A stretch of 64,000 nt of DNA from Snodgrassella alvi (lineage in GTDB: Bacteria; Pseudomonadota; Gammaproteobacteria; Burkholderiales; Neisseriaceae), in assembly GCF_002777745.1 (NCBI RefSeq), contig NZ_MEIO01000055.1:62001-126000 (forward strand), in the 5' to 3' direction. The notes beneath the pieces were generated by a model. It worked only from the letters and a program-made list of their open reading frames with translations. It made no database searches and was not told where the DNA came from. The position numbers and the translations under genes are program-made. Of this stretch, positions 1-64,000 are shown one piece after another. Numbering within the stretch: the stretch's first letter is position 1; each line of letters opens with the position of its first letter.

Positions 1-20
1 TCAATCTGCTGCATTCAAAA

Positions 21-55
21 ATAAAAGCCTCCTACTCGCAGTAAGAGGCTTTTAT
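21..55. terminator. Rho-independent terminator downstream of dapD
   Basis: An 11-bp perfect inverted repeat (21-31 with 45-55, loop 32-44) with stem core AAAAGCCTC/GAGGCTTTT. The symmetric A/T ends allow it to work in both directions; for the minus strand it lies 20 bases after the dapD stop codon. Confidence 0.8.
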
Positions 56-75
56 CCATTCATACAGATTAAAGT

Positions 76-894
76 TTAAATGCCACGTAATAATTCATTC
101 ACACTTGTCTTGGCACGGGTTTTGGCATCCACTTTTTTCACAATCACAGCACAGTACAGGCTATGGCTGCCATCTTTGGCTGGCAGACTGCCAGATACAA
201 CTACAGAACCAGCTGGCACGCGGCCATAAGTGATTTCACCGCTTTCACGGTCGTAAATTTTAGTGGACTGACCAATAAACACGCCCATGGAAATTACACT
301 GCCTTCTTCAACAATCACCCCTTCAACAATTTCCGAACGGGCACCAATAAAGCAGTTATCTTCAATAATGGTTGGTGCCGCCTGTAAAGGTTCCAGTACG
401 CCACCAATACCCACGCCTCCACTGAGGTGAACATGTTTACCAATCTGAGCACAGGAACCCACAGTCGCCCATGTATCTACCATAGTGCCTTCATCAACAA
501 ATGCACCGATATTCACAAACGAAGGCATCAGCACTACATTTTTACCTATATGGCTGCCTGCACGCACCACTGCACCCGGTACGGCACGAAAACCAGCTTG
601 CTGAAATTCAGTTGCCCCCCAGTTGGCAAATTTAGTGGGCACTTTGTCAAAATAGCGGTTTACTGCGTCATCGGTAATTACATTGTCACTGATTCGGAAT
701 GACAGTAATACTGCTTTTTTTGCCCATTCGTTTACCTGCCACTGATTGCCCTGTTTTTCAGCCACACGCAGACAACCACTATCTAGTTGCTGCAAAGTTT
801 CTGCTACTGCTTCTTTTACTTCAGCAGTTACAGAAGCCGGAGTAATTTCAGCACGATTCTCAAAAGCAGTTTCAATCACTTGTTGTAAAGACAT
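76..894 (-). CDS. dapD: 2,3,4,5-tetrahydropyridine-2,6-dicarboxylate N-succinyltransferase
   Basis: Cytosolic enzyme of the succinylase branch of lysine/meso-diaminopimelate synthesis; it transfers succinyl from succinyl-CoA to tetrahydrodipicolinate. The 272-residue length is typical. The N-terminal third is helical, and from about residue 100 there are left-handed beta-helix hexapeptide repeats (for example [20 protein letters not shown]), followed by the conserved [21 protein letters not shown] stretch. It is followed by a terminator and lies 15 bases downstream of aat on the same strand, so the two are probably co-transcribed. dapB, of the same pathway, is 1.8 kb away on the other strand. 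Confidence 0.96.
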
Positions 895-909
895 AAAGTA
901 TTCCTATAA

Positions 910-1692
910 TCAATGATTCAGGTGAATATTATCGCAGGGTAAGGGAACAACGCCATGACTCGCAAGTATCTGTGGCTTAAGAGGTTGCGGCAGCGGCTGT
1001 GCATTAAACTGATACAGGCTGGCAGCAAAATCAGTGAACGGGATTTCCCGTGCACCGAAACTGGCCAAATGACTGGTATAAACCTGACAATCAATCAACG
1101 GTACACCCTGCTGTTGCAAATAACGCACAGCGTGTACAAAGGCTATTTTGGAAGCATCGCCAGCCTGAGCAAACATGGATTCACCATAAAATATCCGTCC
1201 GAGCACTACGCCGTATAAACCGCCGGCCAGAAAGGTTTGTCCGTCTGCATTCTGATACCAGCACTCAAATGAACATGCATGCTGTTGCTGATGCAGCGCG
1301 TAATACGCCTGTTGCATTTCTGGTACCAGCCATGTGCCGTTCTGCCCATTACGGGCCGTATGCGCACAGCAGGCAATCACCTGCCCGAAAGCGTAATTCA
1401 TCGTTACCGCATACGGCTTATTGCGCAGATTTTTCGCCAGTGAGCGGCTGATTTTCAATTCGGCCGGAAACAGAACCATCCGCCGCGCAAAAGCCCACCA
1501 CATGATTGGTTCATCAGGCGCGTACCACGGAAAAATACCCCGCTGGTAAGCTGCCAGTATTCTTGCCGGACACAAGTCACCACCAATGGCTACCAGCCCA
1601 TCACGCTGACGCTGTGCCTGCACAATGTCTGGAAAATCCAGACTTTCGCAGCTCAGTACTGGAATACACGGCAGATATTCAGCCTGACTCAT
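910..1692 (-). CDS. aat: Leucyl/phenylalanyl-tRNA--protein transferase
   Basis: Transfers Leu or Phe from aminoacyl-tRNA to proteins with N-terminal Arg or Lys, creating N-degrons for ClpS/ClpAP in the cytosol. The 260-residue protein has the family hallmarks: YQRGIFPWYAPDEPIMWW near residues 49-66, RNGQNGTWLVPEMQQAY in the middle, and the GGLYGVVLGRIFYGESMF block followed by DCQVYTSHLASFGAREI. It lies 22 bases after fur and 15 bases before dapD on the same strand, giving a likely fur-aat-dapD transcription unit. Confidence 0.95.
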   Translation of the reverse strand: MSQAEYLPCIPVLSCESLDFPDIVQAQRQRDGLVAIGGDLCPARILAAYQRGIFPWYAPDEPIMWWAFARRMVLFPAELKISRSLAKNLRNKPYAVTMNYAFGQVIACCAHTARNGQNGTWLVPEMQQAYYALHQQQHACSFECWYQNADGQTFLAGGLYGVVLGRIFYGESMFAQAGDASKIAFVHAVRYLQQQGVPLIDCQVYTSHLASFGAREIPFTDFAASLYQFNAQPLPQPLKPQILASHGVVPLPCDNIHLNH

Positions 1693-1714
1693 GCGCGTAT
1701 TCCCTACTCGCTAT

Positions 1715-2149
1715 TCAAAGGTATTTACTGTCAAACTGTTGACACTCACTACATACACCATACATATACAGCGCATGGTCAACAATACGGTAGCCGTTAT
1801 CATCGGCAATTTTCTTTTGCAGTTTTTCAATTTCTTCGCTGCAAAACTCTGTTACTTTGCCACATTTAATGCAAACCAGATGGTCATGATGACCACCACG
1901 ATTCAGTTCATAAACTGCCTTACCGGTTTCAAAATGATGGCGCAGCAGAATATTGGCTTGTTCAAACTGGGTAAGTACACGGTAAATGGTGGCTACACCG
2001 ATTTCAACCCCTTCATCCAGCAGGCGCCGGTATACGTCTTCTGCACTCAGGTGCTGCTCGGGCTGAGATTCAAATAGCTCCAGAATCTTTAATCTGGGGC
2101 CTGTCACCTTTAAACCGTTATCTTTCAGCTGAGCTACATTGTTATTCAT
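1715..2149 (-). CDS. fur: Ferric uptake regulator Fur
   Basis: Fe(II)-dependent DNA-binding repressor of iron uptake genes. The 144-residue length is normal. The winged helix occupies roughly residues 1-80, with [20 protein letters not shown] and [13 protein letters not shown]. The metal sites are visible: HHDH at 87-90, C93 and C96 in the CIKC motif, and a second CSEC pair at C133/C136. It is divergent from bamE, an arrangement I recall from Neisseria and other proteobacteria. A likely target in this window is the siderophore-binding lipoprotein gene at 11982-12917. Confidence 0.97.
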
Positions 2150-2278
2150 GATGCTTATTTCACCACTAGATGATAATACTCGCTATAATACGCACTTTTA
2201 AGGCAATTGCCCACTGGGTGTCATACAATGTCGCCATCGCCATTGCTTACTATTTCGTCCCAGCTCCGAGGTATCAGC

Positions 2279-3476
<1,198 letters not shown>

Positions 3477-3645
3477 GCATAACCAGAACATCTTTATACA
3501 AGGTTAGTCATTAATCCAGCTAACCTTGTAATGCTTTATCACTTATACAAGCCGCTATTACCAGAACTTAACCAATTAAGATCGCAGGCTGATTTATTTC
3601 CGAAAACCATTTTCTGTAATAATGGCTGCATAATTTCTAAAATAC

Positions 3646-3975
3646 TCAGGCAGCCATGGCCATGCATTTGTCTGCACAGACATTGCAGGCTTCGGCACAG
3701 CGCTGGCAATGCCCCATATCAAAGCGCCCGCATTCCTGCGCACAAGCACGGCATACTTGAGCACATAGCTGGCATACCTGTGGAACAAAAGCACTGTTCT
3801 TACACATAAAATTAACTGCAAGGGCACACATTTCAGCACATTGCAGATCCAGACTGATACATTTAGCCATCATTTTGACATCATCTTCCTGTAGACAGGC
3901 TGTTGAGCAATACTGACACAAGGCTATACAACAGTTACATGCTTCTACACATTCCTTAAATTTCAGCGCATCCAT
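3646..3975 (-). CDS. Four-helix-bundle copper storage protein, cytosolic Csp3-like (DUF326)
   Basis: A 109-residue protein with 21 cysteines, most in CxxxC or CxxC spacing along helices, plus a late GHC motif; this is the pattern of Csp/DUF326 proteins, which load many Cu(I) ions inside a four-helix bundle. No Sec or Tat signal is present, so a cytosolic (Csp3-type) location is inferred. The start at 3975 (MDALKFKEC) is chosen for the AAGGA eight bases upstream; the longer reading starts inside that site. It is isolated, with no visible copper regulator or exporter beside it. Copper binding is by family analogy only. Confidence 0.85.
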   Translation of the reverse strand: MDALKFKECVEACNCCIALCQYCSTACLQEDDVKMMAKCISLDLQCAEMCALAVNFMCKNSAFVPQVCQLCAQVCRACAQECGRFDMGHCQRCAEACNVCADKCMAMAA

Positions 3976-4672
3976 GATTCGCATCCTTTTTAACAATATT
4001 TTGATTTAACAAGAGAAATCAAAATCAGTCTATAAAACCATAGCGCATATTGCAATCTAGTCAGATGTAAATAAATACATGATTTTGCTATATTAATTTA
4101 ATATTAGATAGTAAATAATCAATATATTCCAAATAACTAATAATAGCTACCTATTACCGTAAATCAGGCAGCAAAAACTCAGCAATGATTTTAAATTTTC
4201 TGATTGAATGATGATTTTAGAAATATATTATATTTGTCTGATTAACCTGACCTATTATCAATGGATTACATAATTCACAGACACTGTTTCTGTATAAAGT
4301 AAAACAGTAATACGATAGTCAGTAAAAAATATGGTTTAGCATCTTTATATCAAACTCTATTCTATATAGCTGGTACACGACCTTAAATTTCGCACAAATG
4401 CGTTTCGCCCTCGTTGCTTTCAACTATAACAATAGTTGTTTTTGTGTCTCTATTTCAATAATTTTATACTCATCATCACCAGTCATTAAAATAATGAACG
4501 TCCTCTGTTCTTACTACCAGCATTCACGCTTAGCTTATGTTTTTTTCTACATAATTGAGACAACCAGTGTATTTAGTCATCTAGTCCTAAAATAATCATG
4601 TTTTTCAGCAGCATATTGAAAATTCAATGAATAACCCCCATTTCAACATCCTGATATTAGAAGGAATTTATT
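3976..4672. other. AT-rich non-coding gap
   Basis: About 700 bases of very AT-rich sequence between the copper-protein gene and the DksA-like gene. The one open frame (4398-4595) has no ribosome binding site and no family features. I see no tRNA, strong terminator or repeat. Confidence 0.5.
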
Positions 4673-4945
4673 ATGGCTAGTGGATGGGCTTCAGATGATG
4701 CTGTGAATCAACAAATAGAGAGCACGATAGCAGATGCCCTCAATCATGTGCGCCAGCAAATGGATCAGGCAGCAGAAAGTGCAGAATTTTGTGAAGAATG
4801 TGGTGAAGCTATTCCATTAGCACGCCGTCAGGCAATCCAAGGCGTACGCTTTTGTGTGAGTTGTCAAACAGAACGCGATAAGCAAATGCAGAAAACATTT
4901 AGTTTATATAACCGGCGTGGCAGTAAGGATAGCCAGTTGCGCTAG
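4673..4945 (+). CDS. DksA/TraR-type C4 zinc finger protein (small, YbiI-like)
   Basis: A 90-residue protein with a C-terminal zinc finger: CEECGEAIPLARRQAIQG then CVSCQ, the C4 pattern of the DksA/TraR family. The long coiled-coil arm of full DksA is shortened to about 35 residues, as in TraR or YbiI, so it may bind the RNA polymerase secondary channel without needing ppGpp; that is inference from the family. A good AAGGAA lies 8 bases before the ATG. It sits alone in an AT-rich stretch next to an S24 repressor, a setting in which TraR-like proteins of mobile elements are often found. Confidence 0.85.
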   Translation: MASGWASDDAVNQQIESTIADALNHVRQQMDQAAESAEFCEECGEAIPLARRQAIQGVRFCVSCQTERDKQMQKTFSLYNRRGSKDSQLR

Positions 4946-5340
4946 GTTATCCAGCACAGATTGAATGGTCTACGCCATGTAAAGATTGATGTAATTTCAA
5001 GGTAAATGATAAATACTTATTGGAAAAGCCGCTGAAACGGCATGAATTTAGCGCTTTGAATTCAGTATGGGTATTTAGGTTCAAAACCAGTTTGTAATCG
5101 TTATTTTTGTATTTAGATCTTAGAAGTTTACTCAACATAATTAGTTCGATATACCGAAACCAGTAAATCAGCCTGATAAAAAATCAACTTGATTATCATC
5201 ACTAATCATACCACTTAGCGTATTTTTAATACTGGTATAAAAATCGCTTTAAAACCGGTATTAACGGTTTTAGTTTTACTAGCTGCGATATACACAGCCA
5301 GATATATCTTATCTTATTCCTTCAGGTTATGCTGTTTAGC
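4946..5340. other. Non-coding gap with a weak hairpin
   Basis: About 395 bases between the DksA-like gene and the convergent S24 repressor. A 7-bp inverted repeat (5251-5257 with 5265-5271, AAAACCG/CGGTTTT) followed by AGTTTTA could be a weak terminator. A 63-codon frame at 4947-5138 on the minus strand has no family features. Nothing else is recognised. Confidence 0.4.
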
Positions 5341-6099
5341 TCAAATTTTACGACCAAACCACTCTACTTTGCCTATAATTTCAAAATTCTGTTCGGTATC
5401 AGCTAAATCGATAGTGAATGGTTCATACACACTATTAGCTGATGTTATCAGCAACTGATTATTTGGTTTGAGCTGTGTGCGTTTTATCAGAATATTTTTT
5501 CCAATACGCAAAACATACAAACCATCACCGCCAGCTTTTTTACTGTGATTAATCAGCACATGGTCACCATCATTAAGCACGCCGGTCATACTGTCATCTT
5601 TGACAATCAGGGTACTAAGTTTTTGTGGATCTACATTCAAAGAATTTTCCAGCCAGTTGCGGTTAAAGGCAATGGTACATATCGCTTTACCTTCAGTGGC
5701 TGCAATATCATTCGGATCTTGTGTTGAATAGACTGGAATAAAGGCATAATCACCAACATAAACCGTATGGAGAGGATTGTTATAACCACCAATGGCTTCA
5801 CCAATGTCATTGGTATTTGTAGCCTGCGGATTAGACACTTCTGCATGATAGTTGACTATTCCATTTGCGCTTTTCTGGCTAAATTTTGGTCCTTTGCCGG
5901 TTGCAAGCCATTTTATTTCTACCTGTGCAACATGAGCTATTTTAATCAGATTGGTAGTACTAGGCTCAGCTCCTTCTTTAACCCATTTTGACGCCGTTGG
6001 GTAAGCTACCTCCACTCTTCTGGACAACTCAGAAACACTTCCAAGAATATCCACAACTTCCTGCATTCTTGAGGCAAAGCCAACATTAAAATTTTCCAT
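5341..6099 (-). CDS. XRE-family repressor with S24 (LexA/CI-like) peptidase domain
   Basis: A 252-residue transcriptional repressor. Residues about 10-65 are a helix-turn-helix (GSVSELSRRVEVAYPTASKW). Residues about 118-250 are an S24 peptidase fold with the catalytic pair: Ser170 in VKDDSMTG and Lys206 in ILIKRTQ. The Ala-Gly bond that LexA and CI proteins cleave is not evident in the linker (residues 120-145), so self-cleavage is uncertain. Such proteins act as prophage repressors or stress regulators. No phage genes flank it; both sides are long AT-rich gaps. Confidence 0.85.
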   Translation of the reverse strand: MENFNVGFASRMQEVVDILGSVSELSRRVEVAYPTASKWVKEGAEPSTTNLIKIAHVAQVEIKWLATGKGPKFSQKSANGIVNYHAEVSNPQATNTNDIGEAIGGYNNPLHTVYVGDYAFIPVYSTQDPNDIAATEGKAICTIAFNRNWLENSLNVDPQKLSTLIVKDDSMTGVLNDGDHVLINHSKKAGGDGLYVLRIGKNILIKRTQLKPNNQLLITSANSVYEPFTIDLADTEQNFEIIGKVEWFGRKI

Positions 6100-7277
6100 A
6101 TTTGAATTACCTTCAAATAAAAATAATATAAGGTCTAATTTAAAATTTATTATTAAACAATCATTTACAATTCAAAACTTAAAAAATACAACAATTACCT
6201 ACATAAAATTAAATTAAACCTTGCTAAAAATAACTTTTGATATATAATTTAGCAGGTGAATATATTAGGAGTTGTAACTCAACACATTAAACATATTTCA
6301 AGCTAACATTATAAAATTAATCCAAAGTTGCTATTTAAGCTTACTCGTGTGGCATTAACTACTAGGGTTATACTACAACTGCTCAATCCGATATCACTAT
6401 CGGGTAAGCGTTGATGATACCATGTCGTCATGTGCAATGAAATGCTTGAACATGAGTTAAATTGCGTCTGAATCACAGCATATGTGATCAGAAATTTGCA
6501 AGTTAACAAGTAATATAACAATTATTGGTAATTTATCTTTTATCCAAAAAGACAAGGTGTGAACATATTATATGTGAACTTGTGTTAAGTTTATAGCTTT
6601 TTCAAACAAAACGAACATAAGTAATTCCTATAATTAAACCTTAATAGTTCACTGGTTTAATTAACATTTATTCATTTGAAACTACTTTTATGAGTTTTCT
6701 TTTGGTGATAAGTCTCCTTTCAGTTCATAAAATTTTACGATATTTCAAATATAAATTCAATTAATACCATAAAAACCATAAATTTAGTTATATAAATTAA
6801 TTTGTAAATACATGGCACAATCTCATTAATTTTTTATCAAAATTTTCAGCCATCTTAATGTCATTGACATAAAGTTAAATATATTTTTAAGGTTTAGTTA
6901 TTATTCCTTATACAAATATTTATAGGTATAACTATAAATATTTACTTTTGAATCAAATCCATTTTCACAGCCACCCAATGCCATAGAATGAATATTCACA
7001 ATATAAATCAATAAATTAATTATAAAATCTGTTTATCATACTAGTAATACAGACTTAGTACCTATCTTCATTTATACTAAAAATTAATATTTAAAAGTAA
7101 AAAAATTGGGCTGAATATTAATCAAGAATAGTCAATACTTTTTAGCAAAAACTAAAAGATTAAACAGTTTTTCCTGTCGCACAACATGTTAGTTCCACTA
7201 AAATATCTGTATTAACTGCATCATTACCAACGGAGACAGCCAATGGTAAACACTGGCTGTAATAGAAGATACATCTT
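6100..7277. other. Long AT-rich region without a recognisable gene
   Basis: Nearly 1.2 kb with very low GC. The only frame above 60 codons (6309-6521, minus) has no family resemblance. A 12-base palindrome GAGTTGTAACTC lies at 6269-6280. A 7-bp inverted repeat at 7236-7242 / 7254-7260 (ACAGCCA/TGGCTGT), just past the moaC stop, could be a weak terminator for it. The rest may hold the operator of the S24 repressor or decayed mobile DNA, but I cannot show either. Confidence 0.4.
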
Positions 7278-7763
7278 TTAAGGCTGACGCTGCCAGATGC
7301 CAGACTGACCACCTTCTTTATGTTGCAGGCATATCTCACTGATAACCATGCTGCGATCTACGGCTTTAAGCATATCGTAAATTGTCAGCAAACCAATACT
7401 GGCTGCGGTTAAAGCTTCCATTTCCACGCCAGTCTGGCCTGTATTTTCTGTTTGTACGCAGATAGCTATCCTGCGATTATCATCATCCAGACTGAAATCC
7501 ACATTTACCTTAGTCAGTGCTATGGGATGACACAGAGGAATTAAATTACTGGTTTGTTTTGCCGCCTGTATTGCTGCGATTCGTGCTACGCCAAGCACAT
7601 CACCTTTTTTGCTGTCTCCACTAAGTACTTTACTGTAAGCAGTATCATTGACACTAATCATGCCGGTTGCAATAGCAACACGTTTACTGTGAGGCTTGTC
7701 ACCTACATCAACCATATGTGCTTCACCGCGGCTATTAAAATGGGTTAATTCATCTGAATTCAT
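7278..7763 (-). CDS. moaC: Cyclic pyranopterin monophosphate synthase
   Basis: Second step of molybdopterin cofactor synthesis: converts the MoaA product 3',8-cyclo-GTP to cyclic pyranopterin monophosphate. The 161-residue protein has the family motifs LIPLCHPIALTKVNVDF (about residues 74-90) and ENTGQTGVEMEALTAASIG, plus KAVDRSMVI near the C-terminus. It is divergent from the mog gene 71 bases away, so both face a shared control region. No moaA, moaD or moaE is visible in the window. Confidence 0.96.
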   Translation of the reverse strand: MNSDELTHFNSRGEAHMVDVGDKPHSKRVAIATGMISVNDTAYSKVLSGDSKKGDVLGVARIAAIQAAKQTSNLIPLCHPIALTKVNVDFSLDDDNRRIAICVQTENTGQTGVEMEALTAASIGLLTIYDMLKAVDRSMVISEICLQHKEGGQSGIWQRQP

Positions 7764-7834
7764 CTTGCTTCACTGACAGGCTAAAAGGTCTATATTACAA
7801 TAATTGCCTTTTTGATGCTGGGGATGGTCTGAAT

Positions 7835-8410
7835 ATGAGTACACTACCTTTATTAAAAATCGGTCTAGTTTCTATTAGTGACCGAGCCTCTACCGGAGTC
7901 TACGCTGATCAAGGTCTGCCGGAACTGAAAAAATGGTTGCAGCGGGCAGTATTGAATCCGCTGGAGTTAGTTGAGCATCTGATACCAGACGAGCAAGCAC
8001 TGATTGAAAACATTCTGACTCAGCTGGCCGATGAAGAAGCATGTCCGCTTATCCTCACCACCGGCGGTACAGGCCCCTATCTGCGCGATGTGACACCAGA
8101 AGCAACGCTTGCAGTAGCCGATCGGGTGATTCCCGGCTTTGGTGAATTGATGCGGCAGATTAGTCTACACTTCACGCCTACAGCTATTTTATCGCGTCAG
8201 GTAGGTGTATTGCGTGGTAACAGTTTAATTCTGAATTTACCCGGTAAACCATCTGCAATTGCTGAAACATTGGGCGGTGTAAAAGATGAACAGGGAAAAA
8301 CGCTGATTCCGGGGATTTTTGCTTCGATACCGATTGCAGTGGATGCTGTTGGCGGCCCGCTGATTCAGACTGATGCTGATTTCTGCCCCGTAGTGATGCC
8401 TAAGCGCTGA
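7835..8410 (+). CDS. mog: Molybdopterin adenylyltransferase
   Basis: Adenylylates molybdopterin before molybdate insertion. The 191-residue MoCF-binding protein shows LTTGGTGPYLRDVTPEA (about 74-90) and LPGKPSAI near residue 149. Length and the late EQGKTLIPGIFASIPIAVDAVGGP stretch fit Mog/MogA better than MoaB. It diverges from moaC and is followed by a gap with a transposase-like scrap. Confidence 0.92.
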   Translation: MSTLPLLKIGLVSISDRASTGVYADQGLPELKKWLQRAVLNPLELVEHLIPDEQALIENILTQLADEEACPLILTTGGTGPYLRDVTPEATLAVADRVIPGFGELMRQISLHFTPTAILSRQVGVLRGNSLILNLPGKPSAIAETLGGVKDEQGKTLIPGIFASIPIAVDAVGGPLIQTDADFCPVVMPKR

Positions 8411-8587
8411 TTTTCAGACAGCATCTGCACCAATATGCAATCAAAAACATGCCAGCTAACGTTATTCTGATGTAGTTAGCACAGAATAAAGACCATTTAA
8501 TCTGTCATACCTACCTTTGCAACACACCAGCAAGTGCATGACAAGACCAAAGGTTATATAGGCTCAAAGCCCGTTTAATAATTGAAT
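8411..8587. other. Non-coding part of the mog-pntB gap
   Basis: No gene seen. The gap between mog and pntB totals 328 bases; its right half holds the transposase-like remnant and the pntB terminator listed separately. Confidence 0.4.
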
Positions 8588-8692
8588 GCGTTAAAAATAA
8601 TCACATGGAAACAGATATTTCTTATGTGCAAACGCTTTAAAGCTATTACGGTGCAGTACAACACAGTAGCTGAGGTTGATTATTTCAGCAAT
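8588..8692 (+). pseudogene. Possible C-terminal scrap of an IS5-type transposase
   Basis: Translation in the frame starting at 8588 gives about 35 codons including FLMCKRFKAITVQYNTVAE, which resembles the C-terminal signature of IS5-group transposases (typically FLKLKRFRAIATRYDKTA). Stops lie just upstream in frame, and there are no terminal repeats. This rests on motif memory only, so confidence is low. Confidence 0.3.
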
Positions 8693-8694
8693 AA

Positions 8695-8727
8695 AAAACA
8701 GTCTGGATGCCTTCCAGACTGTTTTTT
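8695..8727 (-). terminator. Terminator of pntAB
   Basis: Inverted repeat AAAACAGTCTGG / CCAGACTGTTTT with a 7-base loop (8707-8713), flanked by A and T runs on both sides, placed just after the pntB stop on the minus strand. It can also stop plus-strand transcription from mog. Confidence 0.85.
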
Positions 8728-8738
8728 TTAACTATCAC

Positions 8739-10118
8739 TTAAATATTTTTATCTACTTCGTCCAATGTGGTTTTGGCATCACCAAAACACATCTTGACAT
8801 TTTCTTCATAGAAAAGCGGATTATCCACACCCGCATAGCCAGATTGCATGGAGCGCTTAAATACAATCACATTTTTGGCTTCCCATACATGCAGTACAGG
8901 CATACCGGCAATAGGGCTATTCGGATCAGTAACTGCTGCCGGATTAACCGTATCATTGGCACCAATCACCAGCACTACATCAGTATCACTGAAATCATCA
9001 TTGATTTCGTCCATTTCCAGCACTACATCATAAGGTACTTTGGCTTCCGCCAGCAGTACATTCATATGCCCAGGCAGACGACCCGCTACCGGATGAATGC
9101 CAAAACGCACATTCACACCTTGCTGACGCAATTTGGCAGTAATGCTGGCTACAGCATTCTGAGCGTGTGCCACCGCCATACCATAGCCGGGAGTGATGAT
9201 AACACTATGTGCATTTTTCAGTGCTTCAGCTACCTGTTCCGGTCTGATTTCCTGCACTTCACCGGCAGGAGTATTGTCGCTACTGGTAGCTATAGGTGCG
9301 GAACCAAAACCGCCACCGATTACAGCCAGAAATTTGCGGTTCATCGCCTGACACATGATATACGAAAGTATGGCACCGGAAGAACCCACCAGTGCACCGG
9401 TAACAATCAGTAAATCATTGTCGAGCATAAAACCGGCAGCGGCAGCAGCCCAGCCTGAATAGGAGTTGAGCATGGAAATTACTACTGGCATATCCGCCCC
9501 GCCAATTGAGGCGACCAGATGATAACCAAAGGCCAGTGCAATCAGGGTCATCATAATCAGGGCAAAGCCGGAACCGTCCGCACCCACAAACCACAGCATC
9601 AGCAGGAAAGACAATACGAGTGCAGCCAGATTAAGCAGATGGCGATGTGGCAGTTGCAACGGTTTACTGGCAATTTTGCCATTCAGTTTCCCCCATGCCA
9701 CCAGAGAACCGCTAAATGTTACTGCACCGATAAATACACCCAGAAAAACTTCAATCAGATGAATGGTGAACATATCCGAATCTACATCGTGCGGGTCGAT
9801 GTAGCTATTAAAGCCTACCAGTACAGCAGCCAGCCCAACAAAGCTGTGCAGCATGGCTATCAGCTCCGGCATCTGGGTCATCTCTACTTTTTTAGCCTGT
9901 TGCAAGCCAACTGCGCCGCCAATCACCATGGCAATAATCACCCAGCCCAGCCCGTGCGCATCCTGACTAAAAATGGTAGCAATCAGTGCGATAGCCATGC
10001 CAGCTATCCCCATATAGCAGCCACGTCTGGCACTTTCCTGCTGCGACAGTCCGGCCAGACTCAGAATAAACAATACGGCAGCAACAATGTAGGCGGCAGT
10101 TACGATACCTTGAGACAT
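8739..10118 (-). CDS. pntB: Proton-translocating NAD(P) transhydrogenase, beta subunit
   Basis: Inner-membrane subunit of PntAB, which uses the proton gradient to reduce NADP+ with NADH. The 459-residue protein has about nine membrane segments in residues 1-260 and then the soluble NADP-binding domain III with [35 protein letters not shown] and [16 protein letters not shown]. It starts 12 bases after pntA on the same strand. Confidence 0.97.
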
Positions 10119-10130
10119 CCTGTTTCTCCC

Positions 10131-11669
10131 TTACTTACGAAACATATTGAGCATCCGGCGGGTAACAGCAAAGCCGCCGAAGATATTGATACTGACAATC
10201 GCCACTGCAATAAAGGCCAGCAACGACACAAAACCATGTCCCTGCCCGATTTGCAGCAGTGCACCCAGCACAATAATGCCGGAAATGGCATTGGTTACCG
10301 ACATTAATGGTGTATGCAGGGCATGGTTAACATTCCATACCACAAAGTAGCCTACTACGCAGGACAGTACAAACACCATAAAGTGATTGAGAAATGCCAC
10401 CGGAGCCACGGCACCAACCCATAACAACAGAATAACTGCAATTGCCGCCCAGATAATTTTTTTCTTTGTTGTATCTGGCTGTATTGTCGGCGTGGTGGCG
10501 GCAGACGCTACGGCTTTTGGTGCCACTTTTGGCGCAGCAGATACCTGAATAGGCGGTGGCGGATACATGCTGTTGCCTTCATGGGTAACAGTCATGTTAC
10601 GAATAATCACATCCTCAAAGTTTAGAGCCAATTCACCATCTTTATTAGGTGTGAGCAGGCGCGCCAGATTCACCAGATTAGTGCCATAAAGCTGTGAGGA
10701 CTGGCCGGCCAGCCGGTTGGCCATATCGGTATAGCCGATTATTTTTACTCCGTTGGCAGTAGTGATGATTTTACCCGGCTCTGTATATTCGCAATTACCA
10801 CCAGTAGCAGCAGCTAGGTCAACAATTACTGAACCTTCGCGCATACTGTCTACCATTTCGCGGGTAATTAATTTTGGTGCAGGTTTACCCGGAATCGCGG
10901 CTGTAGTAATGATGATATCAACCTGTTTTGCCTGCTCGGCAAACAATTTCATTTCAGCTTCTATATAGGCGGCACTCATGGTTTTGGCATAGCCATCACC
11001 ACTGCTGCTTTCCTCTTCCTGATAGTCTAAATGCAGGAAATTACCACCCATGGATTCAATCTGATCGGCTACTTCCGGTCGGGTATCAAAAGCATTGACT
11101 ATGGCACCAAGCTGACGCGCAGTACCAATGGCAGCCAAACCAGCCACCCCAGCACCGATTACCAGCACTTCAGCTGGCGGAACTTTGCCGGCAGCTGTAA
11201 TCTGACCAGTAAAAAAACGGCCGAAATTTTCCGCAGCTTCGATAACGGCGCGATAGCCGCTAATATTGGCCATCGAAGACAAGGCGTCCATCGCCTGTGC
11301 GCGCGAAATGCGCGGAACCATATCCATAGCCAACACAGTTATCTTTTTTTCCTGTAACTGTTCAAGCAGTTTGGGCTGTTGTGCCGGCATAATAAAGCTG
11401 ACCAGAATCGTCCCTTCATTCATGGCTGTGATTTCATCTGCATTAGGGGCATTTACCTTGAATATCAGCGGGCACTGCCAGACAGTGGAGGCATCAGCCA
11501 CAGTTGCACCAGCTTCTTGATACAACCCGTCAGATAGACTGGCTGCTTTACCGGCATCATGCTCAATAATAACTTCATGCCCCAATTTAATCAGCTGGGT
11601 AACGGTTTTCGGCGTAGCCGCTACTCTGGTTTCACCGGCAAGAGATTCGCGTGGGATACCTATCTTCAT
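10131..11669 (-). CDS. pntA: Proton-translocating NAD(P) transhydrogenase, alpha subunit
   Basis: Undivided 512-residue alpha subunit (E. coli style). Residues 1-370 form the NAD-binding domain [21 protein letters not shown] at the start and the dinucleotide motif [20 protein letters not shown] near 170-190, with [13 protein letters not shown] at the domain end. A linker rich in Ala and Pro follows, then about four membrane helices to the C-terminus. First gene of the pntAB operon. Confidence 0.97.
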
Positions 11670-11928
11670 TTTTATTCCTTTCCGAGGAAGGTGCCGTAAA
11701 AATAATTTTTTGACAGTAAGTGATATGCCATCAAGCCACTGGCTGGCGAGATTAGCAATATTCTATGATTTCTTTACAACCGTTATAGTATCGAAAACAT
11801 GGCAATAAAGCCGCAATAATGGCGTTATTTCTGCCTGATTTAAAAAACTTAACAATAACATCAAATTGGCATAGACAAAAGTCATTAATATCCGCTCCAG
11901 GACATACGGAAAAGCACCAGATAAAAAA
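11670..11928. other. Upstream region of pntA
   Basis: AT-rich intergenic sequence between pntA and the next minus-strand gene; it presumably carries the pntAB promoter. I see no gene and no confident promoter hexamers. Confidence 0.4.
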
Positions 11929-11956
11929 AACCAGCCATCAAAATTAATGACTGGTT
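11929..11956 (-). terminator. Terminator of the siderophore-binding lipoprotein gene
   Basis: Ten-base inverted repeat AACCAGCCAT / ATGACTGGTT (one mismatch) with an 8-base loop, followed on the minus strand by a T-rich run complementary to the A-run at 11921-11930. Confidence 0.75.
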
Positions 11957-11981
11957 ATTGCTTAACAAAATGTAATGTTAA

Positions 11982-12917
11982 TTAACTTTTTTTCAATGAT
12001 TTCACAACTTCATCAATCTGCCGGTTCAGGCTTTCCAGTCCATTACCAGACAGATACCATAAGTCGGCACTGAGATAGACTATTTTTGTACCGGCACGCT
12101 TCAATACTTTGTCATCAAAATAATCATTGCGTATCGGCGTATTTCCGATGGCTTTGCTGCGGTCAACAACATAAACAATATCTGGATGGTATTGGTTGAT
12201 AAACTGGCTATCCACCATTACAGGGGCAGGCCTGCCATTATCACCGATAACAGGTGTGGGCAGTGCATCCGCGGCCACAGCACGTTTAATTTTCAGTTCA
12301 TCGAAAATCAGTGCCGGATAGGTGCCCTGATTCATCAGCATGACATGGCCGTCATTATGCAACACCACGATGGCTTTCTGGCCTGAATGTTGTGCCAGCT
12401 CGCGGGCCGCACTCATTTTCAGATCTAATGCTTTCACTTGCTGTTGCACCTGCGCTTCCTTGCCGGCAATTTTACCCAGCAGACGGATTTGCTTTTTCAC
12501 ATCCTCATAATAATGCCCATCTGCGGCATTAACTGAATAATTCAGGGTAGGAGCAATGGTACTTAAATCTTTATAGAAAGCATTCTGGCGTCCGCTCATA
12601 ATAATCAGGTCTGGTTTGAGTGCCTGAATAGCGGCTATATCCGGCTCTTTCATCTGGCCTGCATTCTGTACCTGATCATTATGATATTGTTGCAGGTACG
12701 CAGGAATATTGCTTACAGGTGCCGCTTTCACCCGATTGCCGACACCCAGTGCGTCCAGCGTATCTAGTGCACCAAAATCCATCACCACAATTTTTTGTGG
12801 TGCCGCTGGCATCTTAATTTCTTCACCGGCCTGAGTAACATGCACCGGTGCACTTTGACAGGCACTCAATCCCAGAGCCAGCGCTGATAAAACAGCCATT
12901 GTTAAGATTTTTTTCAT
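11982..12917 (-). CDS. Iron-siderophore ABC transporter substrate-binding lipoprotein (FatB/CeuE-like)
   Basis: Periplasmic, lipid-anchored receptor for a ferric siderophore. Residues 1-20 are a lipoprotein signal with lipobox LSAC and Cys20. The rest is the class III periplasmic binding fold (TroA/FecB group): KIVVMDFGALDTLDALGVGNRVKAAP, then LKPDLIIMSGRQ and late PDIVYVVDRSKAIG. The 311-residue length fits the catecholate/petrobactin-type receptors. No permease or ATPase genes lie beside it, so it works with components encoded elsewhere. An AT-rich palindrome containing a Fur-box-like core lies just upstream, consistent with iron repression. Confidence 0.9.
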   Translation of the reverse strand: MKKILTMAVLSALALGLSACQSAPVHVTQAGEEIKMPAAPQKIVVMDFGALDTLDALGVGNRVKAAPVSNIPAYLQQYHNDQVQNAGQMKEPDIAAIQALKPDLIIMSGRQNAFYKDLSTIAPTLNYSVNAADGHYYEDVKKQIRLLGKIAGKEAQVQQQVKALDLKMSAARELAQHSGQKAIVVLHNDGHVMLMNQGTYPALIFDELKIKRAVAADALPTPVIGDNGRPAPVMVDSQFINQYHPDIVYVVDRSKAIGNTPIRNDYFDDKVLKRAGTKIVYLSADLWYLSGNGLESLNRQIDEVVKSLKKS

Positions 12918-12923
12918 AACAAA

Positions 12924-12977
12924 TTACCTTTTTATATTAAATAATGATAATTATTATTATTTAATATAAAAAGGTAA
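12924..12977 (-). promoter_or_regulatory. 54-bp palindrome with Fur-box-like centre upstream of the siderophore receptor
   Basis: A 22-bp perfect inverted repeat (12924-12945 with 12956-12977) flanks a 10-base centre. The middle reads AATAATGATAATTATTATT, very close to repeats of the Fur hexamer GATAAT/ATTATC. On the minus strand a possible -10 (AATAAT, 12961-12956) with TAGACT 17 bases upstream overlaps the palindrome. The arm near the gene contains AAAGGTAA, the ribosome binding site of the lipoprotein. Confidence 0.75.
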
Positions 12978-13059
12978 AAGTCTAGCCTGCTAATTGCTAT
13001 TAATGGATATAACAAAAGATTTTAAGCAGACACTGCACGCAGCCGAATACTGTGATGCT

Positions 13060-13377
13060 TTAGTGAGCACCAAATTTCAGGCCAATAATACCAATGATAA
13101 TCAGTCCCAGACTAATCAAGCGCATGGCACCGGCCGGCTCTCTGAACACGATAATGCCCACAATTGTTGCACCCACCGCGCCAATCCCAGTCCATACCGC
13201 ATAGGCTGTTCCTACTGGCAAGGAGCGCATCGACTGTGCCAGTAACAGAAAGCTGCCTATTAAAGCTGCCAAAGTAATAATGCTGGGAATAAATTTAGTG
13301 AAATTCTGTGAATATTTAAGACCAATGGCCCAAACTACTTCCAGTAATCCGGCCAGAAATAATGACAGCCAAGCCAT
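13060..13377 (-). CDS. gdx: SMR-family guanidinium exporter (Gdx/SugE type)
   Basis: A 105-residue, four-helix small multidrug resistance protein. Glu13 ([14 protein letters not shown]), the conserved proton/substrate site, is present. [18 protein letters not shown] in helix 3 and IVFREPA match the SugE/Gdx subtype rather than EmrE. Members of this subtype export guanidinium in exchange for protons. The upstream leader holds a two-hairpin guanidine-II riboswitch (13399-13447), which strongly supports that substrate. An AGGA lies 6 bases before the ATG. Confidence 0.95.
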
Positions 13378-13398
13378 AATTGTTCCTGTACAGGCTAA

Positions 13399-13447
13399 TG
13401 CAGGCCGTCCTGCATAAGAATTTACCGGCTAGGCCGTCCCAGACCGG
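13399..13447 (-). promoter_or_regulatory. Guanidine-II (mini-ykkC) riboswitch
   Basis: On the minus strand two hairpins each carry an ACGG loop. The first (13447-13425) pairs CUGGG/CCUAG around ACGG, with an outer CCGG/CCGG stem and one bulged U. The second (13414-13399) is UGCAGG-ACGG-CCUGCA, a perfect 6-bp stem. A 10-base linker separates them. Paired hairpins with ACGR loops define the class, which senses guanidine. The CAGG of the downstream ribosome binding site can pair with CCUG of the second hairpin, suggesting translational control. Confidence 0.93.
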
Positions 13448-13469
13448 ATGCATAAGCATGTGAAACCAC

Positions 13470-13499
13470 ATCATAGTAGGCAGACAAAGCCAGCGTCAA
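13470..13499 (-). promoter_or_regulatory. Sigma-70 promoter for the riboswitch-gdx transcript
   Basis: On the minus strand TTGACG (13499-13494), an 18-base spacer, and TATGAT (13475-13470). Both hexamers differ from consensus by one base. Transcription would start about 15 bases before the first riboswitch hairpin. Confidence 0.75.
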
Positions 13500-13526
13500 G
13501 CATGGAAATACCATGGCTATACAGAA

Positions 13527-13550
13527 ACAGATGGCAACACTGCCATCTGT
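13527..13550 (-). terminator. Probable terminator of queA-gloA
   Basis: Perfect 10-bp stem ACAGATGGCA/TGCCATCTGT with an ACAC loop, 57 bases past the gloA stop. On the minus strand it is followed by TTTCTGT, a short T tract. Confidence 0.65.
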
Positions 13551-13606
13551 CGGAATATCAGCATTTATGGCAACGTTTTAGCCTAAAACACAGCCGGCGC
13601 AATTAA

Positions 13607-13999
13607 TTATGCAGATTTCTTTTTCTGAATGAATTCAATTTTATAACCATCCGGATCTTCCACAAACGCGATTACTGTTGTGCCATGCTGCATAGGTCCG
13701 GCCTCTCGTGTTACTCGGCAGCCCTTAGCCCGCACAGCATCACAGGCAGCATAAGCATCATCAACTTCAATGGCAATATGGCCGTAGCCGGTACCCAATT
13801 CATAGGCATGAGTATCCCAGTTATAGGTTAATTCCAGCACAGTGCTATCAGATTCTTCACCATAGCCGACAAAGGCCAAAGTAAAACGGCCACCGGGAAA
13901 ATCTTCGCGCCGCAACAGTTTCATACCCAGTACATCCTGATAAAACGCCAGTGATTTATCCAGATCGCCTACGCGTAGCATAGTATGTAACATTCTCAT
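13607..13999 (-). CDS. gloA: Lactoylglutathione lyase (glyoxalase I)
   Basis: Converts the hemithioacetal of methylglyoxal and glutathione to S-lactoylglutathione in the cytosol. The 130-residue protein shows both glyoxalase half-motifs and all four metal ligands: His5, Glu56, His74 and Glu122. The short, Ni-type bacterial form lacks the long N-terminal extension of Zn enzymes. It starts 11 bases after queA and is probably co-transcribed with it. Confidence 0.96.
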
Positions 14000-14010
14000 G
14001 GTCTGTTCCT

Positions 14011-15051
14011 TTATTTTGTTTTTACTTGCGCCAGATTACCTAGCAGCATGGCATCGCCATAACTAAAAAAACGGTATTGTGCTGCAATGGCATGCTGGTA
14101 AATGGCACGGATTTCATCATAACCACTAAAGGCGCTCACCAGCATCAATAAAGTTGATTTAGGCAAGTGAAAATTGGTAATCATGCGATCGATGACCTTA
14201 AACTGGTATCCGGGTGTAATAAATATATTAGTATCCCCTTGTCCAGCCTGCAATTTTCCACTGCGTGCCGCTGATTCCAGTGCACGTACTGCTGTGGTAC
14301 CCACCGCCCAAACTTTATTACCGCGTGCATGAGCAGCTTCAATTTCTGCGACTACCACTTCACTTACGTCATACCATTCACTGTGCATGTGGTGTTCGGC
14401 AATATTCTCTACCCGTACTGGCTGAAAAGTACCAGCACCCACATGCAGGGTTACCTCAGCCAGATGCACGCCTTTAGTTTGCAACTGTTGCAAAATGGTA
14501 TCAGTAAAATGCAAACCGGCAGTAGGTGCAGCCACCGCACCTTCATGTTTGGCATACACCGTCTGATAACGTTCATCATCGTCATCATCAGCCGAACGGG
14601 TAATGTATGGCGGCAAAGGCAGATGGCCGTGAATAGCCAGCAATTCCCAGACCGTCTGGCTACCAGCAAAATGCAGCACAAACAGTTCACCCTGACGAGC
14701 TTGCATCTGTGCATGCAAGCCACCTTCAAAAATCAGTTCTGTGCCCGGTTTGGGGGATTTGGATGAACGCACATGCGCCAGAGCAGTATGTGCATCCAGC
14801 ACGCGCTCAATCAACGCTTCAATCTGACCACCACTGGCCTTGTGACCGAACAGGCGTGCTTTCATTACACGGGTATTGTTAAACACCAGCACGTCACCTG
14901 CTTCAACATAGTCGGCCAACTGTGCAAATTTGCTATCTACCAACTGTTGCCCGGGCAAAGATACCAGCAAACGACTACTACCACGTTCTGCCGGCGGATG
15001 CTGTGCAATCAGTTCTGGCGGCAAATCAAAATCAAAATCATTAATATGCAT
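14011..15051 (-). CDS. queA: S-adenosylmethionine:tRNA ribosyltransferase-isomerase
   Basis: Builds epoxyqueuosine in the tRNA wobble position by transferring the ribosyl part of SAM to preQ1-tRNA. The start at 15051 ([19 protein letters not shown]) matches family N-termini and gives 346 residues; an upstream in-frame start would add 17 unrelated residues. Motifs seen are [11 protein letters not shown], the [16 protein letters not shown] block, [10 protein letters not shown] and [10 protein letters not shown], ending with [19 protein letters not shown] run of five Asp (residues about 157-161) is encoded by GAT/GAC repeats. Co-directional with gloA. Confidence 0.96.
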
Positions 15052-15817
15052 GTACGAGTGCCTGAAAAAGGCAAAAGACATATTATATGCCTGCTGGTGC
15101 AAGCTGCGAAGCAGCAGTATATAAAAGACCGCTGGACAGAGATCAATTATCAGATTTATTGAGAATCAATGTTATCTTAAATTTTATAATTAATTTAGTT
15201 ACAATAACTAAATGCAATATTAAATCAGAACTTTATTTTATCTACCCTTGTTTTTATTCTTTTAAGTAAACTGTTGTTTTAAATCATCTGTGAAAAATAC
15301 CTGCAAATAATCAATTATGCTGTCAATAAAATATTTTGATGTTGCTATATTGTTGCGGAACAAATACTGCCAGTGCCTGTGACTAATATTACTGTTTTTT
15401 CCAGATGTTTGATTTGCATTGCAATACACAACATTTATTTTTTAATTTTTCTAAATATCAATACGGCCAGTCAACAAGCTGATACTTTTTGATTTAGCTA
15501 GTGTGTTTTTACGGAATCAGCCTCAAATTGCTAAATATTATTTAATTGATTTTAGTTAAGATGAAACTTCAAGCTTTATTTGGCACGAAGATAAAATATG
15601 TGCACATTTATTAAACCATAAAAACGTTGAATGTTTATAACCTAAAGAATTATGTGTATCCACGTGGCAGTGATAGTGGTAAGCACGCAAAATAAGGCTG
15701 CCAGAGTACTCTAGTACAGAAAGACGCTATTTACAAAGTGAAATAAATACGAAAATACTGGACATCTGCACGCATTTTCGGCAAAAATGACGCAATTTTG
15801 CTATAACCAACCAATCT
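15052..15817. other. Long AT-rich gap between divergent queA and aroQ
   Basis: About 770 bases with no convincing gene. The leader of aroQ contains GCTATAAC near 15799-15806, a possible -10 element. I see no RNA gene or repeat. Confidence 0.45.
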
Positions 15818-16276
15818 ATGAGTGCCTCTATTCTGGTTTTACACGGCCCCAATCTTAATCTTTTGGGTGTACGTGAGCCGCATATATATGGTCACACCAC
15901 ACTGGCAGACATCAATCAGAAACTGCTGGGACAGGCACAGGCAGCCGGTATGACACTAGAAACACTGCAAAGCAATGCTGAACATATTCTGACCGAACGC
16001 ATTCAGGCGGCTTTAACTGATGATACTCAGTTTATTATCATTAATCCGGGCGCATTTACCCATACCAGTGTGGCCATTCGCGACGCTTTTGCTGCCGCAG
16101 GCAAACCATTTATAGAGGTGCATATTTCCAATGTACATGCCCGCGAAGCTTTCCGGCGCCATTCCTATCTGTCCGATATTGCTATGGGAGTAATCTGTGG
16201 TCTGGGCATATATGGTTATGAAGCGGCATTACATCGGGCAATTGAATACATTCAAGAGACCAGCCGCCAACACTAA
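15818..16276 (+). CDS. aroQ: Type II 3-dehydroquinate dehydratase
   Basis: Third step of the shikimate pathway. The 152-residue protein starts with [20 protein letters not shown], including the catalytic Tyr near residue 24, and has [15 protein letters not shown] and the active-site [18 protein letters not shown]. It is followed 41 bases later by accB and accC; the order aroQ-accB-accC is common in proteobacteria. Confidence 0.97.
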
Positions 16277-16317
16277 TACCTATTGCGGCTAAGTCCTATC
16301 ACACAGGGGTTCATAAT

Positions 16318-16776
16318 ATGGATTTACGTAAACTGAAAAAACTTATTGATTTGGTAGAAGAGTCGGGTATTGCCGAAATCGAGGTTACCGAAGGAGAGGA
16401 AAAGGTACGCATTACCCGCACTACTGCTGCAACCCAGCCAATATATGCAGCACCGATGCAGCAGCAACAGCCTGCTGTTGTGACTGCACCGGCAGCGGCC
16501 GCAGAACCTGCGGCAGCACCGGCAGCGGCTGGCCCCGACCTGAGCAAAGCAGTAAAATCACCGATGGTCGGAACATTTTACCGGGCAGCCAGCCCTAATT
16601 CCGCACCATTTGTTGAAGTGGGTCAGACGGTTAATGCCGGTGATACCTTGTGTATCATTGAGGCTATGAAACTGATGAATGAAATCGAAGCTGACCACAG
16701 TGGTGTGGTGAAAGAAATTCTTATATCCAATGGGCAGCCTGTTGAGTTCGGTGAACCGCTGTTTATTATTGAGTAA
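16318..16776 (+). CDS. accB: Biotin carboxyl carrier protein of acetyl-CoA carboxylase
   Basis: Carries biotin between carboxylase and transferase during malonyl-CoA synthesis. The 152-residue protein has an N-terminal helical segment (1-30), an Ala/Pro/Gln-rich flexible linker (about 38-78) and a C-terminal biotinyl domain. Lys118 in [13 protein letters not shown] is the biotinylation site. [13 protein letters not shown] starts the domain, and the BCCP thumb region is present. Followed 46 bases later by accC. Confidence 0.97.
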
Positions 16777-16822
16777 TCCTCAGTATCAGTAATATTTCCC
16801 GTTTCTTACAAGGTATTGCCTT

Positions 16823-18181
16823 ATGCTAAAAAAAGTTCTTATTGCCAATCGTGGCGAAATTGCGCTGCGCATTTTGCGCGCCTGCCATGAAATGGGCATT
16901 GCAACCGTAGCTGTGCATTCTGAAGCCGACAGTGATGCCTTACATGTGAAGCTGGCAGATGAATCTGTGTGTATTGGCCCGGCTAGTTCTGCTCAGAGTT
17001 ATCTGAATATTCCTGCTCTGATCTCCGCAGCTGAAGTAACCGACGCTGATGCCATTCACCCAGGCTATGGTTTTCTGGCTGAAAATGATGGTTTTGCTGA
17101 ACAGGTGGAACAGTCTGGTTTTGTATTTATCGGCCCGCGCCCAGAAACCATCCGCCAGATGGGGGACAAGGTTTCTGCCAAAAAGGCCATGCAGGCTGCG
17201 GGTGTACCCTGTGTACCCGGTTCAGACGGCGCATTGCCGGAAGACCCGCATGAAATTGAAAAAATCGGTGCACAAGTTGGTTATCCGGTGATTATCAAAG
17301 CTTCCGGCGGTGGTGGTGGCCGCGGTATGCGTGTAGTAGAAAAGGCGGAAGATTTGCTGGCGGCGGTAGAAATGACCCGCACAGAAGCTGGTGCAGCTTT
17401 TGGCAATCCGGCTGTCTATATGGAACGCTATCTGCAAAAACCGCGTCATGTTGAAATCCAGATACTGTGTGATGAACATGGTAATGCCATCTATCTGGGT
17501 GAGCGTGACTGCTCTATGCAGCGGCGTCATCAAAAAGTGGTTGAGGAAGCTCCGGCACCATTTATCACACCTGAAGAGCGTGAACGTATCGGTACTGCCT
17601 GTGTGGCCGCTTGTAAGCGGATTGGCTATCGTGGTGCGGGTACATTTGAATTTTTGTATGAAGACGGCGAATTTTTCTTCATTGAAATGAATACCCGTGT
17701 ACAGGTTGAGCATACCATCACTGAACTGATTACCGGTGTGGATATCGTGCAGGAACAGATCCGTGTTGCCTCAGGTCTGCCATTGTCCTATACACAAGAT
17801 GATATCCGCTTGCAGGGACATGCTTTCGAGTGCCGGATTAATGCTGAAGACCCATACACCTTTGTACCCAGCCCCGGTCTGATTACCAGTTGCCACCAGC
17901 CCGGTGGAAACGGTGTGCGTATTGATAGCCACATTTATCAAGGATACACAGTACCGCCTTACTACGACAGTATGATTGGTAAAGTCTGTACCCACGGTCG
18001 TAATCGCGAAGAAGCCATTGCCAAAATGCGAGTAGCACTGCGGGAACTGGCTATTACTGGCATTAAAACCAATATCAACCTGCATCGTGACATTTTTGCT
18101 GATCCGGGCTTTATTCATGGTGGTGAAAGCATTCATTACCTTGAACAATGGTTACAAAAACACAAAGAAGACAAAAAATAA
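16823..18181 (+). CDS. accC: Biotin carboxylase subunit of acetyl-CoA carboxylase
   Basis: ATP-grasp enzyme that carboxylates the biotin of AccB. The 452-residue length is standard. Features in order: [30 protein letters not shown], the glycine-rich ATP loop [32 protein letters not shown], and [20 protein letters not shown] in the active site. Operon with accB. A perfect hairpin follows before prmA. Confidence 0.98.
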
Positions 18182-18213
18182 TTTACAATACGCATACATT
18201 GCGCTTTTGTTTA

Positions 18214-18236
18214 CAGGCAGCCGCAGTGGCTGCCTG
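18214..18236 (+). terminator. Hairpin between accC and prmA
   Basis: Perfect 9-bp stem CAGGCAGCC/GGCTGCCTG with loop GCAGT, followed by AAGTTTTAT. It may end accBC transcription. The right arm with flanks, TGGCTGCCTGAA, is one base away from the Simonsiella-type DNA uptake sequence dialect as I remember it; paired uptake sequences often form terminators in this family. Confidence 0.6.
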
Positions 18237-18272
18237 AAGTTTTATAAAACATCCACATACGGTAAAAAAGCC

Positions 18273-19169
18273 ATGCACTACCAACAAGTTGTTATCACAG
18301 TTACACAGGATCAGGTTGATAAACTCTCTGATGCACTGATTGAAAACGGCGCATTAAGTACCGCTATTGAAGACGCCAATGCCGGTAATGATAATGAGCA
18401 GCCAATTTTTGGCGAGCCGGATATGCCTACCGAGCAGGTGTGGCAACAAAGCAATATCGTGGCTCTTTTCGATGAGAATGCCGATATTGAAGCCATTGTA
18501 TCTGCTGCTGCACGGGATTGCGCTATTGATATGCCGCATTATTATCTGGAAACCATTCCTGAACAGGACTGGGTACGATTGACGCAATCACAGTTTGATC
18601 CGATTCAGATTTCTTCTCGCTTGTGGATTACACCGTCGTGGCACAATCAGCCAACCGAGCCGGACATCATTAATCTACAATTAGATCCTGGGCTGGCGTT
18701 TGGTACGGGTAGCCATCCTACTACCCATTTATGCCTGCAATGGCTGGATAAACATGTGCATGGTGGCGAAACCCTACTTGATTATGGTTGTGGCTCAGGC
18801 ATTTTAGCAATCGCAGCGCTGAAACTGGGTGCAGGCCGCGCTTGTGGTGTAGACATCGATCCGCAAGCCATACGCGCCAGTCAGGATAACGCACTACAGA
18901 ATCAGGTAGATGCTGAGTTTTTTCTGCCAGACGAATTACCTGCTGAACAGCAATTCGATATTGTTATTGCCAATATTCTGGCTAATCCGCTGCGTCTGCT
19001 GGCCCAAATGCTTGCTGAACGTACCCGCACCGGTGGTGAAATTGTTCTGTCAGGAATTCTGGCTGAACAGACAGAAGAACTGAGTGAAATTTATCGCCAG
19101 TGGTTTGATTTGAATCCACCCAAAACACTGGATGGCTGGGTATGTATTAGTGGTCGGAAAAGAGCATAA
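18273..19169 (+). CDS. prmA: Ribosomal protein L11 methyltransferase
   Basis: Trimethylates ribosomal protein L11 with SAM. The start at 18273 (MHYQQVVITVTQDQ) matches the family N-terminal domain and gives 298 residues; frame-compatible sequence upstream runs through the accC end and the hairpin. SAM motif I is LDYGCGSGILAIAALKLGA, then GVDIDPQAIRASQDNA and DIVIANILANPL. The LDPGLAFGTGSHPTT motif is diagnostic for PrmA. prmA after accC is a common order. Confidence 0.96.
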   Translation: MHYQQVVITVTQDQVDKLSDALIENGALSTAIEDANAGNDNEQPIFGEPDMPTEQVWQQSNIVALFDENADIEAIVSAAARDCAIDMPHYYLETIPEQDWVRLTQSQFDPIQISSRLWITPSWHNQPTEPDIINLQLDPGLAFGTGSHPTTHLCLQWLDKHVHGGETLLDYGCGSGILAIAALKLGAGRACGVDIDPQAIRASQDNALQNQVDAEFFLPDELPAEQQFDIVIANILANPLRLLAQMLAERTRTGGEIVLSGILAEQTEELSEIYRQWFDLNPPKTLDGWVCISGRKRA

Positions 19170-19292
19170 TCATCTGGCGCTGCCAATTTCTGGCAGCACT
19201 GATAAAACACACTAACGCAATCTACCAGCTATCCACTTTTGACACTATTAAATTTCCTCCTTCTTTAACTATTTTGGTTTGCTAAAATAATC

Positions 19293-20093
19293 ATGTCTAA
19301 AACAATTACTGTTATTTGTCCTAAATGTCATGCAGAAAATACCGTAACGACACCACCATGCAATGGAGGACGGGTTGTGTGTCGTCAGTGTCAGCACGGA
19401 TTTACCGTTGTATCGAAAATCCGCGCTAATAAAAACGCTACTCCGCAGGCTGCGGCCAGCAGAAATGGTATTTCTGCTTCTGACCAGCAGGTACCGAGTG
19501 CCGACGAAGTTATGGATATGCTGACCAGCGTACTGAATCAGACCAACAACTCAAAACGCACGCAGACACAAATCTATACCAGTGCACCCACACCAAAAAA
19601 TACCGCATCTATCGACAAACGGCCAAATCTGAATACCCTGTTAAATCAGGTGGCCAACAAAGTTGAAATGCGCCTGCCTACAGTAGCTGAGCCGGAACCT
19701 GAACATTTATCAACGCCGCAGCCACAACTAGCCAGCAGTGAACTGCTGCTCAACCGTGCTGCTGCACAAAATCAAGTAAAAGAAAAACCAGCCACTACCA
19801 ATATACCGGTACATGTACCTGAGGAAAACACTACCAATATTTCCATGAATAGTAATGTGAATAACTTGAATAATCTTGTTTTTACCTTATTGCCTAATGA
19901 CAACCCAAATCAGGCAGATGTACCATTACTGCTCAATGATGCCATCGAAAAAACTGATGCCATCCATGCCAAAACAGAATTCCTGCACCATCAGCAGGAC
20001 AAATTATCCAAAGAATTTAACTGGACTCTGGCGACAATTGTTGCGTTAACGGTACTGATGATGCAATTATTTTATTTAATGGCAGTAAGATGA
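19293..20093 (+). CDS. Zinc-ribbon (MJ0042-type) protein with C-terminal membrane anchor
   Basis: A 266-residue protein of unknown function. An N-terminal zinc ribbon is formed by C9, C12, C30 and C33 (ICPKCHAENT and VVCRQCQHGF). The middle (about 40-235) is low in hydrophobics and rich in Asn, Thr, Gln and Pro, probably disordered. One membrane helix lies near the C-terminus (about 244-262, TLATIVALTVLMMQLFYLMA). The layout resembles zinc-ribbon proteins found next to prmA in betaproteobacteria (DUF3426 relatives). It overlaps argA by 4 bases (ATGA), so translation is coupled. Confidence 0.75.
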   Translation: MSKTITVICPKCHAENTVTTPPCNGGRVVCRQCQHGFTVVSKIRANKNATPQAAASRNGISASDQQVPSADEVMDMLTSVLNQTNNSKRTQTQIYTSAPTPKNTASIDKRPNLNTLLNQVANKVEMRLPTVAEPEPEHLSTPQPQLASSELLLNRAAAQNQVKEKPATTNIPVHVPEENTTNISMNSNVNNLNNLVFTLLPNDNPNQADVPLLLNDAIEKTDAIHAKTEFLHHQQDKLSKEFNWTLATIVALTVLMMQLFYLMAVR

Positions 20094-21427
20094 ACTTCCC
20101 TGTAGGTAATCAAGAATTTTTTCACAAAAACCAGTTTATTCACGATTTTCGTCAGGCTTCCCCTTATATTCACCATCTTAATGGCAAGACTCTGGTATTG
20201 GCCATCAGTAGCCATGTTCTGGTAAGCGACAAACTGGCGGCACTGGCTGCCGATATACTTTTACTCACCAGTCTTGGCATGCGACTGGTCATCATTCATG
20301 GTTGCAGCCAGTTTATCCAGGCCATTGCCGGGCGCAACACCGCCATCAGCATTGATGAAAATCCTATTACTGATGAAAATGCTCTTGAACTGGTTAAACA
20401 GGCCAGTGGAATAGCACGCTTCAATCTGGAAGCAACGTTATCTATGATACCAACACAGGTAATGGAACACAGCGCACCCAATGTACGTATCGCTGGAGGC
20501 AATTTTCTGCGTGCCAAACCACTGGGTGTGATTAATGGTATTGATATGGGTTACAGTGGCTGTGTACGTAAAGTAGATGCAGCGGCCATTGAAGAACGTC
20601 TGGCACATAATCAGCTGGTATTAATCAGCCCGATAGGCCACTCACTCAGTGGCCAATCCTACCGCTTACAGGTGAATGAAGTTGCTCAGGCCGTGGCCGA
20701 AGCGATCAGAGCGGAAAAACTGATTTTTCTGGGCACACAGCACGGCTTGTTGGATGAGAAGCAGCAAACCATCAGTGAACTGAACTGTATCGAAATCCGT
20801 CAGCTTCTGGCCAGAAACATTACTGATAAACGTCAAACTGAATTGTTACAAACGGCGGCGCGTGTACTCGAACATGGTGTACAGCGCGTACACGTTGTTT
20901 CCGGCTTGCAAGACGGTAGCCTGCTACAGGAATTATTTACTCGCGAAGGCAGTGGCACCGCCATGGCCAAGGCCCCGTTCATGCGCATCCGTCGGGCTGA
21001 GAATAAGGATATTGGCGAAATTCTGCAACTGATTGCCCCATTGGAGGCGGCCGGTATATTACTACCGCGCGACAGTGAATACATGGAAAACCATATACAT
21101 GAATTTTCCGTACTGGAACAGGATTGCTATGTCTACGGTTGTGTAGCTCTGCATGTTTATCCCAAGGATAACGCTGGTGAGCTGGCCTGTCTGATTGTTT
21201 CCCCGAACGCGCGGGCACGCGGCTACGGAGAGTTATTGCTGGCACATGTCATCAAACAGGCACAACAGCTACAGCTACAGACACTGTTTGCACTGAGCAC
21301 CCACACCGGCGATTGGTTTGTCGAACGTGGCTTTACCAGTGCCACACTGGAGCAATTACCGCCAAAACGGCAGCAGCAATACACCAGCAATAAACGCCAA
21401 TCGAAAATATTTTGCCGCCAACTTTGA
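20090..21427 (+). CDS. argA: N-acetylglutamate synthase
   Basis: First step of arginine synthesis, acetylating glutamate. The 445-residue protein has an amino-acid-kinase-like domain (about 25-290, with LVIIHGCSQFIQAI and RIAGGNFLRAKPLGVI) and a C-terminal GNAT acetyltransferase domain (about 295-440, with LACLIVSPNARARGYGELLL as the acetyl-CoA loop). This classic two-domain ArgA is arginine-inhibited in relatives. It is translationally coupled to the zinc-ribbon gene upstream. Confidence 0.95.
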   Translation: MNFPVGNQEFFHKNQFIHDFRQASPYIHHLNGKTLVLAISSHVLVSDKLAALAADILLLTSLGMRLVIIHGCSQFIQAIAGRNTAISIDENPITDENALELVKQASGIARFNLEATLSMIPTQVMEHSAPNVRIAGGNFLRAKPLGVINGIDMGYSGCVRKVDAAAIEERLAHNQLVLISPIGHSLSGQSYRLQVNEVAQAVAEAIRAEKLIFLGTQHGLLDEKQQTISELNCIEIRQLLARNITDKRQTELLQTAARVLEHGVQRVHVVSGLQDGSLLQELFTREGSGTAMAKAPFMRIRRAENKDIGEILQLIAPLEAAGILLPRDSEYMENHIHEFSVLEQDCYVYGCVALHVYPKDNAGELACLIVSPNARARGYGELLLAHVIKQAQQLQLQTLFALSTHTGDWFVERGFTSATLEQLPPKRQQQYTSNKRQSKIFCRQL

Positions 21428-21490
21428 ACGCAACCAGTAAAAAATCTTTTACAATCTACCCTTTTCCCTGATTGCCATAAAGGAAGTCAC

Positions 21491-21763
21491 ATGAGTCATA
21501 TGGTGCATTGCGTCAAACTGGGCAAAGAAGCACCCGGATTGAAATTTCCGCCATTTCCCAATGAACTGGGTAAGCGCATTTACGATAACGTATCTCAGGA
21601 AGCTTGGGACGGCTGGTTACGTTATCAGACCATGATTATTAATGAAAACCGTCTCAGTTTGGCTGATCCGCGTGCCCGCCAGTATGTTATCCAACAAATG
21701 GAAAATTATTTCTTCGGAGAAGGAGCCGACCAAATCAGCGGCTATACTCCGCCACAGGAATAA
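21491..21763 (+). CDS. yggX: Probable Fe(2+)-trafficking / oxidative damage protection protein YggX
   Basis: A 90-residue cytosolic protein of the YggX family, linked to protecting Fe-S clusters from oxidation. The N-terminal [20 protein letters not shown] with its single conserved Cys, the [15 protein letters not shown] block, [20 protein letters not shown] and QMENYFF near the end are all diagnostic. An AAGGAAG ribosome site lies 6 bases upstream. Followed by a terminator. Confidence 0.96.
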
Positions 21764-21768
21764 AACCC

Positions 21769-21804
21769 AATAGCTGTTCGACTGTATGCAGATGAACAGC
21801 TATT
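21769..21804 (+). terminator. Terminator after yggX
   Basis: Perfect 11-bp stem AATAGCTGTTC/GAACAGCTATT with a 14-base loop, followed by TTATTT. Confidence 0.8.
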
Positions 21805-21834
21805 TTATTTGCCCAATACTTTGTTACAGCTTTT

Positions 21835-22386
21835 ATGGTTATACAGCTTATTAAAAGTGATTTATTTCGTTACAGTGGCCGTACTGACTGGCGTACATTC
21901 ATACGCCACTATTTTTATAACCGGGGCTTTCGCTTTTCCTGCTGGCTCAGACTGGCTTCCGCACCGGGAATATGGCGTAAGCTAGCCTATCCAATGTATG
22001 TGTGGCAAAAACGCCGTAGCGGAATCATTATCTCTCCGCATACTCCCATTGGCTACGGGCTATATATCGGTCATGGCGGGCCGTTGATTATTAACAGCAG
22101 TGCCCGGCTGGGTAATAATGTCAATCTTTCACCCTATACAGTAATTGGTGCCAACAATGGATCGGCTGCCGTTATTGGTGACAATGTCTATATCGGCCCT
22201 AACTGTAATTTAGTTGAAAACGTCTGCATTGGTGACAATGCCACCATTGGCGCAGGCAGTGTTGTAACCAAAGATATTCCGGTTAATGCAACTGCTGCTG
22301 GCAATTACGCTAAAGTGTTGAATTATCAAAACCCAGGCCAGTTTATTCACAATCGCTGGCCGCCAGCAAACACTCATAACGCTTGA
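21835..22386 (+). CDS. Serine acetyltransferase-like hexapeptide acyltransferase
   Basis: A 183-residue protein with a short helical N-terminus (FIRHYFYNRGFRFSCWLRLA) and a left-handed beta-helix from about residue 65, with IGYGLYIGHGGPLIINSSAR, the catalytic-type His in HGG, and IGAGSVVTKDIPVNATAAGNYAK. It is shorter than CysE and lacks its N-terminal domain, so an O-acetyltransferase of polysaccharide or capsule type is also possible. No ribosome binding site is obvious. It sits alone between yggX and ppk. Confidence 0.8.
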   Translation: MVIQLIKSDLFRYSGRTDWRTFIRHYFYNRGFRFSCWLRLASAPGIWRKLAYPMYVWQKRRSGIIISPHTPIGYGLYIGHGGPLIINSSARLGNNVNLSPYTVIGANNGSAAVIGDNVYIGPNCNLVENVCIGDNATIGAGSVVTKDIPVNATAAGNYAKVLNYQNPGQFIHNRWPPANTHNA

Positions 22387-22471
22387 CCTGTGTGTAAAAC
22401 AATGCCAATGTTAATAACTTAACACCAAACAGACACGCCCTTACCCATAATGACAGTCAGAGGTATGTCCC

Positions 22472-24535
22472 ATGTCCGAAATTCAGCCACACCTACTTTG
22501 CCGTGAACTTAGCCTACTGGCATTCAATCGTCGTGTACTGGCACAGGTACAGGATACACAGGTGCCCCTGCTCGAACGTTTACGTTTTCTATGTATTGTT
22601 TCTTCCAATCTGGATGAATTTTTTGAAGTACGGATGGCATGGCTGCGACGTACCCGTCAGCTCTCACCTCATATTCCGTTGGCCAATGGCGAACTGCCGG
22701 ATACCGTTATCGCCCATGTAACCAAACAAGCACATGCCATTATTGCCGAACAATACCGTCTGTTTAACAACGAGCTGATTCCAGCTTTGCGCAGTGAAGG
22801 CATATCGTTTTATGCGCGCAGTGCATGGAGCGAGGCACAACGCCAATGGGTGGCTGATTATTTCCAGCATGAGTTGTTACCTATTCTTACACCTATCGGA
22901 CTGGATCCATCTCACCCCTTTCCGCGTTTACTCAATAAATCACTGAATTTTGCGGTAGAGCTAGAGGGCAAAGATGCTTTCGGCCGAACCGGAGGCATGG
23001 CCATTGTACAGGCACCGCGTATTCTGCCACGGGTATTGAAGATGCCTAAAGAATTATGCAATGGACACGATGGTTTCGTATTTCTGTCTTCAATTCTGCA
23101 TGCTCACGTCCATACTCTATTCACAGGTATGAGTGTCAAGGGCTGCTACCAGTTCCGCATTACCCGCGACAGCGATTTAAGCGTTGACGAAGAGGATTTG
23201 GAAAACCTGCGTACCGCCATTGCCGGTGAGTTACAAGGACGTCAATATGGAGACGGAGTGCGTTTAGAAGTAGCAGACAACTGTCCGGCACGTGTTTACG
23301 ACTTCCTCCTCAGTCATTTCCATCTGGGACGTGATGAGCTATATCGGGTGAACGGACCGGTAAATCTAGTACGCCTGATGGCCGTACCGGATATGGTTGA
23401 ACGCAATGATTTAAAATTTCCGCCATTTATTCCCGGAACGCCAGCCGTACTCAATAAAAATCGCGACCTATTCAGTATCATCAGCCAACGCGATATTCTG
23501 CTCTATCACCCCTATCAGTCTTTTGAACCAACAGTGCGTCTGATTCAGGAAGCAGCAGACGACCCTCAGGTCATTGCTATCAAAATGACTATCTACCGCA
23601 CCGGTAGTAATTCTGATCTGGTGAAGGCACTGATGAAAGCAGCAGTGACCGGTAAACAGGTTACGGTTGTGGTTGAACTGATGGCACGTTTCGATGAAGA
23701 AACTAATCTGAACTGGGCCAGTCAGCTAGAAGCTGCCGGCGCTCACGTGGTATATGGTGTATTCGGCTACAAGGTTCATGCCAAAATGGCGCTGATTGTG
23801 CGCCGCGAAGACGGCAAACTGAAACGCTATGCGCATGTTAGCACTGGCAACTATCATCAGGGTACCAGCCGCATCTATACCGACCTTGGACTAATGACCT
23901 GTAACCCCGACATCAGTGTTGATGTCAACACTGTATTTATGGAAATTACCGGGCTGGGGCAGCCCAATCATCTGAATAAAATAGCTCAGAGCCCGTTTAC
24001 ATTGCACAAAATGCTACTCGACAGTATTGACGGAGAGATCGAACAGGCAAAAGCCGGTAAAACAGCACGTATTATTGCCAAAATGAACGCTCTGGTTGAA
24101 CCCTCTATAATTAATGCCCTGTATGCAGCCAGCCAAGCCGGTGTACAAATCGAGCTGATTGTACGCGGTATGTGCGTGCTGCGCCCGGGTGTTAAAGACT
24201 TATCGGAAAATATTCGTGTTCGCTCCATTGTCGGCCGTCTGCTGGAACATGCACGCGTTTTTTATTTCGAAAACGGTGGTGACACTAAAGTATGGATATC
24301 CAGCGCCGACTGGATGGGGCGCAATCTATTTCGCCGTGTAGAAATTTGCACACCAATTGAAACGCCCGAGCTAAAACAACGTATAATCAAAGAAACTCTA
24401 ATGCTCGCCTTGGCTGATAATCAATGCGCATGGCTGATGCAGCCTGATGGCCGATATCAGCGTATTAAAGCAGCAGAAAATGAATCTGTAACCAATATGC
24501 AGAATATGCTGATTGAGCGCTATCGCCAACAATAA
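22472..24535 (+). CDS. ppk1: Polyphosphate kinase 1
   Basis: Reversibly polymerises the gamma-phosphate of ATP into polyphosphate. The 687-residue length is typical. The N-terminal domain begins LCRELSLLAFNRRVLAQ and contains SSNLDEFFEVRMAW. The catalytic domains include QRDILLYHPYQSFEPTV, MTIYRTGSNSDLVKALM and FGYKVHAKMALIVRRE, with the phospho-accepting His. The second PLD-like half has YAHVSTGNYHQGTSRIYTDL and VWISSADWMGRNLFRRVE. Monocistronic; a hairpin shared with dut follows. Confidence 0.98.
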   Translation: MSEIQPHLLCRELSLLAFNRRVLAQVQDTQVPLLERLRFLCIVSSNLDEFFEVRMAWLRRTRQLSPHIPLANGELPDTVIAHVTKQAHAIIAEQYRLFNNELIPALRSEGISFYARSAWSEAQRQWVADYFQHELLPILTPIGLDPSHPFPRLLNKSLNFAVELEGKDAFGRTGGMAIVQAPRILPRVLKMPKELCNGHDGFVFLSSILHAHVHTLFTGMSVKGCYQFRITRDSDLSVDEEDLENLRTAIAGELQGRQYGDGVRLEVADNCPARVYDFLLSHFHLGRDELYRVNGPVNLVRLMAVPDMVERNDLKFPPFIPGTPAVLNKNRDLFSIISQRDILLYHPYQSFEPTVRLIQEAADDPQVIAIKMTIYRTGSNSDLVKALMKAAVTGKQVTVVVELMARFDEETNLNWASQLEAAGAHVVYGVFGYKVHAKMALIVRREDGKLKRYAHVSTGNYHQGTSRIYTDLGLMTCNPDISVDVNTVFMEITGLGQPNHLNKIAQSPFTLHKMLLDSIDGEIEQAKAGKTARIIAKMNALVEPSIINALYAASQAGVQIELIVRGMCVLRPGVKDLSENIRVRSIVGRLLEHARVFYFENGGDTKVWISSADWMGRNLFRRVEICTPIETPELKQRIIKETLMLALADNQCAWLMQPDGRYQRIKAAENESVTNMQNMLIERYRQQ

Positions 24536-24620
24536 TGCGATACCAACCATCACTCTATGCGGCCGGTCAGAATGCTAAAGTAAATTTGTAATAAGCAGTT
24601 TAGCCAGTGCCATGGCAAAA

Positions 24621-24654
24621 AAAGCAAGGTTATCCATCTGGATACCTTGCTTTT
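24621..24654. terminator. Bidirectional terminator between ppk1 and dut
   Basis: Stem AAAGCAAGGTTATCC / GGATACCTTGCTTTT with one bulged base and a 4-base loop, flanked by A7 on the left and T4 on the right, between convergent ppk1 and dut. Confidence 0.85.
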
Positions 24655-24674
24655 CGTTTATTCAATACAAAAAC

Positions 24675-25136
24675 TTACTGATGACCAGTACTACCGAAGC
24701 CCCCTTCTCCACGGTTACTTTGCGCAAACTCATCTACAATAGTAAAAGCCGCCTGCATCACCGGCACAATAATCATCTGCGCAATCCGTGCCAATGGTTC
24801 AATTACATATGCTTCCTGACTGCGATTCCACAACGATACTTTTAATTCACCCTGATAATCCGAATCAATCAGCCCTACCAGATTGCCCAGCACAATACCG
24901 TGCTTATGTCCCAGACCGGAACGTGGCAATATTAAAGCTGCGTAGCCAGGGTCTGCCAGATATACTGCCAACCCAGTTGGCAGCAGAAAGCTTTCCCTCG
25001 GCTGTAAAGTAACAGGTGCTTCAATACAGGCACGTAAATCCAGACCAGCCGAACCAATAGTTGCATATTGTGGTAACTGTTCCGCCATTAACGGATTCAA
25101 TACCTTAATTTGTACAGATAACTCAGAAACACTCAT
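24675..25136 (-). CDS. dut: Deoxyuridine 5'-triphosphate nucleotidohydrolase (dUTPase)
   Basis: Hydrolyses dUTP to dUMP, keeping uracil out of DNA. The start at 25136 ([15 protein letters not shown]) gives 153 residues, the usual length; a longer reading adds a hydrophobic stretch without support. All five trimeric dUTPase motifs are seen: [43 protein letters not shown] and the C-terminal [10 protein letters not shown]. Co-directional with coaBC, 74 bases upstream of it in transcription order. Confidence 0.96.
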
Positions 25137-25210
25137 AAACCAGTCTTTATATAATTTACAATTAAAAAATATCAGGACAATAAGCCCCAAATACACAAAT
25201 ACAGCCTTAA

Positions 25211-26398
25211 TTACTGCTGCGCAAGCAATTGTGCCAGCCGAGCAACAATAGCAGTGGCCGTATCATCTTTACTCATCTGCGGCAAGATAGTTTCCTGCTC
25301 GTCATCAAGCAGTATCACCTGATTAGTAGCTTTACCCATTGCCTGACTCACATCATTGGCTACCAGTAACGGCACACCTTTTTTCTTTCGTTTGGCACGC
25401 GCATACTCCAGCACATGCTCACTTTCAGCAGCAAAACCCACACAGAACGGCGCATTAGGCTGGCTGGCTACGGTTGCCAGAATATCGGCATTCTCAGTAA
25501 GTTCTATCGTCGGTACAGTTTGCCCAGCCAATTTTTTCAGCTTTTGTTCACTGCGATTTTTAACCTTGTAGTCAGCTACCGCAGCTACCGATATAAACAC
25601 ATCCTGTTCGGGTATTAAACGCTGCACTGCTGCCAGCATCGCATCTGCGCTGACGGCCTGTTCAGTATAAGCCAGCCCGGGTGCCAGCATCGTCTGTATC
25701 TGACCGTACACCAGAGACACATTTGCTCCGGCAGCACGACATGCCCGTGCCAGCGCCATTCCCATTTGCCCGCTGGAAATGTTGGTAATTCCACGTACCG
25801 GATCAATGGCTTCAAAAGTGGCTCCGGTAGTAATCAACACCCTTTTTCCCGCCAGTACAGATGGTACCCAGACATCGCATAATAAATCAGCTAGCTCTGC
25901 CGCTTCCAGCATACGCCCGCTGCCAACTTCGCCACAGGCCTGCTCTCCAACTGCTGGCCCCAATATCTTTATCTGATCCTGCTGTAATAACGCCAGATTG
26001 CGCTGATTAGCCGGATTATTCCACATTTGCACATTCATCGCGGGTGCAACAGCCAGCGGACAGCTACGCGCGGCTACCAGCGTTGTTAACAGATTATCTG
26101 CCATACCATGAGCTATTTTTGCCAGCGTATTGGCTGAAGCAGGCGCAATCAGCATCACATCTGCCTGACGGCTTAAATTAATATGTGCCATACCATTACC
26201 GCCAGACCCATCATGCGTATCCAGCAACACAGGTTCTCCACTCAGCGCCTGAAAGGTAGTCGGGCTCACAAAATCAGCAGCGGCCCGCGTCATTACCACA
26301 TTTACCTGATATCCTGACTTTTTTAGTAGCCGCACCAGCTCACAGCTTTTATATGCAGCAATACCACCACAAATACCCAGCAATACCTTTTTTTTCAT
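25211..26398 (-). CDS. coaBC: Bifunctional phosphopantothenoylcysteine decarboxylase / phosphopantothenate-cysteine ligase
   Basis: Two consecutive steps of coenzyme A synthesis. The 395-residue protein has the FMN-binding CoaC domain (about 1-185): [20 protein letters not shown], the active-site His in [22 protein letters not shown], and Cys in [13 protein letters not shown]. The CoaB domain (about 185-395) starts [20 protein letters not shown] and has [17 protein letters not shown]-type sequence. coaBC next to dut is widely conserved. Confidence 0.96.
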
Positions 26399-26955
26399 TA
26401 CCTATACCATCTATATAGCTACTAGGATAGCCAAAATCAGCCTGCAGCAGATAATCATATCCAACCCATATCACCAACACAGTAAAATGATGCAAACTAT
26501 TTGATTAAATAGAAATTTTTTTGCATAATCAATCAGTATTGCATTAGTGAACAGACACAATGCAGACAAGTAACACAGTTCAGTTATCAGACAAAGCCAG
26601 ACCGGCAAGTCAGCCCTGAACGAATATAACAGACAATTATTACATGGTACACTAAGCAATACTCAGTTTGCCAGACAGACTACAGCCTAAAAAACCGCAC
26701 CTTAGTCTGCTCCTAACAAAAATTAATTCAAGTTAGAAAGCACACATAAACATATGATTATATGAATATTTATAGATAAAGAGGAGAATTTAAATGTATT
26801 AACACTTAAATTTCATTGCCCCACGCAAAATGCTTGCATACAATGCCCCCCCTAAAGCAGGAGCAGAATCGTTTTTGCACCGTTCTTTATACATTACAGT
26901 AAACATCCATATGCCGAGCATTGGCTGGAACGATTTTTCTGGAGTAACCCTTATC
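26399..26955. other. Intergenic region between divergent coaBC and potG
   Basis: About 560 bases without a credible gene. It holds the probable potG promoter listed separately. Sequence from 26700 to 26800 is AT-rich, with an isolated GAGGAG at 26781-26786 that precedes no useful frame. Confidence 0.45.
26816..26844 (+). promoter_or_regulatory. Probable promoter of potGHI
   Basis: TTGCCC (26816-26821), a 17-base spacer, and TACAAT (26839-26844) preceded by TGC (an extended -10). It lies about 110 bases before the potG start. Confidence 0.55.
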
Positions 26956-28089
26956 ATGAGCGAAAACGCAACCACCAAGCCAAGCGCCGATCCCGCCGCA
27001 CACTATCTACAGATCAAAGACATCGTCAAAACCTATGGTGACAACTACGCCGTTGATCATGTCAATCTTACTATTAAAAAAAATGAAATCTTCGCCTTGC
27101 TTGGCAGCTCCGGTAGCGGAAAATCCACCCTGCTGCGTATGCTGGCTGGTATGGAAACGCCCACTCAGGGGCAAATTATTCTGGATGGTGAAGACATCAC
27201 CAAACTGCAACCTTACGACCGTCCTATCAATATGATGTTTCAAAGTTATGCCCTGTTTCCACACATGAGCGTTGAACAGAACATCGCTTTCGGCCTGAAA
27301 CAGGACAAACTACCTAAAGGTGAGATCAGCGCTCGGGTAGAAGAAATGCTGCGTCTGGTACAAATGAGTAAATACGCCAAACGTAAACCTCATCAGCTTT
27401 CCGGCGGGCAGCAGCAGCGTGTCGCACTTGCGCGCAGTCTGGCCAAACGTCCTAAACTACTGCTACTGGACGAACCATTGGGTGCACTGGACAAAAAACT
27501 GCGGCAACAAACCCAGCTCGAACTGGTTAATACACTGGAAAAAGTAGGCGCCACCTGCATCATGGTCACCCATGATCAGGAAGAAGCCATGACCATGGCC
27601 TCGCGCATTGCCATCATGTCTGACGGACAATTGCAACAAGTAGGTACACCTTCTGACATTTACGACTACCCGAACAGCCGTTTCACAGCTGAATTTATGG
27701 GTGAAACCAATATTCTGGCCGGCAAAGTTACTGAAGATGGATCCGACCATACCATTATTCAGTGTCCTGATCTGCAACAGATGGTTTATCTTGGTCATGG
27801 CATCAGCGGACCGGAAGACCAGAACATCTGGCTGTCCATTCGTCCTGAAGACATCAACATCTATCGCGAACAACCACAGCAAGAATACAACTGGTCAGCA
27901 GGCATCGTGAAAGAAATTGCCTATCTGGGTAGCTTTGGTATTTTTCATATTCAACTCCCTTCAGGCAAAATCATTAAAAGTCAGGTTTTATCCTCCTACT
28001 GGGAACAATCCAACATTCCCATGCCTACCTGGGAAGAAAAAGTTTACATCAGCTGGCCGGACAATCAGGCCAGCCCCCTGACACATTAA
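26956..28089 (+). CDS. potG: Putrescine/spermidine ABC transporter ATP-binding protein PotG-like
   Basis: ATPase of a polyamine importer. The start at 26956 (MSENATTKPSADP) has a GGAG upstream and gives 377 residues, the length of E. coli PotG. Walker A LLGSSGSGKST, Q-loop NMMFQSYALFPHMSVEQNIAFG, signature LSGGQQQRVALARSL, Walker B KLLLLDEPLGALD and the H-loop VTHDQEEAM are present. The C-terminal TOBE domain has LSIRPEDINIY. First gene of potGHI; the permeases follow within 19 bases. Confidence 0.93.
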   Translation: MSENATTKPSADPAAHYLQIKDIVKTYGDNYAVDHVNLTIKKNEIFALLGSSGSGKSTLLRMLAGMETPTQGQIILDGEDITKLQPYDRPINMMFQSYALFPHMSVEQNIAFGLKQDKLPKGEISARVEEMLRLVQMSKYAKRKPHQLSGGQQQRVALARSLAKRPKLLLLDEPLGALDKKLRQQTQLELVNTLEKVGATCIMVTHDQEEAMTMASRIAIMSDGQLQQVGTPSDIYDYPNSRFTAEFMGETNILAGKVTEDGSDHTIIQCPDLQQMVYLGHGISGPEDQNIWLSIRPEDINIYREQPQQEYNWSAGIVKEIAYLGSFGIFHIQLPSGKIIKSQVLSSYWEQSNIPMPTWEEKVYISWPDNQASPLTH

Positions 28090-28108
28090 CAGCCGTGGGA
28101 GCTTAAAC

Positions 28109-29077
28109 ATGAACTGGTTTAACCGCCTCAAAGGTTTGCGCCCCACTCAGGGGCTGGTAGTTGGCATTCCCTACATCTGGCTACTGGTACTGTTTCTGGT
28201 ACCGTTTTTTATCGTACTTAAAATTAGCTTTGCCGAGCAGGATATCGCTATTCCACCCTATACCCCGCTGTATCATATTGATGGCGATCTGGGACGGGTT
28301 AACATACTGGTTAGCTATCAGAATTATGCAGATATCTTCAACGATTTCTGGCAATCGCTCAGGCAAATGCTTATCGGTAATCGTGGCGACAATATTTACC
28401 TATTGACTTACTGGCTGTCGATTAAAACCGCTTTTACCACAACACTTATCTGCCTTCTGGCAGGCTATCCGATAGCCTACGCCATTGCCCGGGCACCAGA
28501 AAAAATCCGTAATGGCTTGCTGCTCACAATTATGCTGCCTTTCTGGACTTCATTTCTGTTGCGTGTATATGCGTGGATGAGCCTGCTCGGCCATAACGGC
28601 ATCATTAACACCTATCTGTTGAAATGGGGGCTTATCGACCAGCCACTGGATATGTTCTACAACTCATTCTCTCTGAATCTGGTAATGGTATACGCCTATC
28701 TGCCCTTTATGATTCTGCCTCTATACACTCAGTTGGTGAAGCTGGATAACCGCCTGCTGGAAGCAGCAGCAGATCTTGGTGCCGGTCCGATTAAGACTTT
28801 TATTTCCATTACCTTACCCCTGTCCAAGGCAGGTATTATTTCTGGTTCAATGCTGGTATTCATCCCGGCAGTAGGCGAATTTGTGATTCCAGAGCTGGTA
28901 GGCGGACCAGAAAATCTGATGATTGGTAAAATATTATGGCAGGCATTTTTCGACCAAAATAACTGGCCACTGGCTTCAGCTGTAGCCGTAATCATGGTGC
29001 TGTTACTGGTGATTCCAATTACCTTGTTCCATCGCTACGAAACCCGGGAAATCGAAGAAGGAGCCGACCATGCATAA
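28109..29077 (+). CDS. potH: Polyamine ABC transporter permease PotH-like
   Basis: Inner-membrane permease. The 322-residue protein has about six membrane segments (first at about 17-38) and a long periplasmic loop after the first, typical of PotH/PotB. The EAA coupling motif is EAAADLGAGPIKTFISITLP near residues 214-233. It overlaps potI by 8 bases. Confidence 0.93.
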   Translation: MNWFNRLKGLRPTQGLVVGIPYIWLLVLFLVPFFIVLKISFAEQDIAIPPYTPLYHIDGDLGRVNILVSYQNYADIFNDFWQSLRQMLIGNRGDNIYLLTYWLSIKTAFTTTLICLLAGYPIAYAIARAPEKIRNGLLLTIMLPFWTSFLLRVYAWMSLLGHNGIINTYLLKWGLIDQPLDMFYNSFSLNLVMVYAYLPFMILPLYTQLVKLDNRLLEAAADLGAGPIKTFISITLPLSKAGIISGSMLVFIPAVGEFVIPELVGGPENLMIGKILWQAFFDQNNWPLASAVAVIMVLLLVIPITLFHRYETREIEEGADHA

Positions 29078-29951
29078 AAATAAATCATCCTGGTTTCTCA
29101 GAGGCATGCTGATTCTGGGACTGGCCTTTCTATACATGCCACTGGTCATTCTGGTTATTTACTCGTTTAATAGCTCGCGTCTGGTTACTGTCTGGGGAGG
29201 CTTTTCAACCCAATGGTATGGCAAGCTGCTACAGAACGAACAGATACTGGATGCAGCATGGTTATCCGTGCGCATTGCCTTGTGTTCAGCCGCAGCAGCC
29301 GTTATTCTTGGAACATTGGCAGGCTATGCATTAGCACGTATCAAGCGCTTTCGCGGCAATACTCTGTTTGCCGGCATGGTGTCTGCACCAATGGTTATGC
29401 CAGATATCATCACTGGCCTGTCCATGCTACTGCTGATTATTCAGGTGCAAATGCTGCTGCAAAACAGCGCTTTCAGCTTCCTGTATTTTGAACGGGGCTT
29501 CTTTACCATCTGGCTGGGGCACACCACCCTATGCATGGCCTACGTGACTGTTATTATCCGCTCACGCCTGTCCGAGCTGAATCAGTCGCTGGAAGAAGCA
29601 GCCAAAGACCTTGGCGCACGGCCATTAAAGGTATTTTTTCTGATTACTCTGCCTTCTATTGCACCGGCCATTGCCTCCGGCTTCCTGTTATCCATCACCC
29701 TGTCACTGGACGATTTGGTGATTACCTCGTTCCTGTCCGGCCCGGGTTCTTCCACCCTGCCCATGATTATTTTTTCCAAAATCAAACTGGGGTTAGATCC
29801 GCAAATGAATGTACTGGCCACCATCATCATCGCACTAGTGGGTACTTTGGCTATTGGCATCAACTACTGCATGATGCGGCAGAACACCAGACGTGAACGA
29901 GAAATGGCAGAAGCCTACCGCCAAAGCCAGTTACTCGAGGCAAATAAATAA
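29070..29951 (+). CDS. potI: Polyamine ABC transporter permease PotI-like
   Basis: Second permease of the importer. The 293-residue protein has six membrane segments and the EAA motif EEAAKDLGARPLKVFFLITL. SLDDLVITSFLSGPGSSTLP is conserved in PotI/PotC. It overlaps potH by 8 bases, and a strong terminator follows. No periplasmic binding protein (potF) lies beside it, so the receptor must be encoded elsewhere. Confidence 0.93.
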   Translation: MHKNKSSWFLRGMLILGLAFLYMPLVILVIYSFNSSRLVTVWGGFSTQWYGKLLQNEQILDAAWLSVRIALCSAAAAVILGTLAGYALARIKRFRGNTLFAGMVSAPMVMPDIITGLSMLLLIIQVQMLLQNSAFSFLYFERGFFTIWLGHTTLCMAYVTVIIRSRLSELNQSLEEAAKDLGARPLKVFFLITLPSIAPAIASGFLLSITLSLDDLVITSFLSGPGSSTLPMIIFSKIKLGLDPQMNVLATIIIALVGTLAIGINYCMMRQNTRREREMAEAYRQSQLLEANK

Positions 29952-29963
29952 AATTTTTACCAC

Positions 29964-29991
29964 GGCAGTTATCTGATTTCCGATAACTGCC
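29964..29991 (+). terminator. Terminator of potGHI
   Basis: Perfect 10-bp stem GGCAGTTATC/GATAACTGCC with an 8-base loop, followed by AATTTTTTAT. Confidence 0.88.
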
Positions 29992-30028
29992 AATTTTTTA
30001 TCCTTTTGTCCAGATTCTCACAGCACCC

Positions 30029-31342
30029 ATGTCTACACCATTTCCACATACTGAACCCGTTCACAGCTATTATACTGCCAGCCGTAATGAGCACACCGAC
30101 TACCCTCGCTTACAGGGCTCCGTAGAAGTCGAAACATGTATTATCGGTGGTGGCCTGAGTGGTATCGGCACAGCATTGCCACTGGCACAGCAACAGCGCA
30201 GCGTGGCGCTTATCGAAGCAGCACAGATTGGTTACGGCGCGTCTGGCCGCAACGGTGGCCAGGTAATTTATGGCTATGCTGCCGAAATGAGCAGCATAGC
30301 CAGCATGATTGGCCTGAAAAATGCCCAAACCCTATGGCAGTGGAGCCGCGAAGCCGTTGCTCTAGTAGAGCAACAGATTCAAACCTACCAGATAGCCTGT
30401 GACTGGCAGCGCGGCTATGCTCATGTTGCCATCCGGCCACGGCATCTGCATGCCCTAACAGAATGGGTGAAAGAAGCTGCCATACATTATCATTTTCACG
30501 ATTATCAGATATGGAATCAAAACCAACTGCAACAACAGCTGGCAAGTGAACGCTATATAGGCGCAATTTTTGACCAACAGGCAGGTCATCTGCATCCACT
30601 CAACTACACGCTGGGGCTGGCTCGCGCAGCAGTCGAAGCTGGCGCATTATTATTCGAGCACTCACCCATGCTCACCTTAGAACCATGGCAACATGGCTAC
30701 CGAATTACCACCCCGAACGGCCATATTACAGCCAAAAATCTTGTCATTGCCGTTAATACCTTTACCCGCAGTCTGCAACATGCACCTATTCGGCCATTGG
30801 CAGCCAAAATTCTGCCGGTAGGCACTTATATGATTGCAACAGCACCACTAGGCGAGCGTGCTCAACGCCTTATACCAAATAACATGGCCGTATGTGATAC
30901 CCGCTTTGTGCTCGACTATTACCGTCTTAGTGCAGACAAGCGTCTGTTGTTTGGAGGCAAGGTTAACTATTCCGGTCGCGAGCCCAGTCAGCAGCAGTTA
31001 ATTCAAGGCATGCGTCGAGATATGTTAAAAGTTTTTCCGCAACTGGCAGATGTACATATTGACTATGCCTGGGGCGGTCAGGTTGACATCAGCATGAACC
31101 GCATTCCCCATTTCGGTCGCCTTAATCCACAGCTATACTTTTTACAGGGATTTTCTGGACATGGCGTAGCTGCTACCGGACTGGGCGGACAGATTATTGC
31201 CGAAGCCATCAGCGGTGATGACAGTCGCCTGCGCCTGTTTGAGAAAATAACCCATCACAATTTTCCGGGAGGCAAGCTTTTGCGCCTGCCTGCACAATGG
31301 CTTGGCGTAGGCTATTACCGTCTAAAAGATTTATTACCTTAA
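30029..31342 (+). CDS. FAD-dependent amine oxidoreductase (PuuB/OrdL-like)
   Basis: A 437-residue flavoenzyme of the D-amino-acid-oxidase family. The FAD motif is CIIGGGLSGIGTALPLAQQ near residues 37-55, then IGYGASGRNGGQV, and the C-terminal FLQGFSGHGVAATGLGGQII. This arrangement is that of gamma-glutamylputrescine oxidase (PuuB) and related OrdL proteins. Following polyamine transport genes, though behind a terminator, it probably oxidises a polyamine derivative; the exact substrate is inference. No other puu genes are visible. Confidence 0.82.
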   Translation: MSTPFPHTEPVHSYYTASRNEHTDYPRLQGSVEVETCIIGGGLSGIGTALPLAQQQRSVALIEAAQIGYGASGRNGGQVIYGYAAEMSSIASMIGLKNAQTLWQWSREAVALVEQQIQTYQIACDWQRGYAHVAIRPRHLHALTEWVKEAAIHYHFHDYQIWNQNQLQQQLASERYIGAIFDQQAGHLHPLNYTLGLARAAVEAGALLFEHSPMLTLEPWQHGYRITTPNGHITAKNLVIAVNTFTRSLQHAPIRPLAAKILPVGTYMIATAPLGERAQRLIPNNMAVCDTRFVLDYYRLSADKRLLFGGKVNYSGREPSQQQLIQGMRRDMLKVFPQLADVHIDYAWGGQVDISMNRIPHFGRLNPQLYFLQGFSGHGVAATGLGGQIIAEAISGDDSRLRLFEKITHHNFPGGKLLRLPAQWLGVGYYRLKDLLP

Positions 31343-31409
31343 ATTTAAGAGCAATAAACTCAACTATAGTACAATCAATATTCTGTTTTGAATTTTAACA
31401 ACAAGCTAC

Positions 31410-32192
31410 ATGACTGTTTCCGATTCCACAGCCTTTTATCAACATGCCTTACAACAATGCCTGCTTATACAAACTGACCTGATGCAAAGCCATACATTAG
31501 CAAATGGAGAAAGAGTATGGGTACGTAAGGCTGGCGCGCGCAACAGCGCTTGGCGTTATCATCTATTAAAACTAGCTCAGCAAATCAGTGGCATTCACAT
31601 GCTTCAGCCTGTACCCAATCTGGGTGGTATTCCTTCCCTGCAAACAGAAGCAGCCCGTCTGCATGCGCTATCCATAGCAGGCGTTCAGGTACCGATCATT
31701 CTGGCACAACAGCCAAATGCACTGATGATTAGCCATATTGGTGAACACAATCTGGAAAAAGAATGGAAACAGCACCAATACCAGCCAGAAATTCTGCTAC
31801 AACGCTGGCAGCTTGGTCTTAATGCTATCGAAGATGTACACAAACGCAAGCAGTACCTCAGTGAAACTTTTGCCCGCAACATGATTTACGTCAATCAAAA
31901 CAGCATAGGCTTTATTGATTTTGAGGATGACCCACTGTCAGTGATGCCTTTACCAGCATGTCATGCCCGCGACTGGCTGTGTTACCTGCACTCAGGCGCA
32001 CGCCTGATGCAAGATTATAGCGTAGCCAGTCAGGCCAAAGCCTTGTGGGACAATATGATGCATAATCAGCCCCATGAAGTTCATACCATCGTAGCCAACA
32101 GTTTGCGTAAAATCCGCTGGATGCGCTATTTAACCGCCGGATTTTATGGCAAAGACACTCTCAAATTGGCAGCTATGGCCAATTATGCCTGA
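31410..32192 (+). CDS. Protein-kinase-fold (Bud32/LPS-kinase-like) protein
   Basis: A 260-residue protein with the lipopolysaccharide-kinase/Bud32 fold. Candidate ATP-binding Lys40 (VWVRKAG), helix-C Glu80, His144, Asn157 (FARNMIYV) and Asp170 (FIDFEDDP, the DFG position) are in order. The residue five before Asn157, usually the catalytic Asp, is Glu152. No membrane segment is apparent in the N-terminal part. Substrate unknown; it may be a small-molecule or glycan kinase, or an inactive relative. It follows the flavoenzyme by 67 bases. Confidence 0.65.
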   Translation: MTVSDSTAFYQHALQQCLLIQTDLMQSHTLANGERVWVRKAGARNSAWRYHLLKLAQQISGIHMLQPVPNLGGIPSLQTEAARLHALSIAGVQVPIILAQQPNALMISHIGEHNLEKEWKQHQYQPEILLQRWQLGLNAIEDVHKRKQYLSETFARNMIYVNQNSIGFIDFEDDPLSVMPLPACHARDWLCYLHSGARLMQDYSVASQAKALWDNMMHNQPHEVHTIVANSLRKIRWMRYLTAGFYGKDTLKLAAMANYA

Positions 32193-32264
32193 TATAGCCG
32201 AATAATAACACGTTAATAATGATACGGTTATATACAAGTACAGCTAAGCAATTAGCGAAAACAA

Positions 32265-32294
32265 AAGGCTGTAGCACAATTGTTCTACAGCCTT
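32265..32294. terminator. Bidirectional terminator between the kinase-fold gene and fnr
   Basis: Perfect 10-bp stem AAGGCTGTAG/CTACAGCCTT with a 10-base loop. On the minus strand TTTTGTTTTC follows; it sits between convergent genes. Confidence 0.75.
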
Positions 32295-32314
32295 ACTTCA
32301 GATCCGGACAAAAT

Positions 32315-33055
32315 TTAACTCGCCGCCTTCTGGCAATGCATCACCATTTCCTGCAACATCCATGGTTGAAGTAACTGTATGTGCTTGTGTTCCACCTTAA
32401 TCCAGCCCTCATGCTGAAATTTGGACAGAGTACGGCTTACTGTTTCGAGTTTCAGCCCCAGATAGCTGCCAATTTCCTCACGTGACATACGCAGAATAAA
32501 ATCATTGGCCGCGAAACCACGGAAGCTCAGACGATGAGACAGATTAACCAGAAAGGCCGCCAGACGTTCTTCAGCACGCATATTCCCCAACATCAGCATT
32601 AGCTCCTGTGTACGCAGGATTTCCTGACTCATCAGACGATAAAAATGGGTTTGTAATGAAGGTAGCAGATTACCAGCATCCTCCAGATTATTAAACGGCA
32701 GCTCACATACCTCGCTGTCTTCCAGAGCCACTGCATCACAGCCATGAATATTATTACAAATACCATCCAACCCGAGCAGCTCGCCAGACATGAAAAATCC
32801 TGTCACCTGATCGCGCCCGTCCTGACTATTTACCATCGTTTTGAAAAAACCGGTACGCACCGCAAATATTGCACCAAAAGGTTCACCGGCTCGGAACAGA
32901 TATTCACCCTTTTTCAGGCGACGACTCTGACGAATAATCGCGCCCAGCTCAGTTAATTCTCGTTCCTTCAGCATTACCGGCATACAAAGAATATGTAAAG
33001 AACATTTCTCACACAATTTCTGTACTACTTCACCCTGTTTATGCAATCTAATCAT
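32315..33055 (-). CDS. fnr: FNR-type oxygen-sensing transcription regulator
   Basis: A 246-residue CRP/FNR regulator that switches gene expression when oxygen falls. All four ligands for an oxygen-labile [4Fe-4S] cluster are present: C15, C18 and C24 in the N-terminus and C117 in DSEVCELPF. The cyclic-nucleotide-like beta roll spans about 45-150. The recognition helix ESVSR-like segment is LKLETVSRTLSKF (about 206-218), whose E..SR pattern reads TTGAT half-sites. It diverges from hemN, with one perfect FNR site between them. Confidence 0.95.
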   Translation of the reverse strand: MIRLHKQGEVVQKLCEKCSLHILCMPVMLKERELTELGAIIRQSRRLKKGEYLFRAGEPFGAIFAVRTGFFKTMVNSQDGRDQVTGFFMSGELLGLDGICNNIHGCDAVALEDSEVCELPFNNLEDAGNLLPSLQTHFYRLMSQEILRTQELMLMLGNMRAEERLAAFLVNLSHRLSFRGFAANDFILRMSREEIGSYLGLKLETVSRTLSKFQHEGWIKVEHKHIQLLQPWMLQEMVMHCQKAAS

Positions 33056-33113
33056 AATATATTTAATTAATTACCTGTTACACTTTGCCAAAGAACAACA
33101 TATAACAAACATA

Positions 33114-33127
33114 TTGATACAAATCAA
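33114..33127. promoter_or_regulatory. FNR binding site
   Basis: TTGAT-ACAA-ATCAA, an exact match to the FNR consensus TTGATNNNNATCAA. A CATTAT at 33150-33155 can serve as a -10 for hemN; with that start the site is centred at -41.5, the class II activation geometry. It lies 59 bases before the fnr start, so autoregulation is also possible. Confidence 0.88.
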
Positions 33128-33304
33128 ATTTTCTCTAGACAACCATACCCATTATTGACAAAGTGAATTGAATTTTCTATCAGACCCTGCTATTAATACA
33201 AAATAGGCTTATTATATAGTCACTGTTTTACTTTACTGCTGCATGTGCTTATTCTACCATAAATAGTTATCACTCCCATCTATTTTCCCAAGACATTCAA
33301 CAAG

Positions 33305-33317
33305 AATAATCATTATT
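33305..33317 (+). promoter_or_regulatory. Fur-box-like palindrome at the hemN start
   Basis: AATAATCATTATT, a perfect 6-1-6 palindrome matching the right two hexamers of the Fur consensus, ends 5 bases before the hemN ATG. In an AT-rich leader it could be chance. Confidence 0.4.
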
Positions 33318-33322
33318 ACCCA

Positions 33323-34711
33323 ATGAACACACCACGCATCAACATAGAATTTGACCGCAGTCTTATTGCTTCCTTACCTACTTCAGGCCCACGCTATACA
33401 TCCTATCCTACTGCGGATCGCTTTAATTCCGCTTTTACAGCTTCACAGTTACAGACTACCCTACAGCGGCATATCAGCAACCAGCAGCCCGTATCCTTGT
33501 ATGTACACATACCCTTCTGTAATACCATCTGCTATTACTGCGGCTGTAATAAAATCATTACCAAAGATACCAGCCGTGCGGATCGCTATATCCAGTATCT
33601 GGATAAAGAGCTGGCACTTCTGGCTCAAAACTGGCAGGGCAAGCCTCTGCTGGCACAACTGCATTTCGGTGGCGGCACACCTACCTTTCTTAACGACGAC
33701 CAGCTAAGCCACATCTTTGCCAGCATCAGCCGCTACTTTACCCTGACCAGTCAGGGCGAATACTCCATTGAAATCGACCCGCGCAAAGTTACCGCCAGCA
33801 CAGTTGCTCATCTGGGCAAGCTCGGCTTTAACCGCATGAGTATCGGCATTCAGGATTTCAACCCTACCGTACAGCAAGCAGTCAACCGCATTCAAAGTGA
33901 AGCTGAAACCCGTGCCGTGATTGAAGCAGCACGCCATAATGGTTTTCAATCAGTCAGCGTTGATTTAATCTATGGCCTGCCACACCAGACAGAAGCTTCC
34001 ATGCGCTGCACCTTGGATCATGTATTGGAATTGCAGCCAGACCGTATTGCCATGTATCACTATGCACATTTGCCGCATCTGTTCAAACCTCAGCGGCGGA
34101 TCGATACAGCAGCGGTACCAGACAGCAGTGTCAAACTGGATATCCTCCAAAATACCGTACACTACCTGTTACAGCAGGGCTATATCTTTATTGGCATGGA
34201 TCACTTTGCCAAACCACATGACGAGCTGGCTATTGCCCTGTCAGAAGGGCGTCTGCAACGCAATTTTCAGGGTTATTCAACCCATGCCGACTGCGATTTA
34301 ATTGCCATTGGTGTATCCAGCATCGGCAAAATAGCCAATATCTACAGCCAGAATGAAAAAGAATTAACAGCCTATTATCAGGCACTGGATGAAAACCGCC
34401 TGCCGGTTATGCGTGGCTACCAGCTCAACACAGATGATTTACTGCGCCGACAGGTGATACAAGACCTAATGTGTCGCTTCCAGCTCAGCTATCACGACTA
34501 TAGCACAGCAATGCAACAGCCTTTTCAAACCTATTTCGCGGCTGAACAGGCCGACTTACAACAACTGGCACAGCTTGGCCTACTCCACCTTACCGACCAA
34601 CAATTACAGGTTACTCCGAAAGGACGTCTACTGATTCGCAATATCGCTATGGTATTTGATCATTACTTGCGTCAGAAACGCACTGCTGCCCAGTATTCAC
34701 GCACACTATAA
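33323..34711 (+). CDS. hemN: Oxygen-independent coproporphyrinogen III dehydrogenase
   Basis: Radical-SAM enzyme that converts coproporphyrinogen III to protoporphyrinogen IX without oxygen, for haem synthesis. The 462-residue protein has the cluster motif VHIPFCNTICYYCGCNK (CxxxCxxC), LHFGGGTPTFLNDDQL and NRMSIGIQDFNPTVQQAVNR, with the HemN C-terminal domain. FNR control through the perfect site upstream suits an enzyme for low oxygen. No strong ribosome binding site precedes the ATG. Confidence 0.97.
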   Translation: MNTPRINIEFDRSLIASLPTSGPRYTSYPTADRFNSAFTASQLQTTLQRHISNQQPVSLYVHIPFCNTICYYCGCNKIITKDTSRADRYIQYLDKELALLAQNWQGKPLLAQLHFGGGTPTFLNDDQLSHIFASISRYFTLTSQGEYSIEIDPRKVTASTVAHLGKLGFNRMSIGIQDFNPTVQQAVNRIQSEAETRAVIEAARHNGFQSVSVDLIYGLPHQTEASMRCTLDHVLELQPDRIAMYHYAHLPHLFKPQRRIDTAAVPDSSVKLDILQNTVHYLLQQGYIFIGMDHFAKPHDELAIALSEGRLQRNFQGYSTHADCDLIAIGVSSIGKIANIYSQNEKELTAYYQALDENRLPVMRGYQLNTDDLLRRQVIQDLMCRFQLSYHDYSTAMQQPFQTYFAAEQADLQQLAQLGLLHLTDQQLQVTPKGRLLIRNIAMVFDHYLRQKRTAAQYSRTL

Positions 34712-35013
34712 CAATTAAATGACAGAGTCAAACAGCCACAGATACTATTGCAAAGTAATAAATGGTATAACCAGTCATTATATTAGTATATTTCTTCACC
34801 TATAATATCAATAATTTGAAACTAAACCAGTTCCCATAATAAACCTCGCAGTTTATTGAACTGGTTTTAATTTATCTTTAAGCAGCGCCTGAATAATCTA
34901 ATTTACTGCCTACATCTTTCTCAGACACTCCCCCATGTCTACAGATTATTCTGGTCATTTACGCTCAATCAATATATAAAGACATCAAATAGAAAATATT
35001 CTTACATATTAAT
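34712..35013. other. Gap between hemN and the Nudix gene
   Basis: About 300 AT-rich bases with no gene. It contains the hemN terminator listed separately. Confidence 0.45.
34824..34867 (+). terminator. Terminator of hemN
   Basis: Outer stem AAACCAGTTC/GAACTGGTTT (34824-34833 with 34858-34867) and inner stem AATAAAC/GTTTATT (34838-34844 with 34851-34857), followed by TAATTT. Confidence 0.8.
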
Positions 35014-35640
35014 ATGTTTACCTCACCAGATAGCCTGAACCAGTTTCTGCATTATGCCAGTACCACCACTACCTCGGTGATACTCAGTCAGCGCAGAGAA
35101 TCACTGCAACACCTACCTGTTACCTTTCAGCAGGCAGCAGTACTCATGCCCTTCGACTGGAATCATGGTACAACCCAAATCTGGCTAAGCCAGCGCAGCA
35201 AACAACTGCGTCAGCACAGCGGACAAATTGCCTTTCCCGGTGGTAAACTGGAAGAAAATGAAAACAGCATCACAGCTGCATTTCGTGAAAGCATAGAAGA
35301 AACTGGTTTGATTCGTAACCAGTGGCATCTGGCCGGCACACTACCATCATGCTATATTCCAAGCGGCTTTAAAGTCGTCCCAGTTTTAGCCTGGAGCAAT
35401 GCACACCTGCAATGGCAGCTCAACCATGCTGAAGTCAGCGAAATGTTTGCTATTCCTCTGTCCATCGCTCTGGATAGCAGCCAATATCAGCAAAGCATCA
35501 TCTATTATCAGCAGCGCCGGCTTCCCGTCTATCATTTATATTACCAACACTGGCACATCTGGGGCGCCACCGCGTGTATGTTGCTACACATGGCACAATG
35601 CTATCAGGTATGGTATCGGCAAATGCCATCAGCCCTGTAA
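35014..35640 (+). CDS. Nudix hydrolase, CoA pyrophosphatase family (NudL/YeaB-like)
   Basis: A 208-residue protein with a full Nudix box, GGKLEENENSITAAFRES then IEETGL, near residues 75-98. The extra segment LSQRSKQLRQHSGQIAFPGG just before it (about 56-75) is the UPF0035 signature found in CoA pyrophosphatases of the NudL group. It probably trims CoA or dinucleotides. Its 3' end overlaps the convergent nnrE gene by 12 bases. Confidence 0.88.
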   Translation: MFTSPDSLNQFLHYASTTTTSVILSQRRESLQHLPVTFQQAAVLMPFDWNHGTTQIWLSQRSKQLRQHSGQIAFPGGKLEENENSITAAFRESIEETGLIRNQWHLAGTLPSCYIPSGFKVVPVLAWSNAHLQWQLNHAEVSEMFAIPLSIALDSSQYQQSIIYYQQRRLPVYHLYYQHWHIWGATACMLLHMAQCYQVWYRQMPSAL

Positions 35641-36249
35641 ATCAATACACAGCACTTCACCACATAATTGTTGAACCTGCGTCAGACAATGAGCTGGTTT
35701 CAATGCCTGAAAAGCATAAGTAAGCTGTGCCTGAAAACTGCCACTGGCCACTGTGTCCCCATCTCCAGCCACTCCACTGGGCATATCCAGCGCTACCCGA
35801 AACACATCAGCCTGAGCCACCGTAGCAAAACATTCTCCTACAGCTTGTGGCAGCTCCCCATGAAAACCAGTACCATACACCGCATCCACCACCAGCTGCA
35901 TGGATGGCAGTACAACGTCCAGCTGTGCCATATCCACATAATTGATCGCAGCAGGTAGACGTACCTGATTAGCGGCCGCCAAAACAGACAATTGCCTCCC
36001 CTGCAACCACACAATAGTTACCGGCCAGTGCTGTTGCGCCAATATCCGTGCCAGTACCAGACCATCACCGGCATTATTACCCTTACCACAAAGCACCAGC
36101 GTATGCTGTGGATGCGGAAAACGCCGCATTAAATCCTCTGCAGCACGGCTACCCGCATGTTCCATCATTCTGGCATAGCTCAAACCAGCCAGATTCTGTT
36201 GATCTTCCCATGCTTTCATCCGTGCCACAGTCCAAACCGGCGTATGCAT
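35629..36249 (-). CDS. nnrE: NAD(P)H-hydrate epimerase (YjeF N-terminal domain)
   Basis: Repairs damaged NAD(P)H by epimerising its hydrate. The start at 36249 (MHTPVWTVARMKAWE) follows an excellent AAGGAAGAG and gives 206 residues. LCGKGNNAGDGLVLARIL holds the N-N-x-G-D-G motif; DAVYGTGFHGELP and ALDMPSGVAGDGD follow. It is the stand-alone epimerase, without the fused dehydratase domain of E. coli YjeF. folB lies 40 bases upstream on the same strand. Confidence 0.92.
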   Translation of the reverse strand: MHTPVWTVARMKAWEDQQNLAGLSYARMMEHAGSRAAEDLMRRFPHPQHTLVLCGKGNNAGDGLVLARILAQQHWPVTIVWLQGRQLSVLAAANQVRLPAAINYVDMAQLDVVLPSMQLVVDAVYGTGFHGELPQAVGECFATVAQADVFRVALDMPSGVAGDGDTVASGSFQAQLTYAFQALKPAHCLTQVQQLCGEVLCIDLQG

Positions 36250-36289
36250 ATCTCTTCCTTTTCCAGGCAAGGCAAACAATTATCACTTT

Positions 36290-36643
36290 TTAAGCCCGTT
36301 GTCGCTCAATTGATACACCCACCTCTTTGACACCAGCCAGAATCCCCGGCTTCACCACCTTCACCCGCACCCATAATGCCTCATAACGCGTCAGAATAAA
36401 TTGCGCCACATATTCAGCCAGCGCTTCCAGCAACAAAAATTCCTGTTCAGCTAATGCCTCGCGCAAGTTCTCAGCTACTCTGGCGTAATGAATCGTATCG
36501 TCAATATTATCGCTTAGCGCCGCCTGCTGAAAATCAGTACCAATATCCAAATCCAGCAGCAAAGTCTGTTGCTGCTGCCGCTCCCACTGATATACCCCAA
36601 TCAGCGTTTGCGCACTCATGCCATGTAAAAAGATAGTATCCAT
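36290..36643 (-). CDS. folB: Dihydroneopterin aldolase
   Basis: Folate synthesis: cleaves dihydroneopterin to hydroxymethyl-dihydropterin. The ATG at 36643 (MDTIFLHGMSAQTLIGVYQWE) gives 117 residues, the usual size. The catalytic Lys/Glu region includes IGVYQWERQQQQTLLLDLDI and LLEALAEYVAQFIL, with VRVKVVKPGILAGVKEVGV late. Divergent from plsY, an order also known from Neisseria and E. coli. folP is 3.5 kb away. Confidence 0.95.
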   Translation of the reverse strand: MDTIFLHGMSAQTLIGVYQWERQQQQTLLLDLDIGTDFQQAALSDNIDDTIHYARVAENLREALAEQEFLLLEALAEYVAQFILTRYEALWVRVKVVKPGILAGVKEVGVSIERQRA

Positions 36644-36701
36644 GTCCAACCCACTGGGCTAAAATGCAAACCCTAAGATTGTAGACCAAAGAAACCACTT
36701 T

Positions 36702-37301
36702 ATGGCTAACTACTTTGCAATTATCGGTGCCTACTTGTTAGGTTCCCTGTCTTTTGCTGTTATTGTTTCACGCTGCATGGGTATGCCCGACCCACACAGC
36801 TATGGCTCCGGCAACCCCGGCGCCACCAATGTCCTGCGTAGTGGCAGAAAAAGTGCCGCTGCTCTTACCCTGCTTGGCGACGCATTCAAAGGCTGGCTGG
36901 CCGTCTGGCTAGCAGAGCATTATCAGGCCACATGGCAACTAGACAACAGCATCATTGCCATAGTGGCGGTAGCGGTTCTTATCGGGCACATGTGGCCGGT
37001 ATTTTTTAAATTTAAAGGTGGCAAAGGCGTAGCTACTGCACTGGGCGTATTACTGGCCTTATCATGGCCTACTGCACTGATTTGCACTGCTGTCTGGCTT
37101 ATCATAGCCTTTGGCTTCAAAGTATCCTCATTGGCAGCCTTAATTGCCACCCTGATCAGCCCATTTATCGCCTGGTGGTTTATGCCGCAAACAAGCTGGG
37201 TATTTGCCATTATTGTGATCGATTTGCTCGTACTGTATCGGCATAAAAGCAATATTAAAAATCTGTTCAGCGGGCGTGAAAGCAAAATCGGCCAAAACTA
37301 A
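36702..37301 (+). CDS. plsY: Acyl-phosphate:glycerol-3-phosphate acyltransferase
   Basis: Inner-membrane enzyme for the first acylation of phospholipid synthesis, using acyl-phosphate made by PlsX. The 199-residue protein has about five membrane segments and the three conserved motifs: YGSGNPGATNVLRSGRK (about 35-51), HMWPVFFKFKGGKGVATALG and the later HKSNIKNLFSGRESKIG tail. It diverges from folB. A terminator follows. Confidence 0.96.
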   Translation: MANYFAIIGAYLLGSLSFAVIVSRCMGMPDPHSYGSGNPGATNVLRSGRKSAAALTLLGDAFKGWLAVWLAEHYQATWQLDNSIIAIVAVAVLIGHMWPVFFKFKGGKGVATALGVLLALSWPTALICTAVWLIIAFGFKVSSLAALIATLISPFIAWWFMPQTSWVFAIIVIDLLVLYRHKSNIKNLFSGRESKIGQN

Positions 37302-37321
37302 AACACACAGTAATAGCCAAT

Positions 37322-37352
37322 AAAAAAGACAGTTATCACAACTGTCTTTTTT
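37322..37352. terminator. Bidirectional terminator between plsY and dedA
   Basis: Perfect 13-bp stem AAAAAAGACAGTT/AACTGTCTTTTTT with loop ATCAC, between convergent genes. Confidence 0.92.
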
Positions 37353-37374
37353 ATTAATACAAAAATTCCGAGGT

Positions 37375-38049
37375 TTATTTCAAACCTTGCTTTTGCTGTT
37401 TGCGGGTGCGGCGACGCTGGCGAATTTCAGCAATCTTACGTTTAAAAAACTGCACACGCTGACGTTTTTTCCACCAGTAATACACCAAAGCCAGCACACC
37501 AACACCAATAACAACATACACCACTGCCTGAAACTGATGTACCTTATGCATCAGCCAGTCGATATTCTCCGCACCATATTCACCCAGATATACCCAGACA
37601 GGTACCGAAATCATCGCAGCCAGTCCATCCATCAGTAAAAACTTCAGAATCGAAACCTTACCACTGATACCTGCCGTAATATAAATCGGCGTACGCAATC
37701 CCGGCAGAAAACGGGCGATAAACAGCACCCTACTACCATATTTATCAAACTTATCCTGCACCTGAGCATAACGCTTTGGCGTCATTACCCGCTGCACAAA
37801 ACGGAATTTCAGAATACGATGGCCGAACACCCGCCCTGCGGTAAACATCAGGCCATCACCTACCAGCACACCAGCCATGCCTACTACAAACATCGTATGC
37901 ACATTCGCGTGCCCCAGACCGGCAATCACACCACCAGTAACCAGCGTTACATCTTCGGGTATTGGCACGCCAAAGCCACAGGCTACCAACACCAGAAATA
38001 CCGCTGCATAGCCATACTCAGTAAAAAAAGCTTCCAGCAATGCAAACAT
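37375..38049 (-). CDS. DedA-family inner membrane protein
   Basis: A 224-residue polytopic membrane protein of the DedA family, thought to flip lipid carriers or keep envelope charge and proton balance. The family motifs are present: VACGFGVPIPEDVTLVTGG near residue 22, GMAGVLVGDGLMFTAGRVFG, and RFLPGLRTPIYITAGISG in the middle with the conserved Arg. The C-terminal 35 residues are strongly basic (KKRQRVQFFKRKIAEIRQRR). Transcribed after glmM, 37 bases downstream with no terminator between. Confidence 0.92.
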   Translation of the reverse strand: MFALLEAFFTEYGYAAVFLVLVACGFGVPIPEDVTLVTGGVIAGLGHANVHTMFVVGMAGVLVGDGLMFTAGRVFGHRILKFRFVQRVMTPKRYAQVQDKFDKYGSRVLFIARFLPGLRTPIYITAGISGKVSILKFLLMDGLAAMISVPVWVYLGEYGAENIDWLMHKVHQFQAVVYVVIGVGVLALVYYWWKKRQRVQFFKRKIAEIRQRRRTRKQQKQGLK

Positions 38050-38086
38050 AAAATGCCCGTTCTTCTCTCATTCTGACCGAACAGAT

Positions 38087-39430
38087 TTAATCCGCCAAAC
38101 CCGCCACAATCGCATTAGCAATTTTTTCAGCTGCCTGCTGCGCAGTCTCAATCTGGCGTGCTTCCACCATTACCCGCACCACTGGTTCTGTTCCTGATGG
38201 GCGGAGTACCACGCGCCCATTTTCTCCCAGCTGTGCCGTCACCTCATCAGCCACCGGCGTGGCAATGCTCTGCCAGTCCTGACCCGGCTCAATATGAACA
38301 TTAATCATGGTTTGCGGAAAAGGCTGCCAGTCAGTAAGTATACTGGCCAAATCCTGCTGTAAACCTTGCAAAGCTGCAAAGACCTGTAAAGCTGCAATAA
38401 TCCCATCACCAGTATTATGCTTATCCAGACAAACAATATGGCCGGAAGCCTCACCTCCCAGCGACCACTGGTGCTGATGCAACTGTTCCAACACATAACG
38501 ATCGCCCACCCGGGCACGGACAAAATCAATACCCAACTGTTTAAATGCCAGTTCCATTGCCAGATTAGTCATGGCCGTTCCAACCACGCCACCATTTAGA
38601 CAACCGGCTGCGGCACGTGCCTTAGCGATAACATAAATCAGCGCATCACCATCATAAACCTTGCCAACCTTATCTACCATCATCAGCCGATCACCATCAC
38701 CATCCAGTGCAATACCGTAATCTGCTTCATTCTGTAATACCGCAGCCTGCAACGATTTAGTATAAGTTGCGCCAATTTTCTGATTGATATTATAACCATT
38801 AGGCTTATCGCCAATGCATACCACATCAGCACCCAATTCATGGAAAACTTTAGGAGCCACATCATAAGCTGCGCCATTGGCAGTATCTACCACCAGCTTC
38901 AAACCACGCAAATTCAAATGGCTGGGAAAAGTAGACTTGCAAAATTCAATATAGCGGTCCACAGCACCATTAATACGCCGGGCACGGCCAAGCTGGCTGG
39001 ATGGCACAGTCTGCACCGGTTTTTCCAGTTCTGCTTCAATTTCCAGCTCCAGATGGTCACTCAGCTTCACCCCACCCTCAGCGAAAAACTTAATCCCATT
39101 ATCGTGATATGCATTATGTGAAGCAGAAATCATCACCCCACAATCCAGACGCAGCGCACGGGTTAAATACGCCACACCTGGCGTCGGTAATGGACCAGTA
39201 AGCAGTACATTCACTCCTGCCGCAGTAAAACCAGCTTCCATCGCCGCTTCCAGCATATAGCCAGATATGCGCGTATCCTTACCAATTAGCACAGTAGGCT
39301 GATGATCAGTTCCGTGCTGAACCAATACATGGCCAGCAGCATAAGCTAATTTCAGTACAAATTCAGGCGTAATCGGAAACTTGCCTACTTCACCACGTAT
39401 CCCGTCAGTACCGAAATATTTCTTTGCCAT
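38087..39430 (-). CDS. glmM: Phosphoglucosamine mutase
   Basis: Interconverts glucosamine-6-P and glucosamine-1-P for UDP-GlcNAc and peptidoglycan. The ATG at 39430 follows a GGAG by 6 bases; a GTG one codon earlier is not favoured. The 447-residue protein has [10 protein letters not shown] at the start, the phosphoserine loop [19 protein letters not shown], the metal loop [13 protein letters not shown] and the sugar loop GEASGHIV, with [15 protein letters not shown] at the end. It closes the ftsH-folP-glmM block. Confidence 0.97.
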
Positions 39431-39716
39431 CACCTACTCCAACCAATTAAAACAAGACTGTTATTTTAGAACAGGCATAGCTGTCCAGTCAGTAAATAAA
39501 ATAGTATTTGCGAGCCTATTCGGCCAATATTCGTAAAATACAGCCTACTATTTCCATTAAAAACCTAAAGTCAAGCCCTGAAGAACAGGCTTATCCCGCC
39601 AATGCATAAACCGCATCTATCTAATATCCGAATACCTGTACATTCAGAAGATGCCCGAACAGCGCCACAATGACAAAAGCACAGCAGCAATTCTGGCAGA
39701 GAAAACAAATTCACTT

Positions 39717-40586
39717 TCATTGCACACCAGCACCCAAAGCAGCCCATACCTGCAATCCTTGGCGGGTCTCACGCACATCATGCACCCGTACAATCGCAGC
39801 CCCGCGCGCCACCGCAGCCACCGCAGCCACCACACTGCCAGTAACCCGTTGCCGTGGGTCTGTTTCAGCAGTTAGCAAACCAATCATCGTCTTACGTGAC
39901 ACACCAATCAGAGCCGGGCAGCCCGCAAGTACCTGCCATGCAGCAAAATGCTGCATCAAAGCAATATTATGCTCAAGGGTTTTGCCAAAACCAAACCCCG
40001 GATCTACCGTCAGACGCGTACGTTTAATACCGGCCTGCTCACATACCTGCACCCGTTGCTGTAAATACTGGCCAACCTCTGTCACCACATCCTCATATAC
40101 AGGATTATGCTGCATATTCTCTGGTTGCCCCTGCATATGCATCAGACACACCCCCACATCCTGCTGCTGCGCCAACAAAGCTACCGCGTCGGCATCCTCT
40201 AGCGCCTGAATATCATTAATCCCGTCTGCTAGCTGCTGTTCCAGTAATTGGCGCATTACCCATGTACGCCGCGTATCCACCGTTAAGGGCACATTCCAAG
40301 TTATCAATTCACGCAGTACCGGCTCAATCCGTGCCCACTCTTCCTGAGGCGACACAAAAGCCGAACCAGGACGTGAACTTTCGCCACCTATATCCAGAAT
40401 ATCAGCCCCATCTTTCAGCAGCTGCTCTGCATGATTTAAGGCCACCGTCAGCGAAGCATTGTAACGGCCACCATCAGAAAACGAATCCGGCGTTAAATTG
40501 ACAATACCCATAATCTTCGGAGCAGCGAGATCAACCTGAAACCGACCACACTGCCAGTAAGTTTGCATAGAACTATCCATAATCAA
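39717..40586 (-). CDS. folP: Dihydropteroate synthase
   Basis: Condenses hydroxymethyl-dihydropterin pyrophosphate with p-aminobenzoate; the sulfonamide target. The 289-residue TIM barrel shows [16 protein letters not shown] (about 27-42), [14 protein letters not shown] and [16 protein letters not shown], with GVSRKTMIG late. The exact start is uncertain, since three Met codons occur in the first seven. Order rlmE-ftsH-folP-glmM is conserved in many proteobacteria, but an 880-base gap separates it from ftsH here. Confidence 0.95.
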
Positions 40587-41433
40587 TCATTATCTTTCAA
40601 CAATAGCCAATACAGTTAATTTGCCTGTATTCACAACTGATACCACTGACTTAAACTGTAAAGTATCTCAGACCAGTCTATGGCATTTCACAATAAAAAA
40701 TCTGTTATTAGCCATATCAATAAATAGTTTGCATTAACATAACCCAGTCAAAACCACATGCAAACAGTTATCCAGAAAAAGAGCAATACTAGACATTTAA
40801 CATCAAGCATCAGTCCATTATTTTATAGAACAATTAACATCAGCCTGACACCAGAAATATCCTGTCTTTTGTTCCATAACAACCAGAATTCCGTATCCAA
40901 TACAAAAACAGTACAATATCAGAATAACCCAGCAACAATATTGCTTTCAGCTACTATAACCCTATTGCCACTTGCATTGCCAAAAGCTACACCACCCCAG
41001 ATAGCCTATACAGACACAGCATATACAGAATTAAATAGAAACCATGCCTTGGAAGCCATAATCGCTCTGGCATCATACCCAATATCGAAACAACATTAGA
41101 TTTCTAGATTCAAACACTTACATTAACCCATACAACCGTCATACGCTTAATCAAACCAAATCGCAGCATGAATCACAAAATCAGGTAAATATTGATTGAT
41201 CAATATAACCAAATCACCTGACTTTATCTGGATTGTAAACAATCATATTGCTTCTTTTTAGCATTCATGATTACCTGATTTAAGATGACTATCTTTCAGC
41301 AGCCAGTCTGCTTTTCACAGCTTATTTAATTACCTGAGGCATTTCACAAAGTGCATATAGATTATTAAAAAAATAATGAATAAAAAACATTCTAACTCCA
41401 TATCTCTCTCATGCATCAAAAGCGGGTATAAAA
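40587..41433. other. Long gap between ftsH and folP with repeated TTACCTGATT motifs
   Basis: About 850 bases without a credible gene. A 113-codon plus-strand frame at 40758-41099 lacks a ribosome site and family features. A near-palindrome ATATTGATTGATCAATAT lies at 41187-41206. Four TTACCTGA-like decamers, in both orientations, are at 41179-41188, 41212-41221, 41271-41280 and 41330-41337. Confidence 0.45.
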
Positions 41434-41455
41434 AACGGCAGCTCTAGCTGCCGTT
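41434..41455 (-). terminator. Terminator of ftsH
   Basis: Inverted repeat AACGGCAGCT/AGCTGCCGTT, followed on the minus strand by a run of T's complementary to the A-run at 41430-41434; 16 bases after the ftsH stop. Confidence 0.9.
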
Positions 41456-41470
41456 GAAAACTCAATTATA

Positions 41471-43444
41471 TTATTTCTGTGATTTCTGCTCCGATTCTGG
41501 CGACTTAGTTGCAGCATCACTCACAGCTTCTGTTACAGAATCAGTTGAAGCAGTAGCAACCTCAGCAACTGGTTGCTCAACTTCAGCATCCTTGACCACA
41601 TTTTCACTAAAATCTTTCGGTGGACTAGGCTGCTTACCAGCCATGATTTCCAACACCTGATCACGATCAATGGTTTCCCACTCAATCAAAGCATGAGCCA
41701 TGGTATGCATCTTGTCGCGATTTTCATCCAGAATTTTGTAAGCAATAGCATATTGCTCATCAAGGATACGCCGCACCTCAGCATCAACTTCCTGCATGGT
41801 TTTTTCAGAAATATTTTTCGACTGGGTTACTGAACGTCCAAGAAATACTTCATTCTCATTTTCGCCATACACCATCGGCCCCATCTTTTTAGACATACCA
41901 TAACGGGTCACCATATCACGCGCAAGCTGAGTAGCACGCTCAAAATCATTTGATGCACCAGTAGATACTCTACCGATAAACATCTGCTCAGCAATACGAC
42001 CACCAAACATAATCGAAATCTGATTAAGCATCTGGTCTTCATACATACTAATGCGATCACGCTCAGGCAACTGCCAAGTCAGCCCCAGCGCTCGGCCACG
42101 CGGCATAATCGTAACTTTATGTACAGGGTCAGTAAAGTCCAGTGTTTCAGCAACAACTGCATGGCCTGATTCATGATATGCAGTAGCTTTCTTCTCATCT
42201 TCATGCATCACCATAGACCGACGTTCCGGACCCATATAGATTTTATCCTTGGCATCTTCAAAGTCACTCATATCAACCTTGGTCTTATTACGACGACCGG
42301 CAAATAGTGCAGCTTCATTTACCAAATTGGCCAGATCAGCACCAGAGAAACCAGGAGTACCACGCGCCAGAATCGGCAAATCGACCGACTTATCCAAAGG
42401 CACTTTAGCTGCATGTACTTTCAGAATTTGTTCACGACCACGTATATCCGGTAAAGGCACGACTACCTGCCGGTCAAAACGACCGGGACGCATCAGTGCC
42501 GGATCAAGCACATCGGGGCGGTTAGTGGCCGCAATCACAATCACTGTCGTATTGCTATCAAAACCATCCATTTCAACCAGCAGTTGATTCAGGGTTTGCT
42601 CACGTTCATCATTACCACCACCTAAGCCAGCACCACGCTGGCGGCCTACTGCATCAATTTCATCAATAAAAATAATACAGGGTGCATTCTTCTTCGCCTG
42701 CTCAAACATATCACGCACACGTGAAGCACCTACACCAACAAACATTTCCACAAAATCTGAACCGGAAATACTGAAAAACGGTACCTGCGCCTCGCCAGCA
42801 ATAGCCTTGGCCAGCAGAGTTTTACCTGTGCCCGGACTGCCGCACATCAGAATACCACGAGGCATACGGCCACCCAGCGTCTGGTAACGCTGCGGAGCAC
42901 GCAGATAATCCACCACTTCCTGTACTTCTTCCTTGGCTTCATCACAACCAGCCACATCGGCAAAAGTGATTTTATTAGCTTCCTTATCCAACAAACGGGC
43001 ACGGCTTTTACCAAAAGAGAAAGCACCGCCCTTACCGCCGCCACCCTGCATCGAGCGCATAAAATAAAAAAACACCCCAATCAACAACAGCATCGGCAAC
43101 ATACTGTACAGCAGATTAGTTAAAAAGCTTGGCTTTTCCTCCGGAATCACATTAACCCGAACATTCTTCGTCAGCAGATTATTAATGAGATTATTTTCCA
43201 GTGGTGTAGGAGCATTAGTGACAAAAGAAGATTTATCATTGCGCACACCTTTGAGCTGAAAGCCATTAACTACCGAACCTTCAATATTTACGCTAGCAAT
43301 CTCACCCTTGTTAACCTGCTGAATAAACTGAGAGTATTCAATTTGCTTTTTACTCTCTTTTTTCTCAGTTATGGCGTTGAATGCGGCCATTAAAATTAAC
43401 GCCAGCACCAGCCAGACAAAAAGATTCTTTACGGTATTCCGCAC
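41471..43444 (-). CDS. ftsH: ATP-dependent zinc metalloprotease FtsH
   Basis: Membrane-anchored AAA+ protease that degrades misfolded membrane proteins and short-lived regulators. The 657-residue protein has two membrane helices (about 5-22 and 105-128) around a periplasmic domain, Walker [14 protein letters not shown], Walker [15 protein letters not shown], the second region of homology [20 protein letters not shown], and the zinc site [11 protein letters not shown]. The C-terminal 40 residues are acidic and low-complexity. Follows rlmE by 86 bases. Confidence 0.98.
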
Positions 43445-43530
43445 TGTCAGAAACTCCTAAGGAGGTTAATTAATTGTTGTTCAGAATAGTTAGCATAGCC
43501 AACATCACCAAAGAACATTGGCCATCAAAA

Positions 43531-44151
43531 CTATTTTTTACCGCGACCAAGCAGATAAATTTCACTGGAACGGTCTCGGGAAGCTTTCGGTTTGCGAATC
43601 AATACCTGTGCAAAGCTATCCTTCATTAACTGCTGAAACTCTTGCAGACCACTACCCTGAAACACCTTCACCAGAAAGTCACCACCCTGTTTCAGATGTG
43701 CCTGCGCAAATTCCAGCCCCAACTCTGCCAGATATAAACTGCGCGCCTGATCGGTAATGTTATTGCCTGACATATTGGGTGCCATATCACAAATTACAAG
43801 ATCTAACTCACAGCCATCCAGTAAAGTTTCAAACTGCACCAAGACTTCATTCTCGCGAAAATCACCCTGAATAAAGCGCACACCTGCCACTGGTTCCATT
43901 GGCAAAATATCCAGCGCGAACACCTGCCCCTGCTTACCGGCCAGTTTAGCAGCAACCTGCGACCAGCTTCCGGGCGCACTGCCAAGGTCTGCCACCACCG
44001 CACCCGGCCGTATCAGATGATCCTTATCATTGATTTCCAGCAGCTTGTAGGCTGCACGGGCACGATAGCCTTCTTTCTGAGCCAGATGAACATAATGATC
44101 GTTAACATGCTCATTGAGCCATGCACTGGAAGATTTAGAACGAACACCCAT
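43531..44151 (-). CDS. rlmE: 23S rRNA (uridine-2'-O-)-methyltransferase
   Basis: Methylates U2552 of 23S rRNA (FtsJ/RrmJ). The start at 44151 (MGVRSKSSSAWLNEHVNDHY) gives 206 residues, the family size. The catalytic K-D-K-E elements are visible: Lys in RARAAYKLLEI, Asp in VICDMAPNMSGN, Lys in GGDFLVKVFQG and Glu in RDRSSEIYLLG. SAM motif I is VADLGSAPGSWSQVAA. First gene of the rlmE-ftsH pair, as in E. coli. Confidence 0.96.
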   Translation of the reverse strand: MGVRSKSSSAWLNEHVNDHYVHLAQKEGYRARAAYKLLEINDKDHLIRPGAVVADLGSAPGSWSQVAAKLAGKQGQVFALDILPMEPVAGVRFIQGDFRENEVLVQFETLLDGCELDLVICDMAPNMSGNNITDQARSLYLAELGLEFAQAHLKQGGDFLVKVFQGSGLQEFQQLMKDSFAQVLIRKPKASRDRSSEIYLLGRGKK

Positions 44152-44420
44152 GATGCAATTTCTTGAAAAAACCTTCACATTGTATCGTGAAATCGAAGTG
44201 GAATACAGAGTATACCAGTAGCAAAGCTGATAAATTTAACAGCCTAAAACAGCAGCAGATTACCTTAACCTGCCACCAAAACAGTCTGAATTCGCCGCTT
44301 CTACCTCAAACCTGAATCTATCTTCTTTGCATCATACTGCCAGCAGCGTTTTAAGCAAAAATACTGATTGACAAAATAAAAGTATAAAAATCTACTCAGC
44401 ATACAGAACTGATTCAGCCG

Positions 44421-44972
44421 TTAATACTCAGCACTACAGCTCAACCTGATTTGATTTCTCCGAATCAGATAACGGATGAAATACTTCAACAACTGCACCA
44501 CAACAAAAGCCGCAGCGGCAGAAGCTGGCATATAATCAAAAGCATATATTCTAGTGGTTAACGGCATAATCGAATCATGAGTTGCCACATAGGTTGCCCA
44601 TGTAGTGCGCTCATCATCTTTAGAAACTGTCTGGATTAACTGCTGCTGTGGCTGCTGCTTAATCACCTGATAACTAAAAGAACTATATTCACCATACTTC
44701 TTATGCCCATTGGGTACAGGAGCCAGATAGGAGGTATTTTCAGGCCTGACATCCCTATCTGCCGTATAACTGATGTCTTCAAAAGAACCATCAGCTTGAA
44801 ACACCGCCACCTCAAAAGGGAACATAGATTCTTTTCTCATACTATCCCGGGCTTCGGTATAGGAAAGAATCTGTATAAACAATCCCATTAACCAGTACCA
44901 AGCAAACAGTCTGAAAAAAATGGTGTCCAGCACCCACAATGTACCACTGTATATACGCTGAAAATTCATCAT
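44421..44972 (-). CDS. Two-helix membrane protein of unknown function
   Basis: A 183-residue protein I do not recognise. A hydrophobic segment lies near the N-terminus (about 12-37, LWVLDTIFFRLFAWYWLMGL) and a second near the C-terminus (about 150-168, SAAAAFVVVQLLKYFIRYLI). Between them is a roughly 110-residue soluble, polar part, probably periplasmic, ending with a basic tail. No ribosome binding site is clear. It sits alone between rlmE and yhbY. Confidence 0.6.
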   Translation of the reverse strand: MMNFQRIYSGTLWVLDTIFFRLFAWYWLMGLFIQILSYTEARDSMRKESMFPFEVAVFQADGSFEDISYTADRDVRPENTSYLAPVPNGHKKYGEYSSFSYQVIKQQPQQQLIQTVSKDDERTTWATYVATHDSIMPLTTRIYAFDYMPASAAAAFVVVQLLKYFIRYLIRRNQIRLSCSAEY

Positions 44973-45359
44973 TATTAATTTAAAACAGCATCAATCAAGG
45001 TTTAAAATATTCGAAACAGAAACAGTTAATAGCCCATACATGGCAATCAGCCTGAAGCAACTTCAATAATTTAAACATATATTATCAAAAATAGATAAAA
45101 TCAACACATATTTTAAACAACTATTCAGTTATACCCAACAGACAACTTCTGCTTACCAGTTGATCACATATACTCACCACCTGATTTTATAAATACAGCA
45201 TATACTGGCGGAGTCAATTAACCAGCCATACACAAATATTATACGTATTACATAAAATCAGATTGATATTAACTATAAAAATTCGGCTGCCTCATTTAAA
45301 ATAGCTCAATCTGAATTCAACCAGCGTATCCGTCAACCGGATAAGCAGGTTTTAGCAAT
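44973..45359. other. AT-rich gap upstream of yhbY
   Basis: About 390 bases between divergent genes. No gene, RNA or strong promoter is seen. Confidence 0.4.
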
Positions 45360-45662
45360 ATGGAAACCAAAATGGCAACTGATAAACTAAACAGTAAAGA
45401 TAAAATAGCATTAAAAGCACGCGCACATCAACTGCATGCGGTCGTATTAATTGGACAGCATGGACTTACAGCCGAAGTAATCGCCGAAACCAACCGCAAT
45501 CTCGATGCGCATGAGCTAATTAAAGTACAGGTTGCCGGTGACGAACGTGCACAACGTATTGCCATTGCTGAAGCATTGTGCGCAGCTACAGGCGCCGAGC
45601 TGATACAGCACATTGGCAAACAACTGGTGTTATACCGTCAAAAAGCTGAAACAGCTGAATAA
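45360..45662 (+). CDS. yhbY: CRS1/YhbY-domain ribosome-associated RNA-binding protein
   Basis: A 100-residue RNA-binding protein that associates with pre-50S ribosomal subunits. LKARAHQLHAVVLIGQHGLT (about 19-38), with the G-x-x-G type loop, and LIKVQVAGDERAQRIAIAEAL are diagnostic. A second start at residue 5 is possible. It is divergent from rlmE-ftsH and convergent with greA, the usual cluster neighbours. Confidence 0.93.
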   Translation: METKMATDKLNSKDKIALKARAHQLHAVVLIGQHGLTAEVIAETNRNLDAHELIKVQVAGDERAQRIAIAEALCAATGAELIQHIGKQLVLYRQKAETAE

Positions 45663-45667
45663 ACAAA

Positions 45668-45692
45668 AGCGATTCATTTCATGAATCGCTTA
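45668..45692. terminator. Terminator between yhbY and greA
   Basis: Stem AAGCGATTCA/TGAATCGCTT with loop TTTCA, followed by AATTATTTTG, between convergent genes. Confidence 0.78.
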
Positions 45693-45752
45693 ATTATTTT
45701 GCCTTTAGCGGTTTAGCTCAAGGCAACAGACAACTGATTAAAAACCATCTAC

Positions 45753-46229
45753 TTAAATATAGAAAACCTCAAGAATTTCATATTCACGCACACCACTTGG
45801 TGCCTGAACTTCGGCCACGTCGCCTTCTTCCTTGCCAATCAACGCGCGTGCTATCGGAGAACCAACAAAAATTTTTGCCTGTTTAATATCGGCCTCATCT
45901 TCACCCACAATCTGATAACTAACCACTTCTTCAGTTTCCAGATCCTGCATTTTCACTGTTGCCCCAAATACCACTTTACCATCAGCATTAGTTTCTTTCG
46001 GGTCGATAATGTGCGCCAATGAAAGCTTGTGCTCGATTTCAGCAATCCGGCCTTCAATAAAGCCCTGTTTTTCCTTAGCAGCTTCGTATTCTGCATTTTC
46101 CGACAGATCGCCATGTGAACGTGCCTCAGCAATAGCCTCAATCACAGCAGGACGAGCCACACTCTTCAGTTCTTGCAGCTCCTGCTTCAGCAAATCGGCA
46201 CCAATTACGGTCAACGGAATTTTTTGCAT
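45753..46229 (-). CDS. greA: Transcription elongation factor GreA
   Basis: Stimulates RNA cleavage by backtracked RNA polymerase. The start at 46229 ([18 protein letters not shown]) sits 7 bases after GGAG and gives the standard 158 residues. The N-terminal coiled coil carries the acidic tip [20 protein letters not shown] (about 36-55), and the C-terminal domain has VFVGSP-like and [19 protein letters not shown] ends. In many proteobacteria carB lies just upstream; here that position is an accessory island. Confidence 0.96.
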
Positions 46230-46290
46230 CATATTTCTCCAAGATACCGCAGCTAAATGCTACAACGGTATTTCGTATTAATAACAAAAA

Positions 46291-46317
46291 GCAAGCCGCC
46301 CGATTCTGGCGGCTTGC
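46291..46317 (-). terminator. Orphan terminator upstream of greA
   Basis: Perfect 10-bp GC-rich stem GCAAGCCGCC/GGCGGCTTGC with a 7-base loop. On the minus strand it is followed by TTTTTGTTATT. It reads in the direction of greA, 60 bases before its start, yet no intact minus-strand gene lies immediately upstream for it to terminate. Confidence 0.85.
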
Positions 46318-46683
46318 GCTGTTCCATAAGTGATATTTTATCAGACCAGTATAAAATAGCAATGCTTATTTTATAGGTGCAGAGACAAGCATTTTTACCT
46401 CCTGCTTAAAGATGATGTGACCTTTTTGCCATCATCAAATCCATTTGCTGATTCCAGTCTAATATCGACACTGTATTTAACCTATGAACTCAATATTATA
46501 TTTTTAATATATAGCAAGCTTTCTTGTACCGATGATGAGCAATCTGACTACTTCAACAATTTAAGCAAAACACCAGAAAGCAGCATCATATGTAAAAAAT
46601 TAGCAAATTATTCAATTAAGTCCAGATCATTGATTGCAAAACTTTTAATCCCTTACAAGCCTTCCTGCAATGCAGGTATACAG
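46318..46683. other. Left edge of the accessory island, decayed sequence
   Basis: AT-rich, with an inverted repeat TATAAAATA/TATTTTATA (46350-46358 with 46367-46375). Reading the minus strand in one frame gives peptide-like stretches (for example FANFLHMMLLSGVLLKLLK) broken by stops, suggesting a dead gene downstream of the small pair at 46684-47264. Confidence 0.35.
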
Positions 46684-46941
46684 CTATGCTCCATATGAGC
46701 CAAAACCACGAATAGCAGAATTATTCTTCACTATCACCAATAATATTAAACAAACATACTGATCTATTGTATCCGGTAAACAATCTTCTTCATCCATGCG
46801 ATGCTGCGGGGAGAAATACTCAACACAGTTACGCAGGGCAAACTTAAAATTTTCCATTACTTTATCACTCTTATTTTCTACCCTTGCCTTTCGCCAAAAC
46901 AAATAATCCAGATAATTGCCCTCTAGATTGTTTTCAATCAT
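46684..46941 (-). CDS. Small hypothetical protein B of a decayed pair
   Basis: An 85-residue protein I do not recognise: acidic and aromatic (MIENNLEGNYLDYLFWRKAR), ending in FGSYGA. Its ATG overlaps the final stop codon of the preceding frame by an ATGA, the sign of translational coupling in an operon. It may be the rest of a longer protein. An immunity protein or other toxin-island gene would suit the context; that is inference. Confidence 0.45.
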   Translation of the reverse strand: MIENNLEGNYLDYLFWRKARVENKSDKVMENFKFALRNCVEYFSPQHRMDEEDCLPDTIDQYVCLILLVIVKNNSAIRGFGSYGA

Positions 46942-47264
46942 GCCATACTTAATCTGTCTAAGTGCCGGCTAAATGTTCTTAGAAAATAACCACAAACGAA
47001 CTGATTGGCAAACTGCTCTAGCTGTTGCAAATAATTATCAGCATTGCTTTCCTACATTAAATCAAGCGCAAACAATGCACCGCTAAGACAGTGGTTATAA
47101 ACCAGAGTTGAGGTAGAAATATGCAGTGCACTGAGCTGCATTAAAATATACTCATTCAGGTTCTTTTCTTCCCCTTTATACCATCGCCGGTAATCAGGAA
47201 TAATCAGCACTGATTTTGCTAAAAGCTCCCCAACTGAAATAATCTGCTTATTCAGTTTATGCAT
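46938..47264 (-). pseudogene. Small hypothetical gene A with internal amber stop
   Basis: From MHKLNKQIISVGELL (47264) the frame runs 70 codons to a TAG at 47052-47050 and then continues, in the same frame and in good protein-like sequence (ESNADNYLQQLEQFANQFV), for 37 codons to a TGA that overlaps the ATG of the next gene. The continuity across the TAG and the ATGA coupling indicate one original gene of about 108 codons, now broken by a point mutation. Family unknown. Confidence 0.55.
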
Positions 47265-47496
47265 TATCCAGCCTGTAAAAAAATTAATATACCTAACTTT
47301 GCGGATGCTCAATGACAAACCAGCCAAACAAGAATTTAGTTAAAATATACTAACAATTTCATTAATTTACAAAAAACCAATTAAGAGATATACTCAAGTA
47401 AGTATTGATTTTAAAGTCAGATATATTCTGATTTTTTAAAATTTATTTAGTGATCCTAAACTTCTATTTATGAATACTATTAAAAGAACGGAAAGA

Positions 47497-47667
47497 ATGG
47501 ATATCTTCATAGAAGAAGACAGAAATACTATTCTTGTTCAGAAGAAATGGCTATTGATGGCGTTATTTATTGCTATGCTAGCAGCTTGCTTAACAGATAA
47601 AAAAACTTATTTCATAGTTTTTGTGGCTGGAATTGTAGCAATTATTTCACACAAAATTCCCTGGTGA
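47497..47667 (+). CDS. Small membrane protein
   Basis: A 56-residue protein starting [18 protein letters not shown], chosen for a GGAAAG just upstream; an in-frame ATG at 47470 lacks a ribosome site. It has one or two hydrophobic segments (about 18-33 and 39-52), with a polar start. No family is recognised. It lies 86 bases before the nitrilase-like gene in a very AT-rich island. Confidence 0.5.
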
Positions 47668-47753
47668 TTAGGAACAATTTATATTAATTTCATTTTGTGC
47701 ATTTTTACCTCGTTTTTTACCTTGGGTAATTATAAATATAGGAATGCAAATTT

Positions 47754-48467
47754 ATGTCAGAAATTAAAATAGCTATAGCTCAATTTACTCCTTTTAAAGA
47801 CGATATTGAAAATAATATTGCCATTCATCTTAAATTAATTGAAAGCGCCATAAAAAAAAATGTTGAAATAATAATTTTTCCAGAATTATCCCTTACTGGA
47901 TATGAACCAGAGCTGGCTTCAAAGTTATGTTTTTCTGAATCTTCTATTTATAATCTCCCTTTTCAATCTTTATCTACCCAAAATAATTTGATCATTGGTG
48001 TTGGAATGCCTATTGCTCAAGAAAATGAAAAGCCTAACATAGCCACAATACTTTTTTTCCCCGACAAAGCCCCTTTAATTTGCCATAAAATAAATCTACA
48101 TGAAACCGAACAATCTTTTTTTTCACATGGTAAAAAAGTAGGCATATTTTCCTATTCTGGAATAAAATTTGGAGTAGCTATCTGTTTTGACTCATTAATA
48201 GAAACGTTCATTTATTCACTTAAAAAAATGGGAGTTAATTACTGTTTGGCCCCATCTCTTATTACTAAAAAAGGTTTTGAGCATGATATTAAACTTCTCC
48301 AGCAGTATGCAAAAAAATTCCAAATGGGCATGATTATATCTAACTATATAGGAAAAACAGGTAATATGTTTGGAATTGGAAAAAGTTTGATTATTGATAA
48401 AAATGGAAAATTACAAAAACAAGCTATGCAAATTAATGAAGGAATTATCACATCATTTTGCAATTAA
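47754..48467 (+). CDS. Carbon-nitrogen hydrolase (nitrilase superfamily)
   Basis: A 237-residue amidase-like enzyme that hydrolyses a non-peptide C-N bond. The catalytic triad is intact: Glu44 (IFPELSLTGYEPE), Lys112 (ICHKINLHE) and Cys144 (VAICFDS). Length and IAIAQFTPFKDDIENNI at the start suit the single-domain N-carbamoylputrescine-amidase/omega-amidase branches; substrate unknown. It is far more AT-rich than core genes here, a sign of transfer. Its TAA is in frame with the start-less protease frame that follows directly. Confidence 0.85.
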   Translation: MSEIKIAIAQFTPFKDDIENNIAIHLKLIESAIKKNVEIIIFPELSLTGYEPELASKLCFSESSIYNLPFQSLSTQNNLIIGVGMPIAQENEKPNIATILFFPDKAPLICHKINLHETEQSFFSHGKKVGIFSYSGIKFGVAICFDSLIETFIYSLKKMGVNYCLAPSLITKKGFEHDIKLLQQYAKKFQMGMIISNYIGKTGNMFGIGKSLIIDKNGKLQKQAMQINEGIITSFCN

Positions 48468-49040
48468 AAAATATTACTTCCATATAACTGGTCTACCCGA
48501 GCTACTCCTTGGACCATAAGGGAAAAAAGAAAATTCCATCAATCGGCTGATATTCTGATTAGCAAAATTTGGGGAAATTATTTTAAGTTAAAAATTAGGG
48601 GGCTATCTAACTTTGCTGTAAAACATCAGAATAGTATTTTCACCGTAAATTTTGACATCAAATGGGTATTAACAAATCCTCACTGGACAGTAAATGTAAT
48701 CAAAATAGCTCCGGGGGGTTTTGAAAGAAGTTATATAATCTGGGATCAAAGAATAATTAGCTTAGATACTGAAGATATTAAATCAAACTATAAGGGGTAC
48801 TTTGGTTTTAAAGATTATTATCAATTTCCTATTGCTCATGAATTTGGGCACACTGTGGGAAATGTTCCGATCATTGGACATTCGGATGAATATCATGATG
48901 ATAGCCGCATTAATGGAGGATTTAAACAAGATTACCCCAGCATAATGAATGTAGGAAATGAATTACGGAAACGTCATTTAGATTATATTCTGAATCAGCT
49001 AAACACCATGTTACCTAATACAACTTTTTATCTAATATAA
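48468..49040 (+). pseudogene. Orphan zinc-metalloprotease toxin module without a start codon
   Basis: From the nitrilase stop onward the same frame stays open for 190 codons with no ATG; the only GTG (48855) is inside the catalytic motif. The product ends with FPIAHEFGHTVGNV, an HExxH zinc site at residues 124-128, a further His at 138 (GHSDEY), and PSIMNVGNE, which looks like a metzincin Met-turn. This is how displaced C-terminal toxin modules of polymorphic toxins (CdiA, MafB, Rhs) look. It would become active only after recombination onto a toxin N-terminus, or by readthrough. Calling it a toxin is inference. Confidence 0.6.
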
Positions 49041-49044
49041 AGTT

Positions 49045-49482
49045 ATGAAGAAATATTTATTTATTATATTATTTATTCTGCTACTATCTTCGTGCAATAA
49101 AATTAAAGTAAGAGAAGAGAATAATCGGGAGAGTCACATAGCAGTTAATAAACAGTTAAATAGTGCTGATAGCGATACTATAGAAAAATTTATGAATTTT
49201 AATCAGATAGAACAAACACCGGTAGATAGTCTGATAAAAAAATATCCGCCCTTGGGGGATAAAACTTTTATTCTGGGTAAAAAAGACGGTTTTATTACCG
49301 AATTCAGAGCAGGACTATCCAAACAATTTACACCAAAAGAAATAAGGAGCAGAGATATAAAAATTAGAGAAGTAACATGGGCTAGCAGTAACGAAGAAAA
49401 TCTCACTGTTTGGTTTGAAAAAAAAGACCATAAATGGATTCCTGTCGCACATTTCATCTGGGATAAAAATGCTGTGTTTTAA
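49045..49482 (+). CDS. Lipoprotein, candidate immunity protein
   Basis: A 145-residue lipoprotein with signal MKKYLFIILFILLLSSC and Cys17 as lipid anchor. The mature part is charged, with TVWFEKKDHKWIPVAHFIWD at the end, resembling small beta-sheet immunity or NTF2-like folds. It starts 4 bases after the stop of the metalloprotease module, so the two form a couple. A periplasmic, membrane-tethered immunity protein would fit a toxin acting in the envelope. No family assignment is possible by eye. Confidence 0.65.
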   Translation: MKKYLFIILFILLLSSCNKIKVREENNRESHIAVNKQLNSADSDTIEKFMNFNQIEQTPVDSLIKKYPPLGDKTFILGKKDGFITEFRAGLSKQFTPKEIRSRDIKIREVTWASSNEENLTVWFEKKDHKWIPVAHFIWDKNAVF

Positions 49483-49720
49483 TGTTTACTTTATTCTCCT
49501 ATAAGGACTGTACTATTTTAGGGAATAGTGACATATTAGATACAATCAGCCTGATCAAGATACAGGTTTTAGCGTATAACAATATTGCATAGATACCAGT
49601 AAATGATGATTAAAGCTAATTACTATACTAATCGGTTACGATTCGGGTTCAGTTTGCAGTAAATAAAAAGGTTCATAAATTTCTAATCTGAGTATTAGCG
49701 TCTGTCCATATAAAACAAAA
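49483..49720. other. Right edge of the accessory island
   Basis: AT-rich sequence between the lipoprotein gene and ssb with no gene or RNA recognised. Confidence 0.4.
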
Positions 49721-49748
49721 CGCCCTTCAAATATACATCTGAAAGGCG
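49721..49748 (-). terminator. Terminator of ssb
   Basis: Imperfect stem CGCCCTTCA/TGAAAGGCG, followed on the minus strand by TTTTGTTTTA. Confidence 0.7.
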
Positions 49749-49817
49749 AAAGATTACCAAAAATCAATTTATCCGGCTGATTCAGCCAGAAATTGATTCT
49801 TAATCAATTTTATATTA

Positions 49818-50348
49818 TTAAAATGGAATATCATCATCGATATCATCCACCGGTGCCGGTGTGGGTGCTGGCCGTGGTGCCTGACGGCGTGGTGCTGCCG
49901 GTGGTGGATTGGAAGCAGCAGGTGCAGCATCGTAACCGCCCTGACTGTAATTACCGCCTTGAGTATAATCAGCACTACCCCCCGTCTGATCATAGCCACC
50001 ACCGGCACTGGCACCATCATTACGGCTGCCCAGCATTTTCATTTCGTTGCCGATGATGTCGTAAGCAGTGCGTTCAATACCATCTTTACCACTGTATTTA
50101 CGGCTTTGAATACGGCCTTCGATATACACCTGACTACCTTTACGCAGATACTGGCTAGCTATTTCACCCAGTTTGCCAAACAAGGTAATGTTGTGCCACT
50201 CAGTACGCGTCTGGCGTTCACCATTACGGTCACGCCACTGTTCATCAGTAGCTATGGAGAAGTTTGTTACTGCATCGCCGCTAGGCATATATCGCGTTTC
50301 AGGGTCTCGACCCAAACGACCAACCAGGATGACTTTATTAACAGACAT
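49818..50348 (-). CDS. ssb: Single-stranded DNA-binding protein
   Basis: Coats single-stranded DNA in replication, repair and recombination. The 176-residue protein has the OB fold (residues 1-110: [40 protein letters not shown]), a Gly/Gln/Pro-rich linker, and the acidic partner-binding tip DDIDDDIPF. It is the first core gene right of the accessory island. Confidence 0.98.
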
Positions 50349-50430
50349 GGTGGTTTCCTAATAATGAATACAGGTGGTCTTTCCAGACAACCCGTGTTGA
50401 AAAGATTATCTTTGTTACAAGATGTATTTG

Positions 50431-51054
50431 TTACGCCCATTGCCAGTGCCGTTGCCAAGCACTGATAACAGCATTTGAATAAGTAGTACGACCCAAGCTA
50501 CCATTATAACGCGCCAGTGCTCTTACCATATTACCATTCTCTCGGTTTCGATAATAACGCAGGATGGTGCAGCCATAACGTAAGTTAGTGCGAATATCGA
50601 ATAAGTTATGTTCTAGTCGACCAATCTGCCTTACCCAGAATGGCATTACCTGCATCAGTCCTCGCGCTCCTACTCCAGAAATAGCATATTGGCGGAAACG
50701 GCTTTCTACTTCTATCAGACCTAATACTACCTGTGTATCCAGACCAGCACGCATTGCTTCATACTGGATATTAGTTAGTAAACGCTTCCGCGCATGCTCA
50801 TCCGGGACATATGGCGTTAGTCGTGCCGACATGGCTTTTAACCAACGACTAGCTTCTGCTGGAGAAGCAAAAATTAGTCGCGGTGGATTAACACTATTGA
50901 CTGCATTGCGCATGATAGAAGCCACATCGTCAGAAAGGGTTTCTTCACGTTGTGCGCCGGCCTGTACCATACATGGCATGGCTACACCAAGTACGGCGGC
51001 GCTGCCAGATAGTAACAATTGGCGTCGCGATACAGTTTTACTCCTGTGCTGCAT
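50431..51054 (-). CDS. Lytic transglycosylase with SLT domain
   Basis: A 207-residue periplasmic peptidoglycan lytic enzyme. The N-terminus has a twin-arginine-like signal (VSRRQLLLSGSAAVLG). The SLT domain starts near residue 95, with catalytic Glu117 in IEVESRF, GVGARGLMQVMPFW and YGCTILRYYRNRENGN, then ALARYNGSLGR. Small size suggests a family 1 (MltC/Slt-type) enzyme without accessory domains. Lies 82 bases upstream of ssb on the same strand. Confidence 0.9.
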   Translation of the reverse strand: MQHRSKTVSRRQLLLSGSAAVLGVAMPCMVQAGAQREETLSDDVASIMRNAVNSVNPPRLIFASPAEASRWLKAMSARLTPYVPDEHARKRLLTNIQYEAMRAGLDTQVVLGLIEVESRFRQYAISGVGARGLMQVMPFWVRQIGRLEHNLFDIRTNLRYGCTILRYYRNRENGNMVRALARYNGSLGRTTYSNAVISAWQRHWQWA

Positions 51055-51232
51055 ATGAATTAATTCCGATTATGTACGGCATATAACTAGTATTAAAGTT
51101 GATTGTATACAATTGTAGTTTAATATTTTAATTAATGTTATAAATATTAAAGATTATGCAGTTAATTTGCAATTTAACAGAATAATTTTTTAATGCAGAG
51201 TAATAAAAATGTATCAAACAACTTTTTAATAC

Positions 51233-51263
51233 AAAAAAGCCGATGTTTAACATTGGCTTTTTT
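51233..51263 (-). terminator. Terminator at the end of the mla operon
   Basis: Stem AAAAAAGCCGATGT/ACATTGGCTTTTTT (one wobble pair) with a short loop and A/T runs on both sides; 22 bases after the stop of the 120-residue protein gene. Confidence 0.85.
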
Positions 51264-51284
51264 GGCAAAGGTAATAATACAGGT

Positions 51285-51647
51285 TTAATTCAGAGAGATT
51301 GGTACAAATGCTTCACGTGCCAGTTCTTCCTGTGCCAGATCAGTTATCACTGTTGAAATCTGTACACCAAACCAATCCTTAAAATTATCAAAGCTTAAAG
51401 TTGGCCATAAACCTTCATCTTCGCACCAGTCTGCCAGTTCAGCGGCAAAGATATCCTGATAACGCTGTTCAATTTCCGCCCACAGTTCATCAATATCTTC
51501 GCAGGCAGAAGTCAGATAGGCATTGGCATCCTGCTGCAAAACCTCTAGTGATAATTGCTCCAAATCAATATCAGGCAAGTTTTGCAACCATGCCCAAAAT
51601 GGCTCAAGCGGAACAAGCAAAAATACGCTGCGGTTAACTTCATACAT
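51285..51647 (-). CDS. Conserved hypothetical acidic protein downstream of mlaA
   Basis: A 120-residue, strongly acidic soluble protein (MYEVNRSVFLLVPLEPFWAW at the start; DELWAEIEQRYQDIFAAELA in the middle). I remember similar proteins in betaproteobacteria but no function. No signal peptide. It follows mlaA by 74 bases and ends at a terminator, so it may belong to the mla operon. Confidence 0.65.
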   Translation of the reverse strand: MYEVNRSVFLLVPLEPFWAWLQNLPDIDLEQLSLEVLQQDANAYLTSACEDIDELWAEIEQRYQDIFAAELADWCEDEGLWPTLSFDNFKDWFGVQISTVITDLAQEELAREAFVPISLN

Positions 51648-51721
51648 GATTGCATTCCTGTTTGTAATACAACTTGAATTTCAGTTACTGACTTAAATTT
51701 AGACTATGCCTGCACTAGTGC

Positions 51722-52639
51722 TTAATAGACATTCCAGTATGACTGATTTGCTGAGGCTGCCTCAGTAGGTAGGGTAGTGTCTGCAAATTTAGTCGGTGCA
51801 GGTTCAGTTGTTACTGGCGTACTGCCGATCAGCGCAGAGTTTATTTCCGCTGCCCTTTCAGATTTGACTGTCGGTACCGATGCCGGCTGTGCACTGGTGT
51901 TATTATTATCCGGTGCCACCAGACTATCGATATCATCATCATCGTCATCATCATCAGGAAATAATGTGCCACCCACTTGCTTGTTACGCAGTTTCATATA
52001 CACATCACGCATATAGGTATAGCGATCCAACGCAGCATCATTCAGGCTGTCGGTTACATCCAGTAACGCCTCACGTGTAGCAATACCATTTAAACCGGCA
52101 ACACTCCAGCGCACAGTCTTATCCTTGAAGATAGCATCTTCTATCGGAAACACATCTGTAATGGTGCTGCCAATGCTGTCGCGTACAGTTGAGGGCCCGA
52201 AAATCGGATAAACAAAGTAATTACTGTTTTTCCAACCCCATGAGGCAAAAGTATCACCAAGTGTATTTTTGTTATTTTGAATCTGGCCAGCATCAGCAAT
52301 ATTCAGCAAGCCGCCTAAACCAAAAGTGGTATTGATGCCAACGCGTACAAAATCTGTACTGGCCTTTTCAATATCCAGCCGCAGCAGATTACTGCCAAAG
52401 CTCACCACATCACGCAGATTATTGAAAAAGTTGTTTACTCCTGTACGTACGGGTGACGGTGTCACTTTCCGATAGCCACGCGCCACCGGAGTCATGATAT
52501 AACGATCCAGATGATCGTTAATATTGAACATCACTCGGTTATATCCTTCGTACGGGTCTTTATAGGACTGTTCTTCGGCCCAGCCCACCTGACTAAGGAA
52601 TAACAGCAGTGTTGCTGACAGCAACCTTTTTTTACTCAT
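51722..52639 (-). CDS. mlaA: Outer-membrane phospholipid-transport lipoprotein-type protein MlaA (VacJ)
   Basis: Removes misplaced phospholipids from the outer leaflet and passes them to MlaC. The start at 52639 (MSKKRLLSATLLLFLSQVGWA) gives a signal peptide and 305 residues. DPYEGYNRVMFNINDHLDRY and the NFFNNLRDVVSFGSNLLRLD and WGWKNSNYFVYPIFGPST blocks are diagnostic. No lipobox Cys is seen, unlike E. coli MlaA. The C-terminal tail has eight consecutive Asp (about residues 229-236) from a GAT/GAC repeat and a low-complexity end. Overlaps mlaB by 4 bases. Confidence 0.93.
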   Translation of the reverse strand: MSKKRLLSATLLLFLSQVGWAEEQSYKDPYEGYNRVMFNINDHLDRYIMTPVARGYRKVTPSPVRTGVNNFFNNLRDVVSFGSNLLRLDIEKASTDFVRVGINTTFGLGGLLNIADAGQIQNNKNTLGDTFASWGWKNSNYFVYPIFGPSTVRDSIGSTITDVFPIEDAIFKDKTVRWSVAGLNGIATREALLDVTDSLNDAALDRYTYMRDVYMKLRNKQVGGTLFPDDDDDDDDIDSLVAPDNNNTSAQPASVPTVKSERAAEINSALIGSTPVTTEPAPTKFADTTLPTEAASANQSYWNVY

Positions 52640-52920
52640 TGTAATGATTCCTCTACACCATAGAGTGCCATCAGGGTAATCAGTCCTGCTGGCACACCGG
52701 CGATGTGCAACATGAATTTCTGTCTGTGCGCCAATCGTTTCGCAGCCACTAATAAGGCTACACACGCTGAATCGGCTTCAATTACACCACTGACATCCAC
52801 TTTTTCAATGTTCCCATTCTGGATACAGTCACAAAATCGTTTGTAATCGATTTCTTTTACTGTACTCACGGTGACCTTGTCGTGAATCATCAGGGTTTTA
52901 CCCTGCACGGTGGTTTGCAT
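52636..52920 (-). CDS. mlaB: STAS-domain phospholipid transport protein MlaB
   Basis: Cytosolic STAS protein that binds the MlaF ATPase and tunes the Mla complex. The 94-residue protein has the STAS signature VDVSGVIEADSACVALLVAA (about 38-57). It starts 2 bases after mlaC and overlaps mlaA by 4 bases, so translation is coupled. Confidence 0.9.
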   Translation of the reverse strand: MQTTVQGKTLMIHDKVTVSTVKEIDYKRFCDCIQNGNIEKVDVSGVIEADSACVALLVAAKRLAHRQKFMLHIAGVPAGLITLMALYGVEESLQ

Positions 52921-52922
52921 AG

Positions 52923-53525
52923 TTATTTACTGTTTTTGGCACGCAAATCAGCTACCAGTCCATCAATACCTTTTTGGTTGATGGTTTGATTAAACTGATT
53001 ACGATATACCGTTACCAGACTGGCACCTTCAACTGCAACATTGTAAATACGGTACATACTACCAGCCTGATACATGGTGTAATCCATGCGTACCGGTTTG
53101 CTGTTTGGTGTAGTAATATCCACGCGCACAATGATTTCACGCCCGTTTTTATTAACTACTGGATTACTATAAACGTTTGCTTTGGCATTTCTGAATTTCA
53201 GCATAGTACCGGAGTAGGTACGAATCAACAGAGTTTTAAATTCCTGAGTTAACGCCTGCTGTTGTGCGGGAGTAGCTGTACGCCATGGTGCCCCCACAGC
53301 CAGTGCAGTCATACGTTCAAAATCAAAATAAGGAATGGCATAATTTTCTGCTTGACGGCGCACTTGGTCGTCATTTTTGCCATTAGCTGAACTCAATATG
53401 TCCAATACCTGAGTAGCATTATCCTTTAGCTGGCTTACAGCCTGCTGTGGCGAAGCAAATGCCATGCTAATACTCATAATGCCAATGCTTAACACACCAA
53501 GTAGTGTAGATTTATTCAGTTTCAT
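52923..53525 (-). CDS. mlaC: Periplasmic phospholipid shuttle MlaC
   Basis: Carries phospholipid between MlaA and MlaD. The ATG at 53525 follows AAGGA and begins MKLNKSTLLGVLSIGIMSIS, a signal peptide; the upstream TTG overlaps the ribosome site. The 200-residue protein contains YFDFERMTALAVGAPWRTAT, FKTLLIRTYSGTMLKF and RMDYTMYQAGSMYRIYNVAV, diagnostic for MlaC/Ttg2D. Confidence 0.95.
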   Translation of the reverse strand: MKLNKSTLLGVLSIGIMSISMAFASPQQAVSQLKDNATQVLDILSSANGKNDDQVRRQAENYAIPYFDFERMTALAVGAPWRTATPAQQQALTQEFKTLLIRTYSGTMLKFRNAKANVYSNPVVNKNGREIIVRVDITTPNSKPVRMDYTMYQAGSMYRIYNVAVEGASLVTVYRNQFNQTINQKGIDGLVADLRAKNSK

Positions 53526-53573
53526 TGTGTAGTCCTTCAATTAAATTCATTGTTTGTGCAGCAGCCATCCCTG

Positions 53574-54086
53574 TTACTCAGTGACAGGAGCAGCAGTACT
53601 GTCTATTTTTTTGTTGTCGCTTTTGGCATTGCCTTCGGCGAAGCTAGTCATAAATTTGCCGATTAATTGTTCCAGTACTAAAGCAGAACTGGTAATAGTA
53701 ATGGTATCACCATCCACCAGATTATCTGGGTCTCCGCCCTGCTCCAGCCCTATGTACTGATCGCCAAGTAAGCCAGAAGTCAGAATCTGCGCAGAAGTAT
53801 CAGTACTAAACTGGTACTGCTTATCAATTTTTAAAGTCACTTTAGCCCAATAAGTTTTGGGATCAAGCACAATTTTGTCTACCCGTCCCACCACCACGCC
53901 GGCAGCTTTGACTGGCGCCTGTGCTTTCAGCCCGCCAATATCGCTAAATGAAGCTGATAAAGTATATGTTGGCTGGGAAGAGCCAATGCCATTACCACCA
54001 GCTACGCGAAAAGATAAAAATAGAATTGCTGCTATGCCTATTAGAACAAATAGACCAACCAGCATTTCCAGACTGTTTTTTTTCAT
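53574..54086 (-). CDS. mlaD: MCE-domain lipid-transport protein MlaD
   Basis: Periplasmic substrate-binding ring of the MlaFEDB transporter, anchored in the inner membrane by one helix (about 9-29, GLFVLIGIAAILFLSFRVA). The MCE domain follows (about 40-120, YTLSASFSDIGGLKAQAPVK and GVVVGRVDKI). The 170-residue length is typical of proteobacterial MlaD. Confidence 0.95.
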   Translation of the reverse strand: MKKNSLEMLVGLFVLIGIAAILFLSFRVAGGNGIGSSQPTYTLSASFSDIGGLKAQAPVKAAGVVVGRVDKIVLDPKTYWAKVTLKIDKQYQFSTDTSAQILTSGLLGDQYIGLEQGGDPDNLVDGDTITITSSALVLEQLIGKFMTSFAEGNAKSDNKKIDSTAAPVTE

Positions 54087-54110
54087 ATCAATACCCTGTT
54101 AATCCGTATC

Positions 54111-54887
54111 TTATTTGGTAAACATCAGAGCTGTCAGCATAAAATCCACTGCCAGAATGGTCAGGGAGCTGGATACTACGGTACGTGTATTGGCACGCAA
54201 AATGCCTTCTGAAGTAGGCTTTGCATAAAAGCCCTGATAAACCGCAATCAGAGTGACTACCACGCCAAACACCAGGGATTTAATCAGACCATTCACTACA
54301 TCATAATAAAAATCCAGATTATTCTGCATTTGCCCCCAGAATACACCGGTATCCATACCAAAATATTTTACGCCAATCAAATAAGCACCATATACACCAG
54401 CCACATTGAATATAGAGGCCAGTAAGGGCATGGAAAGCACACCAGCCCAGAAGCGGGGCGCTACTACCCGTGCCACTGGATCAATAGCCATTACATTCAT
54501 TGCTTCCAACTGCTCAGTGGTTTTCATCAAACCAATTTCACTAGTCATTGCGCCACCGGCACTACTGGCAAACAGAATCGCCGCAAGAACGGGCCCCAGT
54601 TCCCGCAACATAGCAGCAGCCACCATATAGCCAAGGATATCGGCTGATTTGAATTTGGCCAGCTGTGTATAGGCCTGCAAGCCCAGCACCATACCGACAA
54701 AGAGCCCAGATACAGCAATAATGATGATGGAGAGAACTCCGGAAAAATACATTTGCCGAACCATCAGGCCAGGGCGACGTAAAACTGTTCCACTACGCAA
54801 CAGGGCGGCAAACAGGAACAATGTTGCACACCCTAGATGCTGGATAAAACTCAGGGTTTTTGCACCCAGTTGCTCGATTGCTTTCAT
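54111..54887 (-). CDS. mlaE: Mla permease MlaE
   Basis: Inner-membrane permease of the phospholipid transporter. The ATG at 54887 shares one base with the mlaF stop codon. The 258-residue protein has about five to six membrane segments and the family motifs MVRQMYFSGVLSIIIIAVSG, RELGPVLAAILFASSAGGAM and EIGLMKTTEQLEAMNVMAID. Confidence 0.95.
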   Translation of the reverse strand: MKAIEQLGAKTLSFIQHLGCATLFLFAALLRSGTVLRRPGLMVRQMYFSGVLSIIIIAVSGLFVGMVLGLQAYTQLAKFKSADILGYMVAAAMLRELGPVLAAILFASSAGGAMTSEIGLMKTTEQLEAMNVMAIDPVARVVAPRFWAGVLSMPLLASIFNVAGVYGAYLIGVKYFGMDTGVFWGQMQNNLDFYYDVVNGLIKSLVFGVVVTLIAVYQGFYAKPTSEGILRANTRTVVSSSLTILAVDFMLTALMFTK

Positions 54888-55687
54888 CACGCGATATCTA
54901 AATCCTGTTGTAAGGTGGTGGTTACCGGATACCGAAATGCTACCGGCCCGTCAGCCTGACCATGAATAAATTGATTTACCCATGGTGAATCCAGTTCACG
55001 CATCTCATGGGGCGAACCAGAAAAAATAATCTCTCCATGTGCCAGAAATACTACATGGCTGGCAATCTCCAGAGATTGCTGAATGTCGTGTGTGACCATG
55101 ACACTGGTGGTTTGCAAAGCTTTATTGATTTTACTTACCAGACTGGCTATCACGCCAAGTGAAATCGGATCTAGTCCGGTAAATGGTTCATCATATAACA
55201 ACAACGCTGGATCCAGTGCAATTGTACGTGCCAAAGCTACCCGGCGTGACATACCACCAGACAGTTCGGATGGCATTAAACTTTCTACCCCACGCAAACC
55301 AACTGCATTCAGCTTCATGATTACCAGATCATGAATCATACTCTCGGGCAAATCCGTGTGTTCGCGCATCGGAAAGGCCACATTATCGAAAACAGATAAA
55401 TCTGTGAATAAGGCACCAAACTGAAATAATACACCCATATTGCGCCGGTGATGATATAGCTCTTCACGACTAAATTTGGCAATATCGCGTCCATTAATCA
55501 GTACTTGTCCTTGCTGCGCGGTAATCTGACCTGTAATCAGTCGCAGCAGTGTAGTTTTACCACTACCGGAACTACCCATGATAGCAGTGAAGCTACCCTG
55601 ATCCAGTTTAAAATTAATGTTTTTCAGAATGGGGCGATCGCCATAAGCGAAGACCACATCTTTCATTTCAATAAACGGCGTAGCCAT
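54887..55687 (-). CDS. mlaF: Mla ATP-binding protein MlaF
   Basis: ATPase of the transporter. The start at 55687 (MATPFIEMKDVVFAYGDRPI) gives 266 residues. Walker A is MGSSGSGKTTLLRLIT, the signature LSGGMSRRVALART and Walker B LLLYDEPFTGLDP; VTHDIQQSLEIA carries the H-loop. First gene of mlaFEDCBA, with gene overlaps along the operon. Confidence 0.95.
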   Translation of the reverse strand: MATPFIEMKDVVFAYGDRPILKNINFKLDQGSFTAIMGSSGSGKTTLLRLITGQITAQQGQVLINGRDIAKFSREELYHHRRNMGVLFQFGALFTDLSVFDNVAFPMREHTDLPESMIHDLVIMKLNAVGLRGVESLMPSELSGGMSRRVALARTIALDPALLLYDEPFTGLDPISLGVIASLVSKINKALQTTSVMVTHDIQQSLEIASHVVFLAHGEIIFSGSPHEMRELDSPWVNQFIHGQADGPVAFRYPVTTTLQQDLDIA

Positions 55688-55763
55688 ATTGAGATTTCCC
55701 ATGCCGTATAGCAATTTAGATTTTATGATGTCTGCCCGTATTTATCAAATACGGATGGCCATA

Positions 55764-56762
55764 CTAATCAGACTTCCAGTGCCGGATCATATCAGCTGCG
55801 ACATCAATAGCAGCAAACAGGCTGCTACTGGTAGCTTTACCAGTACCGGCAAGACTCAGAGCGGTGCCATGATCCACCGAAGTACGGATAAAAGGCAATC
55901 CCAAAGTAATATTCACACCCTCACCAAAACTTGCATATTTTAATACTGGTAAACCCTGATCATGATACATCGCCAGAACAGCATCAGTTTGCTTGAGCAT
56001 AAAAGGCTGAAACAGAGTATCTGCCGGAAATGGTCCGGTAATTTTCATTCCTTGCTGCTGTAACCGGCAGATTACCGGAGTAATTATGCTGTTTTCCTCA
56101 TGTCCCAGATGGCCACCCTCACCTGCATGTGGATTAAGCCCCGCAACCAGAATGCGTGGCTGTAGCAAGCCAAATTTTTGTTGCAAATCATGATGCAGAA
56201 TAGTTAATACTTCAGTTAACAGCTCTGCTGTCAGGGTATCTGCTACATCTCGTAGCGGTAAGTGAGTCGTAGCCAGTGCCACTTTCAAACCACCGCCAGC
56301 AAGCATCATTACTACCCGTGACGTTGCACTTTTGGCGGCCAGATATTCTGTGTGACCACTAAAAGGAATACCACTGTCATTGATGATTCCCTTATGCACC
56401 GGAGCAGTCACCATGGCAGCAAATTCACCCTGCTGAATGCCGATGTACGCCCTGTCTAGAAGTTGCAATACATAAGTGGCATTGTGCGCATTTAATACTC
56501 CTGCTTGCGCTGCTATCTGAACTGGAATATGACATACTTCGAGTATCTCAGATACAGGTTTACAACAATCAGGCTGATAAGGCTGGATGGTGATATTTTT
56601 ACCTAGTAGTGCTGCTCGCTCCTGCAATAGCTGCATATCCCCCAGTACCACTATGCGTACCGGTAAATCACAGGTTGCCAGATCCAGACAAATGTCAGGG
56701 CCGATGCCTGCTGGTTCACCACTGGTAACAGCAATAACTGGCTGGTTATTCATGTGATTCAT
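55764..56762 (-). CDS. pdxA: 4-hydroxythreonine-4-phosphate dehydrogenase
   Basis: Oxidises 4-phosphohydroxy-L-threonine for pyridoxal phosphate synthesis. The start at 56762 (MNHMNNQPVIAVTSGEPAGI) fits family N-termini and gives 332 residues; a start 3 codons later is also possible. VTSGEPAGIGPDICL, the metal-binding GHTEYLA and GLNPHAGEGGHLG, and AMYHDQGLPVLKYASFGEGV are present. It follows surA, as in E. coli and many relatives (lptD-surA-pdxA). Confidence 0.96.
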   Translation of the reverse strand: MNHMNNQPVIAVTSGEPAGIGPDICLDLATCDLPVRIVVLGDMQLLQERAALLGKNITIQPYQPDCCKPVSEILEVCHIPVQIAAQAGVLNAHNATYVLQLLDRAYIGIQQGEFAAMVTAPVHKGIINDSGIPFSGHTEYLAAKSATSRVVMMLAGGGLKVALATTHLPLRDVADTLTAELLTEVLTILHHDLQQKFGLLQPRILVAGLNPHAGEGGHLGHEENSIITPVICRLQQQGMKITGPFPADTLFQPFMLKQTDAVLAMYHDQGLPVLKYASFGEGVNITLGLPFIRTSVDHGTALSLAGTGKATSSSLFAAIDVAADMIRHWKSD

Positions 56763-56885
56763 ATTCAGTATTCTGTCTGCCTTCGATACTGGGGCATCAT
56801 ATAGAAACATCGTTTGCAGCCAGACCTCAAAGCGTGATTGCGGATACTGACTGCAAATTGTGTGACCTAGTCTACTTCAGAAGCA

Positions 56886-57845
56886 TTAGTCCAGAGGACG
56901 GATATTGATGTAAGCTTGATCATGCAACTGTTTCAGGAAGTTCTGTAATAAAATTTCGCGCTTTTCCTGTACCAGCACCGCCCGCATACCATTACGCTGG
57001 CGCTCTGCTGGGCTGTCGTTACTTCTCACGGCTACCAGTCGAATCACATGCCAGCCAAACTGGGTACGTACGGGCAAGGATACCTGTTCAGGCTGCAATG
57101 ATTTCATTGCAGCTTCAAATGGTGGCACAGTTTCACCGTCAATAATCCAGCCCAGATCACCTCCATTTTGCGCACTGCCATCTTGAGAATATTGCCGTGC
57201 CAGCTGTTCAAATGAAGCGCCAGAACGTGCTTGCTGCGCAATCTGTTCAATCAATTTACGCGTGATATCGTTATCGTTTTTCAACAAAATATGTTGTACA
57301 TGATAGGAATAGGCAGTAACTGGCGGCGGCAATTGCCGACCTTCCTGCTGTGCCCGGGCAATGGCATCATCAATTTCTGCATCACTTACCTGACTTTTAC
57401 CCATTACTTCACTCTGTTCAATTTTCTGTGCCAGCAGGTTTTCAGTCATGGTACGACGTAACTGATTTTCGTTTATACCTTCTTTAGCAATACGCTGAAT
57501 CAGCTCTTTAACACTCATGTTCCGTTGTGTTGCAAACTGTTCAATTGCTTCGTTTATATCAGCGTCACTCAGGCGGATATTGGCACGTTTGGCTGCCTGC
57601 ACCAATAAATCTTTACGTATCAACTGTGCTAATGCCTGCTGTTGCAAATTAGCAGTGTTGATATTTTTATCTGCTGGCAATTGTGAACGCATCTGGGCAG
57701 TAACCAGATCCAGCTCCTGTCGTGTAATCACATCATCATTGACAACAGCAATAATGTGATCAACTGGTTTGATATCCAGCGCAAATGCTGATGGTAAGGC
57801 TACAGCCAGCATAGTTGCTGTCAGCCAGGAATGTATGGGTTTCAT
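56886..57845 (-). CDS. surA: Periplasmic chaperone / peptidyl-prolyl isomerase SurA
   Basis: Escorts outer-membrane proteins to BAM. The 319-residue protein has a signal peptide (MKPIHSWLTATMLAVALPSA), the chaperone core (VNDDVITRQELDLVTAQMRS and onward) and a parvulin domain (about 180-275: VQHILLKNDNDITRK, GGDLGWIIDGETVPPFEAAM, TQFGWHVIRL). Only one parvulin domain is present instead of the two in E. coli SurA, and the length matches this. It shares one base with the lptD stop codon. Confidence 0.94.
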   Translation of the reverse strand: MKPIHSWLTATMLAVALPSAFALDIKPVDHIIAVVNDDVITRQELDLVTAQMRSQLPADKNINTANLQQQALAQLIRKDLLVQAAKRANIRLSDADINEAIEQFATQRNMSVKELIQRIAKEGINENQLRRTMTENLLAQKIEQSEVMGKSQVSDAEIDDAIARAQQEGRQLPPPVTAYSYHVQHILLKNDNDITRKLIEQIAQQARSGASFEQLARQYSQDGSAQNGGDLGWIIDGETVPPFEAAMKSLQPEQVSLPVRTQFGWHVIRLVAVRSNDSPAERQRNGMRAVLVQEKREILLQNFLKQLHDQAYINIRPLD

Positions 57846-60178
57846 TAATGTTTTACCTCATAAGTATTGCTGTAACCGGGAATTTGCGAGCTGAGCTGAT
57901 TGAGTGGCCCGTTACCTACTCCTGTCAGGTCGCGCAGCTGTAATTGAAATAATACGGCGGTTTTGCGTTTCTTGTAATCATCAGTATAACGTGTACCAAC
58001 CAGACCAGCACTCCAGCACTGACATGGACTCTGGTATTCAAAACCAACTGTTTGGTTCAAGGTGATACTGTGATTAAAATCGTAGTTTTGTCTGGCAACC
58101 AGATAGTAATTATGGGTTAAAGGCCACTGCATGCCTACATCAATTGCACGTATTTTGCCATAAACATCATCATATAAATTTTCATCACGACCATATTTGT
58201 AGCGTACGCTAACGGTTTTACCCGGTTTTGGTGTATAGCGGATACCAAAATTATAACTTTCAGATGTTTTCAGATCCTGATTGTAATGCCAATTGGATTC
58301 AGCCGTAATGTGATTACTTAGTGCAGCACGACCAAAAGCCACTATATCCGAACGTTTACGTTCTTTATTTTTTGGGGTATTGTCATTCAGTTTAACATTA
58401 TCATCATGGAAATAAAAACGCTGACCAATACCGGCAGCAAAGCGTTCAATACCATTGGTACTGTCGTACACACGTGATTGCAGTGCAGTAGTCAGAAAGT
58501 TGGCCGCATTGATTCTGTCCTGACCGGAATAGCGGTTTTCACGGAATAGCTGGTCGTAAGTAAAACTGTTTTCTGCAGTATCAAACAGCGGTATATCGTT
58601 CTGATTCCGTTCTGGAATATAGGTATAAAACAGGCGTGGTTCCAGTGTCTGGATAAAGCCTTTATGCAAACGGTGGGTTTTCCACAAACGTTCAAACGTC
58701 ATACCCGAGTCTACACTGAGTACTGGCACAGCCCGATCCATACTGCGACTATCCTGATTATTTTGCCTGCTTATATCATAATGAGTGGCATGAAAACTCA
58801 GTTTTGGCCGAACGAAGCCCCAGTTGTTGGCATAGTCGGCCGTAAATGTTGGCAATAATACCAGACGAGTGCCGTTGGGATATTTAAACATCCAGTCTTG
58901 ATGACCAGTTTCTCGACCTTCAAAACGGGTTGCCTCTGCATATACATTAACTGCGTAATGATTGCCAAAATAACGGCTCCAGTTAGCAGACAGGCGAGGT
59001 AAACGCGAATAGGGCTGATCTTTATAGCCACTGGTAGAAGCCAGAGTTTGGTATTTCTGTACCATTAAATTGCCATCAAAAATACCACCCCATAAATCCT
59101 GCTGATAATTCAGCCATGCCTGCCGGTTCAGATTAACGCTACCACTGTCACCATGCCAGAAATCACGCCGATAATCATCATCCGAAACCTGATGGTAATC
59201 GATACCTCCGGTTAAACCCTTTGCCAGTTGCTGGGTATGAGTGAAATCAACTTCTGCACGATTTTTATGGCTGCTTTTCTGATCACTCGGCACCCAATCG
59301 GCACTGAGCTGCCCCTGATATTTAGATTGAAGATAGCGAAAATCACCACCCAGCTGCATGCCACGACTACTGATAAAATGTGGACGAATAGTCGCATCAT
59401 AGTTCGGTGCCAGATTCAAGTAGTAGGGTGTCATCAATTCAAAACCATCAGAACCACCCTTGATGGTAGGTGCCAGAAAACCACTTTTACGACTGCCGTT
59501 TAACGGAAAATCAATCCACGGTGTATAAAACAGAGGTACCCCGCCAAATACCAGCGTTGCATTACGCGCCACACCAACATTTTTATCGTAATCCAGATCA
59601 ATACTGCCAGAACGGATATACCAGCTGTCGTCACCCGGATTACAGGTATTGAATTTAGCACTTTGCAGACGGTAGCGATTTTTACCCCCCATCTGTATCT
59701 CATCACCAACACCCTGCAGACGTCGGTTATCCTTTTCCATCTCAAAGCGGCCAGCGTCACCAACACCTGTACTTTTACCCATGTCATAAGTCACATGCTC
59801 GCCGGTAACACGCCCCTGACCATTATCCAGCGTAAAGTGATCGCCGGCTTTAATAATTTGGGTTTGCTGATCATAATCAGCCCAGTCTGAATTCAGAGTA
59901 ACATCATTACGCTCGATAATGACATTGCCTTTGGCATGTACCTGAACCTGTGACTGGCCGTTGACATCATCAGCTACTACCCGTGTAACATCGGTGCCAG
60001 GGTAGGCTTCGCCACTGTTCTTAACTGGTTTGACAAAATTTTTAGGACGCTGCGGTGCTGTACAGACATTGCCTTCGCCCATAGACAAAGGAGAAGCTGC
60101 AAAAGCAAGTCCGGGTAAGACACAAAAAACCGTTGTTAATGCCAGAACCAATGGTTTGGGAGAGAATAAGTAGGACAA
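57845..60178 (-). CDS. lptD: LPS-assembly protein LptD
   Basis: Outer-membrane barrel that inserts lipopolysaccharide into the outer leaflet. The 777-residue protein has a signal peptide (ending VLPGLAFA), the periplasmic OstA domain (about 60-200, NVIIERNDVTLNSDWADYDQ and MGKSTGVGDAGRFEME) and a large C-terminal barrel rich in aromatic strands, with SPCQCWSAGL near the end providing one of the disulfide cysteine sites. C39 (NVCTAPQRP) and C178 (FNTCNPGDD) are candidate partners. Followed by surA and pdxA; divergent from amgK. Confidence 0.96.
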   Translation of the reverse strand: MSYLFSPKPLVLALTTVFCVLPGLAFAASPLSMGEGNVCTAPQRPKNFVKPVKNSGEAYPGTDVTRVVADDVNGQSQVQVHAKGNVIIERNDVTLNSDWADYDQQTQIIKAGDHFTLDNGQGRVTGEHVTYDMGKSTGVGDAGRFEMEKDNRRLQGVGDEIQMGGKNRYRLQSAKFNTCNPGDDSWYIRSGSIDLDYDKNVGVARNATLVFGGVPLFYTPWIDFPLNGSRKSGFLAPTIKGGSDGFELMTPYYLNLAPNYDATIRPHFISSRGMQLGGDFRYLQSKYQGQLSADWVPSDQKSSHKNRAEVDFTHTQQLAKGLTGGIDYHQVSDDDYRRDFWHGDSGSVNLNRQAWLNYQQDLWGGIFDGNLMVQKYQTLASTSGYKDQPYSRLPRLSANWSRYFGNHYAVNVYAEATRFEGRETGHQDWMFKYPNGTRLVLLPTFTADYANNWGFVRPKLSFHATHYDISRQNNQDSRSMDRAVPVLSVDSGMTFERLWKTHRLHKGFIQTLEPRLFYTYIPERNQNDIPLFDTAENSFTYDQLFRENRYSGQDRINAANFLTTALQSRVYDSTNGIERFAAGIGQRFYFHDDNVKLNDNTPKNKERKRSDIVAFGRAALSNHITAESNWHYNQDLKTSESYNFGIRYTPKPGKTVSVRYKYGRDENLYDDVYGKIRAIDVGMQWPLTHNYYLVARQNYDFNHSITLNQTVGFEYQSPCQCWSAGLVGTRYTDDYKKRKTAVLFQLQLRDLTGVGNGPLNQLSSQIPGYSNTYEVKH

Positions 60179-60237
60179 TGTATCACCTTAACGGCTTTGC
60201 CAGTTAAAATAGCGTTTATTTTAACCTGAAAAATGCC

Positions 60238-61242
60238 ATGCAACGAGAATTCGAACTAAAAAAATGGTTATATGCCTGCTATCCGCAACAGAATTTTATT
60301 CTAAGTTTCGCTGCCGCCGATGCCGATTTCCGTCGTTATTTCCGCGCCGAGTTTAACGATGGCCGTACAGTAATCTGTATGGATGCACCGCCGGACAAAA
60401 TGAATATCCAACCTTATATGAAAGTACAGAAGCTTTTTCAGGCCATCAATGTTCCGGAAATTTATCATGCAGATGAACAACAGGGATTTATGGTACTGGA
60501 AGACTTTGGCAATATCCCCTATCTGACTGCATTACAAGCTGATAAACGTCCTGAAGTACATAAAGTATTATTGCTGGAAGCGATTGATGAACTCATCAAA
60601 CTGCAAATAGCCAGTCTTCCTGATCAGCTTCCTGTGTATGATGAAGCTGTGTTAAAGCGTGAAATGCAACTCTTTCCTGAGTGGTATGTTCAGAAAGAAC
60701 TTGGTTTGTCTTTAAGTGAAAAGCAGCAACAACTATGGCAACAGACAGTTACTGCCATTCTACCTGTTATTCTGGCGCAGCCACAGGTTTATGTGCATCG
60801 CGATTACATTGTACGCAACATTATGCTCACCCGTGACCGTCCCGGTATTCTGGATTTCCAGGATGCATTATATGGCCCGATCACTTATGATCTGGTATCG
60901 TTATTACGCGACGCCTTTATCGAATGGGACGAAGAATTCGTCCTTGATATAGTTATCCGCTACTGGGAAAAAGCACGGGCTGCCGGACTGCCGGTACATA
61001 CTGATTTTGACCAGTTTTACCGTGACTTTGAATGGATGGGTGTTCAGCGTCATCTGAAAGTAGCCGGTATCTTTGCCCGCTTGTATTACCGTGATGGTAA
61101 AGACAAATACCGCGGTGAAATTCATCGTTTCCTGAAATACTTGCGTAAGACCAGCCGCCGTTATCATCAATTGCGCCCGTTACTGCAATTAATCACTGAA
61201 TTGATTGGTGCAGAAGAAGTTCAAATAGGTTACACTTTTTGA
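60238..61242 (+). CDS. amgK: N-acetylmuramate/N-acetylglucosamine kinase AmgK
   Basis: Phosphorylates MurNAc at the anomeric carbon in cell-wall recycling, a pathway known from Pseudomonas and other bacteria with MurU. The 334-residue aminoglycoside-phosphotransferase-fold protein has the catalytic HRD at 187-189 (VYVHRDYIVRNIML) and Asp206 in ILDFQDALYGP. DFRRYFRAEFNDGRTVICMD forms the nucleotide-binding start. murU normally follows, but the next gene here is unrelated and on the other strand. Confidence 0.88.
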   Translation: MQREFELKKWLYACYPQQNFILSFAAADADFRRYFRAEFNDGRTVICMDAPPDKMNIQPYMKVQKLFQAINVPEIYHADEQQGFMVLEDFGNIPYLTALQADKRPEVHKVLLLEAIDELIKLQIASLPDQLPVYDEAVLKREMQLFPEWYVQKELGLSLSEKQQQLWQQTVTAILPVILAQPQVYVHRDYIVRNIMLTRDRPGILDFQDALYGPITYDLVSLLRDAFIEWDEEFVLDIVIRYWEKARAAGLPVHTDFDQFYRDFEWMGVQRHLKVAGIFARLYYRDGKDKYRGEIHRFLKYLRKTSRRYHQLRPLLQLITELIGAEEVQIGYTF

Positions 61243-61276
61243 ATAATATAATCATGTCTGATATATCAGAAATCAT

Positions 61277-61305
61277 TAAGGCTGCTTTATCTGTAAGCGG
61301 CCTTA
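61277..61305. terminator. Bidirectional terminator after amgK
   Basis: Stem TAAGGCTGCTT/AAGCGGCCTTA (one wobble pair) with a 7-base loop, between convergent amgK and the CoiA-like gene. Confidence 0.7.
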
Positions 61306-61309
61306 TCAT

Positions 61310-62296
61310 TTAATCAACTGAGATTTGAAACAACTGTTTTAACTTCTGCCAAAATCCCATTGTTTTATAAAAATTTAACTTATTATTCAAACTCCATTCT
61401 CTTTGTTTCATTTGTTCCAGCAAGCTTTGCAGGTTAGACATTTCAGCTTTCATTTTTTCATATTTTAAATTTAAATGATTAAACTGCCCTTCTAATTTCA
61501 GCTTTTCTTCTTTATATAATTCTTGTCTACTCTCCAGTGCAAGTAATTCCTGTGCAAATGAATTTTCTAAACTGGCTACTTTATCTTTATAAAATTTATT
61601 TGATACTGGATCAGAACGAATTTTTCCAAAAACTTTTTTAGCAAATATTTTTTTCAGTGCATAATAATATGCTTCAACATCTGCCACGCAGAATTTTATT
61701 TCGCCACAAAATTCCGTTTCAAGCTTTAATTTTTTGGACATACTTACTTCAATGATAGGAATATGATTTTTTTCAAATGAATTTATTTTTTTAGAATAAC
61801 AATTATTTGTAAAAACAACTTCTATTGCCAAACATCCATGCCATTTATCATATAATTCACAATCAGCAGAAAAATAACCAACAAGATCCGGATAGTACTT
61901 TTCTTCATCCTTATCAAAATGTTTAAACCGCAGACATGGTTCAACTAAAAATTTTGAGAAAGTAAAATAATAGTTATCATTATCAATAGTGAAATTGATT
62001 TGAGACATTTCCATTAATATCAGCATAGCTGTAGAATGATAAATTGATTCTTTAGTCTCTTCATCAATTTGTTCAGATTTATACCTAAAAAAACCGTGTT
62101 CAGATACAGTTAACTCTAGTCGGTTGATTTCATCAAATTCAGTAGAATAAAACTTAAGTTCTTTATATTCCTCTGGATTTCGTTCTTTTAATCTGAGAAT
62201 ATCCCAGATATAAAAGATTTTCAGCTGCTCTGATTGCTTTTCATAGATAAATTGATGATTCTTATCTTTAGCGTATGCCCATACTTTTCTAGCCAT
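61310..62296 (-). CDS. CoiA-like predicted PD-(D/E)XK nuclease with C-terminal coiled coil
   Basis: A 328-residue protein of low GC. The start at 62296 (MARKVWAYAKDKNHQ) is an ATG 10 bases after GGGGA; the longer reading begins with TTG. Residues about 130-185 contain YYPDLVGYF (Asp137) and CLAIEVVFTNNCYSKKIN (Glu159, Lys169/170), followed by HIPIIEVSMS. The D...E-x-x...K order is that of the CoiA/restriction-like fold, but the usual E-x-K/Q is altered. Residues about 236-305 form a predicted coiled coil, then a short amphipathic end. It may be a defence or competence nuclease; this is inference. Confidence 0.6.
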   Translation of the reverse strand: MARKVWAYAKDKNHQFIYEKQSEQLKIFYIWDILRLKERNPEEYKELKFYSTEFDEINRLELTVSEHGFFRYKSEQIDEETKESIYHSTAMLILMEMSQINFTIDNDNYYFTFSKFLVEPCLRFKHFDKDEEKYYPDLVGYFSADCELYDKWHGCLAIEVVFTNNCYSKKINSFEKNHIPIIEVSMSKKLKLETEFCGEIKFCVADVEAYYYALKKIFAKKVFGKIRSDPVSNKFYKDKVASLENSFAQELLALESRQELYKEEKLKLEGQFNHLNLKYEKMKAEMSNLQSLLEQMKQREWSLNNKLNFYKTMGFWQKLKQLFQISVD

Positions 62297-62370
62297 CTGT
62301 AATTGTTCCCCACGCAAAATATATTGCCAGATAAATAATTCTGATATTCAAAAAAGTATTTTTTCTTAAT

Positions 62371-63132
62371 TTATAAAGGCAAATACCCATCAAATCGCGT
62401 GGTTTTGCCTAAATACTGAAATGCTGGTGTTTTTTCTGCCAGAACTACACCATTAGCCGGCCGTTTAACCACAACCCGCTTTCGGGCAAATTTTTGTGCG
62501 GCTAGCAGTAAAGCTTGATCATTATGCGCATCAGCAGTGCCAAGCAAATCATGAAAATAGACCATTTCCTTTTTTACTGCTGCCGATTTCTGCTTTTGCG
62601 GATACATCGGGTCCAGATACACCACATCCGGTAATGGTATCTGCTTTTGCTCCTTTTCCAACAAAACAATATTGCCATAATGCAAACTAATCCGCTGAGC
62701 TATCTGTGCTGTCTGCTCATCTGCCAGTGCGCGCTGCAAACCATCTGCCAGCAAGGCATGGACATAGGGATTGTGTTCAAACACCACAATCTCTAAGCCC
62801 AATGATGCCATTACAAACGCATCACGTCCTAAGCCGCCGGTTGCATCCCATACAACTGGCTGACTTTTAGCCTGAATCGCACGTGCCAATAACTCCCCCC
62901 CGCCAAACAGGCGCCGATGCCGTGCCGTACCCTGTACAAAATCCACACGAACCACACCCTTATGTCCCGCTTTAGCCAGAGCAAGACCGTTGTCTTCGTA
63001 CAGCAGATACAATCCCTGAGCAGGTGGCTGCGGTTGATACTGTAGCTTTTCAGTAGTAAACAAGTTTCTCAAGGAAATGTGCAGATTCGCCATGTTTGCT
63101 ATCTGACCAGTTAAAACCAGTGGTTGTGTCAT
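62371..63132 (-). CDS. rsmJ: 16S rRNA (guanine1516-N2)-methyltransferase
   Basis: Methylates G1516 of 16S rRNA. The 253-residue protein has GHKGVVRVDFVQGTARHRRLFGGGELLARA, diagnostic for the YhiQ/RsmJ family in part, and the SAM region VVWDATGGLGRDAFVMASLG, then VFEHNPYVHALLADGLQRAL. The catalytic-type YLDPMYPQKQKSA is present. Its ATG shares one base with the stop of the sigma-54 activator upstream, so translation is coupled. Confidence 0.93.
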   Translation of the reverse strand: MTQPLVLTGQIANMANLHISLRNLFTTEKLQYQPQPPAQGLYLLYEDNGLALAKAGHKGVVRVDFVQGTARHRRLFGGGELLARAIQAKSQPVVWDATGGLGRDAFVMASLGLEIVVFEHNPYVHALLADGLQRALADEQTAQIAQRISLHYGNIVLLEKEQKQIPLPDVVYLDPMYPQKQKSAAVKKEMVYFHDLLGTADAHNDQALLLAAQKFARKRVVVKRPANGVVLAEKTPAFQYLGKTTRFDGYLPL

Positions 63133-64000
63133 CAGGCAACACCCAATCGTTCCATCCGGTAACGCATAGACCGAAAGCTGATACCGAGCAATTTGGCTGC
63201 CTGCGTGCGGTTATAGCGGGTTTTTACTAATGCCTGCTGTAAAATTTGTCGTTCCACGTCGTCCAGATAATCCTGTATCTGCGTATGTCCAAACTGAAAA
63301 TCCTGTGACAATCCATGACTATCTGACAATAAGTTGCTGGTACTGTCTATAGATGCAGTACACTGTGCATCCAGCTGGTGGCTATGAATCTGTAGATCAT
63401 CAACCTCTATAACATGGTTTTTTGATAGGGCAATGGCTCGTTCCAGAATATTTTCCAGCTCTCTAAAATTGCCGGGATAGCTATATTGCAACAGTGCTTT
63501 TTCAGCAGCAGCAGTCAATATCATGGTTTCATCGTGCAAAATCCGTTGTAACAAAACATGAATCAACTGCGGTAAATCATCACGTAATTCACGTAAAGGC
63601 GGCATGATAATTGATACCACATTCAGACGGTAAAACAAGTCCTGACGAAACTGCCCCGACTCCACCAAAGCATTTAAATCTTTATGTGTTGCACAGATAA
63701 TACGGACATCAACATGCTTTTCTTCCATCTCGCCAATCCGGCGCACTGCACGTTCCTGAATGGCACGCAACAGTTTAACCTGCATCGATAATGGCAAATC
63801 AGCTACCTCGTCCAGAAATAAGGTACCACCATCAGCATGCTGAAAAAAACCTACTCTATCGGCATCGGCACCGGTAAAGCTGCCTTTTTTATAGCCAAAA
63901 AATTCACTCTCCATCAGAGCTTCCGGTATTGCTCCACAATTTACTGCAACAAACGCTTTATCTCTGCGTTCCGACTGCTCATGAATACTACGTGCTGCCT
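63132..64000 (-). CDS. pilR: Sigma-54-dependent response regulator, PilR-like (partial)
   Basis: The C-terminal 289 codons of an AAA+ activator of RNA polymerase sigma-54; the gene enters from beyond the right edge. ESEFFGYKKGSFTGAD (the GAFTGA loop as GSFTGA), ADGGTLFLDEVADLPLSMQ (Walker B), RRIGEMEEKHVDVRIICATH and FRQDLFYRLNVVSIIMPPLR are seen. The C-terminus is a Fis-type helix-turn-helix (YNRTQAAKLLGISFRSMRYR). The receiver domain and Walker A are outside. PilR is the best guess for Neisseriaceae; NtrX/NtrC types are not excluded. Confidence 0.8.
   Translation of the reverse strand, partial: AARSIHEQSERRDKAFVAVNCGAIPEALMESEFFGYKKGSFTGADADRVGFFQHADGGTLFLDEVADLPLSMQVKLLRAIQERAVRRIGEMEEKHVDVRIICATHKDLNALVESGQFRQDLFYRLNVVSIIMPPLRELRDDLPQLIHVLLQRILHDETMILTAAAEKALLQYSYPGNFRELENILERAIALSKNHVIEVDDLQIHSHQLDAQCTASIDSTSNLLSDSHGLSQDFQFGHTQIQDYLDDVERQILQQALVKTRYNRTQAAKLLGISFRSMRYRMERLGVA

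Follow-up and report, generated by a model that had tools for sequence, protein, structure and literature searches.

Guanidine-II riboswitches are described as translational ON switches, in which guanidinium brings about a loop-loop kissing contact and the Shine-Dalgarno sequence is freed; in the model for E. coli, the anti-Shine-Dalgarno sequence sits in the linker (PMC9300104, PMC9094411, PMC5486947, PMC12186494). The linker is given a range of 7 to 40 nt in PMC7544219. The best comparison for the RNA described here is the guanidine-II element of E. coli gdx/sugE, and for the protein Gdx-Clo (PDB 6WK9), a guanidinium/proton antiporter of the SMR family, for which residues E13, W16, S42, Y59 and W62 are named in a review of these exporters (PMC9574504).

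The window, i.e. the whole 64-kb stretch of Snodgrassella alvi DNA analysed in this study, harbors a gdx (sugE) gene on the minus strand, the leader of which is very probably a guanidine-II (mini-ykkC) riboswitch that frees the start region upon guanidinium binding. Two ACGR hairpins, a short linker and a position just 5' of the gdx Shine-Dalgarno sequence are common to this leader and the E. coli element, and the linker of 9 nt falls inside the published range. The differences lie in the loops (ACGA/ACGG in E. coli, ACGG/ACGG in the window), in the bulged P1 stem and in the score against the Rfam model RF01068, which is 27.6 bits compared to 33.6–50.7 bits for leaders of the E. coli type in the same scan. 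For the window element, the computed support consists of anatomy, conservation, covariation, gene linkage and Gdx-type residues; that it binds the ligand, that binding turns expression on and which alternative pairing forms are inferred. The element is known in kind and ordinary; the copy in the window is a new member and carries an uncommon loop pair. No report of the gdx-leader element was found in the papers searched on Snodgrassella with guanidine or riboswitch.

The gdx leader and its gene product

The leader comprises a promoter, the hairpins P1 and P2 and a Shine-Dalgarno sequence (Table 1). The P1 stem, as read directly on the minus strand, contains one bulged base and one G-U pair, and P2 ends 20 nt upstream of the gdx start codon. 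Two ACGG hairpins 10 bases apart had been proposed in a sequence-only reading of this DNA; both hairpins and both ACGG loops are there, but the linker has 9 nt instead of 10. Two ACGR-loop hairpins whose stems measure 4 bp or more and close with a G-C pair, and which are separated by 7 to 45 nt, occur a single time in the 64-kb window, both strands included. When the 134-nt leader was shuffled 20000 times with its dinucleotides preserved, no such pair arose. The pattern GGACGRCC-N18..40-GGACGRCC has a single match in the 2.6-Mb genome, which is the gdx leader. As a whole, the 98-nt leader does not fold with unusual stability: its z score is −1.52, and 18 of 200 shuffles fold as well or better. 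The promoter, called a good sigma-70 promoter in the earlier reading, is sigma-70-like with 10 of 12 consensus bases: it is the best among seven such sites in 12900–14100 (shuffles: mean 3.4, sd 1.6), and in the eight gdx leaders of the genus TTGAC is invariant and the −10 hexamer is TATGAT, TATAAT or TACGAT. The ACGG loop of P2 is kept in all eight leaders as well.

Table 1. Positions of the leader elements and of gdx in the window
Feature	Position	Strand	Basis and remarks
Sigma-70-like promoter, TTGACG-18-TATGAT	13470..13499	−	Consensus scan, 10/12; hexamers kept in 8/8 genus leaders
Promoter hexamers	TTGACG 13499-13494; TATGAT 13475-13470	−	Spacer of 18 nt
Hairpin P1, CCGGTCTGGG-ACGG-CCTAGCCGG	13425..13447	−	Read; loop 13437-13434; Rfam RF01068; model R1, 24 bits
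Linker, 9 nt, with candidate anti-Shine-Dalgarno UUCUU (13420-13416)	13416..13424	−	Predicted pairing with 13387-13383
Hairpin P2, ATGCAGG-ACGG-CCTGCAT	13398..13415	−	Read; loop 13408-13405; 7-bp stem
Shine-Dalgarno sequence, CAGGAA	13383..13388	−	Read; ATG 5 nt downstream; CAGG invariant in 8/8 genus leaders
gdx (sugE), Gdx-type SMR exporter, 105 aa	13060..13377	−	NCBIfam SugE equivalog; Pfam PF00893

Three further stretches were observed around the leader. The sequence TTCACATGCTTAT (13453-13465), located in the interval between promoter and P1, is near-invariant in the eight genus leaders with one T/C change and may be relevant to the transcript start or to an alternative fold. A perfect inverted repeat, ACAGATGGCA-GTGT-TGCCATCTGT, at 13527-13550 between the gloA end and the gdx promoter may serve as terminator of gloA, although it is not followed by a run of T. 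The A+T-rich sequence AATAATGATAATTATTATTATT lies in 12918-12975, before the gene of an iron-type binding protein (11982-12917), and resembles a Fur box.

The gene product scored 144 bits against the NCBIfam SugE equivalog model (cut-off 126), also matched Pfam PF00893, and remained under the cut-offs of the other 20 SMR models listed, EmrE and Qac among them. The nearest solved chains are 6wk5/6wk9 with 121 bits, compared to 48 bits for EmrE. All five residues named for Gdx-Clo (in Gdx-Clo numbering) are present at the same positions, with no notable difference between the two proteins in this sequence comparison; guanidinium transport by the window protein is predicted. These residues are supportive but non-exclusive, since S42 and the glutamate and tyrosine are common to other SMR subtypes.

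Covariance models and stem covariation

Rfam RF01068 aligned end to end with the leader over 13400-13445. Its gathering score of 32 bits is a database threshold and not a structural feature; an Rfam scan of the window at this score yielded no entry, and a genome search with the guanidine-II model at E ≤0.001 yielded no match. When E values up to 10 were admitted, the gdx leader was the sole match in the genome (E 0.0016). Neither this search (Infernal with stricter filters) nor the exact pattern revealed a second guanidine-II copy in the genome. Seven of the eight genus elements are under the Rfam cut-off, and one passes. A covariance-model score under the threshold had been named in the earlier reading as refuting the riboswitch, and 27.6 bits is indeed such a score; it is outweighed by the other evidence. 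A guanidine-II riboswitch before an SMR gene of the Gdx/SugE type is well supported, the decisive lines of evidence being independent of the cut-off: the genome-wide E value, the co-occurrence with gdx, a separately built model (R1) and the covariation in the stems.

For comparison outside the family, 80 named gdx relatives were used, the best of at least 585 confirmed ones. An ACGR hairpin pair was located within 150 nt upstream in 49 of these 80; the other 31 failed the strict hairpin rule, among them L061, which has an interrupted P1 stem, and L074, which is accepted by Rfam. Of the 256 tetraloops, each demanded in turn for both hairpins, ACGA was found at 14 loci, ACGG at 2 and no other at all. 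The Rfam model was applied to 20 of the 80 loci, 16 of which passed the cut-off just before gdx (L061, L077, L089 and L098 failed). Model R1 was built from 24 gdx leaders, none from the family of the window (26 of the 49 hand-picked, L081 and L062 omitted). In these leaders, 92.6% of the cells are paired, and the covariation is 0.578 compared to 0.192 in shuffles (reached in 0 of 500). In the 64-kb window, R1 found the gdx leader (24 bits, E 0.00056) and, with E values up to 10 admitted, nothing else. It detected 16 of 16 family loci with the element and none of 12 loci without it, and on whole genomes it returned the eight genus elements at E 0.001–0.13 and four weaker matches elsewhere (E 1.9–9.1). 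Alignment A6 of the 16 family matches, which is fitted to the structure of R1, showed a covariation of 0.521 compared to 0.251 in shuffles (0 of 500); further pair types, one of five measures, were not above shuffles in A6 (402 of 500 reached the count). In alignment A3 of 12 leaders, P1 was poorly aligned except at the loops, and this alignment was set aside. The guanidine-II stems are preserved by compensatory changes before gdx, also far beyond the family.

Distribution in Snodgrassella and its family

A close gdx (86–100% identity) is encoded in 8 of 14 Snodgrassella genomes including that of the window, and a guanidine-II match (E ≤0.05) was found in exactly these eight, each 22 nt before gdx. 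The protein of S. alvi SCGC AB-598-O02 (L061) is 86% identical to that of the window. Neither a close gdx nor a guanidine-II element was found in the remaining six genomes of the genus, one of which (G012) encodes an SMR protein of 44% identity without the element. In two others, G008 (L158) and G013 (L162), part of the gdx start survives in the corresponding interval that separates gloA from the binding-protein gene. This remnant has approximately 70% identity over 115–132 bases and is not accompanied by the hairpin pair; gdx and switch seem to have been lost together. Across the family, matches at E ≤0.05 are found in 16 of 83 genomes, which belong to 3 of 12 genera: eight in Snodgrassella, four in genus g5 (before gdx) and four in genus g6. 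In the guanidine-II search with E up to 10, weak matches appeared in 43 of 61 genomes; 11 of 14 control genomes had them too, and they are treated as noise.

Predicted folding and the proposed switch

The ligand-free minimum of the window leader is predicted at −35.8 kcal/mol, compared to −32.5 kcal/mol with both hairpins formed. In the former, UUCUU of the linker pairs with AGGAA (13387-13383), and the loop and 3' arm of P1 form a helix with the start codon and codons 2–5. Four of the five linker-Shine-Dalgarno pairs are possible in all eight genus leaders, with one-sided changes only, and the fifth in one of eight. Five of seven congeners are predicted to have the two-hairpin fold as their minimum even without ligand. 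Enforcing the hairpins raised the accessibility of the Shine-Dalgarno sequence in three of the eight genus leaders and lowered it in none; among 50 other leaders it was raised in 28 and lowered in 9. The input for these accessibility values and for a partner-swap test consisted of the eight genus leaders plus 79 of the 80 named loci, of which 8 and 50, respectively, were kept; loci with no pair under a relaxed rule or with P2 >60 nt from the start were excluded. A general complementarity of P1 and P2 to the start and Shine-Dalgarno regions across gdx leaders was rejected on the basis of the swap (P2 with Shine-Dalgarno: −10.7 kcal/mol for own versus −9.1 kcal/mol for swapped partners; the other three pairings within 0.7 kcal/mol). 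Since own pairings are little better than swapped ones, no general complementarity rule is claimed.

Because the folding evidence varies among leaders, we only infer the regulatory platform and the OFF pairing. In the proposed mechanism, UUCUU of the linker would pair with AGGAA of the Shine-Dalgarno sequence when guanidinium is missing, the 5' arm of P2 would pair with a CCUGU further downstream, and the loop and 3' arm of P1 with the start codon and the first codons. Guanidinium at both loops would stabilise P1, P2 and the kissing contact and free the start region, upon which Gdx would be translated and guanidinium exported.

Loop letters and alternative explanations

For constructs of the E. 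coli riboswitch, KD values of 264 µM (ACGG/ACGG), 133 µM (ACGA/ACGG) and 59 µM (ACGA/ACGA) are reported, and G in both loops is rare in nature according to the authors (PMC9300104). The ACGG/ACGG pair is found in one of eight leaders in the genus, that of the window, and in 2 of 49 named leaders (L078 and L132). The difference within the genus lies in the final base of the P1 loop, which is G in the window and A in the seven other leaders. When the A of the congeners was put into this loop in silico, the helix between P1 and the codons was lost and the unpaired fraction of AGGAA rose from 0.18 to 0.66, as calculated with folding energy parameters that omit the kissing contact. Judging from the published E. 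coli data, the GG loops should lower the affinity about two-fold, and the predicted folds suggest that they favour a more closed state without ligand. That the G retunes the switch doubly, by weaker ligand binding and by a 7-bp helix of the P1 loop and 3' arm with gdx codons 3–5, is a tentative and rather unlikely reading. The G is also a possible sequencing error.

The sequence-only reading had placed the OFF state of a genuine guanidine-II riboswitch in a pairing between the 3' arm of P2, through its CCUG, and the CAGG at the ribosome site. Both stretches are present and each is invariant in the eight genus leaders, and a possible stem-loop spanning P2 and the ribosome site is described in Gloeobacter (PMC5486947). 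The invariance, however, carries no covariation signal, and CCUG is already required by the P2 stem. Forcing the pairing costs 5.5 kcal/mol compared to the two hairpins in the window (4.5 to 12.0 kcal/mol in the eight genus leaders) and 8.8 kcal/mol compared to the minimum of the window, and its ensemble probability is 0.00, so that this part of the reading is disfavoured and an OFF state of this kind appears improbable. In the folding predictions, the better fit is a pairing of linker and Shine-Dalgarno sequence like the one proposed for E. coli. Still less probable is a riboswitch drifting out of use in this strain, whose weakened sensing would show in the score below the cut-off and in the presence of a second ACGG loop. 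The ACGG/ACGG construct has the highest KD of the four E. coli combinations (264 µM, PMC9300104), the R1 score of the window element (24) is among the lowest of the eight genus elements (19.6–29.7), and gdx and element decayed together in G008 and G013. On the other hand, gdx is intact in the window with the five named residues, both stems form, promoter and Shine-Dalgarno sequence are conserved, and the GG construct of E. coli retains binding (PMC9300104).

Control via transcription termination instead of translation, as used by other guanidine riboswitch classes (PMC12186494), is very unlikely here: a scan of 12900–14100 gave no terminator-like site, and the element stops 20 nt before the start codon. 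The hairpins might also have arisen by chance or as a repeat artefact, for example from DNA uptake sequences. The DNA uptake sequence of Neisseriaceae is AGGCCGTCTGAA; its first eight bases, AGGCCGTC, are what each hairpin shows on the plus strand, and the genome belongs to the Neisseria family by its kinship to Snodgrassella. The uptake-sequence or repeat artefact was rejected as extremely unlikely. The full 12-mer AGGCCGTCTGAA is absent genome-wide (0 copies), which contradicts this form of uptake sequence; AGGCCGTC has three copies in the window, within which other uptake-sequence dialects were counted. In gdx leaders far outside the family, moreover, the same loops and stems persist and show compensatory changes.

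A similar hairpin pair before ChaA-like genes

The most surprising observation met in this study is an element in another genus of the family, g6. In all four of its genomes that were analysed (L011/G027, L012/G036, L014/G033 and L016/G018), a guanidine-II-like hairpin pair near 1500–1545 with ACGA in both loops ends approximately 20 nt upstream of the probable start codon, an ATG, of a gene for a ChaA-like cation/proton antiporter. The elements scored 23.2–27.5 bits, below the Rfam cut-off, and 18.6–23.1 with R1, and show one compensatory change in P1. A close gdx was not found in g6, where the SMR proteins are 28–36% identical or lacking (G033). The antiporter matched the NCBIfam ChaA model with an E value of 1e-50, yet under its cut-off. 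Among 15 ChaA-like homologues in 274 genomes of the class, 14 were without ACGR hairpins within 300 nt 5' of the matched part, the sole exception being that of G018. In L011 and L012, part of the hairpins could be coding, since the frame is open through them. The papers searched gave no report of a guanidine-II-like element before a ChaA-like gene.

Implications for Snodgrassella

The link of this organism to guanidine stress drawn in the earlier reading is weaker than the identification of the element, with 6 of 14 genus genomes lacking both parts and a decayed gdx locus in two. As regards detection, the Rfam cut-off misses seven of the eight members seen in the genus. The natural GG variant beside ACGA/ACGG sisters provides a ready comparison for one-base tuning of the loops. 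If the retuning by the P1 loop were true, an aptamer loop would at the same time be the repressing strand, in a form of the guanidine-II platform that masks the start region. With a very probable guanidine-II riboswitch before gdx, a bee-gut symbiont joins the bacteria with a guanidine-sensing exporter.
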